Source of the DNA: Rhodanobacter sp. C06
Lineage (GTDB): Bacteria; Pseudomonadota; Gammaproteobacteria; Xanthomonadales; Rhodanobacteraceae
Direction of reading: 5' to 3'
Assembly: GCF_002001105.1 (NCBI RefSeq)
Contig: NZ_MUNP01000049.1
Location: 1 to 64,000, forward strand
DNA length: 64,000 bases
Both the position numbers and the translations under genes were made by a program. The stretch's first letter is position 1. Each line of letters begins with the position of its first letter. Below, in pieces: positions 1 to 64,000 of the stretch. Under the pieces are notes generated by a model, which made no database searches, was not told the origin of the DNA, and saw nothing but the letters and a program-made list of their open reading frames with translations.

Positions 1-40
1 CCCTCTCCCCGTCGGGGAGAGGGCCGGGGTGAGGGGCGGG
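1..40. repeat. CCCTCTCC/GGTGAGGGG intergenic repeat, cut by window edge
   Basis: A short hairpin (CCCTCTCCCC, TC spacing, GGGGAGAGGG) is followed by GGTGAGGGG. The same word pair recurs at 7997-8123 and 62706-62863, always outside or at the very end of genes, so it is a dispersed intergenic repeat family. It has no coding potential. Confidence 0.7.
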
Positions 41-57
41 TGCTCGCGATGAACTCT

Positions 58-585
58 GGTTTTTCTTGTTGCTCTTGCAAGCATTAAAGCGGTTTCGTGC
101 CGCTGCCGCGGCCCGAGTTACTTCTCCTTTGCTTGTCCAAAGGAGAAGTAACCAAGAGGAAACGACACCCCGATGGCGCGCCCTCCAGGCATCCTGCCTT
201 GCGGGTGCGCGGGCGGGCTACGGGGTTTTCCGACGGCACCTCCCTGTACCGGCGGAAAACTGGCCCGCATCCCTGCGGGCCATCCTGCGGACTTTCCTTC
301 GCCCACCCGCCGCGCCATAGGGGCCCCGGGTGAAGCAGCGCGCTCCTGCGCGCAGAAGCAAAAGCACTGGTGGGCCGCCCCGTCGAACCGATGGGCATAT
401 CCCGCAATTCGCGGCGATAAACGATATGAACCGCATTTCGCGCGGTATGCACGGCAACCGTGCTTGCCGCTCAAGCGAGATGGGTGCGACAAGCCCTTGC
501 CAGAGCTAAGGAATTCTCTGCTTGACGTGGTTGCAGCGGTCGTGGAGCATCCGGCGCATATGCCCCGATCCGGGGTCTACTAAGC
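58..585. other. Gene-free stretch with strong hairpins before the cassette array
   Basis: No reading frame here looks like a real gene; all six-frame ORFs are arginine/proline/glycine-rich shadows. The region holds a perfect 15-bp stem (117-131 with 138-152, loop of 6) and an 8-bp stem (262-269 with 274-281). From general familiarity, the GTTACTTCTCCTTTG... block resembles a recurrent intergenic sequence of Xanthomonadaceae genomes, but that was not checked. No integron integrase gene is present between the window start and the first cassette. Confidence 0.5.
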
Positions 586-592
586 GTTATAC
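586..592 (+). other. Integron recombination core (GTTATAC), left end of cassette 1
   Basis: GTTATAC deviates slightly from the GTTRRRY core but is the exact reverse complement of GTATAAC at 1271-1277, the R'' box of the attC that closes the same cassette. That pairing is expected when a circular cassette has integrated. The upstream 60 bases do not form a typical attC, so this could be an attI site or a decayed attC. Confidence 0.65.
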
Positions 593-609
593 GTACTGGG
601 GAGTCTTTC

Positions 610-1263
610 GTGACCGAACCACAACAGGCTGTTCTCCCAACCCTGCGCAAGCAGGTGTTTGTCGCCTACTCGTATCGTTTGTATCCGAAAGACGACTACC
701 GGAAGCACTACAAAGAGCTGGAGGAAAAGTACGATGTGACTTTCATTTTTGCAGATGAAAAGATCACCAACATGCACATCATGAAGAAGATCGAGACCTA
801 CATTAGGGGCTCTGACTTCTCCATCTTCGACATATCCGGCTGGAATCCCAACGTAACTCTTGAGCTGGGGTTCGCCATGGCGATTGGCGATCAATGGTTT
901 ATCGCGATTGACCCATCAAAAACTGACGTCAATGAGGTTCCTTCGGACCTTCGCGGGCTAGATAGAATCCAGTACTCGTCCTACACTGAGTTGGCCGGAA
1001 AGCTCGCCGCTCTACTGGAGCAGCGCTATCCAAAGAAGGCACGCGGCACGATCGACAGTTATCTAGAGGAACGGCGCGCAGAGATTCGTGATCTCTTGGC
1101 ACAGAATCCTGGCATGACAGTCGTATCAATGGCTCAGGTACTTCAGATTGAAGTTCCGGTGGCACAGTTGGCACTCCGCCCAATGTATGACTCCGGAGAG
1201 TTGGAGACGACAGGCAATCGCAAAGGCATGAAGTACTACTTGAAAGGCACTGTGCCGCAGTAG
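610..1263 (+). CDS. TIR/nucleoside-deoxyribosyltransferase-like protein with C-terminal winged helix
   Basis: A 217-residue cassette gene of unknown exact function. Residues 14-105 form an alpha/beta fold starting with a TIR-like FVAYSY strand (16-21) and ending in FDISGWNPNVTLELGFA (74-90). A DxSxxNPNVxxELG pattern of this kind occurs in nucleoside deoxyribosyltransferase-like and TIR-like NAD-processing domains, with E85 the likely catalytic acid. Residues about 148-212 look like a winged helix (helices, then GELETTGNRKGMKYY). The GTG start is preceded by GGGGAG at 598-603. The gene is AT-richer than the chromosome and lies exactly between two integron cores, so it was acquired as a cassette. 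An antiphage or stress NADase role is inference; a nucleotide-sensing regulator is an alternative. Confidence 0.75.
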   Translation: MTEPQQAVLPTLRKQVFVAYSYRLYPKDDYRKHYKELEEKYDVTFIFADEKITNMHIMKKIETYIRGSDFSIFDISGWNPNVTLELGFAMAIGDQWFIAIDPSKTDVNEVPSDLRGLDRIQYSSYTELAGKLAALLEQRYPKKARGTIDSYLEERRAEIRDLLAQNPGMTVVSMAQVLQIEVPVAQLALRPMYDSGELETTGNRKGMKYYLKGTVPQ

Positions 1264-1270
1264 CTTGTAC

Positions 1271-1330
1271 GTATAACAATTCGTTCAAGCCGATGCCGCT
1301 TTGCGGCACGGCTTAACTCAGGCGTTAGGT
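1271..1330 (+). other. Integron attC site 1
   Basis: R'' box GTATAAC (1271-1277) and R' box GTTAGGT (1324-1330) flank an imperfect palindrome: TTCAAGCCG against CGGCTTAA, and TGCCGC-TTT-GCGGCA at the tip. Size and layout match short attC sites such as those of Xanthomonas-type chromosomal integrons. The cut G|TT at 1324/1325 would give a first cassette of 587-1324. Confidence 0.9.
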
Positions 1331-1336
1331 GCAACA

Positions 1337-1648
1337 GTGAATCTGAGGGTTTACACAGCTCTACTTGTGACATCTCTTTTTTTGACACAAGCATTCGCTC
1401 AAAAGCGTTCACCCCAAGGGTTGATTACGCATGAAAAGGCTGTGCTTATGGCTCGACACGCAGCAATCGAGCATGGCTATGTTCTAGAAAAATATTCGCT
1501 CCTCCCTTACCCTCCTACCAATGATCTCAGTGAAGACGGGAAAGAGTGGTTCTTTCTTTATGTGTGCAAAAAGCCTGGCGTAGACTGCGGCTTCTCCGTC
1601 ACGGTAAATCGCACAACCGCTGCAGTCGAAGTTCGATCCCTGCCGTAA
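1337..1648 (+). CDS. Small exported protein of integron cassette 2
   Basis: About 103 residues. I do not recognise a family. The GTG at 1337 is chosen because it starts just inside the cassette and gives a clean signal peptide (residues about 1-20, ending AFAQ); a TTG at 1301 in the same frame lies inside the attC and would bury the signal. The mature part has a helix (HEKAVLMARHAAIEHGY) followed by a strand-rich part with two cysteines (VCKKPGVDC), faintly like small periplasmic PepSY/NTF2-type folds. It probably acts in the periplasm. The sequence is AT-richer than the core genome, as expected for a cassette. Confidence 0.65.
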   Translation: MNLRVYTALLVTSLFLTQAFAQKRSPQGLITHEKAVLMARHAAIEHGYVLEKYSLLPYPPTNDLSEDGKEWFFLYVCKKPGVDCGFSVTVNRTTAAVEVRSLP

Positions 1649-1655
1649 CGGCGGC

Positions 1656-1712
1656 ACCTAACCACTCGTTCAAGGCGGGCAGCTATGCCGCCGCTTAACT
1701 CCAGCGTTAGGG
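1656..1712 (+). other. Integron attC site 2
   Basis: R'' ACCTAAC (1656-1662) is the exact complement of the R' GTTAGGT that opens this cassette at 1324-1330. The site closes with GTTAGGG (1706-1712). The inner palindrome reads TTCAAGGCGG...CCGCCGCTTAA. Cassette 2 therefore spans 1325-1706. Confidence 0.9.
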
Positions 1713-1719
1713 CTCTCAG

Positions 1720-2052
1720 ATGGATCTGCTATTTCCGATTGCTGGCCTCGTATTGCTTATTTGCATACCTGTCTACCTGCACGCGGTCGTCAAGCTCAGC
1801 GGCATCGTCCAAGCCGAGCACCCCGAGTGGGTAAATCGTCGCGGGTCGTTGAGCTTTTTCTACACCGGCATGCCTCGCATCGCAGACCCAAGCGTAGGCA
1901 ACGCCGTTTTGGGCGTTGCATTTAGCTCTCGTTGGCGTACGCTCAGTTCTCCTTCTGCGTCCACGTACGTCAGCCGTATTCGCATCTTATTGCCTTTGCT
2001 TCTAGCCGTTTTCGGGCTTGTGCTTGTTGTCGCAGCAACGCACAAGCCCTAA
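1720..2052 (+). CDS. UspB-like two-helix membrane protein, cassette 3
   Basis: A 110-residue protein with one hydrophobic helix at residues about 3-24 and another at about 87-106, enclosing a polar loop with EHPEW, SFFYTG and a basic RWRTL segment. Length and topology resemble universal stress protein B (UspB) and related inner-membrane proteins, but the match is by topology only. The ATG is 7 bases after the attC cut, with little room for a ribosome site. The stop TAA forms part of the next R'' box (CCCTAAC, 2047-2053), typical of tightly packed cassettes. Confidence 0.65.
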   Translation: MDLLFPIAGLVLLICIPVYLHAVVKLSGIVQAEHPEWVNRRGSLSFFYTGMPRIADPSVGNAVLGVAFSSRWRTLSSPSASTYVSRIRILLPLLLAVFGLVLVVAATHKP

Positions 2053-2058
2053 CCACTC
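2047..2058 (+). other. Truncated attC at the end of the cassette array
   Basis: CCCTAAC (2047-2053) is the complement of GTTAGGG that opens cassette 3, and the following CACTC matches the start of attC 2. The similarity stops at about 2058: no TTCAAG, no palindrome and no closing GTTRRRY follow. The array has been cut here by a deletion or rearrangement next to the mrcB region. Confidence 0.75.
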
Positions 2059-2393
2059 CGTAGGAGACTTTCCCGTCAAGCAGGGCGAGTGAAGCTTTTG
2101 CCCTGGGCGTTCGGGCTGCTGCCGGTGGTGCGTTTCGGGTAGTGCGTGCTGCGTGTTGCGCGTCAGTGCTCGGTGGCTGTAACGAAAGTCAGACGGCACT
2201 CCGTAGACGGTCTTGTTGCACCGATGGTGCTGGTGCGGACCAAGGTGTAATCCGCGCCCGGTGACCTCTCTCATTCATCGGTGTCGTCGGTGGCCGGCGC
2301 CCTCCGCCGCCCCCGAAAGCGCCGATTTCGTTCAGATGCGCGCCGGGTAGCAGGCCCTATCATCGGCGCCTGTATGTTCAGGATTCCCCCGCC
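2059..2393. other. Intergenic region upstream of mrcB
   Basis: A 335-base stretch with no convincing gene. Composition shifts from moderate GC to the GC-rich core around 2280. It must contain the mrcB promoter, but I see no clear -35/-10 pair or long hairpin. Confidence 0.5.
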
Positions 2394-4751
2394 TTGCTGA
2401 CCCGAACCCGCTCGTTCCTGCGCGCCGCGTGGCCGTGGCTGCGCATCCCGTTCTGGATCGCGCTGGGCCTGCTGGTCGGCTTCGTGCTGCCGTACACACT
2501 GGTGCTGAACAAGCGCGTGCAGGAGCGCTTCAACGACCTGGTGTTCGCGGTGCCCACCCGCGTGTTCGCGCGGCCGCTGCCGCTGGCCGCGGGCGAGCCG
2601 ATGACGTCGGCGGCGCTGCAGCTGGAGCTGACCTTCGCCGGCTACAGCGACGACGGCCACGGCCAGGTGCCGGGCAGTTGGGCGAAGCAGGGCGCGCGCT
2701 ACACGATCTCCTCGCGCGGCTACGCGGGGCCGGAAGGCGGCGAGCTGCCCAAGCGCATCGAGGTGCGCCTGGGCAACGGCACGATCGCGTCGGTGCGCGA
2801 CCTCGCCACCGGCAAGCCGGTCGAGCTGGCCCATCTCGATCCCGCGCGCATCGCCACCGTGTACGGCGCCCAGCAGGTCGACCGGCGCATCGTGCGCCTG
2901 GCCGACCTGCCGCCGCTGCTGGTCAGCGGCCTGCAGGCGGTGGAAGACCGCTCGTTCAAGCACAACATCGGCATCGACTTCGGCGGGATCCTGCGCGCTG
3001 CGTTCGCGAACCTGCGCGCCGGGCGCACCGTGCAGGGCGCTTCCACGCTGACCCAGCAGCTGGTGCGCAACCTCTACCTCAGCCGCCAGCAGACCTTCAC
3101 GCGCAAGATCAACGAGGCGCTGATGTCGCTGCTGCTGGAGCTGCACTACAGCAAGGACCGCATCCTGGAGGCCTACGTCAACGAGGTCTTCCTCGGCCAG
3201 CAGGGCGGCCAGGCAGTGCACGGTTTCGCGGCTGCCGCGGAGTTCTACTACGGCCGTCCGCTGCGCGACCTGCGCCCGCAGGAGATCGCGATGCTGGTGG
3301 GCCTGGTGAAGGGGCCGAGCTACTACGACCCGCGCCGCTCGCCGGAGCGCGCGCTGGCGCGGCGCAACCTGGTGCTGCAGGAGTTCGTCGACACCGGCCT
3401 GCTCTCGGCCGCGCAAGCCAAGGAAGCGCAGGCCGCGCCGCTGGACGTGATCAAGAACGGCCAGCTGCCGCATGACCGTTTCCCCGCCTTCATGCAACTG
3501 GTGCGTCAGCAGATCACCAGCGATTTCGACGAGGACACGCTGCGCGCGGGCAACCTGTCGATCTTCACCACGCTGGACCCGGCCGCGCAGCTCTACACTG
3601 AGCAGGCCATCGACACCACGATGAAGGAACTGGGCAAGCGCGCCGACCCGTTGCAGGCGGCCGGCGTGGTCACCGATGCGCATGACGGCAGCGTGCTGGC
3701 GGTGGTGGGCAGCAAGATCCCCGGCGACCAGGGCTTCAACCGCGCGCTGGATTCGCAGCGGCCGATCGGCTCCACCATCAAGCCCTTCGTCTACCTGGTG
3801 GCGCTGACCGATCCCGCGCGCTGGAACCTCGCCACCGCGCTGGACGACAGTCCGATCAGCATGCGCATGCAGAACGGCACGCTGTGGGAGCCGCACAACG
3901 ACGACAACCAGAGCCACGGCATGGTGCCGATGGTGGACGCGCTGGCGAAGTCGTGGAACCTCGCCAGCATCCGCCTCGGTCTCGCGGTGGGGCTGCCGCG
4001 CATCCGCGCGTTCCTGCAGTCCTTCGGCCTGACCGATGTCAACTCCGGTCCCTCGCTGCTGATCGGCGCGCTCGACCTCTCGCCGCTGCAGGTGGCGCAG
4101 CTGTACGAGTACATCGCCTCCGACGGCCATGCGCTGCCGCTGCTCGCCGTGCGCGGCGTGGTGGACGGCAACGGCCGGACCATCAAGCGCTACGAGGTGC
4201 AGAGCGGCAAGGGCGAATACCAGGAGGCGGTGCGCCTGGTGACCTGGGCGATGCAGCAGGTCACCACCTACGGCACCGCGAGCTCGCTCGGCAATTCCAG
4301 CCTGGCTTCGCTGCATGTGGCGGGCAAGACCGGCACCAGCAACGACTTGCGCGACAGCTGGTTCGCCGGCTTCACCGGCGAGCACCTCGGCGTGTTCTGG
4401 ATGGGCCGCGACGACAACAAGCCCGCCCACCTGTTCGGCGCCACCGGCGCGCTGCGCGTGTGGCGCAACCTGTTCGCCAAGTTGCCGACCCGGCCGCTGT
4501 CCGCCGCACCGGGCGACGGGCTGCAGATGGCGTGGGTCAACCCCGCCGACGGCAAGCCCACCGAGCAACAGTGTTCCGGCGCGAAGCAGGTGCCGGTGGT
4601 GACCGGCTCGCTGTCCGGCGACGTCGAAGGCTGCGGTTTCTGGCAAAGCCTGTTCGGCGGCGGCAGCCCGGCGGCCCCGTCGTCGAGCAGCGCCCCGGTC
4701 AATCCCGGCACGGCCCCGGTGGCCATCCCCTCCCTGTCCAGCGGAAACTGA
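2394..4751 (+). CDS. mrcB: Penicillin-binding protein 1B, bifunctional transglycosylase/transpeptidase
   Basis: A 785-residue class A PBP that polymerises lipid II and cross-links peptidoglycan at the inner membrane. In order: a cytosolic tail and one TM helix (about 15-37); a UB2H-type regulatory region (about 55-150); the GT51 transglycosylase with EDRSF (catalytic E184) and STLTQQLVRNLYL; then the transpeptidase with SxxK (S460-T-I-K463), SWN and KTGTS (K645). The UB2H region points to PBP1b rather than PBP1a. The start is TTG with a weak ribosome site; no in-frame ATG or GTG is seen just upstream. It is followed two bases later by a TPR lipoprotein gene that may be its partner. Confidence 0.93.
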   Translation: MLTRTRSFLRAAWPWLRIPFWIALGLLVGFVLPYTLVLNKRVQERFNDLVFAVPTRVFARPLPLAAGEPMTSAALQLELTFAGYSDDGHGQVPGSWAKQGARYTISSRGYAGPEGGELPKRIEVRLGNGTIASVRDLATGKPVELAHLDPARIATVYGAQQVDRRIVRLADLPPLLVSGLQAVEDRSFKHNIGIDFGGILRAAFANLRAGRTVQGASTLTQQLVRNLYLSRQQTFTRKINEALMSLLLELHYSKDRILEAYVNEVFLGQQGGQAVHGFAAAAEFYYGRPLRDLRPQEIAMLVGLVKGPSYYDPRRSPERALARRNLVLQEFVDTGLLSAAQAKEAQAAPLDVIKNGQLPHDRFPAFMQLVRQQITSDFDEDTLRAGNLSIFTTLDPAAQLYTEQAIDTTMKELGKRADPLQAAGVVTDAHDGSVLAVVGSKIPGDQGFNRALDSQRPIGSTIKPFVYLVALTDPARWNLATALDDSPISMRMQNGTLWEPHNDDNQSHGMVPMVDALAKSWNLASIRLGLAVGLPRIRAFLQSFGLTDVNSGPSLLIGALDLSPLQVAQLYEYIASDGHALPLLAVRGVVDGNGRTIKRYEVQSGKGEYQEAVRLVTWAMQQVTTYGTASSLGNSSLASLHVAGKTGTSNDLRDSWFAGFTGEHLGVFWMGRDDNKPAHLFGATGALRVWRNLFAKLPTRPLSAAPGDGLQMAWVNPADGKPTEQQCSGAKQVPVVTGSLSGDVEGCGFWQSLFGGGSPAAPSSSSAPVNPGTAPVAIPSLSSGN

Positions 4752-4753
4752 GC

Positions 4754-5284
4754 ATGTTCCTCGTACGTCGACCCTTGCGCGCATGGCCGCTGCCCCTGGC
4801 GGCGGTCCTGCTGGCGGCCTGCACCACGCCGGCGCCGATCGAGTCGCCGAAGCACCCCGCGCTGGCGCCCACCGCCATGGTCGCGGCGATCCGCGCCGCC
4901 GGCGAGCGCGAACAGTCCGTGATCGCGGTGCAGCCGTTGGCCGACCCCGGCATCAGCGCCTGGAAGCAGGCCGCCCAGGCCGACAGCGACGCCGGCCATT
5001 ACGACGCGGCCGCGGCCAAGCTCGACCAGGCGCTCAAGCACAGCCCGGATTCGCCAGAGCTGCTGCAGGATCGCGCCGAGGTGGCGGTGTACCAGCGCGA
5101 CTACGCGCTGGCGCAGAAACTGGCCCAGCAGTCGTGGACGCTGGGCCCCAAGCTTGGCCCGCTGTGCGCACGCAACTGGGAAACCATCGCCCAGTTGCGC
5201 CAGCAAGCCGGCGACGAGGCCGGCGCCGCCACCGCGCAGAAGTGGCTGGCGAAGTGCCACGTACAGGGCGTCAACCGCTACTGA
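4754..5284 (+). CDS. TPR-repeat lipoprotein next to PBP1B
   Basis: A 176-residue protein with a lipoprotein signal: basic MFLVRRPLRAW, hydrophobic stretch, lipobox LLAAC, so it is probably anchored in an outer- or inner-membrane leaflet facing the periplasm. Residues about 70-165 hold two or three tetratricopeptide-like helix pairs (WKQAAQADSDAGHYDAAAAK, LDQALKHSPDSPELLQD and onward). The ATG lies two bases after the mrcB stop, so the genes are almost certainly cotranscribed. By context it could be a PBP1b activator in the role LpoB or CpoB plays in enterobacteria; that is inference, since there is no LpoB-type domain. Confidence 0.85.
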   Translation: MFLVRRPLRAWPLPLAAVLLAACTTPAPIESPKHPALAPTAMVAAIRAAGEREQSVIAVQPLADPGISAWKQAAQADSDAGHYDAAAAKLDQALKHSPDSPELLQDRAEVAVYQRDYALAQKLAQQSWTLGPKLGPLCARNWETIAQLRQQAGDEAGAATAQKWLAKCHVQGVNRY

Positions 5285-6051
5285 GCCGGCCCCGTGTCGT
5301 GTCCATTCCATACGCGGCCGGCGCCGCTCCGCGCCTTCGGCGTGAGCGTCCCGGCGGGACGATGGCCGCCGTTTCAATTTTCCACCCCTCGAACGTCTGA
5401 CTAGTCGAGACGGGTCGGAACGCCCGTCGCGGCTGGCGATCGCCCGGGCATGCCGGGGTCGCCGCCGCGGCCTGTGGCGTTCCATGGCGGCGCAGGCGTG
5501 CCCGGGCACGCCGCCGGCCCGGCGGCTTGGAGTGGTATGCATGCCTTGCACGTCAAGCATGCAGGTCGGCGTCGGGAGGGCGCTCTCCAGTAACCCGGCG
5601 GCGCCCCCGCGCCGCCGGGTTGCCGGAGGACTTTCGCCGCGTCCGGATGCGGGCCGCCATCGCACGGCTGGCACGCAACCGGTTTGTCGCGCGTAGCGGC
5701 TCAGAACTGCGCCGCGATCCGCCACTCGCTGCGCAACACGGCGGCATAGCGGCCGCCGTCGTCGAAGCGGCCACCAGTGGCGTCCTGCACCGCCTGGATG
5801 CGCGCCATCCGCGCGGTGAGGCCGGGGCGTCGCGCCGCTACGCCGACCACCTGCCAGCATCCCGGCGCGGTTTCCTGCAGACGACGAAACCGGGGCGTTC
5901 CTGCGGCATGACGGGTTTCGCCGGGAACATGGGGCTCCTGCATGCATCGCGTGGGACGCCACGGTTGCGACAGCCGGCGCGCGCAGACAAGCGGGCTTGC
6001 CTGAGCACGTCGTACATTTGCAGGCGCCGCTGCTGCGGCGATACTGGCGCG
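5285..6051. other. 767-base intergenic region with a perfect 12-bp hairpin
   Basis: No intact gene is supported. A perfect 12-bp stem (5592-5603 with 5610-5621, loop CCCCCG) is followed by GCCGGAGGA rather than a T run, so it is not a classic terminator. A GCCCGGGCATGCC-type repeat near 5442 has an inverted partner near 5491. The open frame running into dinG from 5527 lacks helicase homology before 6052. A possible barrel-protein remnant on the minus strand is listed separately. Confidence 0.55.
5701..5830 (-). pseudogene. Possible C-terminal remnant of an outer-membrane beta-barrel gene
   Basis: On the minus strand the last ~40 codons before the TGA at 5701-5703 read like the final strands of a porin: an LTARMARI segment, then GGRFDDGG, then AVLRSEWRIAAQF ending in phenylalanine with alternating hydrophobic residues (F, A, I, W), the usual barrel-assembly signature. 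Upstream in the same frame the similarity disappears and no start or signal peptide is found. It may be a decayed gene end or a chance frame in GC-rich DNA. Confidence 0.25.
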
Positions 6052-8034
6052 ATGATGGATCACGACGATACCGATGCCGCCGCGCTGCTGGGCGCCGATG
6101 GCCCGTTTGCGCGCGAGCTGCCGAATTTCGCGCCGCGCGCCGCGCAACAGGCGATGGCGACGGCGGTGGCGCAGGCCATCGCGGATCGCGACACCTTGAT
6201 CGCCGAGGCCGGCACCGGCACCGGCAAGACCTACGCCTACCTCGTGCCCGCACTGTTGTCCGGTGAACGCGTGATCGTCTCCACCGGCACCAAGGCGCTG
6301 CAGGACCAGCTCTACTTCCGCGACCTGCCGAAAGTGCGCTCGGTGCTGGATGCGCGCGGCAAGACCGCGCTGCTGAAGGGGCGCGCGAACTATCTGTGCC
6401 TGTACCGCCTCGACCAGACCGTGCGCGAGGGCGCGAGCTTCGATCGGGCACAGGCCGCGCAGCTGGCGACGATACGCGCCTGGTCGGCGCGCACGCGCCG
6501 CGGCGACCGCATGGAGCTGGCCGAGGTGCCGGAGGAATCACCGCTGTGGCCGCGCGTCACCTCCACGCCGGAGAACTGCCTTGGCGTGGAGTGCCCGTTC
6601 TACGACGACTGCCACGTGGTGAAGGCGCGCCGCGAGGCGCAGGAGGCGCAACTGGTGGTGGTGAACCATCACCTGCTGTTCGCCGACCTCGCGCTGAAGC
6701 AGGAGGGCTTCGGCGAGATCCTGCCCGGCGCGGCGGCCTTCATCCTCGACGAGGCGCACCAGGTGCCCGAGCTGGCCGGGCAATTCTTCTCGCAAAGCGT
6801 CAGCGCGCGCCAGCTCAGCGAGCTGGCGCAGGACGCCTTGCGCGAATGCAGCGGCGTCACCGGCGCGATCGGCCTGCTGCTGGAGCCGGTGGATGCGTTG
6901 CAGGATGCGTTGAAGCGCCTGCGGCTCGCGATGGATCCGTTGCCGCCGCGCGGCGCGTTCGGGGCGCTCGAAGCGGTGGCGGCCGTGCGCGAAGGCCTGC
7001 ACGAAGTCGGCGAGCTGCTGGCCACGCTGGCCGACCTGCTCGGCTCGCAGGCCGAGCGCTCGCGCGGGCTGGCGAATGCGCACGAGCGCGCCGCGCTGCT
7101 GGCCGAGCGGCTGCAGCGCATCGTCGAACAGGCATCCGAACGCGACGTGCGCTGGTACGAGCTGTTTCCGCGCGGCTTCGCGTTGTACGCCACGCCGCTG
7201 GACCTCGCTGCGCCGCTGCGCGCGATGCGCGAACGCAGCGCGGCCGCCTGGGTGTTCACCTCGGCCACGCTGTCGGTGGCCGGGCAGTTCGAGCATTTCG
7301 CACGCCAGCTGGGCCTGGACGAGCCGCAGGCGCTGCTGCTGGAAAGCCCGTTCGATTACACGCGGCAGGCGCTGTGCTACTTGCCGGAAGGCCTGCCCGA
7401 TCCGGCTGCACGCGACCACACCGAACGCGTGCTCGACGCGGTGCTGCCGGTGCTGGAGGCATCGAACGGCCGCGCCTTCCTGTTGTTCACCTCGCACCGC
7501 GCGCTGCGCCGCGCCGCCGAACTGCTGGCCGCGCGCGTGCCCTGGCCGCTGTTCGTGCAAGGTACGGCGCCGCGCCACCAGCTGCTGGAGGAATTCCGTC
7601 ATTCCGGCCACGGCGTGCTGCTGGGCGCGGCCAGTTTCTGGGAGGGCGTGGACGTGGTGGGCGATGCGCTCAGCGTGGTGGTGATCGACAAGCTGCCGTT
7701 CGCCGCGCCCGACGATCCGGTGCTGGTGGCGCGGCTGGAGGCGCTGGAGCGGCAAGGCATCAACCCCTTCATGGGCTGGCAGGTGCCGGCCGCGGCGATC
7801 GCGCTGAAGCAGGGCGCCGGCCGGCTGATCCGCAGCGTCACCGACCGCGGCGTGCTGGTGCTGTGCGACCCGCGCCTCACCGGCAAGAATTACGGCAAAC
7901 TGTTCCTTGCCAGCCTGCCGGCTATGCCGCGCACGCGCGCACTGGCCGACGTGCAGGCATTCTTCGGGAATGCCCTCCCGCGTGCCGCGCTTGATCCCCT
8001 CTCCCCCATCGCCTGCGATGGGGGAGAGGGTTAG
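6052..8034 (+). CDS. DinG/YoaA-family ATP-dependent DNA helicase
   Basis: A 660-residue XPD-like superfamily 2 helicase. Walker A is EAGTGTGKT with K59; cysteines in NYLCLYRL and in NCLGVECPFYDDCHVV fit the 4Fe-4S cluster of DinG/YoaA; the Walker B box is ILDEAHQV; motif VI is QGAGRLIRS. The length and lack of an exonuclease domain suit YoaA, a helicase linked to replication-fork repair. ATG 6052 is chosen because the frame upstream is arginine-rich and unrelated. The last codons and the TAG stop (8032-8034) fall in a dispersed hairpin repeat, so the C-terminal tail after about PRAALD is repeat-derived. The start overlaps no neighbour. Confidence 0.9.
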   Translation: MMDHDDTDAAALLGADGPFARELPNFAPRAAQQAMATAVAQAIADRDTLIAEAGTGTGKTYAYLVPALLSGERVIVSTGTKALQDQLYFRDLPKVRSVLDARGKTALLKGRANYLCLYRLDQTVREGASFDRAQAAQLATIRAWSARTRRGDRMELAEVPEESPLWPRVTSTPENCLGVECPFYDDCHVVKARREAQEAQLVVVNHHLLFADLALKQEGFGEILPGAAAFILDEAHQVPELAGQFFSQSVSARQLSELAQDALRECSGVTGAIGLLLEPVDALQDALKRLRLAMDPLPPRGAFGALEAVAAVREGLHEVGELLATLADLLGSQAERSRGLANAHERAALLAERLQRIVEQASERDVRWYELFPRGFALYATPLDLAAPLRAMRERSAAAWVFTSATLSVAGQFEHFARQLGLDEPQALLLESPFDYTRQALCYLPEGLPDPAARDHTERVLDAVLPVLEASNGRAFLLFTSHRALRRAAELLAARVPWPLFVQGTAPRHQLLEEFRHSGHGVLLGAASFWEGVDVVGDALSVVVIDKLPFAAPDDPVLVARLEALERQGINPFMGWQVPAAAIALKQGAGRLIRSVTDRGVLVLCDPRLTGKNYGKLFLASLPAMPRTRALADVQAFFGNALPRAALDPLSPIACDGGEG

Positions 8035-8123
8035 GGTGAGGGGGCTCTTGCTCTTCAGAAGCTTCAGGATCAAGTGCGCCCCTCACCCCCAACCCTCTCC
8101 CCCGACAAAGTCGGGGGGAGGGA
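7997..8123. repeat. Paired CCCTCTCCC hairpin repeat
   Basis: The left hairpin is a perfect 16-bp stem (7997-8012 with 8015-8030). It is followed by AGGGTGAGGGG and, after a spacer, CCCCTCACCCCC and a second hairpin (CCCTCTCCCCCGAC / GTCGGGGGGAGGG, 8093-8122). The GGTGAGGGG and CCCCTCACC words can pair across the spacer. The element supplies the end of the upstream helicase gene and lies between it and a VOC gene. Confidence 0.85.
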
Positions 8124-8147
8124 GCACAACCCAGCGAGGATTGAACG

Positions 8148-8516
8148 ATGGCAAAGGTCACCGGACTCGGCGGTATCTTCTTCAAATCGCGCGACCCCGC
8201 CGCGCTGGGCGCGTGGTATGCGCAGCATCTTGGCCTGGACGTCGAGGAATGGGGTGGCGCCCGCTTCGTCGAGGACGAACGGCGCCCCGGCTGCACCCTG
8301 TGGTCGCCGTTCGCTGCCGACACCGGCTACTTCGGCACCGGCCCGCAGTCGTACATGCTGAACTTCCGCGTCGACGACCTCGACGCATTGCTGGCGCAAC
8401 TGCGTGCCGCCGGCGTCGCGGTGGACGAACGCGTCGAGCAGAGCGAGTTCGGCCGCTTCGGCTGGATCACCGACCCCGAAGGCAGCCGCGTCGAACTGTG
8501 GCAGCCGCCGGCCTGA
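8148..8516 (+). CDS. VOC-superfamily (glyoxalase/bleomycin-resistance fold) protein
   Basis: A 122-residue single-module protein. It begins with LGGIFFKSRDPAALGAWYAQ, a typical first beta-alpha unit, and ends with GWITDPEGSRVELWQPP, the classic last strand with the metal-ligand glutamate position. The family binds a divalent metal and acts on small electrophiles or antibiotics; the substrate here is unknown. Its TGA overlaps the ATG of the next gene (TGATG at 8514-8518), so the two are translationally coupled. Confidence 0.88.
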   Translation: MAKVTGLGGIFFKSRDPAALGAWYAQHLGLDVEEWGGARFVEDERRPGCTLWSPFAADTGYFGTGPQSYMLNFRVDDLDALLAQLRAAGVAVDERVEQSEFGRFGWITDPEGSRVELWQPPA

Positions 8517-8935
8517 TGCACCGCTGCCGAGAGGAAGTCGACGTGGAACCGAACCTGGTCACCGATCCCCGGCTCGCCGGCGTACTGGACGAGTTGCGTC
8601 GGCGCGAGCCGATCTTCCACCGCCCGGAATTCGGCACGACCCGCGCCGACCATCTGGCGATGACGGCGAAGGACTTCCGGGAAGTGGGCGCCTCCGGCCG
8701 TCGCTACAGCCGCGAGCATGTGCTCGATGTGCTGGACGAGCGCCAGCGCGATCCGCAGCCCGACCCGTGGGAAACCAGCGACTTCCATTGCCGCCAGCTT
8801 GCCGACATGGTCTACCTGCTCACCTACACGTTGCGGCAGGGCGAGCGCGTGACGCGCCGCGCCACGATCTGGCAGCGCGATCCGGGCGGCTGGAAGATCG
8901 TGTACCACCAGGGCACCGTGGTGGCCGATGCCTGA
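8516..8935 (+). CDS. DUF4440/NTF2-like small protein
   Basis: A 139-residue protein with the cone-shaped SnoaL/NTF2 pattern. An N-terminal helix pair carries LRRREPIFHRPEFG; FREVGASGRRYSREHVLDVL matches the signature 'wrong target / conditions' helix of DUF4440; the last strands read YTLRQGERVTRRATIWQRD and GWKIVYHQGT. Such domains are ligand-binding or small enzymes of undefined role. It overlaps the VOC gene by one base upstream and the binding-protein gene by 8 bases downstream, making a three-gene unit. Confidence 0.82.
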   Translation: MHRCREEVDVEPNLVTDPRLAGVLDELRRREPIFHRPEFGTTRADHLAMTAKDFREVGASGRRYSREHVLDVLDERQRDPQPDPWETSDFHCRQLADMVYLLTYTLRQGERVTRRATIWQRDPGGWKIVYHQGTVVADA

Positions 8936-9707
8936 TCCAGCCATGCGCGTCTTCTCCCACACCTGCTCGAACACCGAGATCGTCTGCGCGCTTGGCTGCG
9001 CCGGCACGCTGGTGGGCGTGGATGCGGATTCCGACTATCCGCCCGAGGTCGTGGCCGACTTGCCCAAGACCGGACGCGACCTCGATCTCGATATCGAGGC
9101 CGTGCTGAAACTCGAACCCGAGTTGGTGCTGACTTCGCTCACCGTGCCGGGCCACGAGCGCGTGGTGGCGGAACTGGAAGCCGCGGGACTGCAGACGCTG
9201 GTGTGCGATCCGCAATCGCTGGACGACGTGTACGGCGATATCCGTCGCATCGCCGCCGCGCTGGGCGTGGCGGCGCGCGGTGAGGCGCTGGTGGCGCAGA
9301 TGGAGGTGGCGATGCCGACGGTGGAGCCGGCGGGACGGCGGCCGCGCGTGCTGGTGGAGTGGTGGCCCAAGCCAGTGATCGCCGCGGCGAGGCGCTCCTG
9401 GGTCAACGACCTCATCCAGCGCGCGGGCGGCAGCAATCCCTGGGGCGACGTGGATGCCAAGAGCGTGCCGCTGGAGCTGGCGGACGCGGCGGCGCAGCGG
9501 CCCGACATCGTGGCGATGAGCTGGTGCGGGGTGAAGGTGGCGAATTATCGCGCCGACAAGGTGCGCGCCCGCGAGGGTTGGAGCGAGGTGCCGGCGGTGG
9601 CAAACCATCGCATCCACGCGATCAGCGAGGCCTTCCTCGGCCGGCCAGGCCCGCGCCTGGTCGAAGGCTACCGGCAGTTGCGAGCGGCCATCGCCGCGGT
9701 AGAGTGA
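8928..9707 (+). CDS. Cytosolic BtuF-like (helical-backbone) metal-chelate-binding protein
   Basis: A 259-residue protein of the cobalamin/iron-chelate substrate-binding family: two lobes joined by a long helix, with the [13 protein letters not shown]-lobe start, [11 protein letters not shown] and, in the C-lobe, [11 protein letters not shown]. It has no signal peptide or lipobox from either ATG (8928 or 8943), and no permease or ATPase genes are nearby, unlike normal BtuF. It may be a cytosolic ligand binder or cobalamin-salvage accessory protein. The start overlaps the DUF4440-like gene, suggesting coexpression. Confidence 0.8.
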
Positions 9708-9753
9708 TCCGCGGCGTTGCGCACCATGGCGCGGCGGTGCAGAGTGGCTAGCC

Positions 9754-10902
9754 ATGATCATTTCTTCCGCCCTGGATTACCGCGCCGCGGCCAAGCGCCG
9801 CCTGCCGCCCTTCCTGTTCCACTACATCGACGGTGGCGCCTACGACGAGCAGACCATGCGCCGCAACGTCGAGGATCTGCGCGGCCTCGCCCTGCGCCAG
9901 CGCGTGCTCGGGGAGGTCGGCACGGTCGATCTCTCCACCGAGCTGTTCGGCGAAAAGCTGGCGCTGCCCGTGGCGCTGGGGCCGGTGGGGCTCACCGGCA
10001 TGTACGCGCGTCGCGGCGAGGTGCAGGCGGCGCGCGCGGCGGCGGCGAAAGGCGTGCCGTTCACCCTGTCCACGGTGTCGGTGTGCCCGATCGAGGAAGT
10101 GGCAAAGCAGGTGCCGCGGCCGATCTGGTTCCAGCTCTACGTGCTCAAGGACCGCGGCTTCATGAAGAGCGTGCTGGACCGCGCCTGGGCCGCCGGCGTG
10201 CGCACCTTGGTGTTCACCGTGGACATGCCGGTGCCGGGCGCGCGCTACCGCGATGCGCATTCGGGCATGTCAGGCCCGCACGCCGCCCTGCGCCGCGTGT
10301 GGCAGGCGGTATGCCATCCGCGCTGGTCGTGGGACGTGGGCCTGCTGGGCCGGCCGCACGACCTCGGCAACGTGTCGGCCTACCTTGGCCACCGCATCGG
10401 GCTGGAGGATTACATCGGCTGGCTGGGCAAGAATTTCGACCCTGCGATCGGCTGGCGCGACCTGGAATGGATACGCGAATCCTGGAAGGGCGCGATGCTG
10501 CTCAAGGGCATCCTCGACCCGGCGGATGCGCGGGAAGCCGTGCGCTTCGGCGCCGACGGCATCGTGGTGTCGAACCACGGCGGTCGCCAGCTGGACGGCG
10601 TGCTGTCCTCCGCGCGCGCGCTGCCGGCGATCGCCGATGCGGTGCGGGGCGAGCTGAAGATCCTCGCGGACTCGGGAGTACGCAGCGGCCTCGACGTGGT
10701 GCGCATGCTGGCGCTGGGTGCCGACGGCGTGCTGCTGGGGCGCGCCTTCGTCTACGCGCTGGCGGCGAAGGGCGAGCAGGGCGTGGCCCATCTGCTGGAC
10801 CTGATCGCCAGTGAGATGCGCGTGGCGATGACCCTGACCGGCGCGAAGTCCATCGCCGGTATCACGCGCGACAGCCTGGCCGTCGCGCAAGCGTCGTCGT
10901 GA
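9754..10902 (+). CDS. lldD: L-lactate dehydrogenase (quinone, FMN-dependent)
   Basis: A 382-residue FMN alpha-hydroxyacid dehydrogenase that oxidises L-lactate to pyruvate at the inner membrane and passes electrons to quinone. It starts [20 protein letters not shown], very like enterobacterial LldD, with [11 protein letters not shown] after it. The catalytic histidine is H275 in [12 protein letters not shown], and the phosphate-binding [14 protein letters not shown] follows. Length is typical. No lactate permease or LldR regulator adjoins it, so it appears to be a stand-alone transcription unit. Confidence 0.93.
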
Positions 10903-11124
10903 CGTTCGCTTCCCGGCCATGCCATCGCGCTGGCTCCGAACCGGCCGTTGCCGCCTCGCGCAGCGCTCTTCCCGCTGATGTGATGAGCACTCCCTGGCGA
11001 GGTGCGCGCAGATGATCCTTCCGGCATGCGGGTGCTGGCCGACGCGGACGGCGACGAGCCGTCGAGGCACGACGGCCGGAGTGCCGGCGTGGCACGTTCC
11101 GTCAACGGCTATCATGGAGCGGCC

Positions 11125-11823
11125 ATGAATCTGCTCGCGATCGAAACCGCCACCGAATCCTGCTCCGTCGCCCTGGTCCACGGCGACGAAGTGATTGCCC
11201 GCAGCGAACTGGCGCCGCGCCGCCACGCCGAACGCGTGCTGCCGATGGCCGACGAACTGCTGGCCGAGGCGGGCCTGGGCAAGCATGCGCTGGACGCGAT
11301 CGCCGTCGGCCGCGGCCCCGGCGCGTTCACCGGCGTGCGCCTCGCGGTGTCGCTGGCGCAGGGCATGGCGCTGGCGCTGAATCTGCCCGTGGTCACCGTC
11401 TCCTCGCTCGCCGCGCTGGCGCTGGAGGCGCCTGACGACGGCGATGCCGACACCGCCATCCTCGCCGTGATCGACGCCCGCATGGGCGAGATCTACGCCG
11501 CCTGCTACCGCCGCGACGGCGCAGGCGGTCTCGTCGTGCTGGACGACGAACGCGTCTGCACCGCCGACGCATTACTGCTGCCCGAAGCCCGGGCTTGGCA
11601 AGTGGTGGGCAGCGGCTGGGCGACTTACGAGACGGTGCTGCGCGAGAAGCTGGGCGCCGCGCCGCGCTTCGCCAATGGCGCCTGCTACCCGCAGGCCGTG
11701 CATGTGGCGGAACTCGCCGCTCGCGAGTTCAAGGCCGGCCGTGCGTTGCCGCCTGAGCAGGCCTTGCCGGTATACCTGCGCGACAAGGTGGCGTTGACGC
11801 TGGTAGAGCAAGGGAAGGCTTGA
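11125..11823 (+). CDS. tsaB: tRNA threonylcarbamoyladenosine biosynthesis protein TsaB
   Basis: A 232-residue ASKHA-fold protein. It partners TsaD and TsaE in making the t6A37 modification of ANN-decoding tRNAs. Signature segments are MNLLAIETATESCSVAL at the N-terminus, ERVLPMADELL, and VGRGPGAFTGVRLAVSLAQG. The length is normal. The 222 bases upstream (10903-11124) carry no gene that I can support. Confidence 0.93.
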   Translation: MNLLAIETATESCSVALVHGDEVIARSELAPRRHAERVLPMADELLAEAGLGKHALDAIAVGRGPGAFTGVRLAVSLAQGMALALNLPVVTVSSLAALALEAPDDGDADTAILAVIDARMGEIYAACYRRDGAGGLVVLDDERVCTADALLLPEARAWQVVGSGWATYETVLREKLGAAPRFANGACYPQAVHVAELAAREFKAGRALPPEQALPVYLRDKVALTLVEQGKA

Positions 11824-11856
11824 AGCTTCGGATACTTGAATGGAGGCATGCGTCGC

Positions 11857-12240
11857 ATGGAAATATCCGAATCACAAACAGCTCGGTCATCGCTTGAGCA
11901 GTTTGCTCACGAAGCCATTGCCAAGTAGCGCGATGGTGACTTCGCTGCCTTGGCTGAGCGATTCGGCTATGCCTGCGCCTATGGCCGCGATCTGGCGAGT
12001 GCCATCGAGGCGGACATGAAGGCCGCGCTTTCCGACGATATGGACGCCCCGGGTGACGTTGCTCCATACATGACGATCAAGTACTTCAATGCCGAAGCTC
12101 TCAAAAGCACAGGCCTCGTGGCTGCTGTCGATTGCGTCACTCATTTGGCAGATGGCACAGCCGTTGATTTCTCGCTTGTGGTTACCGGCAAAGGTGCGAA
12201 GCGATATCTCACCCTTGAGAGTATCCAACGCGCCTTATAA
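11857..12240 (+). pseudogene. Small unknown gene interrupted by an in-frame amber codon
   Basis: A GGAGG ribosome site (11842-11846) precedes ATG 11857, which opens MEISESQTARSSLEQFAHEA. After 23 codons the frame meets TAG at 11926-11928 and then continues without another stop to 12240 with RDGDFAALAERFGYACAYGR and a further ~85 residues of gene-like sequence. A CAG-to-TAG change would restore a 127-residue protein. The only initiation codon after the stop is a TTG at 11950 without a visible ribosome site. I do not recognise the family. It lies just after tsaB on the same strand. A sequencing error or amber readthrough are alternatives. Confidence 0.6.
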
Positions 12241-12275
12241 GCATGTCGCACATCACGAGTATGAGGTGCGAATAG

Positions 12276-13301
12276 TCAAAGTCGCCCAATCAGCAACTGC
12301 ACCGCCAAACTGCTGACCGACACCGCCGCCCACACGCCCAGCCCCAGCAGGATTGGTCTTGCGCCGCTGGCGATCATCCTGCGCAGGTTGGCGGACAGGC
12401 CGATCGCGGTGAGCGCCACGATGATCAGGAACTCGGCGGCGGCGTGCAGCGCGGGCTGGATGGCGGTGGGCACCAGACCGGCGGTGCGCAGCGCCGAGGC
12501 GACCAGGAACCACAGGATGAACCACGGGAAGATGCGGCGCAGGCTGAAGTCGGTGCTGCCCTTCTTCTTTTCGCGCGCGGCCACCGCGAAGGCGAGGATC
12601 AGGCAGATCGGGATGATCAGGGTGGCGCGGGTGAGCTTGACGATGGTGGCGTAGTCGCCGGCCGCGTGGCTGTAGCTGTAGCCGGCGGCCACCACCGACG
12701 AGGTGTCGTTGATCGCGGTGCCGGCCCACAGGCCGAAGCCGAGGTCGCTCATGTGCATCAGGTGGCCGAGCAGCGGGAACAGCAGCACCGCCACCACGTT
12801 GAACAGGAAGATGGTGGAGATCGCGAACGCGGTGTCGTGTTCGTCGGGCTTGATGATCGGCGTCACCGCGGCGATCGCCGAGCCGCCGCAGATCGCGGTG
12901 CCCACGCCGATCAGGACCTGCAGCTTGTCGTGCACGCCCAGCCAGCGACCCAGCGCCCAGGCGCTGAGGAAGGCCACGGTCAGCGTCACCAGGGTCACCG
13001 ACAGCGATTCGAGGCCGGTCTTCGCCACTTGGGTGAGGCTGAGGCCGAAGCCCAGCGCGATGATCGACCACTGCAGCACCTGCTTGCCGCCGAAGGCGAT
13101 GCCGGGGGTGAAGCGTGCATCGGGCGAGAACAGGTTGCGCACCGCGATGCCGAGCAGGATGCCGATCACCGGGCCGCCGATCAGCGGCATCAGGCGACCC
13201 AGCCACCAGGCGAGCAGCGCGATGGCGACGGCGAGCAGCAGGCCGGGTGCGCGGCTGCGCAGGGTGGGGCGGGCGAGGGCGGCGGCGAGCGGTGTGTTCA
13301 T
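12276..13301 (-). CDS. yeiH: YeiH-family (UPF0324) membrane protein, putative sulfate/anion exporter
   Basis: A 341-residue protein with about ten hydrophobic segments. Family features include GGPVIGILLGIAVRN, the glycine-rich GVGTAICGGSAIAA and AINDTSSVVAAGY. YeiH homologues are putative anion/sulfonate exporters, and the LysR gene beside it fits the yeiE-yeiH arrangement of enterobacteria. ATG 13301 (MNTPLAAAL) is preferred over an upstream ATG that would add unrelated residues and run into the operator. It is transcribed divergently from the LysR gene across 92 bases. Confidence 0.88.
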   Translation of the reverse strand: MNTPLAAALARPTLRSRAPGLLLAVAIALLAWWLGRLMPLIGGPVIGILLGIAVRNLFSPDARFTPGIAFGGKQVLQWSIIALGFGLSLTQVAKTGLESLSVTLVTLTVAFLSAWALGRWLGVHDKLQVLIGVGTAICGGSAIAAVTPIIKPDEHDTAFAISTIFLFNVVAVLLFPLLGHLMHMSDLGFGLWAGTAINDTSSVVAAGYSYSHAAGDYATIVKLTRATLIIPICLILAFAVAAREKKKGSTDFSLRRIFPWFILWFLVASALRTAGLVPTAIQPALHAAAEFLIIVALTAIGLSANLRRMIASGARPILLGLGVWAAVSVSSLAVQLLIGRL

Positions 13302-13346
13302 GGGATGGCAGATTCCGGGGATGCGCGCCATTGTCCTCGCCGCCAT

Positions 13347-13375
13347 CGATCAGAAAAACTTGGAAAATCTGATCG
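13347..13375. promoter_or_regulatory. LysR-type operator palindrome between yeiH and its regulator
   Basis: CGATCAGA (13347-13354) and TCTGATCG (13368-13375) are perfect 8-bp arms separated by 13 A-rich bases. Position and symmetry, with a T-N-A type dyad in the divergent promoter, fit the recognition site of the adjacent LysR protein, 19 bases before its start. Confidence 0.75.
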
Positions 13376-13393
13376 TTCGTATAAGATCGAGTG

Positions 13394-14281
13394 ATGAACA
13401 ACATCAGCCCGCGCCAGCTCGAAGTGTTCGTGCAGATCGCGCTGCTGGGCAGCGTGCGTGCTGCCGCCGAGCGGCTGTACCTGACCCAGCCGGCCGCCAG
13501 CATGGCGCTGGCCGAGCTGGAACGTCAGCTCGACGCGCCGCTGTTCGCCCGCGAGCGCGGCCGGCTGCGGCTCAATCCGCGCGGCCGCGAACTGCTGCCG
13601 CTGGCGCAGGAGCTGCTGGAGCGCCATGCCGAGTTCGGCCGCCGCGGCCGCGAGGACGGCGCGGCGCTGTCCGGCGAATTGCGCATCGGCGCCAGCAACA
13701 CGGTGGGCAATTACCGCGTGGGCGAACTGCTGGGCGCGTTCGTGCGCGCGCAGCCGCAGGTGGCGATCCGCCTGCGCGTGGCGAACACCGACGCGATCGC
13801 CGCGGCGATGCTCGACCACAGCCTCGACCTCGGCTGCGTGGAAGGGCCGGTGACGCACCCGCAGCTGGAAATACGGCCGTGGCGCGACGACCTGCTGGTG
13901 GTGTGCGCGCCGCCCGACCATCCGTTGACGCGCAAGCGCGGCCTCAAGCCCGCCGACTTCGCCGGCGCGCGCTGGGTGATGCGCGAGCCGGGCTCGGCCA
14001 CCCGCGCCACCAGCGAGCGCGTGCTGTCGCAGTTGCCGCCTGGCGAAACCGTGCTGGAGCTGGACCAGATCGAGGCGATCAAGCAGGCGGTGATCGCCGG
14101 CCTGGGCATCGCCTGCCTGCCGGAGGTGGCGGTCACCGACGCGCTCGCCACCGGCCGCCTGAAGGCGCTGAAGACACCGTTCCTCGATCTGCGCCGCAAG
14201 CTCTCGATGCTGGTGCATCGCCAGAAATACCGCGGCGCGCTGCTGGATGCGTTCATTGCGCAGGCGGGCCTCGGCCGCTGA
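13394..14281 (+). CDS. LysR-family regulator of the YeiH gene
   Basis: A 295-residue LysR-type transcription factor. The winged helix-turn-helix is at residues 1-65 (SPRQLEVFVQIALLGSVRAA then AAERLYLTQPAASMALAELE), followed by a linker helix and a periplasmic-binding-like effector domain (GELRIGASNTVGNY to about 290). ATG 13394 follows a GTG at 13391. By position it is the counterpart of YeiE/CysB-like regulators that control yeiH in response to sulfur or sulfite status; the ligand is not shown by the sequence. It probably also represses itself through the palindrome at 13347-13375. Confidence 0.9.
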   Translation: MNNISPRQLEVFVQIALLGSVRAAAERLYLTQPAASMALAELERQLDAPLFARERGRLRLNPRGRELLPLAQELLERHAEFGRRGREDGAALSGELRIGASNTVGNYRVGELLGAFVRAQPQVAIRLRVANTDAIAAAMLDHSLDLGCVEGPVTHPQLEIRPWRDDLLVVCAPPDHPLTRKRGLKPADFAGARWVMREPGSATRATSERVLSQLPPGETVLELDQIEAIKQAVIAGLGIACLPEVAVTDALATGRLKALKTPFLDLRRKLSMLVHRQKYRGALLDAFIAQAGLGR

Positions 14282-14302
14282 GCCACGCCTCGCGCATCGG
14301 CG

Positions 14303-15871
14303 TCAGTCGTCGTCGCTGCCCAGATCGAGCAGGTGTGCGGGCAGGCCGGTGCGGGCGCCCCAGTAGTAGATGACGAGGCCGACCAGGGCCACGGCCAAGG
14401 TATCCCAGGGGTGGCCGATGATGCCGCGGCCGCCGAAGGTGCCCAGCCAGGACAGCGCGATGAGCAGCGCGTAGTAGGCGACCAGCCACCACGACGAATA
14501 CACCTCCTGGCGCAGCCGGACGCGACCGTCGGGCGAGGGCAGCCGGCACAGCACGTAGACCGCGAACAGCACGACCTGCAGCCCCAGCAGCCACGACACC
14601 GTCTGCCAGCTCGACCAGTACACGATCAGCGTGGCGATCACGAACGAAGCCGGCCCGACCACGCCGAACCCGCGCACCAGGAACGGTCGCGGCAGCTGCG
14701 GCGCGTTGCGGCGCAGTGCCGCCACGGTGATCGGCGCCACGGCGTAGCTCAGCACCAGCGCGGCCGAGACCACGCTGATCAGCGCCTCCCACGAAGGGAA
14801 CGGCAAGGTCCAGAAGATCGACAGCGCGAAGCTCAGCCACAGCGCGGGGCGCGGGATGCCGGATTTGCCGTCGATGCGGGTGAACAGCTTGAAGAACGAG
14901 CCGCTGCGTGCCCAGCCGTAGACCACCCGCGGCGTGGCGTTCATGTAGATGTTGCCGGTGCCGCTGGGCGAGATCACCGCGTCGCAGACCACCAGCGCGG
15001 CCAGCCACCCGATGCCCAGCGTCAGCGCGATGTCGTGGTAGGGCAGCGAGAACATCGTGCCGGTGGCGCCCCAGCCCTGCGCCAGCATCCGGGTGGGGAT
15101 GCTGCCCAGGAAGGCTATCTGCAGCAGCAGGTAGATCACGGTGGACAGCAGCACCGAGAGGATCAAGGCGATCGGGATCGTGCGTTGCGGATGGCGCACC
15201 TCGCTGGCGACCGAGATGATCGGCGTCAGCCCCAGGTAGGCGAAGATGATGCCGCCGGCGGAAACCGCGCCTTCCACGCCGCTGAAGCCGTTCGGGGCAA
15301 AGCCGTGCACGCTCATGTTCCGCGGCTGGAAATGCGCCAGCAGCACGACGACCACCAGCAGCGGCACGACGAACTTGAAGATGCTGATGAGGTTGTTGGC
15401 CTTGGCGAAGGTCTTCACGCTGGAATAGTTGAGCACGAAGAACAGCGCCAGCAGCGCCAGCTGCACCAGCCAGCCCAGCACGGTGGGATTGCCTGCCGCA
15501 TCGCGGCTCAGCGCGGGGAACCAGGCCGCGGCATATTGGCGGCAGGCCACGGTCTCGATCGCGATCAGGCTGGAGAACGCGATCAGCGTGATGAAACCCA
15601 TCAGCGACCCCAGCAGCAGCCCGTGCGAATACTCCGGGTAGCGCACCACGCCGCCGGCGCGGGGCAGGGCGGCGCCCAGTTCGCAGTAGACGATGCCCAG
15701 CAACAGCACGGCGGCGCCGCCGATCAGCCAGGACAGGATGCCGGCCGGTCCGGCGATGGCCGAGACATGGCTGGCCGAGAACAGCCAGCCGGAGCCGAAG
15801 ATCGCGCCCAGGCCGATGAAGGTCAGGTCGGTGAGGCTGAGCTGGCGATGGAATTTTCCCGTTGATGGCAT
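14303..15871 (-). CDS. APC-family amino acid permease, last gene of the hydroxyproline operon
   Basis: A 522-residue inner-membrane transporter with about 12 hydrophobic helices. Helix 1 carries the APC substrate-site pattern FIGLGAIFGSGWLF. It resembles 500-540-residue proton-coupled amino acid permeases of the aspartate-symporter type. ATG 15871 (MPSTGKFHRQL) is chosen because the upstream frame is not protein-like. It lies 43 bases after the DUF885 protease gene on the same strand, so uptake of amino acids released by the operon's peptidases, or of hydroxyproline itself, is the likely role. Substrate specificity is inference. Confidence 0.87.
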   Translation of the reverse strand: MPSTGKFHRQLSLTDLTFIGLGAIFGSGWLFSASHVSAIAGPAGILSWLIGGAAVLLLGIVYCELGAALPRAGGVVRYPEYSHGLLLGSLMGFITLIAFSSLIAIETVACRQYAAAWFPALSRDAAGNPTVLGWLVQLALLALFFVLNYSSVKTFAKANNLISIFKFVVPLLVVVVLLAHFQPRNMSVHGFAPNGFSGVEGAVSAGGIIFAYLGLTPIISVASEVRHPQRTIPIALILSVLLSTVIYLLLQIAFLGSIPTRMLAQGWGATGTMFSLPYHDIALTLGIGWLAALVVCDAVISPSGTGNIYMNATPRVVYGWARSGSFFKLFTRIDGKSGIPRPALWLSFALSIFWTLPFPSWEALISVVSAALVLSYAVAPITVAALRRNAPQLPRPFLVRGFGVVGPASFVIATLIVYWSSWQTVSWLLGLQVVLFAVYVLCRLPSPDGRVRLRQEVYSSWWLVAYYALLIALSWLGTFGGRGIIGHPWDTLAVALVGLVIYYWGARTGLPAHLLDLGSDDD

Positions 15872-15914
15872 GCGGTGTGATCCGGCGGCTTGGGAAGGAT
15901 GACGCGGGCTTTCG

Positions 15915-17693
15915 TCAGGGCGACTTGCAGTCACAGTGCTTCTCGTCGGCGTAGGGTGATTTCCCGCCGTCGGCGATGAACTGGTCGATGCGCGCGTTGA
16001 GCACGGGCAACGGTACCGAGCCGGTGGACAGCACCGCGTCGTGGAAGGCGCGGATATCGAACTTCCGGCCCAGCGCCTGCTCGGCACGCGCGCGGTCATC
16101 GCGTATCGCCATCTCGCCCAGGTAATAGGACAGCGCCTGCGCCGGCCACGCGATGTAGCGATCCACCTCGGTTTCGATCTCGTGGTCGGCCAGCGCGGTG
16201 TTTTCGCGCAGGTAATCCTGCGCCTGCTGGCGCGTCCAGTGCAGGTGATGGATGCCGGTATCCACCACCAGCCGCGCCGCGCGCCAGGCCTGGTAGCTCA
16301 GGTAGCCGAACTGTTCGTAAGGCGTGTGGTAGATACCCATTTCCTGACCGAGGTATTCGCAGTACAGCGCCCAGCCTTCGCCATAGGCGGAGATGTACGA
16401 ATAGCGGCGGAAGTCCGGCAGGCCGTGCATCTCCGCCGCCAGCGGCATCTGCAGCGCGTGGCCGGGCGAGGATTCGTGCAGGGTCAGCGCGGGCAGCGAA
16501 TACAAGGGGCGCGAGGGCAGGTCGTAGGTGTTGACCAGGTAGATGCCCGGGCCGCCGCGGCCGCCGGTGTAGATCGGCGCCAGGTCGGCCGGCACCGGCT
16601 CGATGGCGAAGCGACGGCGTGGCAGGCGGCCGATGTAGTCGCCGACCTTGCCATCGACTTCCTTGGCGATCCAGGCGGCGTCCTTGAGCAGTTCGTCGGG
16701 CGTCTTGGCATAGAAGCGCGGGTCGGTGCGCAGGAAGTGCAGGAAGTCGGCGAAACTGCCCTTGAAGCCGGTCTGCCTGATCGTCTCCAGCATCTGCTGG
16801 TGGATGATCGCCACCTGCTGCAGGCCGAGCTGGTGGATGGCGTCGGGCGTCATGTCCAGCGTGGTGTATTCGCGGATCTGCGCCTGGTAGAAAGCCTTGC
16901 CGTCCGGCAGGTCCTCGGCGGCGATGTCGGTGCGCGCCTTGGGGATGTACTCGTCCCGCATGAAGTCGAGCAGCCGGGCATAGGCCGGGATCACGTCCTG
17001 CTTGATCGCAGCCAGTGCCGCGGCGCGCAGTCTGGCCTGCTCGGCGGCGGGGATGCTCGAGGGCATGTGCCTGAACGGTGTGTAGAAAAGATTCTGCTCG
17101 CCCGGTGCATCGGCCACTTCGCTGATCGATTGCGTACGCCCCTGCAGGATGATCTTCGGTTGGCTGAAACCGCGCGCCAGGCCCAGCCGCATGTTGTCGG
17201 TTTCCTCGCGGAAGTAGCGCGGGATGTCGCGCAGCTTGCCGATGTAGTCCCGGTATTCCTGCGGCCTGGCGTAGGTGACGCGGGCGGTGAAGCCCAGGTC
17301 ACTCCAGAAGCCCGAGTCGCTGTTGAACGGCATTTCCCAGGTGCGGAAATGCTGGTCGGCCAGCTGGGTTTCGATCTGGTCGTGGTAGACCGCGTAGTCG
17401 ACCGCGTCTTCGCCGTGCAGCTCGGCCGGCTTGATGGCATCGAGTTTTTCCAGCACGTCGCTCCAGTAGCGCTCGCGCATCGCCTGGGTGGAGGCATCGA
17501 CCCTGGGCAGATGGTCGGAAGGCGCGCCCTGGCTGTCCTCGTCGTCCAGGCCCTGGAACTGTTCCTGCCGCCATGACCACTCCCGCGTGTAGATCGCGTG
17601 GAAGCGGGTCGCCGCATCGTCGGCGGCCCGCGCATGGGGTGAGGCGGCGGCCAGGCAAATGACGCATCCCAGACTGGCGAACAGCTTGCTCAT
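15915..17693 (-). CDS. Secreted DUF885 metalloprotease-like protein
   Basis: A 592-residue protein with a signal peptide (about 1-23, ending ARA). DUF885 proteins are predicted zincin-like peptidases: TLHESSPGHALQ is the family's variant HExxxGH motif, and SAYGEGWALYCE supplies the third acidic ligand. It should act in the periplasm or outside the cell. The C-terminus ends HCDCKSP. Located between an M24 peptidase gene and a permease gene, it could cut peptides before uptake. The exact substrate is unknown. Confidence 0.87.
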   Translation of the reverse strand: MSKLFASLGCVICLAAASPHARAADDAATRFHAIYTREWSWRQEQFQGLDDEDSQGAPSDHLPRVDASTQAMRERYWSDVLEKLDAIKPAELHGEDAVDYAVYHDQIETQLADQHFRTWEMPFNSDSGFWSDLGFTARVTYARPQEYRDYIGKLRDIPRYFREETDNMRLGLARGFSQPKIILQGRTQSISEVADAPGEQNLFYTPFRHMPSSIPAAEQARLRAAALAAIKQDVIPAYARLLDFMRDEYIPKARTDIAAEDLPDGKAFYQAQIREYTTLDMTPDAIHQLGLQQVAIIHQQMLETIRQTGFKGSFADFLHFLRTDPRFYAKTPDELLKDAAWIAKEVDGKVGDYIGRLPRRRFAIEPVPADLAPIYTGGRGGPGIYLVNTYDLPSRPLYSLPALTLHESSPGHALQMPLAAEMHGLPDFRRYSYISAYGEGWALYCEYLGQEMGIYHTPYEQFGYLSYQAWRAARLVVDTGIHHLHWTRQQAQDYLRENTALADHEIETEVDRYIAWPAQALSYYLGEMAIRDDRARAEQALGRKFDIRAFHDAVLSTGSVPLPVLNARIDQFIADGGKSPYADEKHCDCKSP

Positions 17694-17748
17694 GGGCGGG
17701 TGTCTCCGTGTCGATGGCGCATGCGTCGGCGGCGTGGAGTCGATGGAA

Positions 17749-18957
17749 TCAGGTGAATGGCTGGTCGATGGCGGGCGACGGCGGGGTGAACCAGGCGGCG
17801 CCGTCGCCGGTGACGTGGAAGTGGTCTTCCAGGCGCACGCCGAAGCGGTCGGGCAGCACGATCATCGGCTCGTCGCTGCAGCACATGCCCGCCTGCAGCT
17901 CGGTGGCATTGCCGCGCACCAGGTAGGGCGTCTCGTGGATGCTCAGGCCGCAGCCGTGTCCGGTGCGGTGCGGGATGCCGGGCAGGCGGTAGTCGGGGCC
18001 GAGTCCGGCGCGCTCCACCACGGCGCGCGCGGCGGCATCCACCGCGGCGCAGGACACGCCGGGGCGGACTGCCTCGAACGCCGCGCGCTGCGCGGCCTGC
18101 TCCAGCTCCCAGATGCGCGCCTGCTCCGCCGTGGGCCGGCCGAAGATGTAGGTGCGGGTGATGTCGGACTGGTAGCCCTGCACGCTGCAGCCGGTATCGA
18201 TCAGCACCAGTTCGTTTTCGGCCAGCCGCTGCTCGCCGGGAATGCCGTGCGGATACGCGGTGGCGCGGCCGAATTGCACGATGCAGAAGGTCGAACCGTT
18301 GTCGGCGCCCAGCGCACGGTGCGCGCCGTCGATGAAGCGGGTCAGCTCGATGCTGCTGATGCCTTCGTGGACCAGGCCGGCGGCCAGCCGGTGCACCTGC
18401 AGCGTCATCGCGGTAGCCTGCTGCATCAGCGCCAGCTCGGCCGGCGACTTGCACATGCGGCAGCCGTCGACGATGGCGCTGGCATCCACCACGGGCATGC
18501 CGACCAGCGCCGCGCGCAGGCGTTCGGCGACCACGCTGGTGGCGGCCGGGTCGAGCGCGAGGCTGCCGGCGCCGCGCTCGCGCAAGGCATCGGCGACCAG
18601 CGCCTGCGGATCCTCGTGTTCCTCCCAGTAGCGCAGCCCGACCGGGATGCGCAGGGCGTGGGCCAGCGAGCCGGCCTCGAACGCGGGGCAGATCACCAGC
18701 GGCTCGCCGCGCGCGGTCAGCAGCAGGCCGAGCAGCCGCTCGCTGGCACCCCAGCCGATGCCGCTGAAATAGCGCAGCGAGGCGCCGGCGGTGATCAGCA
18801 GCGCATCGGTGCGCTGTTCGCGCATCAGGGCACGGGCGCGTTCCAGCCGCCGCTGGTATTCGTCGGCGGTGATCGCGGGCGCCGGGGTCGCCCACGGTGC
18901 GAGTAGCGCCTGTGCCGCGGCGTGGTCGAGGCCGCCGATCTGGGCGGGCGACCTCAT
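17749..18957 (-). CDS. M24-family Xaa-Pro-type dipeptidase/aminopeptidase
   Basis: A 402-residue pita-bread metallopeptidase. The N-terminal creatinase-like domain (about 1-165) is followed by the catalytic domain with all five metal ligands visible: LIDTGCS and SDITRTY aspartates, the HRTGHG histidine, the SDEPM glutamate and the VRLED glutamate. Relatives cleave Xaa-Pro bonds. Its ATG overlaps the TGA of the aldehyde dehydrogenase gene by three bases, tying it to the hydroxyproline operon, where it may release proline or hydroxyproline from imported peptides. It has no signal peptide, so it is cytosolic. Confidence 0.88.
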   Translation of the reverse strand: MRSPAQIGGLDHAAAQALLAPWATPAPAITADEYQRRLERARALMREQRTDALLITAGASLRYFSGIGWGASERLLGLLLTARGEPLVICPAFEAGSLAHALRIPVGLRYWEEHEDPQALVADALRERGAGSLALDPAATSVVAERLRAALVGMPVVDASAIVDGCRMCKSPAELALMQQATAMTLQVHRLAAGLVHEGISSIELTRFIDGAHRALGADNGSTFCIVQFGRATAYPHGIPGEQRLAENELVLIDTGCSVQGYQSDITRTYIFGRPTAEQARIWELEQAAQRAAFEAVRPGVSCAAVDAAARAVVERAGLGPDYRLPGIPHRTGHGCGLSIHETPYLVRGNATELQAGMCCSDEPMIVLPDRFGVRLEDHFHVTGDGAAWFTPPSPAIDQPFT

Positions 18958-20552
18958 GCGCCGGTGGCCGTGCCGTCGACGTCATCGACGCACCAGTGGC
19001 CGTCGATCTGCCGTGCCACGCCACCCGGGTTGCGGTCGCGCAGTTCCGGCGGCAGTTGCCCGTCCGGCACGTGGTCGTAGCTGTGCAGCGCGGTGAAGCG
19101 CTGGATCGCCGCCGGCATGCCGACCGCGGTAAAGCCGGGATGGCCGGTGCTGGGGTAGGGGCCGCCGTGGTTCATCGCCGGGCTCACCGCCACGCCGGTC
19201 GGCATGCGGTTGCCGATCAGCCGGCCCACGCGTGGACGCAGCGCGGCGGCGACTTGCGCCCATGCGTTGTCGTCGCTGCCGTCGGCGGCGCTGTAAATCG
19301 TGCCGGTGAGGTTGCCTTCGAACGCCGCCGCCAGCGCGGCCATCTGCGCGACATCGTCGGCGCGCACCAGCAGGCCGACCGGGCCGAACGCCTCGGTCTG
19401 CAGCGCCTGCGGTGCACGCAGGAACTGCGCGGCATCCACCTGCAGCAGGGTGGGCTGGTAGCGATAGCCCGGGCCCGCCGCGTTGCCACCGGCCAGCCGT
19501 TCGGCGCCGGCCCCGCGCAGGATGGCCACGTTGCGCTGCAGGTGCTCCAGCACGCCGCGCGAAAACAGCACGCCCGCGGCGGCGTTGCCGAAATGCGCGG
19601 TGGCGGCGGCGACGAAGGCATCGCCATCGGCGCCGCGCGGCACCACCACCACGCCAGGGTTGGTGCAGAACTGGCCGCTGCCCATCGTGCACGAGCTGAA
19701 GAATTCCTGCGCCAGCGCGGCGCCGCGCTCGGCCAGCGCACCGGGCAGCAGGAAGACCGGATTGACGCTGGACAGCTCCAGGTAGGCCGGCACCCCGGCC
19801 GCGTCGGCGGCGGCTTTCAGCGCCAGGCCGCCGGCGCGGCTGCCGGTGAAGCCGATCGCGCCCAGGCGCGGATCGCCGGCCAGTTTCAGGCCGAGTGTCG
19901 GGTCGAACTGGTAGAGCATCTGCACCGCCGCTGCGGGCAGGCCGGCCTCGCGCAGCGCGGCATGGGCCAGCTGCGCCAGCCGCTCGCTGGTGGCCGGGTG
20001 CGAGGGATGCGCCTTCGCGATCACCGGATTGCGCGCCGCGATCGCCGAGGCGAAATCGCTGCCGGCGATCGCGTTGAAGGCGAACGGGAAGTTGTTCGGC
20101 CCGAACACCAGCACCGGCTTGTGCAGCGGTGCGCGATGGTTGCGCAGGCCTGCGGCCGTGTCGATCACCGGCTGCGTCCAGCTGAAGTTGCGCACGGCGC
20201 GCGCGGCCTGGCGCAGCTGGCCGCTGGTGCGCGGCAGTTCCACCTTGGCCAACCGAGTCTCCGCGGGCAGCGCGGTCTCCGCGTGGGCCAGCGCGACCAG
20301 CGTCTCCGCGTCGTGCTCGATGCCGCCGGCATAGGCGTCGAGGAAGGTGGCGATCCGTTCCGCTGGCGTCCTCGCCAGTTCATCCGCCGCCGCGGCGGCG
20401 GCAGTGATGGCGGCTTCCACGTCGGCCGCGCCGTTGACCGGAAACTCCGCGCCGATGGCGTTGCCGGTGGCCGGGTCCTCGGCGCGGAAGCTGGCGAGCA
20501 GTTCGCTGGCCGGCCGCCAGTCGCCCGCGATCAGCAGCGGTTGCGTGGCCAT
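18954..20552 (-). CDS. Alpha-ketoglutaric semialdehyde dehydrogenase (2,5-dioxovalerate dehydrogenase)
   Basis: A 532-residue NAD(P)-dependent aldehyde dehydrogenase, the last catabolic step of hydroxyproline breakdown (2,5-dioxopentanoate to 2-oxoglutarate). Catalytic residues are C296 in GSGQFCTNPG and E259 in YLELSSVNP. The extra length over standard ALDHs and the FGPNNFPFAFN segment match the KGSADH/FALDH-like group. It sits one base after the deaminase gene that makes its substrate and overlaps the M24 peptidase gene. Assignment to hydroxyproline rather than sugar-acid pathways rests on its neighbours. Confidence 0.9.
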   Translation of the reverse strand: MATQPLLIAGDWRPASELLASFRAEDPATGNAIGAEFPVNGAADVEAAITAAAAAADELARTPAERIATFLDAYAGGIEHDAETLVALAHAETALPAETRLAKVELPRTSGQLRQAARAVRNFSWTQPVIDTAAGLRNHRAPLHKPVLVFGPNNFPFAFNAIAGSDFASAIAARNPVIAKAHPSHPATSERLAQLAHAALREAGLPAAAVQMLYQFDPTLGLKLAGDPRLGAIGFTGSRAGGLALKAAADAAGVPAYLELSSVNPVFLLPGALAERGAALAQEFFSSCTMGSGQFCTNPGVVVVPRGADGDAFVAAATAHFGNAAAGVLFSRGVLEHLQRNVAILRGAGAERLAGGNAAGPGYRYQPTLLQVDAAQFLRAPQALQTEAFGPVGLLVRADDVAQMAALAAAFEGNLTGTIYSAADGSDDNAWAQVAAALRPRVGRLIGNRMPTGVAVSPAMNHGGPYPSTGHPGFTAVGMPAAIQRFTALHSYDHVPDGQLPPELRDRNPGGVARQIDGHWCVDDVDGTATGA

Positions 20553-20553
20553 C

Positions 20554-21459
20554 TCAGAGCACCGGCGCGTGGGCGATGGCGTGGTCGATCACGCGCAGGG
20601 CGGCTTCGCGTTCGGCGCCATGCATCGCCAGTCGCGGCGCGCGCACGCGTTCGCTGCCCAGTCCGACCTTTTCCTGCACCAGCTTGATCAGCTGGACGAA
20701 CTTCGGCACGGTGTCCAGGCGCAGCAGCGGCAGGAACCAGGCATACAGCTCGGCGGCCGCCTCGGCGCCGCCGTCGCGCGCCAACTCGAACAGCTTCACC
20801 GATTCCTTCGGGTAGGCGTTGACCAGGCCGGCGATCCAGCCGCGCGCGCCCATCGCCACGCCTTCGACGATCGCGTCGTCCATGCCGACCAGCAATTCCA
20901 GGCGGTTGCCCAGCAGCGCGCGCAGCGCGGCGAAGCGGCGCACGTCGCCCGAGGATTCCTTCACCGCCTGCACGTTGGGATAGGCGTGCGCGAGTTCGGC
21001 AATCTGCTCCGGCGAGAAGTCCGTCTTGTAGGCGATCGGGTTGTTGTAAAGCATGCACGGCAGATCGGTCGCCGCGATCACCGCGCGCAAGTGCGCGCCC
21101 ATCTCGCGCCAGTCGGTGGAATACACGTAGGGCGGCAGCACCATCAGGCCCGAGGCGCCCAGCGCCTTGGCCTCGCGGGCGAGGCGCACGGCCTCTTCGG
21201 TGGACAGCGCGGCGATGCCCGGGATTACCGGTGCGCGCCCGTCCAGCGCCTTCACCAGGGTGCGGATGATCGCCAGCTTTTCGTCGAACGTCAGCGTCGC
21301 CGCCTCGCCCAGCGAGCCCAGCGGGACGATGCCCTTGCAGCCGCTGTCGATCAGCGTGCGCGCGTGCCTGGCGAGGAAGTCGTGATCGACCTGGCCGTCG
21401 GTGGTGAATGGCGTGGTGATGGCGGGAATCACGCCGCGCCAGATGGATGCGTTGCTCAT
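20554..21459 (-). CDS. 1-pyrroline-4-hydroxy-2-carboxylate deaminase (DapA family)
   Basis: A 301-residue class I TIM-barrel lyase of the dihydrodipicolinate synthase family. The Schiff-base lysine K167 (VQAVKESSG) and the tyrosine Y138 (MLYNNP) are present. Within this operon it should convert the product of the D-hydroxyproline dehydrogenase to 2,5-dioxopentanoate with loss of ammonia and water. Two bases separate it from the upstream flavoprotein gene and one base from the downstream dehydrogenase gene. A DapA paralogue of other function is possible if context is ignored. Confidence 0.88.
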   Translation of the reverse strand: MSNASIWRGVIPAITTPFTTDGQVDHDFLARHARTLIDSGCKGIVPLGSLGEAATLTFDEKLAIIRTLVKALDGRAPVIPGIAALSTEEAVRLAREAKALGASGLMVLPPYVYSTDWREMGAHLRAVIAATDLPCMLYNNPIAYKTDFSPEQIAELAHAYPNVQAVKESSGDVRRFAALRALLGNRLELLVGMDDAIVEGVAMGARGWIAGLVNAYPKESVKLFELARDGGAEAAAELYAWFLPLLRLDTVPKFVQLIKLVQEKVGLGSERVRAPRLAMHGAEREAALRVIDHAIAHAPVL

Positions 21460-21461
21460 GG

Positions 21462-22745
21462 TCAGCTACCTCGGTATGCGTCGGAAGGAAGAGTGGCAAG
21501 TCCGGCCAGCGTGGCCAGACGAGCGGGGAAAACGGGCGGGCGCGCGGCGCCGCGCGGGAAGCGGCCCAGTTCGGCCAGCGCCGCGCCGCAGATGCGGCCC
21601 TGGCAGGCGCCCATGCCGCAGCGCGTGGCGAGCTTGGCGGCGCGGGCGTCGCCGAAGCCGGCAAGCGCGCCGAGGCGGACGTCTTCGCAGCGGCAGACCG
21701 GCGTCTGGTCGTCGGCCAGCGTGCGCAGACGCGGATCGAGCGTGAAGTGCCGGGCGAGCAGCGCGTCGAAGCGTCGTTCACGATCCCGTTGCGGCATCCA
21801 GGCGCTGGCCGCCGCGGTATCGCCGATCGCCATGAGGCCTGCCATCGCGCCTTCGATGCGCGCGACCGCCAGCCCGCCGATGCCGCAGGATTCGCCGGCG
21901 GCATGGACGTTGGCCACGCTGGTGCGCAGCAGGGAGTCGACTTGCACGCGCGGATGGGTATCCGCGTCGTCGAGGGCGCAGCCGAGCAGCGATGCCAGTT
22001 CGGTATTCGGCACCAGCCCGTAACCCGCGGCGAGCAAGTCGCACTCGACATGCTGCACGCCGCGGGGTGTTTCGATCTCCACGCCGCGCACGGCGTCGTC
22101 GCCGACGGCTTCGCGCACGAAGGAACCGAAGCGATACGGCACGCCGGCAAGACGCAGGCGCAAGCCGGCGGCCTGCCAGGCGCGGGCCGGCCATTGGCGC
22201 AGTTGCCAAGCGAAGGAACGGACCGCATCGGCGGAGGCCTGCTCGAAAATGCCGAGCACCTGCGCGCCATGCTTGCGCAAGGTATCCGCAGCGGCCAGCA
22301 GCAACGGTCCGCTGCCGGCGATCACGACGCGCTTGCCGGCCACGGGCCAGCCCTGCTTGGCGAGGGCCTGCAGGCCGCCGGCGCCGGTCACGCCGGGCAG
22401 CGTCCAGCCGGGAAAAGGCAGCAGCAGTTCGCGCGCACCGGTGGCAAGCACCAGCGCGCCGAACGACAGCAGCCGGGAATCCTGCGGCGTTTCCACGCGC
22501 AGCGCCGTCGGCTCCGCGGCGACCACGCTGTGGCGCACCAGCACTTCAACGCCTTGCAGCTTGTCGATGGCCCGGCGCGCCGCACGCGGCGCCGGCAGGC
22601 GCACGTCGTGCCGCCAGACCTGTCCGCCGGCACGCGGCTGCGCGTCGAGCAGGCCCACGCGCGCGCCACGCGATGCGGCAGCCTGCGCCGCCGCAAGGCC
22701 GGCCGGGCCAGCGCCCACCACGAGAACGTCGTAATGCTCACGCAT
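21462..22745 (-). CDS. D-hydroxyproline dehydrogenase, NAD(P)/FAD-binding subunit with BFD-type [2Fe-2S] domain
   Basis: A 427-residue pyridine-nucleotide-disulphide-oxidoreductase-like flavoprotein. The N-terminus binds FAD (VLVVGAGPAGLAAAQAA) and a second Rossmann motif reads VVIAGSGPLLLAAA. The C-terminal cysteine cluster (VCRCED, then CGMGACQGRIC) is a BFD-like [2Fe-2S] domain. It corresponds to the alpha subunit of heteromeric octopine/nopaline/hydroxyproline dehydrogenases (LhpB/HcnB-like). The gene overlaps the small ferredoxin-subunit gene by 8 bases, as expected for subunits of one complex. Confidence 0.87.
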   Translation of the reverse strand: MREHYDVLVVGAGPAGLAAAQAAASRGARVGLLDAQPRAGGQVWRHDVRLPAPRAARRAIDKLQGVEVLVRHSVVAAEPTALRVETPQDSRLLSFGALVLATGARELLLPFPGWTLPGVTGAGGLQALAKQGWPVAGKRVVIAGSGPLLLAAADTLRKHGAQVLGIFEQASADAVRSFAWQLRQWPARAWQAAGLRLRLAGVPYRFGSFVREAVGDDAVRGVEIETPRGVQHVECDLLAAGYGLVPNTELASLLGCALDDADTHPRVQVDSLLRTSVANVHAAGESCGIGGLAVARIEGAMAGLMAIGDTAAASAWMPQRDRERRFDALLARHFTLDPRLRTLADDQTPVCRCEDVRLGALAGFGDARAAKLATRCGMGACQGRICGAALAELGRFPRGAARPPVFPARLATLAGLATLPSDAYRGS

Positions 22746-22983
22746 CGGCGACCACCTGCATGCCTTCGCTGGCCGGCGTCATGCATGCGCGCACGTGGGC
22801 CACCCCATCCACCTGCACGCGACATTCGAAACACACGCCCATGCCGCACAGCGGTGCGCGTGGCGCACCATCCACCGAGCGGCGGAAACGCAGCGTGACC
22901 TGCGCCACCGCGGCGGCGACGCTGGCGCCGGCGGGCACTTCCACCGGATGGCCGTTCACCACCAGTCGCACCACGGCGCTCAT
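22738..22983 (-). CDS. D-hydroxyproline dehydrogenase, small [2Fe-2S] subunit
   Basis: An 81-residue ferredoxin-like protein with four cysteines in a C-x4-C-x2-C-x12-C arrangement (C46, C51, C54, C67, in PLCGMGVCFECRV and HVRAC). ATG 22983 ([11 protein letters not shown]) gives the normal compact length; the longer frame is a shadow of its neighbour. It shuttles electrons within the heterotrimeric dehydrogenase. Overlaps on both sides (8 bases downstream, 4 upstream) indicate strict co-translation. Confidence 0.87.
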   Translation of the reverse strand: MSAVVRLVVNGHPVEVPAGASVAAAVAQVTLRFRRSVDGAPRAPLCGMGVCFECRVQVDGVAHVRACMTPASEGMQVVADA

Positions 22984-24092
22984 GCCGCCATCCTCTGGGG
23001 CGAGTACGGTGCGGGATCGATGGCGGCCCGGCGGCCCTGGATCAGGTCGAGCATCAGTTTCGCGCTGCCCGGCGCGGTGGTTACGCCCAGGCCTTCGTGG
23101 CCGGCGGCCACCCACTGGTCGACGGCACCGGGCACGGCGCCGAGGTACGGACGTCCATCCGGCGTGGTGGGACGGAAGCCGGTCCAGATGCGCAGCGCCT
23201 GCAGTTCACGCAGGCGCGGCACGAAGGTGAAGCTGCGTTCGAGCATGCGCTGCACCATCGATGGCGAGACGCCGGCGTCGTTCGCGTGGAACTCGCGCGA
23301 GGAGCCAATCAGGATCTGTCCGGTCGGTCGCGGCTGCACGTTGAACGCCACGCTGCTGTCCGCATCGCCGTGGGCGCTGTCGGCATAGCCCAGTTCCAGC
23401 AACTGGTGGCGGATGAGGCCGGGATAGCGATCGGTGATGACGAGGTGCCCCTTGCGCGCGCGCATCGGCAGCATCGGCAGCAGGGCAGGCAGTGCGCAGC
23501 CCGTGGCCACCAGCACGGGGCCGGACAGGCGCGTGCCGTCGTCGAGCAGCACGCCGCCTCGTTGCAGCGATTGCGCGCGACGCCCCGCATACAGGCGTGC
23601 ACCACGCGATTGCGCGCGCTGCACCAGGTGGTTGGCGACGCGCGGCGGATACACCACCGCCTCGCGGGGTACCAGCATGCCGCCTGCGAGCCCCGGCACC
23701 AGCTCGGGTTCCAGTTCGTACAGCGCCGCGGCATCGACCAGCCGGGCATCGATGCCGGCGGCGCCCAGGCGCGCGATGCGCTGGCCGGCGGCGGCGAGCT
23801 CGTTGTCGTTGCGCGCCACCCACAAGGTGCCGCAGCGGCTGAATTCGGCTTCCTTCAGGTCGACGAATGCTTCCCACAGGCGCAGCGAGTAATGCGCGAG
23901 TGCGAGTTCGGCAGGATCGTCGTCCATCGCCACGAGATGGCCCATGGCCGCCGCCGTGGCGCCGCCGCCGATCGGACCGGGCTCCACGATAGCCACGCGC
24001 ATGCCCTCCGCACTGGCGGCATCGGCGCAGCTGGCGCCGACGATGCCGGCGCCGACGACGATCAGGTCGAACGTGGCGGCGGTGCCATTCAT
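22980..24092 (-). CDS. D-hydroxyproline dehydrogenase, DadA-like FAD catalytic subunit
   Basis: A 370-residue DAO/DadA-type flavoprotein that oxidises the D-imino acid. The dinucleotide motif is [24 protein letters not shown]-like DAO landmarks appear as [10 protein letters not shown], and the C-terminal FAD contact as [22 protein letters not shown] 24092 is chosen because it overlaps the epimerase stop and starts exactly at the first strand. It is the beta subunit beside the [2Fe-2S] subunit gene. Confidence 0.88.
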
Positions 24093-25030
24093 TCCGCGCC
24101 GCTGCCCCACGCGAAGGCGTCCGCTTCGTCGAACAACAGCGTGCTGCGCGCCACCACGAACGCGGTGCCGGTGATTTGCGGACGCACGCCGCGCTCGCCC
24201 TGCGTGTAGCGGCCTTCGAACACGCTGCCGAGGATGCTTTCCTGTTGCCAGGTTTCGCCCGGTGAGAGCTTGCCGTCGGCGGCCAGACAGGCCAGCTTGG
24301 CGCTGGTGCCGGTGCCGCACGGCGAGCGGTCGTAGGCAAGGCCGGGGCACAGCACGAAGTTCCGGCCGTCCAGGCCGTCGACCGGCGATCGGGTGTTGAC
24401 CTCGATGTGGTCGATCTCGCCGTCTTCCGCGCCGGTGATGCCGTTCGCTTCCAGCGCGTGGCGAACCGCCTCGGTGTAGGTGGTGAGCGCGCGCTGGTGG
24501 CGGATCTCCAGCGGCAGCGGCGTGTCGTGGGTGATGAAGAACCAGTTGCCGCCCCAGGCGACGTCGCCGGTGACGCGGCCGTAACCCGGCACGTCGACGC
24601 CGACGCCGGCGGCGTGGCGATAGCTTTCCACGTTGTCGATGGTGACGCGGCCGTCGTCGTGCAGCTCCGCGCCCACGGTGCCCACCGGCGTATCGATGCG
24701 ATGCCTGCCGGGGCCGATGCGGCCCAGGTGCTGCAGCGTGCGCACCACGCCGATGGTGCCGTGGCCGCACATGCCGAGGTAGCCGACGTTGTTGAAGAAG
24801 ATCACCCCGGTGCAGGCGTCCGCGCTTTGCGGCGGCACCAGCAGCGCGCCGACCACGGTGCTGGAGCCGCGCGGTTCGCAGGCGATGGCGCTACGCCAGC
24901 GGTCGTACCGCTCGCGGAAACGTTGGCGCTGTTCGGGCAGCGTGCCGGGGCCGAGGTCCGGGAATCCGCCGATGACGACACGGGTGGGTTCGCCGCCGGT
25001 ATGCGAATCGATCACGTCTATCGTAGTCAT
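24089..25030 (-). CDS. 4-hydroxyproline 2-epimerase (proline racemase family)
   Basis: A 313-residue enzyme that turns trans-4-hydroxy-L-proline into cis-4-hydroxy-D-proline, the entry step of the pathway. Both acid/base cysteines of an active racemase/epimerase are present: C88 in GMCGHGTIG and C238 in [10 protein letters not shown], so it is not the dehydratase variant in which the first cysteine is threonine. ATG 25030 ([15 protein letters not shown]) matches the family N-terminus. It is the first gene of the minus-strand operon and diverges from a PAS-AraC gene across 132 bases. Confidence 0.92.
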
Positions 25031-25162
25031 GCGCCCATGCTCGCGCCGCCGCAACCGGGCGTCTATGGACGCTTGTGGCCCGCGGATGCGGAAGTCTGCA
25101 TACTTTTATCGCTTGCCGGAGCCGGCGATGCACCCGTCCCATGCACCTGCCGGAGCTGCGCA

Positions 25163-25870
25163 ATGGAAATGAAAATCTCGGCGAACGAATTGGAGGCGCT
25201 GTTCGATGCGCTGCCCGACGTGGTGTTCTTCGTGAAGGACACGACGGGCCGCTACACGCACGCCAATCTCACCCTGGTGCGCCGGCTCGGCCTCAAGCGC
25301 CGGGACGACGTGATCGGTCGCAGCGTGACCGAGCTGTTCCCCGTGGCCATGGGCGGCTCGTATGCGTCGCAGGACCGGCGCGTGCTGGGCGGCGAAGTGA
25401 TCGAGAACCAGCTCGAGGTGCATATCTTCGCGAACCGCGCCCCGGGCTGGTGCCTGACCTGCAAGCGCCCCCTGCGCCAGGGCGACGATATCTGCGGCGT
25501 GGTCGGCATCTCGCGCGACCTGGGGCAGCCGGATGGCCGCCATCCGACCTACCTGCGCTTGCGCCGCGTGCTGGCCCACCTGCAGGAGCGCTACGCCGAA
25601 AGCATCCGCGTGGCGACGCTGGCGGAACTGGCCGAGCTCTCGGTGGCGCAGCTCGAGCGGCACTTCCGACGTGTGTTCCAGCTCACCCCGCAGCAGGTGT
25701 TGACCAAGCTGCGCATCGAGGCGGCGATGCGGATGCTGCAGGGCGCCGGCAGCGTGGCGGCGATCGGGTTGGCTTGCGGCTTTGCCGACCAGAGTTCGTT
25801 CGCGCGCCAGTTCAAGGCCACGGTGGGCATGTCGCCACGCGATTACAGGAACATGATCACGGCGTCGTGA
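25163..25870 (+). CDS. PAS-AraC transcription regulator of the hydroxyproline operon
   Basis: A 235-residue protein with an N-terminal PAS-like sensor (about 8-115; LFDALPDVVFFVKDTTGRY, then VVGISRDLG) and a C-terminal AraC double helix-turn-helix (about 138-232; ATLAELAELSVAQLERHFRR and GFADQSSFARQFKATVGMSP). It diverges from the epimerase gene, so activation of that operon in response to hydroxyproline or a pathway intermediate is the obvious role, as for known LhpR-type AraC regulators. A small palindrome GCGTC-TATG-GACGC lies at 25059-25072 in the shared promoter region. Confidence 0.88.
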   Translation: MEMKISANELEALFDALPDVVFFVKDTTGRYTHANLTLVRRLGLKRRDDVIGRSVTELFPVAMGGSYASQDRRVLGGEVIENQLEVHIFANRAPGWCLTCKRPLRQGDDICGVVGISRDLGQPDGRHPTYLRLRRVLAHLQERYAESIRVATLAELAELSVAQLERHFRRVFQLTPQQVLTKLRIEAAMRMLQGAGSVAAIGLACGFADQSSFARQFKATVGMSPRDYRNMITAS

Positions 25871-25891
25871 ACGAGTGGGTCCCGGGCGCCC

Positions 25892-25912
25892 GCGCCGGCA
25901 GGATGCCGGCGC
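25892..25912. terminator. Hairpin between convergent regulator and ptsI genes
   Basis: A perfect 9-bp GC stem GCGCCGGCA-GGA-TGCCGGCGC sits between the 3' ends of two convergent genes. No T run follows on either strand, so it may only help block convergent transcription. Confidence 0.5.
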
Positions 25913-25919
25913 AGCGTGA

Positions 25920-27650
25920 TCACTCGGCGAGCTGCGCCAGCAGCCCGGCGACCTGCTCGTGGGTGGTGGCGCGCAACAGGCGGGTGGCGTGGCCGCGCAG
26001 CGCGGCGTGATCGAGCGTGGCGAGGCGGTCGCGCACCTGCAGCAGCTGGCTGGGGTGCATGCTGAATTCGTTGAGGCCGAGCGCGAGCAGCATCGCGGTG
26101 AAGTGCACGTCGCCGCCGATCTCGCCGCACAGGCTCACTGGCTTCTTCGCGCGCCGGCCGGAACTGATCACGTGCGAGAGCAGGCGCAGCATGGCCGGCT
26201 GCAGCGGGGTGTAGATGTTGTCCAGCGCGTCGTTGCCGCGATCGGCGGCCAGCACGTACTGGGCGAGGTCGTTGGTGCCGATCGCGAGGAAGTCGGCGTG
26301 CTCCAGCAGGGCACGCACGTTGATCGCGGCGGCAGGCACCTCGATCATCGCGCCCAGCGGCAGCTTCTCGGGCAGGTCGATGCTCTCGCGCTTCAGGTCT
26401 TGCCGCGCCAGCTTGAACAGCGTGCGCACCGCGATGAGTTCGTCCGGCTGGGTCACCATCGGCACCAGCACGCGCATCGGGCCGTAGCAGGCGGCGCGCA
26501 GGATCGCGCGGATCTGCGTGGTGAACACCGCCGGATAGCGCAGCGACAGCCGCACGCCGCGCACGCCGAGCGCGGGGTTGTCCTCGCCGCGCAGCACCAG
26601 GCCCGCCGCGTCCGCCTTGTCGGCGCCGAGGTCCAGCGTGCGGATGGTGACCGGCAAGCCGCCCATGCCCAGCACCAGGTCGCGGTAGGCGATGAACTGC
26701 TCGTCTTCCGACGGCAGGCCCTTGTGGCGCAGGAACAGGAACTCGGTGCGGTACAGGCCCACGCCGTCGGCGCCGCGGGCACGCGCCAGCGCCACGTCGG
26801 TGGGAGTTTCCGCGTTCGCCAGCAGGCGGATCTCGATGCCGTCGCGGGTGCGCGTGGGCGCGTTCGCCAGGGTGGCGAGGCGGCGCCCTTCGGCGGCGAC
26901 CTCGCGCTGCCAGGCGCGGTAGCGGGCGAGGTCCTGCGCGGTGGGGTGCACGATCGCTTCGCCGCGCTCGGCGTCGAGCAGGATCAGGTCGTCGTCGTGC
27001 AGCAACGCCAGCGCGTCGCGCGCGCCCACCAGCATCGGCAGGCCAAGGCTGCGCGCGAGGATCGCGCTGTGCGAATACGCGCTGCCAGAACTGGTGACCA
27101 CGCCGAGCAGGCCGTTGCCGGCGAGTTGGGCCATGTCGGCAGGCGCGATGGTGTCGGCGACCAGGATCTCGCCCACGCGCGCGGCCAGCTTGCGCTCCTC
27201 CGGCGTGGTGTGGCGCTGCAGCGCGGAGACCACGCGGGCGATCACCTGGTCGATGTCCTCCTTGCGGCTGCGCAGGTAGGGATCGTCCATCGCCTCGAAC
27301 ACCGCGGCGAGCCGGTCGCGCTGCTTCTTCAGCGCGGCGCCGGCGCGGTAGTGGCCGATCTTCACCAGGTCGTCGAGGCCGCGCAGCAACTCGGCGTCGT
27401 CCAGCAACAGGCTGTGCGCGTCGATGAACTCGTTGACCTCGCGCGCCAGCGCGCCGTGCAGCTTGCCGCGCAGCTCGCGCAACTCCTGCCGCGCAGTGTC
27501 CAGCGCGCGGTGCAGGTGTTCCAGCTCGGGCCCGATTTCATCCTCGGCCAGCGGCCGGGTATCCACCGCGTAGCGGCTGGGCTGCACCAGGCGCGCACGG
27601 CCCAGCGCCATGCCGCGCGATGCCTGGGTGCCTGGGAGGACGTGCCTCAT
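25920..27650 (-). CDS. ptsI: Phosphoenolpyruvate-protein phosphotransferase (PTS enzyme I)
   Basis: A 576-residue enzyme I that autophosphorylates from PEP and phosphorylates HPr. It has the N-terminal HPr-binding helices (about 30-140), the swivelling phosphohistidine domain with H194 in SGSAYSHSAILAR, and the PEP-binding barrel with GLYRTEFLFL and the active cysteine in VSLCGEIGGD. The usual GGRTSHTAI is replaced by SGSAYSHSAI. It follows ptsH after 5 bases. No sugar-specific EIIBC gene is present in the window, so the set looks regulatory. Confidence 0.93.
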   Translation of the reverse strand: MRHVLPGTQASRGMALGRARLVQPSRYAVDTRPLAEDEIGPELEHLHRALDTARQELRELRGKLHGALAREVNEFIDAHSLLLDDAELLRGLDDLVKIGHYRAGAALKKQRDRLAAVFEAMDDPYLRSRKEDIDQVIARVVSALQRHTTPEERKLAARVGEILVADTIAPADMAQLAGNGLLGVVTSSGSAYSHSAILARSLGLPMLVGARDALALLHDDDLILLDAERGEAIVHPTAQDLARYRAWQREVAAEGRRLATLANAPTRTRDGIEIRLLANAETPTDVALARARGADGVGLYRTEFLFLRHKGLPSEDEQFIAYRDLVLGMGGLPVTIRTLDLGADKADAAGLVLRGEDNPALGVRGVRLSLRYPAVFTTQIRAILRAACYGPMRVLVPMVTQPDELIAVRTLFKLARQDLKRESIDLPEKLPLGAMIEVPAAAINVRALLEHADFLAIGTNDLAQYVLAADRGNDALDNIYTPLQPAMLRLLSHVISSGRRAKKPVSLCGEIGGDVHFTAMLLALGLNEFSMHPSQLLQVRDRLATLDHAALRGHATRLLRATTHEQVAGLLAQLAE

Positions 27651-27655
27651 CGCGA

Positions 27656-27925
27656 TTACGCTCCCTCGTCGAACTTGCGCTCGAACAGCGCCGCCACCGC
27701 GTCCAGCGCGGCCTGTTCGTCGGGGCCGTCGGCGCGGATCGTCAGCGGCGTGCCGATGCCGGCGGCGAGCATCATCACGCCCATGATGCTCTGCGCGTTG
27801 ACCTCGCGCCCCTTGCTGGCCAGCAGCACGGTGGATTTGAAGCCCTGCACCAGTTGCACCAGCTTGGCCGAGGCGCGGGCGTGCAGGCCCAGCTTGTTGG
27901 ACACCACGATTTCTTGTTCAAGCAT
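27656..27925 (-). CDS. ptsH: Phosphocarrier protein HPr
   Basis: An 89-residue HPr. The enzyme-I-dependent site is H15 (KLGLHARAS) and the HprK-dependent site is S46 (NAQSIMGVM), both exact. The presence of hprK in the same cluster means S46 phosphorylation is likely used. The start codon is immediately preceded, base for base, by one arm of a 30-bp inverted repeat (27926-27955) whose partner overlaps the EIIA stop, so translation initiation may be structure-controlled. I see only a weak ribosome site, AACAGG, some 13 bases before ATG. Confidence 0.94.
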   Translation of the reverse strand: MLEQEIVVSNKLGLHARASAKLVQLVQGFKSTVLLASKGREVNAQSIMGVMMLAAGIGTPLTIRADGPDEQAALDAVAALFERKFDEGA

Positions 27926-28215
27926 TGGGGCGCACTGACCTGTTCAGCATGGGCGGCATGAAACCTGGAAGGCCCGCAGGGTGCGGGGCGTGGCGCAGCC
28001 AAGGCTGGCCGCCTTGGCAAGGCGCGCATCGCGGCTTGCGGGCCTTCCAGGTTTCACCCTGACATTTGGTATTGAATGCGCGGGCCGATTCTGCCTGCCC
28101 GCAGCTTCGCGTCGCACCTCCTCGATAGGCAGCCAGCCTACCTTCGTCGGTTCGGCACAAATCTGCGGGCAGGCAGAATCGGTGACGCCCATGTTGAACA
28201 GGTCAGTGCGCCCCA
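27926..28215. repeat. 290-bp bipartite inverted element (outer stem enclosing two long hairpins), copy 1
   Basis: The outer arms are 27926-27955 and 28186-28215, complementary at 29 of 30 positions, with the exception a wobble-type change. Inside, hairpin A has a perfect 19-bp stem (27960-27978 / 28037-28055) topped by an 8-bp stem with loop TGGCC (27998-28018). Hairpin B has a perfect 20-bp stem (28085-28104 / 28163-28182) topped by TAGGC-AGCCA-GCCTA (28126-28140). Read in opposite strand orientation, A and B share CGCAG, the TGGC loop and TGCG at equivalent places. It fills the whole EIIA-HPr gap. Confidence 0.88.
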
Positions 28216-28598
28216 TCAATGAAGATTCCCCCGCGGCCGCCGCTTGCCGCGATCTCGGCCAGTTCGTCCAGTGGTTTTTCCGCGTAATTGAGCACGCGCA
28301 GCAGCATCGGCAGGTTGAGGCCGGAGACGCAGCGCAGGCGCACGCCCAGTGAACCCAGCGACAGCCCGATGTTGCACGGCGTGGCGCCGTAGAGGTCGGC
28401 TAGCACCAGCACGCCCTCGCCCTGGTCGAGCGCGCGCGCATGCCGGGCGGTGAGCGTGCGCATCACGTCGGGGTCGGCCTGCGGCGGCACTTCCACCGCT
28501 TCCACCTGCAACGGCAGCTTCGGCATCACGTGGTGCGCGGCGGAGATCAGCGCGTGGCCGACCGCTTCGTGGGTCATCAGCATCACGCCCACGCTCAT
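28203..28598 (-). CDS. PTS EIIA component, mannose-type
   Basis: A 131-residue EIIA of the mannose family. The phosphorylated histidine is H10 (MLMTHEAVGHAL), and the DLYGATPCN loop is typical. ATG 28598 (MSVGVMLMTHE) is chosen; the longer frame starts with unrelated residues. Alone, without IIB or IIC, it usually acts as a phosphoryl acceptor in the regulatory PTS. It is upstream of ptsH in the same direction, and its last codons and TGA lie inside the right arm of the 290-bp inverted element. Confidence 0.9.
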   Translation of the reverse strand: MSVGVMLMTHEAVGHALISAAHHVMPKLPLQVEAVEVPPQADPDVMRTLTARHARALDQGEGVLVLADLYGATPCNIGLSLGSLGVRLRCVSGLNLPMLLRVLNYAEKPLDELAEIAASGGRGGIFIDGAH

Positions 28599-28637
28599 GG
28601 TCGTGCACCCGCCTGCTTGCATGCGATGGTCATGGCT

Positions 28638-29540
28638 TCAGTCCAGCTCGCGGTGGAAGGTGAGCACGCCTTCGCGCGTTTCGCGATAATGCGCGGCGAG
28701 CTGCTCGACCAGGTACACCGAGCGATGCCGGCCACCGGTGCAGCCGATCGCGATGGTGACGTAGCTGCGGTCGTCCTGCTCGAAGCGCGGCAGCCACGTG
28801 TCCAGCCAACGCGTGGTGTCGGCGAGGTATTCGGTCACCAGCGGCTCGCCTTCGAGGTATTCGCGCACCGGCGCGTCCTTGCCGGAGAGCGGGCGCAGCC
28901 GCGGTTGCCAGTGCGGGTTGGGCAGGCAGCGCGCGTCGAACACGAAATCCGAATCCAGCGGCAGCCCGCGCTTGAACGCGAAGGACTGGAACATCAGGGT
29001 CATGCCCTCGGTGGCCTGCGCGTAGCCGGTGGCGACCAGCCGGCGCAGCTGGTGCACGTTGAGTTCGCTGGAGTCGATCACCTTCTCGGCGATCGCCATC
29101 AGCGGGCGCAGCAGGCGGCGCTCCTTGCCGATGGCGTCGGCCAGCGACATGCCGCGCGTTGCCAGCGGGTGGCGGCGGCGGGTTTCCGAGTAGCGCTTGA
29201 GCAGCACTTCGTTGCTGCAGTCGAGGAAGATCAGGTGCAGCTGCACGCCGGTGGCGGCCAGTGCGGAGAGGACCTCGGGCAGGTGCTCGAAGTCGTCGCC
29301 GCGATTGCGCACGTCCACGCCCACCGCGATGCGCCGGCGCCGGCCGGCGCCGCGGCCCACCGCGTCCACCAACTGCGGCAGCAGGGCCGGCGGCAGGTTG
29401 TCGACGCAGTAGAACTCCAGGTCCTCCAATGCGCGCAGCGCCACCGTCTTGCCGCCGCCGGACATGCCGGTGAGCACGATCAGGTGCGTCTCGTGCGGGT
29501 CGGTGTAGGGGCTGGGCGGCGGCGGATGGTCTTCGTTCAT
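28638..29540 (-). CDS. rapZ: RNase adapter protein RapZ
   Basis: A 300-residue P-loop protein. In enterobacteria RapZ directs RNase E to the GlmZ small RNA according to glucosamine-6-phosphate level. Walker A is LTGMSGGGKTVAL (K31), and the C-terminal GCTGGRHRSVYLVE motif is the conserved ligand-binding part. The proline-rich first 18 residues are an extension. It lies 4 bases after hprK and 39 before the EIIA gene, the classic rpoN-linked order of proteobacteria. Confidence 0.92.
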   Translation of the reverse strand: MNEDHPPPPSPYTDPHETHLIVLTGMSGGGKTVALRALEDLEFYCVDNLPPALLPQLVDAVGRGAGRRRRIAVGVDVRNRGDDFEHLPEVLSALAATGVQLHLIFLDCSNEVLLKRYSETRRRHPLATRGMSLADAIGKERRLLRPLMAIAEKVIDSSELNVHQLRRLVATGYAQATEGMTLMFQSFAFKRGLPLDSDFVFDARCLPNPHWQPRLRPLSGKDAPVREYLEGEPLVTEYLADTTRWLDTWLPRFEQDDRSYVTIAIGCTGGRHRSVYLVEQLAAHYRETREGVLTFHRELD

Positions 29541-29544
29541 GGCA

Positions 29545-30495
29545 TCACCAAGGCGGCAGTCGGCGCAGCTGGTGCGCCTGGCGGTCGATGAAGGTCTGCG
29601 CGGGGTCGATGCCCTTGCTCTTCAGCGCGTGGCTGCGCACCGCCGCCTCGACCAGCACGGCGATGTTGCGGCCGGGCGCCACCGGGATGGTGATCATCGG
29701 CACCTTGACGTCGAACACCTCGCGGTGGCCGATGTCGCCGGTGAGGCGCGTCAGCGCGTCGATGTCCTCACCCTCGCGCAACGGTTTCAGGTGGATCACC
29801 AGGCGCAGGTACTTGGACGGCTTCACCGACATGTGGCCGAACATCTCGCGCACGTTGAGCACGCCCAGGCCGCGCACCTCCAGCAGGTCCTGCAGCAGTT
29901 CGGGGCAGCTGCCGTCGATCACGTCCGGCGCGATCAGGGTGAACTCGGTGGCGTCGTCGGCGACCAGGCGGTGGCCGCGGCTGATCAGTTCCAGCGCCAG
30001 CTCGCTCTTGCCGGCGCCGGCTTCGCCGGTGATCAGCACGCCGATCGAGAACACCTCCAGGAACACGCCGTGCAGGGTGGTCTTCGCCGCCAGCTGGCGC
30101 GCCAGGTGGTATTGCAGGAAGGTCAACACTTCGTGGCCGCGCTTGGCGCTGACCCACAGCGGGGTGTCGGTTTCCTCGGCCACCTCGCGCAGGTCGGAGG
30201 GTACCGGCTGGTCCTTGGTGACGATCAGCGCCACCGGCCGGCTGGCGGCGATCTTGTGGATCACCTCCCAGCGCTGGCGCGAGTCCAGCCCGTCGAGGAA
30301 GTTCAGCTCCTCCGTGCCGATGATCTGGATCTTGTTCGGGTAGATGACGTTGAGGTAGCCGATCAGCGAAGGCCGGCGCGCCTGCGCGGCGCCCGGTTCC
30401 AGCACGCGTGATTCGCCGCGCATGCCGGCGACCCAGCGCAGCACCATGCGCTCGTTGACGCCATCGTAGAGTTGTCGTGCGGTGAGCCGGTCCAA
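29545..30495 (-). CDS. hprK: HPr kinase/phosphorylase
   Basis: A 316-residue bifunctional kinase/phosphorylase acting on HPr S46. The N-terminal domain ([20 protein letters not shown]) is followed by the kinase core with Walker [16 protein letters not shown] and the HprK signature [18 protein letters not shown] 30495 is preferred because it gives the normal family N-terminus ([11 protein letters not shown]) and has AAGGA upstream; an in-frame ATG at 30552 would add 19 arginine-rich residues. Together with HPr, EI and EIIA it completes the regulatory circuit. Confidence 0.9.
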
Positions 30496-30628
30496 GCCTT
30501 CGGTCCTTTGCGTCGCGCGCCGCCGGTAGGGTTCGCGGCGGGGCAGGGGCATTGTGCCAGCTTGGGCGGTGTGCGTGTTTCGAAGGGAAGGCAGGCCGCC
30601 CCTCGCGGAGCGGCCTGCGGGAGACGGA

Positions 30629-30952
30629 TCAGCCGTACTGGCGTTCCTCGCGCACGGCGCGCTGGTGCTTGTCGACGATCTTCTCGCGATGGCGGCGCAG
30701 CTGGTTGACCAGCTTGTCGAACAGCATGTCGATGGAGGCGTACATGTCGGCCTCGGCGGCCTGCGCGTGCAGGGTGGCGCCGGTGACGCCGAGCGTGGCG
30801 TCCGCGCGGTGCTGAAGCTTGTCCACGGAGAGCACCACGGCGAGGCTGATCAGCTTGTCATCGAGGCGTTGGAGGCGGTCCAGCCTGGATTCGACATGGG
30901 CGCGCAGCGCGGGGGTGACTTCGATCTGCTGGCCGCTGAGTTGGAATTGCAT
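30629..30952 (-). CDS. hpf: Ribosome hibernation promoting factor (short HPF/YhbH)
   Basis: A 107-residue beta-alpha-beta-beta-beta-alpha protein that binds the 30S decoding site and dimerises ribosomes in stationary phase. It starts [40 protein letters not shown] is the conserved second helix. GAGGAGG with 6-base spacing precedes ATG 30952. It is downstream of rpoN, separated by a 290-bp structured element and an additional 14-bp-stem hairpin in its leader. Confidence 0.92.
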
Positions 30953-30998
30953 GGTACGCCTCCTCTGGTGGTGCAGTGCCGCGTTTGGCGGCGGGATG

Positions 30999-31028
30999 GA
31001 CACGCCAGGGGCTGGCCCCTGGCGTGTC
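30999..31028. promoter_or_regulatory. Perfect hairpin in the hpf leader
   Basis: A perfect 14-bp stem (30999-31012 with 31015-31028; effectively a CTGG tetraloop) lies 46 bases before the hpf start. It has no T run on the hpf-sense strand, so a leader structure or processing site is more likely than a terminator. Confidence 0.55.
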
Positions 31029-31086
31029 GTCGATCATCCTTCACTACAGGTAATGGGAGCGTTTTTCCGGTGGGCAAGTTCCCTTT

Positions 31087-31372
31087 GGATGCTCCGATCA
31101 ATCCCAGTGTAGGTGTCACCGGTCTGTCTGCGCGCAGCCCGCAGGACCGTCGTCGAAGGCAGACTGGCTGTCTGTCAAGACGGCGGGCCGAAGGGATGCG
31201 CGCAGACAGACCGGCCTCAACTGCTTGAATTCAAATGACGAGGTGATGCCCAGAAGGTCCGCATATCGCCGCGCGCGTCTTGCCCAGACAGCCGTCTGGG
31301 CGGCGCCACGCACGACAATCTGCGAACCTTCTGGGCATCATGACGCCTGCACTGGGATTGATCGGAGCATCC
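31087..31372. repeat. 286-bp bipartite inverted element, copy 2
   Basis: The outer arms 31087-31109 and 31350-31372 match perfectly over 23 bp and extend to 32 bp (31087-31118 / 31341-31372) with two wobble-type differences. Hairpin A has an 18-bp stem (31119-31136 / 31197-31214) and apical CAGAC-TGGCT-GTCTG (31160-31174). Hairpin B pairs 31244-31263 with 31321-31340 (19 of 20) and has apical GCCCAGAC-AGCC-GTCTGGGC (31282-31301). Stems share no sequence with copy 1, but size, order and core positions are the same. It begins one base after the rpoN stop codon. Confidence 0.88.
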
Positions 31373-31373
31373 T

Positions 31374-32840
31374 TCAGACTATGCGCTGGCGTTCGCTGGA
31401 ACTGGGGATGCGCAACCCCTCCCGGTACTTCGCCACGGTGCGCCGGGCAACCTGGATGCCCTTGCCCTTCAGCTCCTCGGCCAGCGCCTGGTCGGACAGC
31501 GGCTTGCGCGGGTCTTCCGCCTCGATCAGCTTGCGCAGCATGGCCTGGATCGCGGTGGCCGAGGCGCTGCCGCCGTCCTCGGTGGACACGCCGCTGGAGA
31601 AGAAATACTTCAGCTCGAAGGTGCCGCGCGGCGTGTGCAGGTACTTGCGCGTGGTGACGCGCGAAATGGTGGATTCGTGCATGCCCACCTCCTCGGCCAC
31701 CTCGCGCAGCACCAGCGGATGCATCGCCTCGGGGCCGTAGTCGAGGAACGCGCTCTGCCGCCGCACGATCGCGCCGGCCACCTTCAGCAGGGTCTCGGCG
31801 CGCGATTCCAGGCTCTTCAGCAGCCAGCGCGCTTCCTGCAGCTGGCCCTTCATCCAGCTGGCGTCGTCGCCGCGGGCGCGGGCGATCAGGTTGCAGTAGT
31901 GCTGGTTCAGGCCCAGCCGCGGCTGGGCGTCCGGGTTCAGGCGCACCTGCCAGCGACCGCCTTCCTTCACGGCATAGACGTCCGGCGCCACGTATTCCAC
32001 CGGGGTGGTGTCCAGCGCCGCGCCGGGGCGCGGGTCGAGGCTGCGGATCAGCGCGGCGGCGGCGGCCACCTCGTCCTCGCCGGCGCGCAGCTTGCGCGCC
32101 AGCTTGCCGATGTCGTTGCGCGCGAGCAGTTCCAGCTCGCCGTCGACGATGGCGAGCGCCAGCTCGCGATGCGGGGTGGCGGCGTCGAACTGTTCCAGCT
32201 GGCTGCGCAGGCAGTCGCGCAGGTCCAGGCTGGCCACGCCCAGCGGGTCGAAGCCCTGCAGGCGGCGGCGCACCGCCTCGATCTCGTCGAGGTCGGCGGC
32301 CAGGTTCGCCGGCAGCGCCGCGCGCACCGCCTCGATGCTGTCGGCGAGGTAGCCGTCGGCGTTCAGCGCATCGATCAGCACGGTGGCGATCGCGGTCTGG
32401 CGCGGGTTGAAGCCGGCGAGGTTGAGCTGCCACAGCAGGTGTTGCTGCAGGGACTCGGGGGTGACGTTCTGCGGCTCGAAATCCTCGTCGCCGCGCGTGG
32501 CGCCGCTGCCGCCGCTGCCGTTGGAGAAGTCGATCGGGGTTTCGACGCTGCCGCCGCCGTCGTCGGCCCAGTCGGCGACGTCGCCACCGTCGACATCGCG
32601 ATCGGCGGCGGCCTCGGCGGGGCCGGGCGCCTGCACGTAGTCGGCTTCCGGCGTGGCCTCGTCAGAGGCGGCCTCGTCCTCGCTCTCGTCGGCGAACTCC
32701 AGCAACGGATTGCTTTCGGCAAGCTGCCGCAACTCGGCCTCCAGCTCCAGTTGCGACAGTTGCAGCAGGCGGATCGCCAACTGCAGTTGCGGCGTCAGGG
32801 TGAGCTGTTGATGGAGGCGGAATTGCAGTGCGGGTTTCAT
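31374..32840 (-). CDS. rpoN: RNA polymerase sigma-54 factor
   Basis: A 488-residue sigma-54. The glutamine- and leucine-rich activator-interacting region is residues 1-48 (QLTLTPQLQLAIRLLQLSQL), followed by an acidic linker (about 48-130), the core-binding domain, and the DNA-binding part with the RpoN box ARRTVAKYRE near the C-terminus. Length is normal. It is followed downstream by the 286-bp inverted element and hpf, and preceded by lptB, the standard proteobacterial order. Confidence 0.95.
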   Translation of the reverse strand: MKPALQFRLHQQLTLTPQLQLAIRLLQLSQLELEAELRQLAESNPLLEFADESEDEAASDEATPEADYVQAPGPAEAAADRDVDGGDVADWADDGGGSVETPIDFSNGSGGSGATRGDEDFEPQNVTPESLQQHLLWQLNLAGFNPRQTAIATVLIDALNADGYLADSIEAVRAALPANLAADLDEIEAVRRRLQGFDPLGVASLDLRDCLRSQLEQFDAATPHRELALAIVDGELELLARNDIGKLARKLRAGEDEVAAAAALIRSLDPRPGAALDTTPVEYVAPDVYAVKEGGRWQVRLNPDAQPRLGLNQHYCNLIARARGDDASWMKGQLQEARWLLKSLESRAETLLKVAGAIVRRQSAFLDYGPEAMHPLVLREVAEEVGMHESTISRVTTRKYLHTPRGTFELKYFFSSGVSTEDGGSASATAIQAMLRKLIEAEDPRKPLSDQALAEELKGKGIQVARRTVAKYREGLRIPSSSERQRIV

Positions 32841-32924
32841 GCCGGCCTGTGGAATGGACTGGGTTCCAATCCTACCCGCAGCCGGCGGGGGCGGCCATAG
32901 CCCGACATTCCCGCCGGAACGGCG

Positions 32925-33644
<720 letters not shown>

Positions 33645-33646
33645 GC

Positions 33647-34237
33647 TTACTTGCCGCCCGCCGGTGCGCTGTGGGCGGGAGCGGGCGACGCCGGCTGGCC
33701 CGGCTTGGGCTTGGGCAGGAAGGTCATGTGCACGGCGTTGTCGCCGCTGCTGCTGCCGGTCATCTCGCTGGTCTCGGTGTTGTAGGTGAGCTTGTCGCCG
33801 TGCGCCTCGCCGCGGCCCTGCTGCTTGACCACGGCGTTGCCGGTAAGCACGGCGATGCCGTTGATGTTGTCGTAGTCGAGTTGCGCCGCGTCCCCGGTCA
33901 TCAGGTTGCCGGCGTCGTCCAGTTCCTGGATGTGCGCGGGCGCGCCGGTGACCTGCACGTGGTCGACGTTCTGGTCGGCGTCGAAATGCACCGTGGCCAG
34001 GTCGCCGGTGATCTTCATGGTGCCCTGGGTGATCACCACGCGGCCGTGCAGCTTGACCGTGCTGTTGGGCGCGTAGGTGCCGTCGAACGAGTCCGCGTGC
34101 TCGACGTTCATCGGCTGCTGGCGGTCGGACTTCTTCGCCAGCGCCAGCGTGGGCAGCAGCGCCAACGCCGCCGCGGCGAGCAGGCCGGCGACGAACTTAC
34201 GACTTGCGCTTGCGCGGCGGGAACGTGGCATGGACAT
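33647..34237 (-). CDS. lptA: LPS transport periplasmic protein LptA
   Basis: A 196-residue protein with a signal peptide (hydrophobic [18 protein letters not shown]) and the OstA beta-jellyroll of the periplasmic LPS bridge ([20 protein letters not shown], then [16 protein letters not shown]). A proline/alanine-rich tail follows residue 175. ATG 34237 (MSMPRSRR), with GGAG upstream, is chosen; ATG 34231 is possible. The start lies inside the end of lptC (41-base overlap). Confidence 0.92.
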
Positions 34238-34805
34238 TGTCGAGCAACTCCAGGTGATTGTCGTTGAGGTTGGCACGCATGCCGACCCCGTCCATTCTAC
34301 TGGCGCCCTGCGTCATCTGCGCCGGCGCGGCGGTGACCATGCGGTTTTCCTTCGGCCACACAGTGACATCCGAGCTGACCAGATCCGTCGCCGGGGTGTC
34401 GGCCCAGGCGGGGCGGTGCATGGTCACCGGGCCTTGCAGCTTGATCAGGCTGCCGCTCTTGTCCACCCAGCCGTACAGCGACTGGCCGTGCCAGTCCGGC
34501 ACGCCGGGTTTCTTGGACGAGAGGTCGAACACGGGCGAGTTGATGTACAGCGACTCGTCGCCTTCGCGGCGCTCCAGCTGCGGCGCCTGCATGCGGAAGG
34601 CGAGCTGGCCTTCCGGGTTGTAGGACCAGAGCTTGAAGTTGGTGAGCGTGTAGCCGGAGCGCGGCGGGCCCACGAAATCGTTCGGTTTCGGCGCCGGCCC
34701 CATCCACCACAGCAGCAGCTGGGCAAGGCCCACGCCGAGCGCGACCACCACGATCGCGCTGGCCAGTTTGCGGTCGCGCAGCCAACGACGCAGGCGCGCG
34801 ATCAA
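34197..34805 (-). CDS. lptC: LPS export protein LptC
   Basis: A 202-residue bitopic protein: one TM helix (about 14-34), then a periplasmic beta-jellyroll (SGYTLTNFKLWSYNPEGQLA, ending [17 protein letters not shown]). It links LptB2FG to LptA. TTG 34805 is preferred: it overlaps the kdsC stop as TTGA, the usual coupled arrangement, and gives the expected MIARLRRWLRDRK start. The longer frame upstream is a kdsC shadow. Confidence 0.9.
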   Translation of the reverse strand: MIARLRRWLRDRKLASAIVVVALGVGLAQLLLWWMGPAPKPNDFVGPPRSGYTLTNFKLWSYNPEGQLAFRMQAPQLERREGDESLYINSPVFDLSSKKPGVPDWHGQSLYGWVDKSGSLIKLQGPVTMHRPAWADTPATDLVSSDVTVWPKENRMVTAAPAQMTQGASRMDGVGMRANLNDNHLELLDNVHATFPPRKRKS

Positions 34806-35341
34806 TGCCAGCGCTCCCGTTCGGCGGCGCTCTTGCCCTGCGCATGCAGGAGCAGGTCGCAGACCTCGCGCGCCGCGCCCATGCCGCCGGGCAGGCGGGT
34901 CTGCCAATGCGCGGCTTCGGCCACCCAGGGGTGGGCGTTGGCCACCGCCACGGCGAGGCCGGCGATGCGCATGGCGGGCAGGTCGGGCAGGTCGTCGCCG
35001 GTGAAGGCGGCCTGTTCGGGCGTGAGGTTCAACGCCTCCAGCAGGGTTTCCAGGCAGGCGTGCTTGTCGCCCTGGCCCTGGTAGACGTGGGCGATGCCCA
35101 GCTCCTCGGCGCGCAAGGCCACTGGGTGGCTGATCCGCGCGGTGACGATGGCCACCGCGATGCCGTTCGCCTGCAGGCGCTTCAGGCCCAGTCCGTCGTG
35201 CACGTGGAACACCTTGGCCTCGTGGCCGTCCTCGCCGTACCAGAGGCGGCCGTCGGTGAGCGTGCCGTCCACGTCGAAGGCGGCCAGGCGGATTTTCGCG
35301 GCGCGGGCGAGGAGATCGGCAGGAAAATCGGCCAGGTACAT
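34802..35341 (-). CDS. kdsC: 3-deoxy-D-manno-octulosonate 8-phosphate phosphatase
   Basis: A 179-residue HAD phosphatase that hydrolyses Kdo-8-phosphate in LPS core synthesis. The nucleophile motif is AAFDVDGTLTDGRL, motif II lies in AIVTARISHP, and motif IV is TGDDLPDLPAM. There is no cap domain, matching the tetrameric KdsC type. ATG 35341 (MYLADFPADLL) gives the usual length. It is placed between kdsD and lptC. Confidence 0.94.
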   Translation of the reverse strand: MYLADFPADLLARAAKIRLAAFDVDGTLTDGRLWYGEDGHEAKVFHVHDGLGLKRLQANGIAVAIVTARISHPVALRAEELGIAHVYQGQGDKHACLETLLEALNLTPEQAAFTGDDLPDLPAMRIAGLAVAVANAHPWVAEAAHWQTRLPGGMGAAREVCDLLLHAQGKSAAERERWH

Positions 35342-35381
35342 GGATTGGATCGCGAAGGTGGAGGGGAATGGCAACGCGCGA

Positions 35382-36392
35382 TCAGACCACGCGTGCACGG
35401 AGCAGATCGTGAATGTTGAGCGCACCAACCACGCGCCGCTCGTCGTCGACCACCAGCAGGGCGTTGATCTGGTGCTTCTCCATCAGTTGCGCAGCCTCGG
35501 CCGCCAGCTTGTCGGGGCCGATGGTCTTGGGGCCGCGGGTCATCAGTTCGGCCACGCGGGCGCCGCGCAGGTTCACGTCCACGTCGTCCAGCGCGCGGCG
35601 CAGGTCGCCGTCGGTGAACACGCCGAGCAGGTGCTGCTCGGCATCCACCACCGCAGTCATGCCCAGCCGCTTGCGGGTCATCTCCACCAAGGCGGCGGTG
35701 AGGCCGGCTTCGGGCGGCACGCGCGGCACGTCGTCGCCGCTGTGCATCACGTCGCTGATCCTGAGCAGCAGGCGGCGGCCCAGGCTGCCGGCGGGGTGCG
35801 AGCGGGCGAAGTCGTCCGAGGTGAAGCCGCGCGCCTCCAGCAGGGCGATCGCCAGCGCATCGCCCAGCACCAGAGCGGCGGTGGTGCTGGTGGTGGGCGC
35901 CAGGCCCAGCGGGCAGGCCTCGCTGGAGATGCTGCCGTCGATGTGCACGTCGGCCTGGCTCGCCAGCGATGACGCCGGCTTGCCGGTGATCGCGATCAGC
36001 GGGATGCCCTGGCGCTTGATCATCGGCAGGATGAACAGCAGCTCGTCGGTTTCGCCCGAGTAGGACAGCGCCAGCACCACGTCATCGGGCTGGATCATGC
36101 CCAGGTCGCCGTGGCTGGCCTCGCCCGGGTGCACGAAGAAGGCCGGGGTGCCGGTGGAGGCGAGCGTGGCGGCGATCTTGCGCGCCACGTGGCCGGACTT
36201 GCCCATGCCGGTGACCACCACGCGGCCGCGGCAGGCCAGCAGCAGCCGGCAGGCCTCCACGAATGCGCCGTCGATGCGCGGGCCCAGCTCGGCGATCGCG
36301 GCCGCCTCGGTGGCGATCACCGCACGGGCGCTGTGCACGATGGCGTCGGGCTGCGGTTCGATGGCGGTGTGCGGGACGGGGCGTGGATTCAT
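35382..36392 (-). CDS. kdsD: D-arabinose 5-phosphate isomerase
   Basis: A 336-residue enzyme that makes arabinose-5-phosphate for Kdo. The SIS sugar-isomerase domain (about 40-190; GRVVVTGMGKSGHVARKIAA, SYSGETDEL) is followed by two CBS domains (about 215-330; ending HDLLRARVV). Length and domain order are those of KdsD/KpsF. It heads the minus-strand kdsD-kdsC-lptC-lptA-lptB run and diverges from ibaG. Confidence 0.94.
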   Translation of the reverse strand: MNPRPVPHTAIEPQPDAIVHSARAVIATEAAAIAELGPRIDGAFVEACRLLLACRGRVVVTGMGKSGHVARKIAATLASTGTPAFFVHPGEASHGDLGMIQPDDVVLALSYSGETDELLFILPMIKRQGIPLIAITGKPASSLASQADVHIDGSISSEACPLGLAPTTSTTAALVLGDALAIALLEARGFTSDDFARSHPAGSLGRRLLLRISDVMHSGDDVPRVPPEAGLTAALVEMTRKRLGMTAVVDAEQHLLGVFTDGDLRRALDDVDVNLRGARVAELMTRGPKTIGPDKLAAEAAQLMEKHQINALLVVDDERRVVGALNIHDLLRARVV

Positions 36393-36568
36393 GTCGGCTC
36401 GGTGCGGGCGACGGGACGCCCGTGGCAGGGGTGCTGGCGGCCAGGCGGAGGACGCTGTCGTTTCTGCGACAGGGGATTTCCATTACCATGGCATATTCGC
36501 ATTTTAACGTCACACGTCGACGCAATGCCGGTTCCGGTAACGTCGCCGCCCCTGCCCGTGGAAGCCCG

Positions 36569-36811
36569 ATGGACCCAGCACGCATCCAGACCCTGATCGA
36601 AACCGGCCTGCCCGGGGCCAAGGTCGAGGTCAGCGGCGACGATGGCGTGCACTTCGAGGCCACCGTGGTCGCCGGCCAGTTCACCGGCAAGCTGCCGCTG
36701 GCGCGGCACCGGCTGGTCTACGCCACCCTGGGCGAGCTGATGGGCGGCGCGATCCACGCGCTGGCGCTGAAGACGCTGACCCCCGAGGAAGTCGCGGCGC
36801 GCCAAGGGTGA
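36569..36811 (+). CDS. ibaG: BolA-family protein IbaG
   Basis: An 80-residue BolA-like protein that, with a monothiol glutaredoxin, handles [2Fe-2S] clusters. It reads MDPARIQTLIETGLPGAKVE and has the family's conserved RHRLVYATLGE helix-turn. Its position just before murA is the normal gammaproteobacterial one. No ribosome site better than GGAAG is visible before ATG 36569. Confidence 0.92.
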   Translation: MDPARIQTLIETGLPGAKVEVSGDDGVHFEATVVAGQFTGKLPLARHRLVYATLGELMGGAIHALALKTLTPEEVAARQG

Positions 36812-36853
36812 AGCGACTCCTGCTTGAAATGCCTCCTGCTTGAATTGAAAAGT

Positions 36854-36878
36854 CCGGCAGGGATGCCGGTTCTTCTTT
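36854..36878 (+). terminator. Short terminator-like hairpin between ibaG and murA
   Basis: CCGGCA-GGGA-TGCCGG is followed by TTCTTCTTT, so it resembles a weak intrinsic terminator or attenuator 39 bases before the murA start. Confidence 0.5.
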
Positions 36879-36907
36879 GCGCTCATGGAGGAGCGCACCA
36901 GATTTAG

Positions 36908-38176
<1,269 letters not shown>

Positions 38177-38222
38177 GTGTCCCGCCGCAGACTGCCCTCG
38201 GTTGCGCAACGGAGGGCGGGGA

Positions 38223-38543
38223 ATGGTGTACTACTGGCGGCTCAAGGACATTCCCGGGTTGCGCGACATGCCCAGGTCGCGCCGGCGACGGCTATGGCGT
38301 GAGGCGGGGAGGTGCAGCTTCACGTGGGGTCGCTGGCTGGCATCGTTGGCCGTGTTTGCTGCCGTGATGCAGGCGAGTGACGCCGCAAGCGCTTCATGGC
38401 TGCCGACCCACTCCAAGCTATGGCTGGAGATGCTGGCATTGCCTGTGACCGGTTTCGCGATCGACTGCTGGATCTGGCAGCCGGTCGCATGCCGCTGGCT
38501 GCGCGAGCATGCGCACGAACTGGATCGCTACGTCCCTGCGTAA
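38223..38543 (+). CDS. Small uncharacterised membrane protein
   Basis: A 106-residue protein with an N-terminal basic part (YYWRLKDIPGLRDMPRSRRR), two hydrophobic helices (about 36-55 and 68-86) and a polar tail ending ELDRYVPA. I know no function. ATG 38223 is favoured over an in-frame TTG at 38202. It is convergent with the DUF3108 gene, whose stop is 3 bases away. Confidence 0.7.
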   Translation: MVYYWRLKDIPGLRDMPRSRRRRLWREAGRCSFTWGRWLASLAVFAAVMQASDAASASWLPTHSKLWLEMLALPVTGFAIDCWIWQPVACRWLREHAHELDRYVPA

Positions 38544-38546
38544 GCC

Positions 38547-39248
38547 TCATGGCTGTGAATAGCTCACCAGTTCCAGCGTGAGGTTGCCGCCCTCCTTCTG
38601 GGCGATCTTGACCGGCACCGGATATTTCGCCGGCACGTACCAGGCGTTGAAGCCACGGTTCTGGTCGGTGCGATCCACGCGCACCGCATCGAACGAGCCG
38701 GCGGGCACGCTGACCTTTTCGCTGGCGGCCACCTTGAACGTCTGCATCTCGACCGCCTGCCTGCCGCCGACGGGGAAGCTGGCGCTTGTCGCGCCGTTGC
38801 GCAGCGCGATACCCAGCGCCAGCGGCAGAGTGTTGCGTTCCACCATGCCTGGCTGCATGGGGTAGCTGTGATGCTTGCCGTTGTCGTCCATCTGCACAGT
38901 ATTGCCCTGCACGACGAGCTCGCGGTTCTTCGGCTTGAACGCGGAGGCGAAGGCGTATTTGTACGACACTGCCTGCGGCACCTGGCCGGCCCAGGTGAAG
39001 CGAGACACTTCCGACGTGCTTGCGCCCAGCGCGGCGGCGAGGCCAGCGGTACCGGTGATCTTGTCGGTGTATTCGAACTGGCCGTTGCCAACCGGCTTCA
39101 GCGTGAGCGTGGCGTCGCCCTGCAGTTGGTCGCCTTGCAGCACGCGGTAGGTGGCGGTGAAGGACTGCGGCACACTCGCGGCGAAGGACGCGGCGGCGGG
39201 CAGGACGAGGGCCATGGCGAGGCCGGCGCGGAGGAGGGTGGTCTTCAT
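38547..39248 (-). CDS. DUF3108-domain periplasmic protein
   Basis: A 233-residue protein with a signal peptide (about 1-24, ending SFAA), then a beta-rich domain of the DUF3108 type: PQSFTATYRVLQGDQLQGDA, later FDAVRVDRTDQNRGFNAWYV and the closing LTLELVSYSQP. The family is adjacent to purN in many Xanthomonadales. Its role is unknown, possibly envelope-lipid related. ATG 39248 (MKTTLLRAGL) gives the cleanest signal. Confidence 0.87.
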   Translation of the reverse strand: MKTTLLRAGLAMALVLPAAASFAASVPQSFTATYRVLQGDQLQGDATLTLKPVGNGQFEYTDKITGTAGLAAALGASTSEVSRFTWAGQVPQAVSYKYAFASAFKPKNRELVVQGNTVQMDDNGKHHSYPMQPGMVERNTLPLALGIALRNGATSASFPVGGRQAVEMQTFKVAASEKVSVPAGSFDAVRVDRTDQNRGFNAWYVPAKYPVPVKIAQKEGGNLTLELVSYSQP

Positions 39249-39304
39249 CCTGCCGACTATAGGGCGCATGCCTGAATGTTCCGCGACCCCCGCTTTCCTG
39301 CGAC

Positions 39305-39955
39305 CTACGACAGTTGCGCCACCGTCAGGGGCGTCGTCACCGGCTGGCCATCGAACAGCGCCTCGCCATTCCAGCGCAGGCGGCCGCAGGCGATGGCGCC
39401 GACCACCGCGGGCAGCAACCGGTGCTCTTCCGCCAGCAGGCGTTCCGCCAGCGAGGCTTCGGTGGCGCCGGCACCGACCGGGATGCGCGCCTGCGCCACC
39501 ACCGGGCCACCGTCCAGTTCGGCGGTGACGTAGTGGACGCTGGCGCCGTGTTCGGCATCGCCGGCCTCGAGGCAGCGGCGGTGCGTGTGCAGGCCGGGAT
39601 ACTTCGGCAGCAGCGAGGGGTGGATGTTGATGGCACGGCCTTCCCATTTGGCTACCACGGCGCCGTCGATCACGCGCATGAAGCCGGCCAGCACCAGCAG
39701 GTCGGCGCCGCTGGCGGCGACGCGGGCGAACAGCTCGCGGTCGAAGCTCGGGCGGTCGGGATAGCTCTTCGGGTTCAGCGCCAGCGTGGGGATGCCCGCC
39801 GCCTCGGCCAGCCGCAACGCGCCGGCGGAGGCCTTGTCGCTGGCCACCAGCACGAACTCCACCGGCAGCGTGCCGGCATCGCGCGCGGCGATCAGCGCGG
39901 CGAGGTTGCTGCCGCGGCCGGAAGCGAGCACGGCAATGCGCAAGGGAGTGGGCAT
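39305..39955 (-). CDS. purN: Phosphoribosylglycinamide formyltransferase
   Basis: A 216-residue enzyme that transfers the formyl group of 10-formyl-THF to GAR in purine synthesis. N-terminal IAVLASGRGSNLAALI binds phosphate. The catalytic asparagine/histidine segment is INIHPSLLPKYPGLHTH, and the aspartate segment reads VTAELDGGPVV. It is downstream of purM on the minus strand across a REP-like element. Confidence 0.94.
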   Translation of the reverse strand: MPTPLRIAVLASGRGSNLAALIAARDAGTLPVEFVLVASDKASAGALRLAEAAGIPTLALNPKSYPDRPSFDRELFARVAASGADLLVLAGFMRVIDGAVVAKWEGRAINIHPSLLPKYPGLHTHRRCLEAGDAEHGASVHYVTAELDGGPVVAQARIPVGAGATEASLAERLLAEEHRLLPAVVGAIACGRLRWNGEALFDGQPVTTPLTVAQLS

Positions 39956-39972
39956 GGGCGAGGAAACCAGTT

Positions 39973-40093
39973 CGTCATTCCGGCGCAGGCCGGAATCCAG
40001 TCAGAGAACTCGTGCGAAGCACGCCGAATATGTTCTGTTTCGTGTGCTTCGCACGATGCATTTCACTGGGTTCCGGCTTTCGCCGGAATGACG
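39973..40093. repeat. REP-like inverted element between purM and purN
   Basis: The outer 29-base arms (39973-40001 and 40065-40093) match at 26 positions and each can fold on itself (CATTCCGGCG...CCGGAAT type). A perfect 13-bp inner stem (40010-40022 / 40044-40056) lies between. CGTCATTCCGGCG is the common REP word of many proteobacteria. Confidence 0.8.
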
Positions 40094-40131
40094 TTGTTGC
40101 AAGTGGGTGGTGGAAGTCGAGTTGGCTGACA

Positions 40132-41166
40132 TCAGCCGATATGGACGCGCTCGTCGCCGCTGGCCTTCACCACCGCGCCGATCACGCGACTGGCGAGGCC
40201 GTGCTTCGCCAGCAGGGCCGTGGCCGCGGCTACCGCGGCCTGCGGCAGGATCACGGTGAAGCCGATGCCGCAGTTGAAGGTGCGCCACATTTCCTCGCGC
40301 GCCACCTTGCCTTCGCGCTGCAGCCAGTCGAATACCGGCGGCAGAGTCAGCGTGCCGGCGTCGAGCGCGAGGGCGAGGCCGTCGGGCACCACGCGGATGA
40401 TGTTTTCCTTCAGGCCGCCGCCGGTGATGTGCGCCATGCCGTGGATGGCCGCGCGCTGTGTGGCGAGCAGCTCCAGCATCGGCTTCACGTAGATCGTGGT
40501 GGGCGCCATCAGCGCGTCGGCGAGCTTCGTGCCGCCCAGGTCGAGATCGAGCGGCCGGCCGGCGCGGTCGAGAATCTTGCGGATCAGCGAGTAGCCGTTG
40601 GAGTGCGGGCCGCTGGAGGCGACGCCCAGCACCACGTCGCCGGCCACGATGGCGTCGCCGGAGAGCAGGTCGGCCTTCTCCACCGCGCCCACGGTGAAGC
40701 CGGCCAGGTCGTATTCGCCGGGCGGGTACATGTCGGGCATCTCGGCGGTCTCGCCGCCGATCAGCGCGCAGCCGGCCAGTTCGCAGCCCCTGGCGATGCC
40801 GCCCACCACGGCCGCGGCGGTGTCCACGTCCAGCTTGCCGGTGGCGAAGTAGTCGAGGAAGAACAGCGGCTCGGCGCCCTGCACCAGCACGTCGTTGACG
40901 CACATGCCGACCAGGTCGATGCCGATGGTGTCGTGGCGGCCGAGCTGCTGGGCCAGCTTCAGCTTGGTGCCCACGCCGTCGGTGCCGGAGACCAGTACCG
41001 GCTCCCTGTACTTGCCGCCCAGGTTGAACAGGCCGCCGAAGCCGCCCAGCCCGCCCATCACCTCGGGTCGGCTGGTGCGCTTGACCAGCGGCTTGATGCG
41101 TTCGACCAGGGCATTGCCGGCGTCGATATCGACCCCGGCGGCGCGATAGGTAAGGGCGTCGGACAT
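40132..41166 (-). CDS. purM: Phosphoribosylformylglycinamidine cyclo-ligase
   Basis: A 344-residue AIR synthetase that closes the imidazole ring in purine synthesis with [19 protein letters not shown] and [20 protein letters not shown] are the conserved nucleotide/dimer motifs, and [20 protein letters not shown] follows. ATG 41166 ([13 protein letters not shown]) is the family start. It is transcribed toward purN and diverges from the DUF2066 gene. Confidence 0.95.
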
Positions 41167-41315
41167 GGCGGAAACCGGCGGTGGGAAACGCGCAATTCTA
41201 GCGCATGCGGGCCGTGGTCGGCGCGGTCGCATGCCCGGTTCCGTGGCCCGCGGCATGGACGCGGGGAGGGCGATTGGGCAGACTTCCGCGGTATCCCCCG
41301 ACCTGTGTCCCGCCG

Positions 41316-42311
41316 ATGCGCCTGCCCCCGATGCGTCTGCTCCGCCTGTTCACCATCGCCCTGCTGCTGGGCTTCGCCGCGCTGCCGCCGCTGCAGGCGC
41401 AGGTCGCCTCGCCGTACTCGGTGACGGTGCCGGTGCCCGACACCAGCGACACCCAGCGCGGCGACGCCTTCGCCACCGCGCTCAGCCAGGTGCTGGCGCG
41501 GGTCGCCGGTGGCCAGGATCTGCGCAGCAAGGCGGGCTACGACGACGCGCTGAAGAACGCCGCCGCGCTGGTGCGCCGCTTCCAGTACGCGCGTGCCGCC
41601 ACTGGCATGAGCCTCACCGTGGATTTCGAGCCCGGCGCGGTGCGCCATCTGGTCTCCACGCTGGGCGTGGTGGGCAGCGTGGGCGCCAAGCCGCCGGTGT
41701 TGCTGATGGTGCGCGGCAGTGACGGCCAATTGCTGGACAAGGACGCGCTGGCCGGTCTCGCCAAGGCCGCCGCCGCTCGCGGCTACGGCGTGGCCTACGT
41801 CGATCCCGCCAATGCGCCCGATCCGGCCAAGGTGGACGCGGCCGATCCGGCCACGCTGGCGGCGATCAACCAGCAATACCACACCGGCCTGGTGCTGCTT
41901 GGCAGCCTGCACGACGGCAGCGCCGACTGGACCCTGGTCTCCGGCGGCAAGGCGCAGCGCTGGACCGACAAGGCCGCCACCGAGGACGCCCTGCTGGCCG
42001 ACGCCGGCAACGGTACGGTCGACCGCATCGGCAAACAGCTCAACGTGATCGGCGCCACGGTCAGCGACGAAAAGCTGTGGGTGAGCGGGCTGAGCAGCGC
42101 GATGGACTACGCCAGCCTGCTCAACGTGCTGCGCGCCGATCCCTCGGTGCGCAGTGTCGCGACGCTTGGTGCGGAGAACGACGGCATGCTGATCGAAGTG
42201 AAGTCGGCGATGCCGGCCGGTGCGCTGGCCGCGAACCTCGCCGCCAGCGGACGGCTGATCCGTGCCACCGCGCATCCCGGCACCGACGCCAGCCTGCGCT
42301 GGCTGCATTGA
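41316..42311 (+). CDS. DUF2066-domain exported protein
   Basis: A 331-residue protein with a signal peptide (about 6-26, [18 protein letters not shown], cleavage after LQAQ). The mature part has the DUF2066 pattern: [52 protein letters not shown]. The family lies next to purM and the perM-hda pair in Xanthomonadales and Pseudomonas-type genomes, and its function is unknown. ATG 41316 or 41331 are both usable. Confidence 0.88.
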
Positions 42312-42340
42312 TGGGTATCAGGAACGACCGCTTGCTTGTT

Positions 42341-42484
42341 CGTCATTCCTGCGAAAGCAGGACAAGCGCGGATCGCGCAGAACGCCCGCAGGGCGGCCCC
42401 GGAGGGGCGGGCGCAGCGAGTCGTCCAGGATCTTTGCCGTCAAGGATCGGGAGGCGCCGGACCCCAGCTTCCACTGGGGTGACG
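42341..42484. repeat. REP-like composite before the PerM-like gene
   Basis: CGTCATTCCTGCGAAAGCAGG at the left is the general REP hairpin word (CCTGCGAAAGCAGG), and CCCCAGCTTCCACTGGGG followed by TGACG closes the right. The interior is GC-rich, with no reading frame likely to be real. Confidence 0.65.
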
Positions 42485-42549
42485 GAGGTTTTCCAATGCT
42501 CCTCCACGCACGTGTCCCGCCGGCGTTCGTGCGCCGCTGGGGTGTCGTC

Positions 42550-43743
42550 ATGCTGACGCAGGAGAACCAGCGCCGCTGGCAGTTGCTGGCGATCCTCGCA
42601 GTCATCGTCTTCCTGTTGTGGCGGCTGGCGCCGATGCTGATGCCGTTCGTGGTGGCGGCGATGCTGGCCTATCTGGGCGATCCGCTGGCCGACCGGCTGG
42701 AGCGCGTCGGCATGGGGCGCACGCTGGCGGTGAGCATCGTGTTCCTGGTGCTGGCGCTGGTGCTGACCGGCGCGCTGCTGCTGCTGATCCCGCTGATCTC
42801 GCACCAGATCGAGAACCTGATCCAGAACGTGCCGCGCTACGTGGACTGGGCCGAGCACACCGCCTGGCCGTGGCTGCAGGCGAAGCTGCACCTCGATCCG
42901 CGCACCTTCGACAGCGACCGGATGATCGCCACGATCAAGGAGCACATCGGCTCGGTGGGCGGCATCGCCGGCCAGGTGCTGGGCAAGGTCTCGCGTTCCG
43001 GCTTGGGCGTGGTGCTGTGGCTCACCAACCTGGTGCTGATCCCGGTGGTGGCGTTTTACCTGCTGCGCGACTGGGACCGGCTGGTGGCGGCGATCGACCG
43101 CCTGCTGCCGCGCTTGATCCAGCCTACGATCGCTCACCTCGCGCGCGAGTCGGATGCGGTGCTCGGCGCGTTCGTGCGCGGCCAGCTGCTGGTGATGCTG
43201 GCGCTGGGCGTGTACTACGGCGGCACGTTGTCGCTGGTGGCGGGGCTGTCGGTGGGCGTGCTGATCGGCATGATCGCGGGCCTGCTGAGCTTCGTGCCCT
43301 ACCTCGGCTTCATCACCGGCTTCGGCGCCGCGATCATCGCCGCGCTGGTGCAGTACGGCGACTGGACACACGTGCTGATCGTCTGCGGCGTGTTCATCGT
43401 CGGCCAGTTGCTGGAAGGCTACGTGCTGGTGCCCAAGCTGGTGGGCGAGAAGATCGGCCTGCATCCTGTGGCCGTGATCTTCGCGGTGCTCGCCGGCGGC
43501 GAGCTGTTCGGCTTCATCGGCGTGCTGCTGGCACTGCCGGCCGCCTCGGTGGTGATGGTGTTGCTGCGCTACCTGATGGAGCGCTACCGCCAGAGCGACC
43601 TGTACACCGAAGAGGGTGAGGCCGATCCTGCCCTCCACGAAACGGTCGCCGAGGTGGATGTTGCAGTGAGCACCGCCGCCGGCACGGTGGAAACCACGAC
43701 GGTGATCGAGCCGCCGTCGCACGAGCCGCCCGCCCAGCCATGA
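42550..43743 (+). CDS. AI-2E/PerM-family membrane transporter
   Basis: A 397-residue membrane protein with about eight hydrophobic segments. The family pattern is visible in MLMPFVVAAMLAYLGDPLAD at the first helix pair and in LLSFVPYLGFITGFGAA and LEGYVLVPKLVGEKIGLHPV near the end. The acidic, threonine-rich tail after residue 355 is variable. PerM homologues export small molecules or ions. The stop overlaps the hda start by four bases (ATGA), the usual perM-hda pairing. ATG 42550 (MLTQENQRRW) is favoured over the in-frame 42496. Confidence 0.88.
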   Translation: MLTQENQRRWQLLAILAVIVFLLWRLAPMLMPFVVAAMLAYLGDPLADRLERVGMGRTLAVSIVFLVLALVLTGALLLLIPLISHQIENLIQNVPRYVDWAEHTAWPWLQAKLHLDPRTFDSDRMIATIKEHIGSVGGIAGQVLGKVSRSGLGVVLWLTNLVLIPVVAFYLLRDWDRLVAAIDRLLPRLIQPTIAHLARESDAVLGAFVRGQLLVMLALGVYYGGTLSLVAGLSVGVLIGMIAGLLSFVPYLGFITGFGAAIIAALVQYGDWTHVLIVCGVFIVGQLLEGYVLVPKLVGEKIGLHPVAVIFAVLAGGELFGFIGVLLALPAASVVMVLLRYLMERYRQSDLYTEEGEADPALHETVAEVDVAVSTAAGTVETTTVIEPPSHEPPAQP

Positions 43744-44447
43744 TCCCGCAGCTGCCGCTCGCGCTGCGCTGGCCGCGCCGCCAGCGCTTCGAACATTTCC
43801 ACGCCGGCGCCAACGCCGTCGCGCTCGCCGCGGTCGAGGCGCTGGCGTGCGAGTCGGACGCGCCATGGCTCTACCTGCACGGCCCCGCCGGCAGCGGCAA
43901 GAGCCACCTGTTGATGGCTGCCTGCCAGGCCGCCGGCGAGGCCGGTCGCGGCGTGCAATACCTGCCGCTGGCGCGCATCGCCGACCGCGCCGTCGCGATC
44001 CGCGGCGTGGCCGGCGGCGCGCTGCTGGCATTCGACGATCTCGGCGCCATCGCCGGCGACCGCGAGGCCGAGCATGCGCTGTTCGACCTCTACAACCGCG
44101 CGAAGGCCGAAGGCGCCGCCCTGCTGTTCGCCGCCGATGCCGTGCCGGCGCAGCTCGGCCTCACGCTGCCCGACCTGCGCTCGCGCCTCGGCGCCTGCAC
44201 CCAGTTCGCGCTCAAACCGCTGGACGACGCCGAACGCCGCGCCGTGCTCAAGGCCCAGGCCGGCCTGCGTGGCATCGAGCTGGACGAGGGCGTGCTCGAC
44301 TGGCTGTTCGCCCGCCACACGCGTGATCTCGGCGCGCTGCTGGATCTGCTCGATCGGCTCGACCAGGCCTCGCTGGCGGCGCAGCGGCGGGTGACGATTC
44401 CGTTCTTGCGCGGGCTGTTGCGCGAATCAGGCCGTGTAGGATCTTGA
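43740..44447 (+). CDS. hda: DnaA regulatory inactivator Hda
   Basis: A 235-residue AAA+ protein that, with the loaded clamp, promotes hydrolysis of DnaA-ATP. The N-terminal clamp-binding peptide is QLPLAL (residues 4-9), Walker A is LHGPAGSGKSHLL, Walker B LLAFDDLGAI, and sensor II is near the C-terminus. It lacks the DNA-binding domain of DnaA. It overlaps the PerM-like gene by 4 bases. Confidence 0.92.
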   Translation: MIPQLPLALRWPRRQRFEHFHAGANAVALAAVEALACESDAPWLYLHGPAGSGKSHLLMAACQAAGEAGRGVQYLPLARIADRAVAIRGVAGGALLAFDDLGAIAGDREAEHALFDLYNRAKAEGAALLFAADAVPAQLGLTLPDLRSRLGACTQFALKPLDDAERRAVLKAQAGLRGIELDEGVLDWLFARHTRDLGALLDLLDRLDQASLAAQRRVTIPFLRGLLRESGRVGS

Positions 44448-44527
44448 CTCATGTCGAAGCGACGGTCGGGCGCTTGAGCCAAACGACGCAAGTGAGCGCT
44501 TTCAAATGGAATGGTTGGACAAAATCT

Positions 44528-44986
44528 CTAAGGTTTCAATTGCGATACAAATGGCCAGAGAGTATGGCCATCGGTCAGGTCTAGATGCGTGGAAGTCGAT
44601 GCTGTGACCTTGGTCTTGTTCATCACGAAGCGTAGGTCGCGCACGTGCGCGACAGGGTGATCGGCATCAAGCGTAAGGTGCAGGGTGGTCGACTCTTCCG
44701 ATGTAGGAACGCCTTGCGTAGCGCTCGGCGCCAGATACATCGTTTCCAGTCGGAGTGTCGGATTGGTGATCGCCTCAACCGAATTGATCCCCGCGTTTGG
44801 CGAGAAAGTCAGTTTCAGATCACGCACGATGAACACGTAGGTGTCAGGCGTTTCCTCGCGAACCACCGTGCCCGAATATGCGACTGTTCCGTACTGCCCG
44901 GAGATCGGGAGTTGCTGCGTGCTGGAAGCGGCACATGCAGCCAATGCCAGGGCTGCTGAGATCAAAGGTATTTGCACGATCCTCAT
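44528..44986 (-). CDS. Uncharacterised lipoprotein, AT-richer than its surroundings
   Basis: A 152-residue protein with a lipoprotein signal (MRIVQIPLISAALALAAC, lipobox ALAAC). The mature part is strand-rich and polar, with threonine-dense repeats (TVRVEETPDTYVF-like strands, TASTSTHLDLTDGHTLW). I do not recognise a family. Its visible AT-richness against the flanking genes and its lone minus-strand position suggest recent gain. The start has AAGGAAG upstream. Confidence 0.75.
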   Translation of the reverse strand: MRIVQIPLISAALALAACAASSTQQLPISGQYGTVAYSGTVVREETPDTYVFIVRDLKLTFSPNAGINSVEAITNPTLRLETMYLAPSATQGVPTSEESTTLHLTLDADHPVAHVRDLRFVMNKTKVTASTSTHLDLTDGHTLWPFVSQLKP

Positions 44987-45034
44987 GCAAGCTTCCTTAG
45001 GTTTTTTGGCGCATCGGTGATGCCGATGGTTACC

Positions 45035-45853
45035 TCAGGCCTTCAGCAACTCCGGTGTCGCCTGCGCGCCGATGGCGTCGGTCATCGCCTTTGCCACGTT
45101 GAGGTTGCCGGCGATGATATTGCCGCTGGCCGGGATGCCGTCGCGGCCGGCGAAGTCGCCGTAGCGGCCGCCCGCCTCGTGCACCAGCAGCACGCCGGCG
45201 GCCATGTCCCAGGGCTTGAGGCCGATCTCGAAGTAGCCGTCGTAGCGGCCGGCGGCGGTGTAGGCGAGATCCAGCGCGGCGGAGCCGGAGCGGCGGATGT
45301 CCTCGGCCTGGCCGAGCAGGGCGCGGGTCATCGCGAGCTGGGTGTCCAGATGTGCGCGCTGGCGATAGGGGAAGCCGGTGGCGATCATCGCGCCGCCCAG
45401 GTTCTCGCGCTTGCCGACGCGGATGCGGGTGGGGCCGGTGCCCTTGTCGAGATACGCGCCGTCGCCCTTGCTGGCGGTGAACAGCTCGCCGCGCAACGGG
45501 TCGAACACCACGCCGTACACCGGCACGCCCTTGTCGAGCATCGCGATGGAGACGGAGAAGTGCGGGATGCCGCGCAGGTAGTTGTGGGTGCCGTCCAGTG
45601 GGTCGATCACCCAGGTGAGCGGGCCCTTCTTGCCGATCGCGCCGCTTTCCTCGGCGAGGATGCCGTGGTCGGGGTAGGCGCGGCGCAGTTCCTTGACGAT
45701 CTCGGCTTCGGCCAGCTTGTCGACCTCGGAGGCGAAGTCCATGCGCTGCTTCTCGACGACGGTGAGGCCGTCGATGCGGTTCATGTAGCGCAGGATGACG
45801 TTGCCGGCGGCGCGCGCGGCGCGCACCGCGATGGTGATGGCGGGTCGGGTCAT
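45035..45853 (-). CDS. suhB: Inositol-1-monophosphatase family protein SuhB
   Basis: A 272-residue Mg-dependent phosphatase. The metal-site motifs are HGILAEESGAIG (E), WVIDPLDGTHNYLRG (DPxDGT) and LKPWDMAAGVLLVHEAGG (WD). In enterobacteria SuhB also joins the rRNA antitermination complex. ATG 45853 (MTRPAITIAVRAAR) gives the family length; the 44 bases before it carry no other gene. It diverges from trmJ. Confidence 0.93.
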   Translation of the reverse strand: MTRPAITIAVRAARAAGNVILRYMNRIDGLTVVEKQRMDFASEVDKLAEAEIVKELRRAYPDHGILAEESGAIGKKGPLTWVIDPLDGTHNYLRGIPHFSVSIAMLDKGVPVYGVVFDPLRGELFTASKGDGAYLDKGTGPTRIRVGKRENLGGAMIATGFPYRQRAHLDTQLAMTRALLGQAEDIRRSGSAALDLAYTAAGRYDGYFEIGLKPWDMAAGVLLVHEAGGRYGDFAGRDGIPASGNIIAGNLNVAKAMTDAIGAQATPELLKA

Positions 45854-46000
45854 GGCTTCGGCTTGGCAAAAGAGCGGGTTGCGGCGGGCGATTCTAGCAG
45901 AGCCGGGGCGCGAGCCAGTCGGTGCGTCGCGGCGGCGGTTCGGAACGATGGCGGGGCTTGGACTATCCTTGTCGACCATCCTCGCCCAATCCGCCCTCGC

Positions 46001-46810
46001 ATGACCGCCAACGATCTTGCTGTCTTGTTCCGCTTCGTGCTGGTGCGCACCTCGCACCCCGGCAATATCGGCGGTGCGGCGCGGGCGATCCGCACGATGG
46101 GGTTCACCCGGCTGGAGCTGGTGGCGCCGGCGCGCTTCCCCGACCGCGAGGCGGACGCGCTGGCGGCGAACGCGGTGCAGGTGCTGGCCGAGGCCGGCGT
46201 GCACGAGACGCTGGTCGACGGCCTGGCCGGCGCGAGTTTCGCGCTGGGCCTGTCGGCGCGGCGGCGCGGGGTGAACCTGCCGGAGCTGTCGCCGCGCGAG
46301 GGAGCGCGGCAGGCGTTGGCCGCGGCCGCGCGCGGCGAGCAGGTGGCGCTGCTGTTCGGCAACGAGCGCACGGGACTGGAAAACGACGAGCTGGCGACCT
46401 GCCATGCGATGGTGCGCATTCCCAGCGTGGACGATTTCAGCTCGCTGAACCTGGCCCAGGCCGTGCAGGTGATGGCCTACGAGTTGCGCCTGGCGATGCT
46501 GGGCGACGAGTTGCCCGCGCCGCCGCCCGAGCACGACGAGCCGCCCGCCGACGCTTCGCAGATGGAGCGCTTCTATGCGCATCTCGCCGAGACGCTGGAC
46601 GACATCGACTTCCACAAGGGCCGTTCGCCCGAGACGATCATGTTGCGCTTGCGCAAGCTGTTCCAGCGCGCTCAACCTGACCAGCGCGAGCTGCGCGTGC
46701 TGCACGGCATCCTCGCCGATGCGCAGCGGATGGCGATGCTGGCGCGGGCCGCGCCAGCATCGCCGCGATCCACGGAGGGATCGCACGTCAATCAGGCTGA
46801 GCCTGATTGA
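46001..46810 (+). CDS. trmJ: tRNA (cytidine/uridine-2'-O-)-methyltransferase TrmJ
   Basis: A 269-residue SPOUT methyltransferase modifying position 32 of tRNAs. Signature pieces are VLVRTSHPGNIGGAARAIRT, LLFGNERTGLENDEL and PSVDDFSSLNLAQAVQVMAY. The C-terminal dimerisation tail has RSPETIMLRLRKLFQRAQPD. The last ~15 codons (after about ARAAPASP) and the TGA lie in an array of tandem hairpins, so the tail STEGSHVNQAEPD is encoded by the hairpin DNA. Confidence 0.92.
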   Translation: MTANDLAVLFRFVLVRTSHPGNIGGAARAIRTMGFTRLELVAPARFPDREADALAANAVQVLAEAGVHETLVDGLAGASFALGLSARRRGVNLPELSPREGARQALAAAARGEQVALLFGNERTGLENDELATCHAMVRIPSVDDFSSLNLAQAVQVMAYELRLAMLGDELPAPPPEHDEPPADASQMERFYAHLAETLDDIDFHKGRSPETIMLRLRKLFQRAQPDQRELRVLHGILADAQRMAMLARAAPASPRSTEGSHVNQAEPD

Positions 46811-46875
46811 CGGAGCCCGATCCGGCCAGGGCCGGATCGGGCGAGTCAGGAAAGGGCAGGAAGCCCTTTCCTGAC
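46765..46875. repeat. Four tightly packed perfect hairpins between convergent genes
   Basis: Stems: 46765-46771/46778-46784 (7 bp), 46786-46797/46801-46812 (12 bp), 46815-46826/46831-46842 (12 bp) and 46845-46857/46863-46875 (13 bp). All are perfect, with 3-6 base loops and only 1-2 bases between hairpins. The four stems are unrelated in sequence. They span the trmJ stop and the gap to the convergent CorC-like gene, so a bidirectional transcription block is plausible. Confidence 0.85.
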
Positions 46876-46913
46876 ATCAAGCCACGCTTTTGCTCTGGCT
46901 TTACGCGCCGCCG

Positions 46914-48239
46914 CTACCCCTCCGCCTCGTCCGCGTTGTCCTGCTGCGGCGCGCGGGTGACCAGCAACTTGTCGATGCGGGCGCCGTCCAGGTCCACCAC
47001 CTCGAAGCGGAAGCCCTGCCAGGCGAACACCTCGCCGGTCTGGGGGATGTGGCCGAGCGCGGCTGTCACCATGCCGGCCAGGGTGCGGAAATCGTGTTCG
47101 TTCTCGCCGGGCAGGCGGTCGACGTGCAGGAGTTCACGCAGATCGTCGTTGGCCAGGCTGCCGTCGATCAGCCAGCTGCCGTCGGCGCGCTCGACGATGG
47201 GCGCGTCCGCGGCGGCATCGCCATGGCCGAGCTGGCTGGCGCCGACCACGGCGGCGAGCAGGTCGTTGACGGTGACCAGGCCCTCGATGTCGCCGTATTC
47301 GTCCACCACCAGGGCCAGCGGCGTCTCGGCGTCGCGGAATTCCTCCAGCAGGTCCAGCGCGCGTGCGGTGGCGGGTACGTACAGCGGCTTGGCGAGGTGG
47401 TCGAACAGCTGCGGGCGGCCGTCGGCGAAGGCCTGCAGCAGGCGCTTCACCTCGACCACGCCGACCACCTCGCTCTCGTCGCCGCGGTAGACCGGATAGC
47501 GCGAGTATGGCGTCTGCCGCAGCACTTCCACGTTCTCCGCGTGCGTCGCGGCCATGTCCAGCCAGGCAATGCGCACGCGCGGTGTCATCACGCTGTCCAC
47601 GCTGCGGTCGCCCAGGCGCAGCACGCGGTTGACCATGTTGTGTTCGTCGGCGTCCAGCACGCCCTGCTCGGCGCTCTCGGCCACCAGCAGGCGGATCTCC
47701 TCCTCGGTGGCGGCGGCATGGCCGCGGCTGCGCACGCCGAGCAGGCGCAACAGCAGGCTGCTTGCGGCGTTGAGCAACCACACGAACGGCGCGGTGGCGC
47801 GCGACAGCACCAGCATTGGAATGGCCACGATGACCGACACCTTCTCCGGCGCCGACAGCGCGAGGCGCTTGGGTACCAGTTCGCCCACCACGATCTGGAT
47901 GAAGGAGATCAGCACGAAGCCCAACACCACGCCGAGCACCCGGGCATAGGGCTCCAGCCACGCGGCGCGCCCGCCATGCAGCAGGGCGGCGATGTGCGTG
48001 CCCAGCGCATCGCCGGCCACGGCGCCGGTGATCAGCATCAAGAGGGTGATGCCGACCTGGATGGTGGAGAGGAAGTATTCCGGCTTCTCGGCGTGCCGCA
48101 GCGCCAGCGCGGCGCGGCTGCTGCTGCGCGCCATCTGCTTGAGGCGGCTCTTGCGCGAGGCGACCAGGGCCATCTCGGACAGCGCGAAGAAGCCGTTGCA
48201 CAGGGCGAGCACGAGGACGAGCGCGATTTCGGTCAGCAT
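46914..48239 (-). CDS. CNNM/CorC-HlyC-family membrane protein with CBS pair
   Basis: A 441-residue protein: N-terminal DUF21 transmembrane domain (about 1-190, ALCNGFFALSEMALVASRKS, GELVPKRLALSAPE), two CBS domains (about 215-335, VMTPRVRIAWLD, YGDIEGLVTVNDLL) and the C-terminal CorC_HlyC ligand-binding domain. The family includes Mg/Co efflux proteins (YfjD/CorB-like). ATG 48239 (MLTEIALVLVLAL) is the expected start. It diverges from the phosphate-transport pair. Confidence 0.9.
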   Translation of the reverse strand: MLTEIALVLVLALCNGFFALSEMALVASRKSRLKQMARSSSRAALALRHAEKPEYFLSTIQVGITLLMLITGAVAGDALGTHIAALLHGGRAAWLEPYARVLGVVLGFVLISFIQIVVGELVPKRLALSAPEKVSVIVAIPMLVLSRATAPFVWLLNAASSLLLRLLGVRSRGHAAATEEEIRLLVAESAEQGVLDADEHNMVNRVLRLGDRSVDSVMTPRVRIAWLDMAATHAENVEVLRQTPYSRYPVYRGDESEVVGVVEVKRLLQAFADGRPQLFDHLAKPLYVPATARALDLLEEFRDAETPLALVVDEYGDIEGLVTVNDLLAAVVGASQLGHGDAAADAPIVERADGSWLIDGSLANDDLRELLHVDRLPGENEHDFRTLAGMVTAALGHIPQTGEVFAWQGFRFEVVDLDGARIDKLLVTRAPQQDNADEAEG

Positions 48240-48470
48240 CGCGGGGATCGCGGGGAGGGGCGCATGGGCCGGAGTGTAGCGGCAGCGCCGCGTGGCGCTC
48301 CACGCTGGCGCTCCGGATGGGGCGGCGTGCCGTTGCGCAAGTGCCTGATCGTGTTGGCCGATGAGAGCGCTTCCGGCCGGCGTGCGGCGGAGCGGCGGCG
48401 ACAACCGTGCTGCGGTGCGAGGTAACTGTCCTGTAACATCGCCGCCATTCGACCCCCAGGCGTGGCCCGC

Positions 48471-49100
48471 ATGTTTTCACTGCAGACGATCTTCGGCAAA
48501 GGCGACAAGTTCTACGGGCTGCTGGAGCAGAGCGCCGAGGCGGCGCACGAGAGCGCCAAGGCGCTCCAGGCCCTGGTCACCCAGGCCGACCATGCACCGG
48601 TGATGGCCGCGTTCGCCGCTACCCGCGCGCGCGAGAAGGCGCTGGCCGCGCAGATCAGCGAAGAGCTGGTGAACACCTTCGTCACCGCGCTGGACCGCGA
48701 GGACATCGAGGCGCTGAACTCGGCGCTGTACAAGATCCCCAAGACCGTGGAGAAGTTCGCCGAGCGCTACGAGATCGTGGCGGTGCGCCTGCAGGGCGTG
48801 GATTTCGGCCAGCGCGCGCTGGTGCTGGAGCGCTCCACCGAGGTGGTGTCCGAGATGATCGGCGAGCTGCGCCGCGGCCTGCGCATCGATCCGGTGAAGA
48901 AACTGCAGGATCGGCTGCAGACGCTGGAGTCGGAAGGCGACCGCATGCTGCTGGCGCCTTACCGTACGCTGTACGTCGAAGGCAACGACGCGATGAAGGC
49001 GATGCTGGCGAAGGACTTGTTCGAGCTGCTGGAGAAGGCGATCGACAAGTGCCGCGACGTCGGCAACATCGTCTACTCGATCGTGCTGAAGAATTCGTGA
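48471..49100 (+). CDS. DUF47/PhoU-like protein partnered with Pit
   Basis: A 209-residue helical protein of the DUF47 (PhoU-related) family, starting MFSLQTIFGKGDKFYGLLEQ and rich in long helices (LNSALYKIPKTVEKFAERYE). Such genes almost always precede pit and are thought to gate low-affinity phosphate uptake. GTG 48462 is a possible upstream start. The pit ATG follows after 10 bases. A loose CTGTCCTGTAAC in the leader only weakly recalls a Pho box. Confidence 0.9.
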   Translation: MFSLQTIFGKGDKFYGLLEQSAEAAHESAKALQALVTQADHAPVMAAFAATRAREKALAAQISEELVNTFVTALDREDIEALNSALYKIPKTVEKFAERYEIVAVRLQGVDFGQRALVLERSTEVVSEMIGELRRGLRIDPVKKLQDRLQTLESEGDRMLLAPYRTLYVEGNDAMKAMLAKDLFELLEKAIDKCRDVGNIVYSIVLKNS

Positions 49101-49110
49101 GGCCCGTCGC

Positions 49111-50235
49111 ATGAGCCTCGGACTGGTCGTGGCGGTGGTGCTGATCGCCCTCGTCTTTACCTACATCAACGGCTTCCACGACACCGCCAACTCGATCGCC
49201 ACCGTGGTGGCGACCAAGGTGCTCACGCCGGGCCAGGCGGTGCTGCTGGCCGCGGTGACCAACCTGATCGGCGCGTTGTGGGGCACCGCGGTGGCGGCCA
49301 CCATCGCTGCGGGCATCGTCAACAGCGGCGTGGTCGAGGCCGGCCCGCAGCTGCTGATCTGCGCGCTGCTGGCGGCGATCGTGTGGAACCTGATCACCTG
49401 GTGGCTGGGTCTGCCGTCCAGCTCCAGCCACGCGCTGGTCGGCGCCCTGGTGGGCGCCGCGATCGCCGAGGCCAGCGGCAGCTTCGACGCGGTGATCTGG
49501 ACGCAGGGTGGCGCGCACTGGTGGACCGGCAAGGGCGTGATCCCCAAGGTGGTGGTGCCGATGGTGGCCTCGCCGATCATGGGCATGCTGATCGGTTTCG
49601 CGCTGATGGGCGGCCTCTACGCACTGCTGGCGTGGTTCTCGCGCCGCGGCGGCTGGCTGCGCCTGCTCGGCCGCACGCCCTTCGTCAACAGCTTCTTCGG
49701 CAAGGCGCAGATCGTTTCGGCCAGCGCGATGGGCCTGGCGCACGGCAGCAACGACGCGCAGAAGAGCATGGGCATCATCGCGCTGGCGCTGGCCAGCACC
49801 ACCGCGGCGGGGCAGTTCGACCACCTGCCGGCGTGGCTGCATTTCCTGCGCATCCACGAAACCGCGCACGGTGGCTTCGCGGTGCCGGCGTGGGTGGCGG
49901 TGGTGTGCGCGCTGACCATGGCCGGCGGCACCGCCGGCGGCGGCTGGCGCATCATCAAGACGCTGGGCCACAAGATGGTGAAGCTGCACCCGATCAACGG
50001 CTTCGCCGCGGAAGGCAGCTCGGCGGCGGTGATCCTGCTTGCCTCGCACTTCGGCCTGCCGGTGTCCACCACCCACGTGGTGTCCTCGGCGATCATGGGC
50101 GTGGGCTCGGCCAAGCGCTCGAACGCGATCCGCTGGTCCGTGGTGGAGCGCATGGTGTGGGCGTGGATCCTCACCCTGCCGGTTACTGCGCTGATCGCGT
50201 GGGGCTTTGTCGAGATCGCCCGTTTGTGGGGTTGA
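49111..50235 (+). CDS. pit: Low-affinity inorganic phosphate transporter (Pit/PiT family)
   Basis: A 374-residue secondary transporter with about ten membrane segments. The duplicated PiT signatures are visible as YINGFHDTANSIATVV (N-terminal) and MGLAHGSNDAQKSMGIIAL (C-terminal), and SSSSHALVGALVGAAIA / VSTTHVVSSAIMGVGSA form the paired loops. It takes up metal phosphate with protons or sodium. Cotranscribed with the DUF47 gene. Confidence 0.93.
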   Translation: MSLGLVVAVVLIALVFTYINGFHDTANSIATVVATKVLTPGQAVLLAAVTNLIGALWGTAVAATIAAGIVNSGVVEAGPQLLICALLAAIVWNLITWWLGLPSSSSHALVGALVGAAIAEASGSFDAVIWTQGGAHWWTGKGVIPKVVVPMVASPIMGMLIGFALMGGLYALLAWFSRRGGWLRLLGRTPFVNSFFGKAQIVSASAMGLAHGSNDAQKSMGIIALALASTTAAGQFDHLPAWLHFLRIHETAHGGFAVPAWVAVVCALTMAGGTAGGGWRIIKTLGHKMVKLHPINGFAAEGSSAAVILLASHFGLPVSTTHVVSSAIMGVGSAKRSNAIRWSVVERMVWAWILTLPVTALIAWGFVEIARLWG

Positions 50236-50245
50236 GCCTCGCTGC

Positions 50246-50650
50246 CTAGAACGCGTCGCTGCTGTTGGCGACCAGCTGTTCCAGCTGGTCGCCAAGGTTG
50301 CCCAATTCGGTGATCAGGCGATGCAGTTCTCGCTCGTCGAGCAACTCGTAGGGGCGGTTCTCGCACAGCTGCAGGTAGGGCGCTCCGTCCAGGTCGGTGA
50401 CGGCGAGGAAGCCGCAGCGCTGCTCCCAGTTGAAGCGCAGGCAGCGTTGCGGGTCGGTGCCCGCGAGCGGCCCGATCGGGGTGGAGATGCGCAGGTAGCG
50501 GCGGCCGGTCTCGTCCTCCAGCTCGGCCAGGTAGATGCCCTGGTGGCGCCCGCGCGGCAGGCTGAGGTCGAAGCTGATCAGGTAGGGGTCGTTCTGGCGC
50601 AGCCCGTGCAGGCTGCCCACGTGGGAACGTACGGCTTCGAAATGGTGCAT
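50246..50650 (-). CDS. Conserved small protein, unknown function
   Basis: A 134-residue soluble protein. It alternates strands and helices (PYLISFDLSLPRGRHQGIYL, then RYLRISTPIGPLAG, then LRFNWEQRCGFLAVTDLDG) and ends with a helix ELHRLITELGNLGDQLEQLV. The alternation is reminiscent of YbjN or secretion-chaperone-like folds, without a firm match. It is convergent with pit and its ATG is 80 bases from the ATL gene on the other strand. Confidence 0.7.
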   Translation of the reverse strand: MHHFEAVRSHVGSLHGLRQNDPYLISFDLSLPRGRHQGIYLAELEDETGRRYLRISTPIGPLAGTDPQRCLRFNWEQRCGFLAVTDLDGAPYLQLCENRPYELLDERELHRLITELGNLGDQLEQLVANSSDAF

Positions 50651-50730
50651 GGGACGCCCCCGTGACTGGCCGATGGCACTGCTACTCTGACACGTCCGTA
50701 TCCCGCCTTGGTCAAGGCCCTGTTATCGCC

Positions 50731-51066
50731 ATGCAAGACAGCCACGCTCGCGTCTACGCCGCCATCGCCGCGATCCCGCCCGGCCGCGTTGCCAGCTACG
50801 GCGCCATCGCCGCCCGCGCCGGCCTGCCGGGCCGCGCGCGGCTGGTCGGCAAGCTGCTGGGCGAAGTGCCCGACGGCGTGGAGCTGCCCTGGTTCCGGGT
50901 GTTGCGTTCCTCGGGCGAGATCGCCCTGCCCAAGGGCAGCCGCGGCTTCCGCGAACAGGTGCGACGGCTGCATGCCGAGGGCGTGGAGGTGAAGAACGGT
51001 CGCGTGGCGCTCAGCGCGTTCGGGCTGGACGCGAACCTTGACCGTGCGCTGTGGGGGATGCCTTGA
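50731..51066 (+). CDS. Alkyltransferase-like (ATL) DNA-repair protein
   Basis: A 111-residue MGMT-fold protein. The helix-turn-helix segment is GRVASYGAIAARAGLPGRAR with the base-flipping tyrosine Y23. The alkyl-acceptor cysteine motif PCHR is replaced by LPWFRV (W54), so it cannot transfer alkyl groups and instead should bind O6-alkylguanine and hand it to nucleotide excision repair, as described for ATLs. ATG 50731 is chosen from the fold start. Confidence 0.9.
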   Translation: MQDSHARVYAAIAAIPPGRVASYGAIAARAGLPGRARLVGKLLGEVPDGVELPWFRVLRSSGEIALPKGSRGFREQVRRLHAEGVEVKNGRVALSAFGLDANLDRALWGMP

Positions 51067-51072
51067 CGGCGG

Positions 51073-52326
51073 TCAGGCGGCGGTCTTGTCGAACCGCCGG
51101 ATGAAATCCCGCACCTGCGGATAGACCACTTCGCGCCAGCGCCGGCCGCTGAAGATGCCGTAGTGGCCGGCGCCTTCGATCACCTTGTGCGCGCGGCGCT
51201 TCGCCGGGATGCTGCTGCAGAGGTCGTGCGCGGCCTGGGTCTGGCCGAGGCCGGAGATGTCGTCCAGTTCGCCTTCCACGGTGAGCAAGGCGCTCCGCGT
51301 GATCGCGGCGGGGTTCACCCGCTCGCCGGCCACGTCCCACAGCCCGCGCGGCAGCAGGAACTGCTGGAATACGGTGGCTATGGTGTCGAGGTAGAACTCC
51401 GCCGGCAGGTCGAGCACGGCGTTGTATTCGTCGTAGAACTTGCGGTGCGACTCGGCGTCTTCCAGGTCGCCGCGCAGCAGGTTCTGGTAGAAGTCCCAGT
51501 GCGATTGCAGGTGGCGGCCGGGGTTCATCGCGATGAAGCCGGCGTGCTGCAGGAAGCCCGGGTACACCTCGCGGCCGCGGCCGGGATAGTTCGGCGGCAC
51601 GGTGTGGATCACGTTGCCCTTGAACCAGGCCAGCGGCTGGGTGGTGGCGAGGTTGTTGACGCTGGTGGGGCTGCACCGCGGGTCGATCGGTCCGCCCATC
51701 ATGGTGAGGCTGCGCGGCGTGGCCTCGCCGCGCGCGGCCAGCAGCGACACCGCCGCCAGCACCGGCACCGTGGGCTGGCAGACCGAGATCACGTGAAGTG
51801 ATTCCGCGCCGATGTGGCGGATGAAGCGCTCGATCAGCGCCACGTAGTCGTCCAGCCCGAACGGGCCGGCTTCGGCCGGCACCATGCGCGCATCCACCCA
51901 GTCGGTGACGTAGACCTTGTGTTCGCGCAGCAGGGTGCGCACGGTGTCGCGCAGCAAGGTGGCGTGGTGGCCGGACAGCGGCGCCACCACCAGCACCACC
52001 GGGTCGGTTTTCATCGTCTCGATGGTGACCGGGTCGTCGCTGAAGCGCTTGAAGCGCTTCAGCTGGCAGAACGGCGTGTCCAGCGCCACGCGCTCGATCA
52101 CCGCGATCTCGTGGCCGTGCGCCTCGACCTGGTGGATGCCGAAGACGGGCTTCTCGTAATCCTTGCCGAGACGATGGACCAGCTCGTAGCCGGCGGCCAG
52201 CCGTTGCGTGCCGGGCCACGCGGCGAACGGGTTGTTCGCATCGTTGAGCATCTGTGCGCTGGCGTCGGCGAAGTGGCTGAGCGGGCCGAGGAAGGCGCGT
52301 TGCCACTCGTGGATCTGATAGAGCAT
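51073..52326 (-). CDS. phaZ: Intracellular poly(3-hydroxybutyrate) depolymerase
   Basis: A 417-residue alpha/beta-hydrolase-like enzyme degrading native PHB granules. It belongs to the PhaZ1 type in which the nucleophile is a cysteine: C183 in VISVCQPTVPVL rather than GxSxG. The N-terminal MLYQIHEWQRAFLGPLSHFA and the C-terminal EGAGHYGIFSGRRW (catalytic histidine) match. No PHB synthase is in the window. Its 3' end is 6 bases from the convergent ATL gene. Confidence 0.93.
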   Translation of the reverse strand: MLYQIHEWQRAFLGPLSHFADASAQMLNDANNPFAAWPGTQRLAAGYELVHRLGKDYEKPVFGIHQVEAHGHEIAVIERVALDTPFCQLKRFKRFSDDPVTIETMKTDPVVLVVAPLSGHHATLLRDTVRTLLREHKVYVTDWVDARMVPAEAGPFGLDDYVALIERFIRHIGAESLHVISVCQPTVPVLAAVSLLAARGEATPRSLTMMGGPIDPRCSPTSVNNLATTQPLAWFKGNVIHTVPPNYPGRGREVYPGFLQHAGFIAMNPGRHLQSHWDFYQNLLRGDLEDAESHRKFYDEYNAVLDLPAEFYLDTIATVFQQFLLPRGLWDVAGERVNPAAITRSALLTVEGELDDISGLGQTQAAHDLCSSIPAKRRAHKVIEGAGHYGIFSGRRWREVVYPQVRDFIRRFDKTAA

Positions 52327-52402
52327 GGGGCGACCGGTATGGGCGAAAAACGCGCCATCTTAGCGCCGTTCACGGTTTCTTGTGTTGCAGTGCCGCAGGC
52401 GC

Positions 52403-52526
52403 GATCGTCAAGACGATCAAGGGTTTGGCTTGCGCCGCTTGGCGTCGCCCGGCGGCGCCAAGCGGCGATGCCGGCCGGATGCGCCAGCCGGCGCACGATC
52501 GCGTTGACGCCGTCCGACGGCGCGCG
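52403..52526. repeat. Hairpin cluster upstream of the JmjC-like gene
   Basis: Perfect stems occur at 52403-52409/52412-52418 (GATCGTC) and 52433-52444/52456-52467 (12 bp, loop of 11); weaker ones follow around GCCGGC (52473-52498) and CGCCGT-CCG-ACGGCG (about 52510-52525). No gene is supported in 52327-52614; the frames running in from upstream are shadows of phaZ. Confidence 0.6.
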
Positions 52527-52614
52527 TAGCGTCGCGCTCCGGCGTCGTGATTTCGTGGCGTGGCACACCGGCACGGGTGGCCCGCGGCTGCTTCGCACAG
52601 GGGAGCGAATCGAC

Positions 52615-53637
52615 ATGGGCGCAGTGGACATCGATACGCAGGCGCGTCCGGAAATCGGGGCGCAGCGCCGGGTTGCGCTCGAGCGCCGGAGCGCCGCCGA
52701 GTTGCCGTATCCGGACTTCGTGCGCGATTACGTCGCGCGCAATCGTCCGGTGGTGGTGGAGGACGCGCTGCGGGCCTGCCCGGCGCGGCAGCAGTGGACG
52801 CCGGAATATTTCCGCGAACGCTTCGGCGCGAAACCCATCCAGGTCAGCCCCAGCGAGCAGATGACGTTCGCCGACTTCATCGACGCGGTGCTGGCCTCGC
52901 GCGAGGATGCGCCCGGCCCGTACATGTACCGCCTGTTCATCGGCCCGCACATGCCGGAGCTGCTGCCGGACCTGGAGCCGCTGAATCCCTATGCGTTCCC
53001 GCGACGGCTGGCCAGCCCGCTGATGCCGCGGCAGTGGCGGCGGCCGGACGGCTATCTGAAGCTGCTGATCGGCGGCATCGGGGGGCGCTTTCCGTTCCTG
53101 CATTACGACCTCGAGAACTCGCACGCGACGATCACCGAGATCCACGGCGACAAGGAGTTCATCCTGTATCCGCCGGAAGACGCCGCGTTCCTGTATCCCA
53201 AACCGGGCATGCCGAACCAGTCGACGATCCCGGACGTGCGCCAGGTCGACCCGCAGCGCTTCCCGCTGTACGAGCGTGCCACCCAGTACCACACCGTGCT
53301 GCATCCGGGCGACATGGTGTTCGTGCCCTCGCGTTGGTGGCACGGCGCGCGGGCGCTGTCGCCATCGATCTCGATCTGCCAGAACATGCTGGACGGTTCG
53401 AACTGGGGCGGCTATGTCGACGAACTGTGTTCCCGCGCCAGCGGCCTGCCTGGGTCGAAGCGGCATGCCAAGCGGGCGTACCTGAGCGCGCTCGGCGGCC
53501 TGCTGTCGATGCTGGAGCGCTGGCCGCGCCTCTCCGCCGCGGGATCGGCGGGGCGCGTCGCGCGGCTGGCGCCGGTCACCTGTGCCGAAGCCGGCGATTC
53601 CAGCAGCTGGCCGGTCGCCAGTTGGAAGGTGCGCTGA
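52615..53637 (+). CDS. JmjC/cupin-8-like oxygenase-fold protein
   Basis: A 340-residue protein of the cupin-like (cupin 8/JmjC) family of Fe(II)/2-oxoglutarate enzymes. The metal triad is visible as H163 and D165 (FLHYDLEN) and H243 (RWWHGARAL), with YPDFVRDYVARNRPVVVEDA the typical N-terminal segment. Hydroxylation of a protein or small molecule is expected; the substrate is unknown. GGGGAG precedes ATG 52615. It converges on the RDD-protein gene 3 bases away. Confidence 0.85.
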   Translation: MGAVDIDTQARPEIGAQRRVALERRSAAELPYPDFVRDYVARNRPVVVEDALRACPARQQWTPEYFRERFGAKPIQVSPSEQMTFADFIDAVLASREDAPGPYMYRLFIGPHMPELLPDLEPLNPYAFPRRLASPLMPRQWRRPDGYLKLLIGGIGGRFPFLHYDLENSHATITEIHGDKEFILYPPEDAAFLYPKPGMPNQSTIPDVRQVDPQRFPLYERATQYHTVLHPGDMVFVPSRWWHGARALSPSISICQNMLDGSNWGGYVDELCSRASGLPGSKRHAKRAYLSALGGLLSMLERWPRLSAAGSAGRVARLAPVTCAEAGDSSSWPVASWKVR

Positions 53638-53640
53638 CGC

Positions 53641-54132
53641 TCATTCGATGCGCCGCAACTCGGTATCCGCGGCGAGGTCGTGCAGTGCGCGGCGGCGCGG
53701 ATCGAACAGCGCCACGGCGAACCACAGCGCCCATGCACCCAGCACGGTCCACAGCGTGGCGTGCAAACCGAGCAGCGGCTCCAGCGCCAGCAGCAGCATC
53801 GGCGCGGCGGCGACCAGCACGCGGACCACGGCCTGCTGCAGGCTGATCGTGCCGCCGTCGTCGCGGCTCACGCGGATGCGCCACGGCCGCATGCCCACGG
53901 TCTGCCCGCCGCGGCGCCACGAGGCCACGAAGTAGGCGGCCACCACCACGCCTTGCAGCCACTGGTACCAGAGCGGGACCACGGTGCGCGCTCCGGTTTC
54001 GATCAGCCGGCCGCCGGTGGCGAGCTGGCACAGCAGGCCCACCACCATCACGATCGCTACCACGATCAAGAGGTCGTAGATCAGGGCGGCGAGGCGACGC
54101 CACAGCGGACAGGGCAGGTTGGCGGCGTTCAT
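53641..54132 (-). CDS. RDD-family membrane protein
   Basis: A 163-residue protein with four hydrophobic helices. RRLAALIYDLLIVVAIVM carries the first conserved aspartate/arginine pair, GQTVGMRPWRIRV the loop, and FDPRRRALHDLAADTELRRI the final RDD-type R..LHD motif. Function is general membrane transport or unknown. It is divergent from xerD with 26 bases between the starts, a position typical of Xanthomonadales. Confidence 0.88.
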   Translation of the reverse strand: MNAANLPCPLWRRLAALIYDLLIVVAIVMVVGLLCQLATGGRLIETGARTVVPLWYQWLQGVVVAAYFVASWRRGGQTVGMRPWRIRVSRDDGGTISLQQAVVRVLVAAAPMLLLALEPLLGLHATLWTVLGAWALWFAVALFDPRRRALHDLAADTELRRIE

Positions 54133-54158
54133 CGGGCGGCTTGCACTCGGTTGGCGCC

Positions 54159-55091
54159 ATGCCCAGCATGGTGCGCATGCAGAAAGAAGATTCGCCCAGT
54201 ATCGCCGAAGCGGATGCCGCGAGCATCGACGCCTTCCTGGAACGCGTGTGGTCCGAGGACGGCCTCGCCGACCGCACGCTGGAGGCCTATCGCCGGGATC
54301 TGGAAGCGCTGGCGCGCTGGCTGGCCGGTCGCGGGCGCACGCTGCGCAATGCGCGGCGCGAGGACATCTCCGCCTACCACGGCGAGCAGCATGCCGCGGT
54401 GCGCTCGATGGCGCGGCGGCAGTCGGCGTTCCGCCGCTACTACGCGCATCTCGCTCGGGAACAGACCGGCTTCGAGGATCCCACCTTGCTGATCGAGCGT
54501 CCGCGCATGCCACGCAGCCTGCCCAAGGCGCTGGCCGAGCGCGAGATCGAGGCGCTGCTGAATGCGCCGGACACCGACGGCACGCTGGGCCTGCGCGACC
54601 GCGCGATGCTGGAGCTGATGTACGCCTCGGGCCTGCGCGTTTCCGAGCTGGTGGAGTTGCCGCTCGCCGCGCTCAACCCGCGCCAGGGCGTGTTGCGCGT
54701 CACCGGCAAGGGCGGCAAGGACCGCCTCGTGCCGGTAGGCGAGGTGGCGCTGGGCTGGATCGAAAGCTATCTCGCCGGTGCGCGTCCCGCGCTGGCCAAG
54801 GGGCATCAGCCCGCGGCGCTGTTCCTCAGCCGGCGTGGCGAGGGCATGACGCGACAGATGTTCTGGACCCTGGTGAAGCGCCATGCACTGAAGGTCGGCA
54901 TCCAGGCCAAGCGCATCTCGCCGCACGTGCTGCGCCACTCCTTCGCCACGCATTTGCTCAACCACGGCGCCGACCTGCGTGCGCTGCAGATGCTGCTCGG
55001 CCACAGCGCGCTCAGCACCACGCAGATCTACACCCTGGTGGCGAAGGAAGGGCTGAAGCGCCTGCATGCGCAGCATCATCCGCGCGGCTAG
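54159..55091 (+). CDS. xerD: Site-specific tyrosine recombinase XerD
   Basis: A 310-residue recombinase that resolves chromosome dimers at dif together with XerC and FtsK. All catalytic residues are present: R160 (ASGLRVSEL), K184 (TGKGGKD), H256 and R259 (SPHVLRHSFATH), H282 (LLGHS) and Y291 (TTQIYT). The core-binding SAM-like domain is residues about 20-105. ATG 54159 is used; a TTG at 54141 and internal ATGs are possible. Its stop overlaps the first base of a REP-type repeat. Confidence 0.94.
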   Translation: MPSMVRMQKEDSPSIAEADAASIDAFLERVWSEDGLADRTLEAYRRDLEALARWLAGRGRTLRNARREDISAYHGEQHAAVRSMARRQSAFRRYYAHLAREQTGFEDPTLLIERPRMPRSLPKALAEREIEALLNAPDTDGTLGLRDRAMLELMYASGLRVSELVELPLAALNPRQGVLRVTGKGGKDRLVPVGEVALGWIESYLAGARPALAKGHQPAALFLSRRGEGMTRQMFWTLVKRHALKVGIQAKRISPHVLRHSFATHLLNHGADLRALQMLLGHSALSTTQIYTLVAKEGLKRLHAQHHPRG

Positions 55092-55177
55092 GCCAAAAGA
55101 GGGTCAGAGTGCAGTTTTCGAGGATGCCCGGCATTGCCAGAAGCGTCGTAAAACTGCACTCTGACCCTCTTTTGGCC
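55091..55177. repeat. REP-type inverted repeat with GGGTCAGAGTGCA arms
   Basis: Perfect 28-bp arms (55091-55118 and 55150-55177) flank a 31-base loop; the core word is AGAGGGTCAGAGTGCAGTTTT-like. Repeats of this type are recognised in Xanthomonadaceae as REP sequences linked to RAYT transposases. None is encoded nearby, so it must have been mobilised in trans. Confidence 0.85.
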
Positions 55178-55195
55178 CGGCCATCGAGGTGCGAG

Positions 55196-56002
55196 ATGTT
55201 GAAGAAGCTGTTGCTGGCCGTGTGCGTCAGCGGAATCGCCCTGACCGCCTGTGCGGCCGACAACGCCGCCACGGCTGTCCCGGCAACGGACGCGCCGGTG
55301 CCCGGCCCGATGCTCGGCGACGGCGTCGACGCTGCCGCGCTGAAGCAGGTGCAGCAGTCGCTGGCGAAGCTGGCGCCGGGGGTGCAGGTGGCCGTGGTGA
55401 ACCTTGCGCCGCTGCCGGGCTTCTACCAGGTGATCGCCTCGGGCCAGCTGGTCTACGTGAGCACCGACGGCAAGTACCTGCTGAACGGCGACCTGGTCGA
55501 CCTGGGCGCGAAGAAGAGCCTCAACGACGCCGCCTGGGCGGCCTATCGCAAGGCCGAGCTGGCCAAGGTGCCATCCTCCGCACGCATCGAATACGCGCCG
55601 GCGAACCCGAAGTACCGGGTCACCGTGTTCACCGACGTCACCTGCCCGTACTGCAAGGTGCTGCACGAGCACATCGCCGAGCTCAACAAGGAAGGCATCG
55701 CGGTGGATTACCTGGCGTGGCCGCGCGAGGGCGTGACCAATCCGCTCGGCCATCCCACCGCGACCTACAAGACCATGGTTTCGGCCTGGTGCGCCACCGA
55801 CCGCAAGGCCGCGCTCACCGAGGCGTTCGCGGGGCACGAGCCCAAGGCCGCCAGCTGTTCCAACCCGGTGCGTGCCCAGTTCGAGCTGGGCGAGAAGCTG
55901 GGCGTCAGCGGCACTCCGGCGATCTTTACTCCCAGCGGCCGCATGGTGGGGGGCTATCTCACGCCGGCCCAGTTGCTGCAGGTGTTGCAGAAGGAAGGCT
56001 GA
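55196..56002 (+). CDS. dsbC: Thiol:disulfide interchange protein DsbC
   Basis: A 268-residue disulfide isomerase. The export signal (about 1-20, SGIALTAC) could be read as a lipoprotein type. The dimerisation domain is about 40-115 (VNLAPLPGFYQVIASGQLVY), and the thioredoxin domain has CPYC (C150, C153) and the cis-proline in SGTPAIF. It isomerises wrong disulfides in the periplasm. It is placed downstream of xerD as in E. coli. Confidence 0.92.
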   Translation: MLKKLLLAVCVSGIALTACAADNAATAVPATDAPVPGPMLGDGVDAAALKQVQQSLAKLAPGVQVAVVNLAPLPGFYQVIASGQLVYVSTDGKYLLNGDLVDLGAKKSLNDAAWAAYRKAELAKVPSSARIEYAPANPKYRVTVFTDVTCPYCKVLHEHIAELNKEGIAVDYLAWPREGVTNPLGHPTATYKTMVSAWCATDRKAALTEAFAGHEPKAASCSNPVRAQFELGEKLGVSGTPAIFTPSGRMVGGYLTPAQLLQVLQKEG

Positions 56003-56127
56003 GCCCGCCAGCCGGCGCTCGCAAGAGCCTGCGCCCGCGCGGCCGGCAGCGGTCATGCCGTGCCGCAGCATCGGTCGGGTGCATCGGCTAGAATAGGCGT
56101 TCCCATCAGCTTGGCGCCGTTCCCCGC

Positions 56128-59100
56128 ATGATCGCACTCGACGGGCAGAACGCCCTTTCGGCCTTCCGCCTCGAACGCCTCAACGCCCGCCTCGACGCCT
56201 TGCATCGCGGCAGCCGCGTGCAGGCCGCCTGGTTCGTGTATTTCCTCGATGCCGCCGCCGCGCCGGAAGGCACGCTGCGCCAGCGCCTGCTGGAAGTGCT
56301 GGAGGCGAAGGACGCCGTGCCCCAGCCCGCCACGCTGTGGGTGGTGCCGCGGCTGGGCACGATCTCGCCGTGGTCGAGCAAGGCCACCGACATCCTGCAC
56401 GGCGCCGGCTTCGAAGTGCACCGGGTGGAACGCGGCACCGCCTGGCAGCTCGCCGGCATGCCCGCGGCCGGCACGCCCGCGCACGCCACGGTGCTGGCCC
56501 TGCTGCACGATGCGATGACGCAGTCGGTGCTGGCTTCGCTGGACGACGCACAGGGCTTGTTCCTCGCCGGCCAGCCGGGCGACCTGGTGCACATCACGCT
56601 GGGTGGCGACGCCCGCGGCGCACTGGCCAAGGCCAATGCCGAACTGGGCCTGGCGCTGGCGGCCGACGAGATCGACTACCTCGCCGAGCGCTACGCCGAG
56701 CTGGGTCGCGACCCCACCGATGCCGAGCTCTTCATGTTCGCGCAGGCGAACTCCGAGCATTGCCGGCACAAGGTGTTCAACGCGAGCTGGACGGTGGACG
56801 GCCAGGAACAGGACAAGAGCCTGTTCGCGATGATCAAGCACACCCATCAGCGATCGCCCGCGCACACGCTGTCCGCCTACCACGACAACGCGGCGGTGAT
56901 CGAGGGCAGCGCCGGCAAGCGCTTCTTCGCCGATGCGAACGGCGTGTGGCGCAAGCACGAGGAGCAGATCGGCTACGCAATCAAGGTGGAGACGCACAAC
57001 CATCCCACCGCGATCGCGCCCTGGCCCGGCGCCGCCACCGGCGCCGGCGGCGAGATCCGCGACGAGGGCGCCACCGGCCGTGGCGCCAAGCCCAAGGCGG
57101 GACTGACCGGCTTCTCGGTGTCCGACCTGCGCATCCCCGGCCATCCGCAACCGTGGGAAGTGGAGCGCCCGCTGCCGCCGCGCATGGCATCGGCGTTCGA
57201 GATCATGCGCGACGGCCCGCTGGGCGCCGCCGCGTTCAACAACGAATTCGGCCGTCCGTGTCTGGGCGGCTATTTCCGCAGCTACGAGCACGAGACCGGT
57301 GAGACCGGCCTGCGCCGCGGCTACGACAAGCCGATCATGCTGGCCGGCGGCCTCGCCAACATCCGCCACGACCACGTGCAGAAGCGCGCGGTGCGGCCCG
57401 GCCACGCGGTGATCGTGCTGGGCGGTCCGGCGATGCTGATCGGCCTGGGCGGCGGCGCCGCCTCGTCGGTGGCCTCGGGCGCGTCCAGCGCCGAACTCGA
57501 CTTCGCCTCGGTGCAGCGCGACAACGCCGAGATGGAGCGCCGTTGCCAGCAGGTGATCGACGCCTGCTGGGCGCGCGGCGACGCCAACCCCATCGTCAGC
57601 ATCCACGACGTGGGCGCGGGCGGCCTCTCCAACGCGATCCCGGAAATCCTCAACGACGCCGACGTGGGCGGCGAGATCGACCTCTCCAAGGTGCCTTGCG
57701 ACGATCCCTCGCTGTCGCCGATGCAGGTGTGGAGCAACGAGTCGCAGGAACGTTACGTGCTCGCCATCGCGCAGGAAAACCTGCCGGAGTTCGAGGCGTA
57801 CTGCGCGCGCGAGCGCTGCCCGTACGCCGTGGTCGGCACGGCCACGGAAGCGCGCGTGCTGCGCGTCGCCGATCCGCGCCGCAACCTCACCGTGATCGAC
57901 CTGCCGATGGACGTGCTGTTCGGCAAGCCGCCACGCATGCACCGCGACGCCAAGCGCGTCAAGCCGCGCGTGGACCTGGTGCCCGACCTCACCGGCATCG
58001 GCATGGACGAGGCGTTGCTGCGCGTGCTGCGCCTGCCCGGCGTGGGCAGCAAGAGCTTCCTGATCCACATCGGCGATCGGACCGTGGGCGGCCTCAACCA
58101 CCGCGATCCGATGGTCGGTCCGTGGCAGGTGCCGGTGGCCGACTGCGCGGTGACCCTGGCCGACTTCGACGGCTACCGCGGCGAGGCGATGGCGATGGCC
58201 GAGCGCGCGCCGGTGGCGCTGCTGTCCAGCGCCGACGCCGCGCGGCTCGCGGTGGGCGAGGCGATCACCAACCTCGCCGCCGCGCCGATCGCCTCGCTGG
58301 GCGAGATCCGCCTCTCGGCGAACTGGATGGCCGCGGTGAACCACCCCGGCGAGGACGCCGCGCTGTTCGACGCGGTGAAGGCCGTGGGCATGGAGCTGTG
58401 CCCCGAGCTCGACATCTCCATCCCGGTAGGCAAGGACTCGCTGTCCATGCAGACCGTGTGGAAGGACGGCGACACGCCGCAGAAGACGGTGTCGCCGGTG
58501 TCGCTGGTGGTCACCGGGTTCGCCCGCGTGGACGACGCGCGCCGCACGCTCACCCCGCAACTGAAGCTGCACCATGGCGACACCGACCTGTGGCTGCTCG
58601 ACCTCGGCGCCGGCCGCGACCGCCTCGGCGCCTCCGCGCTGACCCAGGTGTTCAACCGCGGTGGCGGCGTGCCGCCGGACCTGGACGATGCGGAGCGCCT
58701 CAAGGCGCTGTTCGAGCTGGTGCAGGAAGCGAACCGCGGCGGCCTGCTGCTTGCCTACCACGACCGTTCCGACGGCGGCGTCATCGTCACCCTGCTGGAG
58801 ATGGCCTTCGCCGGCCACTGCGGCCTGGAGATCCAGCTCGAAGGCTGGGCCGACGCGGCGCTGCGCGCGCTGTTCAACGAAGAGCTGGGCGCGGTGCTGC
58901 AGGTGGCCAAGGCCAACCGCGAAGCGTTCGAGGCGCTGCTGGTGAAGCACGGCCTCGCCGGCATGAGCCACCGCATCGGCCGGCCCAAGGAGAAGCTGGG
59001 CATCAAGCTGTACTCGGGCAGCGAGACACTGTTCAAGTGGAACTGGAGCACGCTCTACCGCGCCTGGAACGAAACCAGCCACGCGATGCAGCGGCTGCGC

Positions 59101-60000
59101 GACAACCCCGCCAGCGCCGACGCCGAGCTGGAATGGCGCATGGACGACGCCGATCCGGGCCTCTCGCCCAAGCTCACGTTCGACCCGGCCGAGGACATCG
59201 CCGCGCCGCTGATCCATGCCGCGATCACCGGCGGCGCCAAGCCGCGCGTGGCGATCCTGCGCGAGCAGGGCGTCAACGGCCAAGTGGAGATGGCCGCCGC
59301 GTTCGCGCGTGCCGGCTTCGAGGCGGTGGACGTGCACATGTCCGATCTCGCCAGCGGCCGGGTGAAGCTGGCCGATTTCCGCGGCTTCGCCGCCTGCGGC
59401 GGCTTCTCCTACGGCGACGTGCTCGGCGCCGGGCGCGGCTGGGCCACCTCGATCCTGTACAACGACACCCTGCGCGCCGAGTTCACCGCGTTCTTCGCCG
59501 ACCCGACAAAGTTCGCGCTGGGCGTATGCAACGGTTGCCAGATGATGAGCCAGTTGAAGGACATCATCCCCGGCGCGCAGCACTGGCCGAAGTTCCTGCG
59601 CAACACCTCCGAGCAGTACGAGGCGCGCTTGGCCACGCTGGAGGTGCTCGACTCGCCCAGCTTGTTCTTCAAGGGCATGGCCGGCTCGCGGATCCCGGTG
59701 GCGGTGGCGCACGGCGAAGGGCGCGTGCATTTCCCGAACACCTGCAGCCCGTCCAAGGCACAGGCGGCGCTGCGCTTCACGGACAACCGCGGCAAGCCCA
59801 CCGAACACTTCCCGCTCAACCCGAACGGCTCGCCTGGCGGCCTCGCCGGCTTCACTGCCGCCGACGGCCGCGTGACGATCCTGATGCCGCATCCGGAGCG
59901 CGTGTTCCGCAGCGTGCAAATGAGCTGGCATCCGGAGCAGTGGGGCGAAGACTCGCCGTGGCTGCGCATGTTCCGCAACGCGCGGGTGTGGTGCGGCTGA
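56128..60000 (+). CDS. purL: Phosphoribosylformylglycinamidine synthase (single-chain)
   Basis: A 1290-residue FGAM synthase of the large proteobacterial type. The N-terminal domain replaces PurS; two ATP-grasp-like AIR-synthetase modules fill the middle ([20 protein letters not shown] and [15 protein letters not shown]). The C-terminal glutaminase has its nucleophile C1134 in [12 protein letters not shown] and the histidine in MPHPERVFR. Length matches E. coli PurL. The long minus-strand frame over the same span is a codon-bias shadow. Confidence 0.96.
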
Positions 60001-60002
60001 GC

Positions 60003-60737
60003 GTGCCGGCATTGTGGCACCGGTGGCCGACTTGGCTGCCGGCGCTCGCATGGTTGCTGTTGCTCGCCGTGCTGCCCTGGTGGCTGGACCTGCCGTTGTT
60101 GGTGGCCTGCGTGCTGGCGCTGCTGTGGCGCACGGGGCCGCTGCAGCCGCAGGCGCGGCTGTTGCGGCTGGCGCTGCGCTGGGGCCTGCCGGGCCTCCTG
60201 CTGGCGGTGCTGCGCGCGTTCGGCGCCGATGCGCTGGCGTGGCTGCTGACCCTGCTCGCCGCGCTGGCCGGCTTCTCGCTGTTGATGTTGCTGGAGTACT
60301 GGCTGGATCGCGGCCGGCGGCGCGAGCCGTCGTCCTCGGCCACGGACGAATGGCCCGCATTGGCGCTGGCGCCGATCGGCCCCGCCGGCGCGATCATCGA
60401 GCTGCAGCCGCCGCAGTGGCGGTCGCTGGAAGCGGGCCTCACCGATCCGCTGGGCGGCGAACTGCGCTGGCGCGATGAGGCCGCGCAACTGGCCGACGGC
60501 AGCCAGCTCGAAGGCGTGGAACCGCGTTGCGACTTCGCCGCCGATGGCCGCTGGCTGGTGTTGCCGCTGGTCGGTCAGCGCGGCCTGCTGCTGCTGGATC
60601 GCCGCTGCGATCGCCGGCATCGCCTGCGCGGCTGGCAGCTGGCCGGCTGGTACGAAGGCCAGCCGTGGCTGAGCCGCGACGAGGAACACGTGCCGCTGGC
60701 CATCGCCCACGTGCTGGGGCATGACGAGGACGATTGA
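60003..60737 (+). CDS. Uncharacterised membrane protein after purL
   Basis: A 244-residue protein with three to four hydrophobic segments in residues 5-95 (AWLLLLAVLPWWLDLPLLV, FSLLMLLEYWL) and a soluble C-terminal part (IIELQPPQWRSLEAGLTDPL to LAIAHVLGHDEDD) with alternating strands. I know no family. The GTG at 60003 lies two bases after the purL stop, indicating coupling. Starts inside purL are possible. Confidence 0.7.
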   Translation: MPALWHRWPTWLPALAWLLLLAVLPWWLDLPLLVACVLALLWRTGPLQPQARLLRLALRWGLPGLLLAVLRAFGADALAWLLTLLAALAGFSLLMLLEYWLDRGRRREPSSSATDEWPALALAPIGPAGAIIELQPPQWRSLEAGLTDPLGGELRWRDEAAQLADGSQLEGVEPRCDFAADGRWLVLPLVGQRGLLLLDRRCDRRHRLRGWQLAGWYEGQPWLSRDEEHVPLAIAHVLGHDEDD

Positions 60738-60809
60738 GCTGCCGTTCGCCCGGACCACCGACCCGCGATCCATGCAACTGTCTCACGCCACCTGCCGCAT
60801 ACTTGCCCC

Positions 60810-61688
60810 GTGAATACTCCATTCTCTTCCTCGCCGCTGCCACTCAGCGTGATCGTGGTATCCGCCGACAGCGGTCAGGGCTTGCGCGACTGCGTGCGCC
60901 GGGTGCTGGCCTGCAGCACGCCTCTGGAATTGCTGCTGATCGACAACGCCTCCGCCGACGGCGTGCCGCAGGCGTTGGCGCGCGCCTACGAACACGAGCC
61001 GCGCTTCCACCTGATGCAGAACCACGGCAACCTCGGCTTCGGCCCTGCGGCGAACCGCGCAGCGGCGCAGGCGAAGGGGCAGATTCTGCTGGTACTCAAT
61101 CCCGACTGCCTGCTGGACCAGGCCAGCCTCGACCGCCTGCTCGCCGTGTTCGACGACGAGCGGCAGGTCGGGCTGCTTGGCGCCGTGGTCTGCGACGCGC
61201 AGGGCGTGCCTGATCCCGCCTCGTACCGGCGCGATCCGCTGCTGCGCCGCGCGCTGGCCAGCCTGTTCGGTGGCAAGGGCGAGCGCGTGGAGATCGGCGG
61301 CGCGATGCCGGATCGCTTGGTCGAGGCCGAGGCGGTGTCCGGCGCGCTCATGCTGCTGCCGCGCCACCTCTTCGAGCGGCTGGGCGGTTTCGACGAGGGC
61401 TATTTCCTGCATTGCGAAGACCTCGACCTGTGCCGCCGCGTGCGCGACGCCGGCTGGCGCGTGCTGCTGGCCGGCGACGTGCGCGTGCTGCACGGCAAGG
61501 GCGGCTCCAGCCGGCACCGCCCGGTGTTCGTCAGCCGCCACAAGCACCGCGGCATGTGGCGCTGGTTCCGCAAGTTCGACCCGGAAGCGCGCCGGCCGCT
61601 GGTGGCGGCCACGGTGTGGCTGGGCATCTGGGTGCATTTCTTCGCGCAGATTCCCGGGCAGTTGCTGCGCAAAGCGAGGAGTGAGTGA
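60810..61688 (+). CDS. Family 2 glycosyltransferase (rhamnosyltransferase-like)
   Basis: A 292-residue GT-A enzyme. SVIVVSADSGQGLRDCVRRV begins the nucleotide-binding fold; ILLVLNPDC holds the metal-binding motif; LGGFDEGYFLHCEDLDLCRR is the acceptor/catalytic ED motif of WbbL-like rhamnosyltransferases. It probably adds a sugar to a cell-surface glycan. It is not in an O-antigen cluster here. The last codons (RKARSE) run into an inverted repeat. Confidence 0.87.
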   Translation: MNTPFSSSPLPLSVIVVSADSGQGLRDCVRRVLACSTPLELLLIDNASADGVPQALARAYEHEPRFHLMQNHGNLGFGPAANRAAAQAKGQILLVLNPDCLLDQASLDRLLAVFDDERQVGLLGAVVCDAQGVPDPASYRRDPLLRRALASLFGGKGERVEIGGAMPDRLVEAEAVSGALMLLPRHLFERLGGFDEGYFLHCEDLDLCRRVRDAGWRVLLAGDVRVLHGKGGSSRHRPVFVSRHKHRGMWRWFRKFDPEARRPLVAATVWLGIWVHFFAQIPGQLLRKARSE

Positions 61689-61766
61689 AGCGAAGCGAGA
61701 AAATAGAGAAAGCGAAAGCCCGCTGCATCGCGCTTTTCTCTCGCTCCTCACTCCTCTTCACTCACT
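61680..61766. repeat. Imperfect inverted repeat between glycosyltransferase and EamA genes
   Basis: AGTGAGTGAAG (61680-61690) is the perfect complement of CTTCACTCACT (61756-61766), and A/G-rich versus T/C-rich sequence continues inward with interruptions. The right arm ends seven bases before the EamA start codon, covering its ribosome-binding region. Confidence 0.6.
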
Positions 61767-61773
61767 TCTCCCC

Positions 61774-62670
61774 ATGACCTCACGCACCACGACCCTCCCC
61801 ACCCTGGGCCTGCTGGCGATGACCGCCGTGTGGGGCTCGACGTTCTTCATGATCAAGGACGTGGTGGCGCGCATGCCGGTGGCGGATTTCCTCGCCGTGC
61901 GCTTCGCCGTCGCCGCGCTGGCGATGCTGGCGCTGTTCCCGCGCCACGTCTGGCGGCTGGGCCGCGGCGGCATCGCGCGCGGGCTGGTGCTGGGTACGAT
62001 CTATGGCGTGGGCCAGCTGCTGCAGACTTGGGGGCTGGCGCTGATCGCGCCCAGCGTCAGCGGTTTCGCCACCGGCATGTACGTGGTGTTCACCCCGATC
62101 CTGGCAACCCTGCTGCTGCGCCAGCGCATGCCCGGCGTGGTGTGGATCGCGGTGGGGCTGGCCACCGCCGGCCTCGCGCTGCTCTCGCTCAACGGCGTGT
62201 CGGTGGATCTGGGCGTGTGGCTCACGCTGGCCTCGGCGGTGCTGTACGCGCTGCACATCGTGCTGCTGGGACAGTGGTCGCGCCCCGGCGAGGCGTTCGG
62301 ACTGTCGGCGGTGCAGATGGTCGCCATCGCCCTGGTTTGCCTCCTCGCCACGCTGCCGCACGGCGGTCCGGTGGCGCCGCCGGATCGCGCCGCATGGCTC
62401 GCCGTGCTGTACATGGCGCTGATCGCCGGCGCCGGGGCGATGGCGCTCCAGACCTGGGCGCAAGCACATATGCCGGCCACCCGCGCCGCCATCGTGATGA
62501 CCACCGAACCGGTGTTCGCCGCCGCCTTCGCGGTGGCCTTCGGCAGCGACCTGCTCACCTGGCGCATGCTCGCCGGTGGCGCGCTGGTGCTGGGGGCGAT
62601 GTACCTGGTGGAACTGGCACCGCGGCGCACCGCGGCGTTGGGGGCGGAGGCGGTGCATCACGAGGTGTAA
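61774..62670 (+). CDS. EamA/DMT-superfamily transporter
   Basis: A 298-residue inner-membrane protein with ten helices formed by two EamA repeats (ALLAMTAVWGSTFF-type first helix; VLYMALIAGAGAMALQTWAQ in the second repeat; PATRAAIVMTTEPVFAAAFA at the end). The family exports metabolites, amino acids or drugs. ATG 61774 lies at the end of an inverted repeat. The substrate is unknown. Confidence 0.87.
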   Translation: MTSRTTTLPTLGLLAMTAVWGSTFFMIKDVVARMPVADFLAVRFAVAALAMLALFPRHVWRLGRGGIARGLVLGTIYGVGQLLQTWGLALIAPSVSGFATGMYVVFTPILATLLLRQRMPGVVWIAVGLATAGLALLSLNGVSVDLGVWLTLASAVLYALHIVLLGQWSRPGEAFGLSAVQMVAIALVCLLATLPHGGPVAPPDRAAWLAVLYMALIAGAGAMALQTWAQAHMPATRAAIVMTTEPVFAAAFAVAFGSDLLTWRMLAGGALVLGAMYLVELAPRRTAALGAEAVHHEV

Positions 62671-62705
62671 GGGGCGGTATTCGCACGGTTGCCGCGGTGT
62701 GACGC

Positions 62706-62863
62706 CCCCCTCTCTCGCTTGCGGGAGAGGGGGAAGAGGGGTTTTTGCTTCTGTGCTCGGGCAAGCGACAAAGCGGCCTCACCAAAAGCCGTAGTGGCGA
62801 GTCCGAAAATCCATCGCGAGCAACGCCCCTCACCCCAGCCCTCTCCCCGGCGGGAAGAGGGGG
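62706..62863. repeat. CCCTCTC/GGGGTGAGG intergenic repeat, third copy
   Basis: A 13-bp stem (62706-62718 / 62721-62733, one wobble) begins the element, and CCCCTCACCCC plus a CCCTCTCCCC hairpin-like end (to about 62863) closes it, the same word pair as at 7997-8123. It fills the gap between convergent EamA and DUF2127 genes. Confidence 0.75.
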
Positions 62864-62874
62864 TCAAGCGGCTC

Positions 62875-63411
62875 TCAGTGCGCAGACTCGCGCGCCACCC
62901 TGCGCGACTCGCGCGTCTGCAGCGCCACGCGCACCAGGTACACCACGATCGCCACGTTGCCGACCAAGGCGGCCAGCTTCAGCCAGCCGAAGCGGTGCAG
63001 GGTCTCATAGAGCTCGATCGGGATCAGCGAGGCGGTGGCGATCACGGTGAACCATTCGGCCCAGTACTTGCCCATCAGCAGGCCCACGCCCTCGATGCCG
63101 AACAGCACGGCGTAGCCCAGTGCCACCAGCCCCACCGCCACGAAGCGGCTGGGACCGAAATCCTGCAGCATCGACACCATCCGCCAGCGCAGGCCGTTGC
63201 TGTCGGACAGCGACAAATGCTCCAGCCAGTGCACCAGCCGCTCGAAGTTCTGCTGGCGGTCGAGGTGGAACGCCGCCACCGCCACCAGCAGCAGGCAGAC
63301 GGTCTTGATGATCTCGTACGTCGCGATCACGCGCAGGCCGGCGCGGTGCGACGCCCGCGGCGCGGGGCGTGCGGCAGCCTGGGCGGCGGCGATGTTCTCG
63401 ATCTCGGGCAT
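62875..63411 (-). CDS. DUF2127 membrane protein
   Basis: A 178-residue protein with four hydrophobic segments. RAGLRVIATYEIIKTVCLLL, RFVAVGLVALGYAVLFGIEG and KYWAEWFTVIATASLIPIEL match the DUF2127 pattern. ATG 63411 (MPEIENIAAAQAA) is chosen over an in-frame TTG at 63426. Function unknown. It lies downstream of the ybdD/cstA end, on the same strand. Confidence 0.85.
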   Translation of the reverse strand: MPEIENIAAAQAAARPAPRASHRAGLRVIATYEIIKTVCLLLVAVAAFHLDRQQNFERLVHWLEHLSLSDSNGLRWRMVSMLQDFGPSRFVAVGLVALGYAVLFGIEGVGLLMGKYWAEWFTVIATASLIPIELYETLHRFGWLKLAALVGNVAIVVYLVRVALQTRESRRVARESAH

Positions 63412-63527
63412 GGGATGTTCTGGCAAACGCTCGGACTATTGTCCCGGCCGCGACATGAACGGCCAGTGCGCAAAGACATGGGGGCCGCCGGGGAAATCCC
63501 CAGACGGCGGGGCGGCGCGAAAAGCAC

Positions 63528-63559
63528 GCGGCCATGCCGGTCGGTGCCGGCATGGCCGC
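63528..63559 (-). terminator. Terminator-like hairpin after ybdD
   Basis: A perfect 13-bp stem (63528-63540 / 63547-63559) stands 16 bases past the ybdD stop and is followed on the minus strand by a TTTT run. Confidence 0.6.
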
Positions 63560-63575
63560 GGCGGCGCCGCGGGGT

Positions 63576-63776
63576 TCAGCAGCAGCGTCCCCCGCCGCCC
63601 TTGTAGCGCGCTTCCTGGCGTTCGCGGAAGAACTCGGCGTAGCTGGGCACCTTGCGCTCGGGGTGGTGCTCGCGCAGGTGCTGCACGTAGACCTCGTAGT
63701 CGGGCACGCCGCAGCAGAGGCGGGCGGTCTGCACCGCCCGCTTCCGGAATGTCTGCAGTCGCGCCCTGAGGTCCAT
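63576..63776 (-). CDS. YbdD/YjiX-family small protein
   Basis: A 66-residue protein with the DUF466 signature: RLCCGVPDYEVYVQHLREHH, then YAEFFRERQEARYKGG and a CC tail. Such proteins are encoded right after carbon-starvation permeases (YbdD with CstA, YjiX with BtsT) and are needed for their pyruvate uptake. The start is 4 bases after the cstA stop, so the two are coupled. Confidence 0.92.
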   Translation of the reverse strand: MDLRARLQTFRKRAVQTARLCCGVPDYEVYVQHLREHHPERKVPSYAEFFRERQEARYKGGGGRCC

Positions 63777-63780
63777 GGCG

Positions 63781-64000
63781 TCAGTGTACCGCCACGTCGG
63801 CCAGCGCCACGTAGGGTTCCTCGTTGGCGGTGGGATGGTTGGTGCGCCAGGCCTTCACCAGCGCGTTCAGGCAGAACAGCACCATCACCACCACCAGCGC
63901 CATGAACAGCCCGGTCATCACCATGTCCACGCGGTTGTTGGTGATGATCTGCTGCATCGCCGCCGTGGTCTTGGCCGGCGCCAGCAGCTGGCCGCTCGCC
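63781..64000 (-). CDS. cstA: Carbon starvation protein A (pyruvate permease), 3' end only
   Basis: The last ~72 codons of a gene that runs off the window. They read ASGQLLAPAKTTAAMQQ, then a final membrane helix (MTGLFMALVVVMVLFCLNA) and WRTNHPTANEEPYVALADV, the typical CstA tail. CstA/BtsT proteins import pyruvate or peptides in carbon starvation. Identification rests on this tail and on the adjacent ybdD. Confidence 0.85.
   Translation of the reverse strand, partial: ASGQLLAPAKTTAAMQQIITNNRVDMVMTGLFMALVVVMVLFCLNALVKAWRTNHPTANEEPYVALADVAVH

Follow-up and report, generated by a model that had tools for sequence, protein, structure and literature searches.

The window, meaning the whole 64-kb stretch of DNA analysed, contains two related elements of 286-290 bp: E1 (27926-28215), in the gap between ptsH and a gene for a PTS EIIA protein, and E2 (31087-31372), in the gap between hpf and rpoN. 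Each begins and ends with terminal inverted repeats of 32-33 bp whose arms are 94% complementary, and both are too short to encode a transposase. Unit bounds were set at these coordinates because the terminal inverted repeat encloses each hairpin pair; the first-pass annotation of this DNA had seen the hairpins but missed the enclosing repeats. The neighbouring genes and the parts of both elements, with the scores of covariance model R2 (described below) for the hairpins, are as follows.

27656-27925, minus strand: ptsH-like gene (HPr family; TIGR01003, E 1.5e-30), gene ends set by eye, start codon abutting E1
27926-27958: E1 left terminal inverted repeat, a 33-bp outer stem 94% complementary to 28183-28215
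27959-28056, plus strand: E1 hairpin A, beta type, sense module (R2 66.9 bits, E 1.8e-12; in the R1 training set)
28057-28084: E1 central linker, with a small stem in the MFE fold
28085-28182, minus strand: E1 hairpin B, alpha type, sense on the minus strand (R2 47.8 bits, E 3.1e-8, match at 28086, minus strand; outside both training sets)
28183-28215: E1 right terminal inverted repeat, into which the EIIA gene runs for its final codons and stop
28203-28622, minus strand: PTS EIIA (mannose-type) gene, 3' end within the E1 right repeat (NF040761, E 4.7e-11; TIGR00824, E 1.2e-7; all three profile matches under curated cut-offs)
30629-30952, minus strand: hpf (ribosome hibernation factor) gene, transcriptionally downstream of E2 (TIGR00741, E 1e-27)
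31087-31118: E2 left terminal inverted repeat, 32 bp, starting GGATGCTCCGATCAATCC, 94% complementary to 31341-31372
31119-31214, plus strand: E2 hairpin A, alpha type, sense module (R2 48.9 bits, E 1.8e-8; outside both training sets)
31215-31243: E2 central linker, with a small CCTC/GAGG stem in the MFE fold
31244-31340, minus strand: E2 hairpin B, beta type, sense on the minus strand (R2 50.1 bits, E 9.8e-9, match at 31245, minus strand; in the R1 training set)
31341-31372: E2 right terminal inverted repeat, adjoining the rpoN stop codon; not in the 12 relatives read
31374-32840, minus strand: rpoN (sigma-54) gene, transcriptionally upstream of E2 (NF004595, E 1.8e-183)

An inverted-repeat scan of the 64 kb (score at least 16, arms at most 330 bp apart) returned only four structures beyond the stems and outer arms of E1 and E2, and none in each of three base shuffles. 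Full-length folds of the two elements had z values of -16.8 to -18.6 on both strands, equalled by none of 200 shuffles. The interior of each element consists of two hairpin modules of about 97 nt, placed head to head with a short linker between them. All four hairpins drawn in the first-pass annotation are real, being recovered by the scan, by folding and by R2, and the order it gave to their parts also holds when hairpin A is read in the given direction and hairpin B from the other strand (CGCAG, about 20 nt, an apical stem with loop TGGCC, TGGCT or GGCT, AAG or GAG, about 15-20 nt, TGCG), with spacings slightly wider than it had reported. In the outer stem of the module, about 20 bp long, only complementarity is kept and the letters are free, whereas the core near the tip is conserved. 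Across the phylum this core comprises GGCAAGGCGC and a short helix of variable sequence, then CGCAG, the apical hairpin and CAAG, followed by a helix and GCAACGCCGC; in the window's family its outer half deviates (GTGCGTGGCGC ... CAAG-CGCGCG, beta type).

Two covariance models were used to follow the module beyond the window. R1 was trained on 17 modules, including the window hairpins at 27959 (plus strand) and 31244 (minus strand), and R2 on 16 modules from other families; R2 is not wholly independent, since its members were found through R1, which was trained partly on the window. R2 matched all four window hairpins in the orientations listed (E 3e-8 to 2e-12); the next matches were the first hairpin read from the other strand (2e-4) and a single site with E 0.15, and no further place in the window had E <0.1. 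The genome search with a covariance model that had been proposed from the first reading was productive: R1 matched 60 of 117 genomes and 20 of 26 genera in the bacterial family to which the window belongs (with the best 34 candidates scored per genome, so that per-genome counts may include other-strand readings of one hairpin), and R2 matched 78 of 398 genomes in the phylum, representing 48 of 213 genera and 20 families, beneath several kinds of terminal repeat. The genome of the window itself has 26 distinct module places by hand count. One further set, A6, was left out because both strands of the same hairpins were mixed in it. Rfam 15 had no match in the window at the gathering threshold, and in nine loci searched at E up to 0.5 it gave a single weak match outside the element; a known Rfam RNA was rejected on these results, and the earlier remark that no named family has this design agrees with them and with literature searches (supplementary tables beyond reach). 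By blastn, E1 had no match among plasmids, and one element of a distant type had none in E. coli genomes. A locus of family f161 matched plasmid records by its flanks; the alignment was split into two parts that together covered 60% of the query, as would be expected if those records had no element.

Adjacent module pairs numbered 31 in 54 loci, largely those with the best scores and including one locus of the window's family. The head-to-head arrangement was found in 30 of the 31, strongly supporting the earlier view of each element as an opposed pair of one module; the remaining pair arises from a hairpin of L143 that entered the count a second time when read from the other strand. The complementarity of the A and B loops, also noted at first reading, is true, yet it follows from this head-to-head layout. 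As for the loop-loop contact suggested on that basis, loops do match within elements above expectation (reached in 4 of 2000 permutations; 0.004 when each family contributes a single element), but at least seven common loop bases occur in just 5 of 30 pairs, and in family-2 elements the loop of the second hairpin is unrelated.

The stems covary. Among 17 modules, both-side changes were observed at 25 of 42 pairs, compared with 17.4 after shuffling (0 of 500 as high). Among 87 modules, 93.3% of cells were paired, compared with 52.8% in shuffled and 34-39% in slid controls, and the covariation score exceeded both controls; both-side changes occurred at 33 of 34 pairs, scarcely above the shuffled 31.6 (11 of 500 as high). 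We also tallied mismatches in 70 elements collected with a core pattern that ignores the stems (at least 114 stretches matched, 80 were taken as loci, and 70 of the 80 are distinct complete elements), applying pairing filters and allowing one count per genus, end class, position and base. G-T mismatches outnumbered A-C mismatches by 39 to 10 in the beta stem (sign p 2e-5) and by 24 to 14 in the second hairpin when read on its own strand (p 0.07); the outermost 23 bp of the terminal repeats gave 19 to 14. Kinship among modules inflates all these counts, and the asymmetry is significant for the beta stem only. Modules found by covariance model gave 38:10, 33:10 and also 103:25, in a search that may favour G-U. 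Among 52 distinct beta stems of the core-pattern set, 34 of 53 G-T mismatches lie within five pairs adjoining the core, so part of the asymmetry may be conserved wobble. The excess of G-T over A-C in the beta stem, which is weak in the oppositely oriented second module, suggests folded single strands, an indication that each module may act in that form on its own strand.

Comparison with congeners identifies both E1 and E2 as insertions. The E1 junction is empty in 13 of 14 congeners, with the flanking matches 1-105 bp apart, and five of these junctions were read in sequence; in congener G014, the flanks at 27925 and 28216 are just 2 bp apart. The fourteenth congener, G009, has 249 bp at this junction that by eye resemble a decayed family-2 element, which is perhaps what they are, and R1 had no match there. 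E2 was not present in the 12 congeners read and is shared with one, G014. Outer arms made as copies of host flanks were rejected as an explanation, as family members elsewhere have the same ends. Gene orientation showed no preference among tandem pairs (16 versus 15, from the 70 elements, 14 of them undetermined and 3 inside an ORF call, using a rough home-made gene caller), and thus no regulatory use is visible.

The terminal repeats connect the elements with insertion sequences. The first 16 bases of E2 equal the left ends of insertion sequences L281 and L283 with one mismatch. Two insertion sequences of G014 start with GGATGCTCTGATCAAT and have flanks CTAA/CTAA and TTAG/TTAG, of the family-1 type; one of G012 starts with GAGCCTGTTCAAAGTCTC and has flanks TGA/TGA, of the family-2 type, and the ends of family 2 are identical to those of L284. 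The proteins of these partner insertion sequences are IS5-family transposases (NF033581, NF033580). A PF01609 search of six genomes had matches in three, which led to the partner elements; there was none in the window's own genome, where copies of insertion sequences seem to stop at contig ends. Transposases of the G014 type were sought in 16 genomes and were missing from 13, of which several are module-rich, and no insertion sequence matched the end sequence of E1 itself. Elements of the GAGCC type have identical 3-bp flanks in 14 of 39 cases, compared with 5.1 expected by permutation; in elements of the CTAG type the number of identical flanks does not exceed that under permutation (5 versus 5.3; 2 versus 2.0), and neither E1 nor E2 shows an exact duplication of its target. 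On the module tree, four end classes need 6 changes, where the minimum possible is 3, and row L231 is probably a mis-assigned end; free swapping of terminal repeats is weakened by this count. As end class mostly tracks the module tree and the end type AGRGCCTGTT recurs across several families, ends and interior are usually inherited together.

Because the ends of E2 match those of a congener's IS5-family insertion sequences, we classify E1 and E2 as IS5-type MITEs; judged by likeness of the ends only, they would be of the kind that IS5-family transposases recognise. Of the two affiliations first suggested, MITE-like is supported by IS5-family ends in the same genus, empty sites, dozens of copies and, for some of the elements, a target-site signature, and REP-like is not supported, the units being far larger and bearing terminal repeats. 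Bacterial MITEs are commonly viewed as insertion sequences that lost their transposase. Derivation by internal deletion of a module-carrying insertion sequence was rejected here, as R2 matched no module in five transposase loci.

We conclude that E1 and E2 are probably type II MITEs, non-autonomous miniature transposons that IS5-family transposases would mobilise in trans. The interior of each would be no remnant of such an insertion sequence but a separate conserved cargo of two head-to-head modules, and a deeply conserved structured pair that is not in the partner insertion sequences suggests that this interior does something of its own. As to function, we infer that the folded strand is most likely RNA within read-through transcripts. 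The opposed modules would present one sense module whichever way the element inserts, and a host factor (RNA polymerase, a ribonuclease or an RNA-binding protein) may read the sense core, so that insertion between genes would do little harm. A bolder version, which we offer tentatively, treats the paired module itself as the selfish entity: a structured nucleic acid of ancient origin, spread across the phylum and carried under any IS5-like ends, with a host factor binding the folded strand, the pairing guaranteeing one sense copy and the loops touching in some elements.

The modules might instead act as DNA, their hairpins extruded in replication or supercoiling and the core serving as a structure-specific site, where a protein joins the ends or shields the palindromes, as in attC or REP hairpins. 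A double-stranded DNA element would suit the head-to-head symmetry, folded-DNA substrates feature strand-specific mismatches, and the outer arms and two hairpins are predicted (with RNA parameters) to form one compact junction on both strands. Sequence alone cannot separate RNA from DNA; the partner loci are without the module, and the IS5-family transposase therefore seems not to need it; we regard action as DNA as possible, though on the doubtful side. Passive palindromes, with stems kept perfect by template-switch repair of quasi-palindromes and a core conserved just by recent shared ancestry, are unlikely. Such hairpin-templated correction would leave perfect stems of unrelated sequence, and stem identity between modules is indeed no higher within an element (0.281) than across elements (0.306); however, a core kept in 20 families despite stem replacement looks too deep for recent ancestry, and the beta-stem mismatch asymmetry is not expected under symmetric correction. 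Known REP, BIME or REPIN elements, which RAYT transposases move, also occur in many copies and also pair imperfect hairpins in inverted order with conserved bases outside the stems, but are a very improbable identity for units of 265-290 bp with terminal repeats of about 32 bp, hairpins of about 97 nt whose stems are paired to the foot, and IS5-type ends. It is hardly credible that they are simply a leader, attenuator or terminator, a structured RNA native to the intergenic DNA of the rpoN-pts cluster, for although both elements lie between genes of that one cluster, the same junctions are empty in nearly all congeners examined, which rules out an operon-specific regulatory RNA, elements occur at unrelated loci elsewhere, and the terminal repeats are common to insertion sequences.

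A module this widespread is relevant to genome annotation and to the expression of gene pairs split by the elements, and its conserved core offers a concrete bait for finding its binder. Among known systems, integron attC sites have variable stem letters and conserved strand-specific irregularities; the present elements resemble them in both respects and differ by their transposon ends. IS5-family insertion sequences (NF033581, NF033580) agree with the present elements in the type of terminal repeat and of target flank, but encode a transposase, and the tested loci are without the module. REP, BIME, REPIN and CGTC-tagged palindromes are described, in the portions of the accounts consulted, as 20-40-bp units with a GTAG or CGTC tag (PMC3733652, PMC3116915); dimers of imperfect hairpins in inverted order and many copies are common to both, whereas the present units are not tagged 20-40-bp palindromes, being far larger and having long terminal repeats. 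In the parts consulted, a survey of noncoding RNA in 50 genomes lists 250 'mobile/repeat sequence candidates' (PMC11109978), which are similar as covarying structured motifs with dozens of copies per genome whose RNA or DNA form is left open; among these, MRSC-65-2 is another motif, a UYCCGG repeat in a single long stem, and the present module could be among the remainder. The Pseudomonas fluorescens repeats R0, R2 and R6, by their description in the sections consulted, have inverted repeats around a core, with ends of R0 and R2 common to insertion sequences, and R200 measures 320 bp (PMC2718517); compared by description only, core, IS-like ends and the size of R200 are alike. The type II MITEs (Correia, Chunjie, QMITE and MITEPsy1) are, in the portion of the account consulted, short, non-autonomous and mostly intergenic, with a stable fold and a likeness to insertion sequences limited to the terminal repeats (PMC10969869); a title cited there has Chunjie inserting into an operon without disturbance, and MITEPsy1, in the part of its description consulted, generates duplications of CTAG or YTAA and is similar to ISPsy2, an insertion sequence of the IS5 family (PMC3189936). 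E1 and E2 are likewise short and have no transposase gene, and E2 shares terminal-repeat sequence but no interior with autonomous insertion sequences; in the consulted parts of these accounts, no described MITE has a phylum-conserved interior of two head-to-head modules and several kinds of terminal repeat. The unusual part of E1 and E2 is the interior of paired structured modules, conserved across the phylum beneath several kinds of terminal repeat.

E1 and E2, the two elements of the window, lie among genes identified by NCBIfam as HPr, RapZ, HPr kinase, HPF, sigma-54 and PTS enzyme I, together with an EIIA gene for which the NCBIfam matches fall under cut-offs yet are consistent.

Positions of the two elements in the window
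27926-28215: E1, between the EIIA gene and ptsH
31087-31372: E2, between rpoN and hpf

Each is bounded by terminal inverted repeats of 32-33 bp, between which lie, in this order, hairpin A (96-98 nt), a linker (28-29 nt) and hairpin B (97-98 nt). Their folding energies on both strands are 17-19 standard deviations below those of shuffled sequence. Both are insertions. At the E1 junction in 14 congeners, the flank matches are separated by 1-105 bp in 13 and by 249 bp in the remaining one (G009); in congener G014, ptsH is directly continuous with EIIA and, by eye, the EIIA frame overlaps ptsH by a few bases. The final three codons and stop of the window EIIA come from the end of E1 (by eye). E1 (here 27920-28215) separates genes that overlap in G014, at the EIIA end and ptsH start, and EIIA gains a new C-terminus; splitting this overlap may entail a loss of translational coupling. 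At the E2 junction, the element is absent in 12 of 12 relatives read, and the search in G006 gave no match; the insertion is also present in G014 at the same junction with 98% identity. Additional copies occupy different loci in G002, G008 and G014, and a second family with another end sequence (AGAGCCTGTTCA...) and identical architecture was found at 13 loci in the same genome and five congeners. The 249 bp at the G009 junction (L045, about 375-622) resemble a decayed family-2 element by eye, and R1, a covariance model of the hairpin module, had no match there.

The window holds further inverted repeats. At 39973-40093, the inverted pair CGTCATTCCGGCGCAGGCCGGAATCCAGT / ACTGGGTTCCGGCTTTCGCCGGAATGACG resembles a dimer of CGTC-tagged palindromes, a class covered in excerpts of PMC3733652, and its TTCCGG repeat is also compatible with the MRSC-65-2 motif as given in excerpts of PMC11109978. 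At 55091-55177 lies a perfect 28-bp inverted repeat (GGCCAAAAGAGGGTCAGAGTGCAGTTTT) with 31 bp between the arms.

R1 was built from 17 beta-type modules, including two of the window's own, in which 25 of 42 pairs have changes on both sides and the covariation score is 0.588, versus 0.202 in the shuffled control and no more than 0.105 in the slid one. A covariance search of Rhodanobacteraceae, as the first-pass annotation had proposed, gave R1 matches for 60 of the 117 genomes, covering 20 of 26 genera, with at least 34 matches in the best genome, which may include other-strand readings. The genome of strain C06 itself has 26 distinct places (46 rows, of which 20 are other-strand readings of places already counted), and in the class 8 of 369 genomes, own genome counted, have matches. 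R2, built from 16 extra-family modules themselves detected with R1, detects all four window hairpins and matches 78 of 398 phylum genomes (own counted), in 48 of 213 genera and 20 families. Among 87 modules from 54 largely best-scoring loci, every outer-stem column is below 60% for any single letter, while the conserved core comprises GGCAAGGCGC, CGCAG, CAAG and GCAACGCCGC; in the window's family, CGCAG, the apical hairpin and CAAG persist, and the outer core half is unlike the phylum consensus. Paired cells amount to 93.3% in these 87 modules, an alignment fitted to the model, so that its pair counts are biased towards the model, and pairs with both-side changes barely exceed shuffles; the contrasted alignment A4 was built without structure.

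The proposal that each element is a head-to-head pair of one module held in 30 of 31 adjacent pairs, the other being an opposite-strand reading of a hairpin already counted; the R2 training set had included both modules for three loci and one for five. One family-1 copy (L039:70-210) has, within its alpha hairpin, a nested mini-element of ~45-52 nt (GGCCTTGAGGAGCGAGGAAGG, its centre resembling CCATGGATGG), which also occurs in the linkers of two family-2 copies (L080, L083). By eye, second hairpins of family 2 (L076, L084 and others) carry 2x2 internal loops which, on their own sense strand, would form tandem G-A mismatches; such mismatches are stable in RNA and DNA.

The suggested loop-loop contact has partial support. 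Across the 30 module pairs, the shared loop stretch was 4.07 versus 3.24 when permuted (4/2000; 0.004 with one element per family), and stems and core shared no longer stretches than permuted pairs. Against this, only 5 of 30 pairs share at least 7 bases, and the second loop of family 2 is unrelated. Where modules placed head to head have equal loops, these complement one another on one strand, so the shared stretches favour the contact idea for part of the set.

For a palindromic stem under neutral change, G-T and A-C mismatches on a given strand should be equal in number. Among the matches listed, 52 distinct beta stems, collected with a core pattern blind to the stem, had 53 G-T versus 9 A-C mismatches, with 34 of the 53 within the five pairs adjoining the core; the terminal repeats had 14 versus 12 in their outer 23 bp and leaned oppositely at inner positions 24-31 (16 versus 37). 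When each combination of genus, end class, position and base counts once, these listed matches give 39:10 in the beta stem (sign p 2e-5), 19:14 in the outer terminal repeat and, for the second hairpin read on its own strand, 24:14 (p 0.07). The 30 pairs found with the covariance model had a G-T excess in both modules, at 38:10 and 33:10 with each module read on its own strand, where the search may favour G-U. From these counts, the case for the beta module being read as a folded single strand is moderate, and that for the second module weak.

Partner insertion sequences were identified by their ends. Two in G014 start with GGATGCTCTGATCAAT (family 1 type; flanks CTAA/CTAA and TTAG/TTAG) and one in G012 with GAGCCTGTTCAAAGTCTC (family 2 type; flanks TGA/TGA), and all encode IS5-family transposases. 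The E2 end differs from the G014 IS end at 1 of 16 bases, and that of E1 is only similar. R2 detected no module in these G014 and G012 loci, so the elements have only the ends in common with them. In strain C06, contigs C1, C2, C7, C27, C40, C42 and C82 share GGATGGTCTGATC at bases 185-197; by eye, C1 begins with LFALGNLWMARGILLQPR-stop, resembling the G014 transposase C-terminus; this equal distance from seven contig starts and the C1 reading suggest a collapsed, unassembled multi-copy IS5-family element.

In named genomes of Rhodanobacter, Dyella, Fulvimonas, Frateuria, Pseudoxanthomonas, Xanthomonas and Luteimonas, the core-pattern scan yielded, among the matches listed, 70 complete elements. 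Among these, exact 3-bp flank identity occurred in 14 of 39 GAGCC-type elements (5.1 by permutation) and in one of two GGCAACG rows; GGCCTG (n=19) and GGATGC (n=10) sites were largely CTAG-like, with no excess of identical flanks (5 versus 5.3 and 2 versus 2.0 permuted). A tree of 70 modules among the matches listed, based on 102 columns, has many open forks; on it, the four end classes require 6 changes where 3 is the minimum possible, the starred branches force 3 changes of the GGCCTG class, and L218, with GGCAACG ends, falls within the GGATGC group; the end class of L231 is probably mis-assigned. From the tree, we read ends and interior as mostly co-inherited, with occasional switches. Distant families have the same architecture, and their terminal repeats are of several kinds, some plainly distinct and others of the AGRGCCTGTT or GG...CTGATCAATTC type as in this set.

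Among the matches listed, both neighbours could be called for 53 elements (31 tandem, 12 divergent, 10 convergent); these had no orientation preference relative to genes, and those between tandem genes lay 16 along versus 15 opposite the beta sense. By comparison, a convergent bias is reported for P. fluorescens repeats in excerpts of PMC2718517, whereas none is visible in the raw counts for these elements.

The elements fit the MITE-like reading, one of those suggested earlier, and we file them as IS5-type MITEs. The earlier remark that the design was not known from any named family is in line with the searches: Rfam gave no family match, and the design is undescribed in the literature searched, including excerpts of PMC10969869, PMC3189936, PMC2267715, PMC3733652, PMC2718517 and PMC11109978. 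The last has 250 mobile/repeat candidates, and the one described in its section 13 has a motif that differs from the module; since that section describes only one of the 250, earlier cataloguing is possible and the module could be among them. A function of the module is inferred. We file the paired conserved module as a new form of IS5-type MITE.
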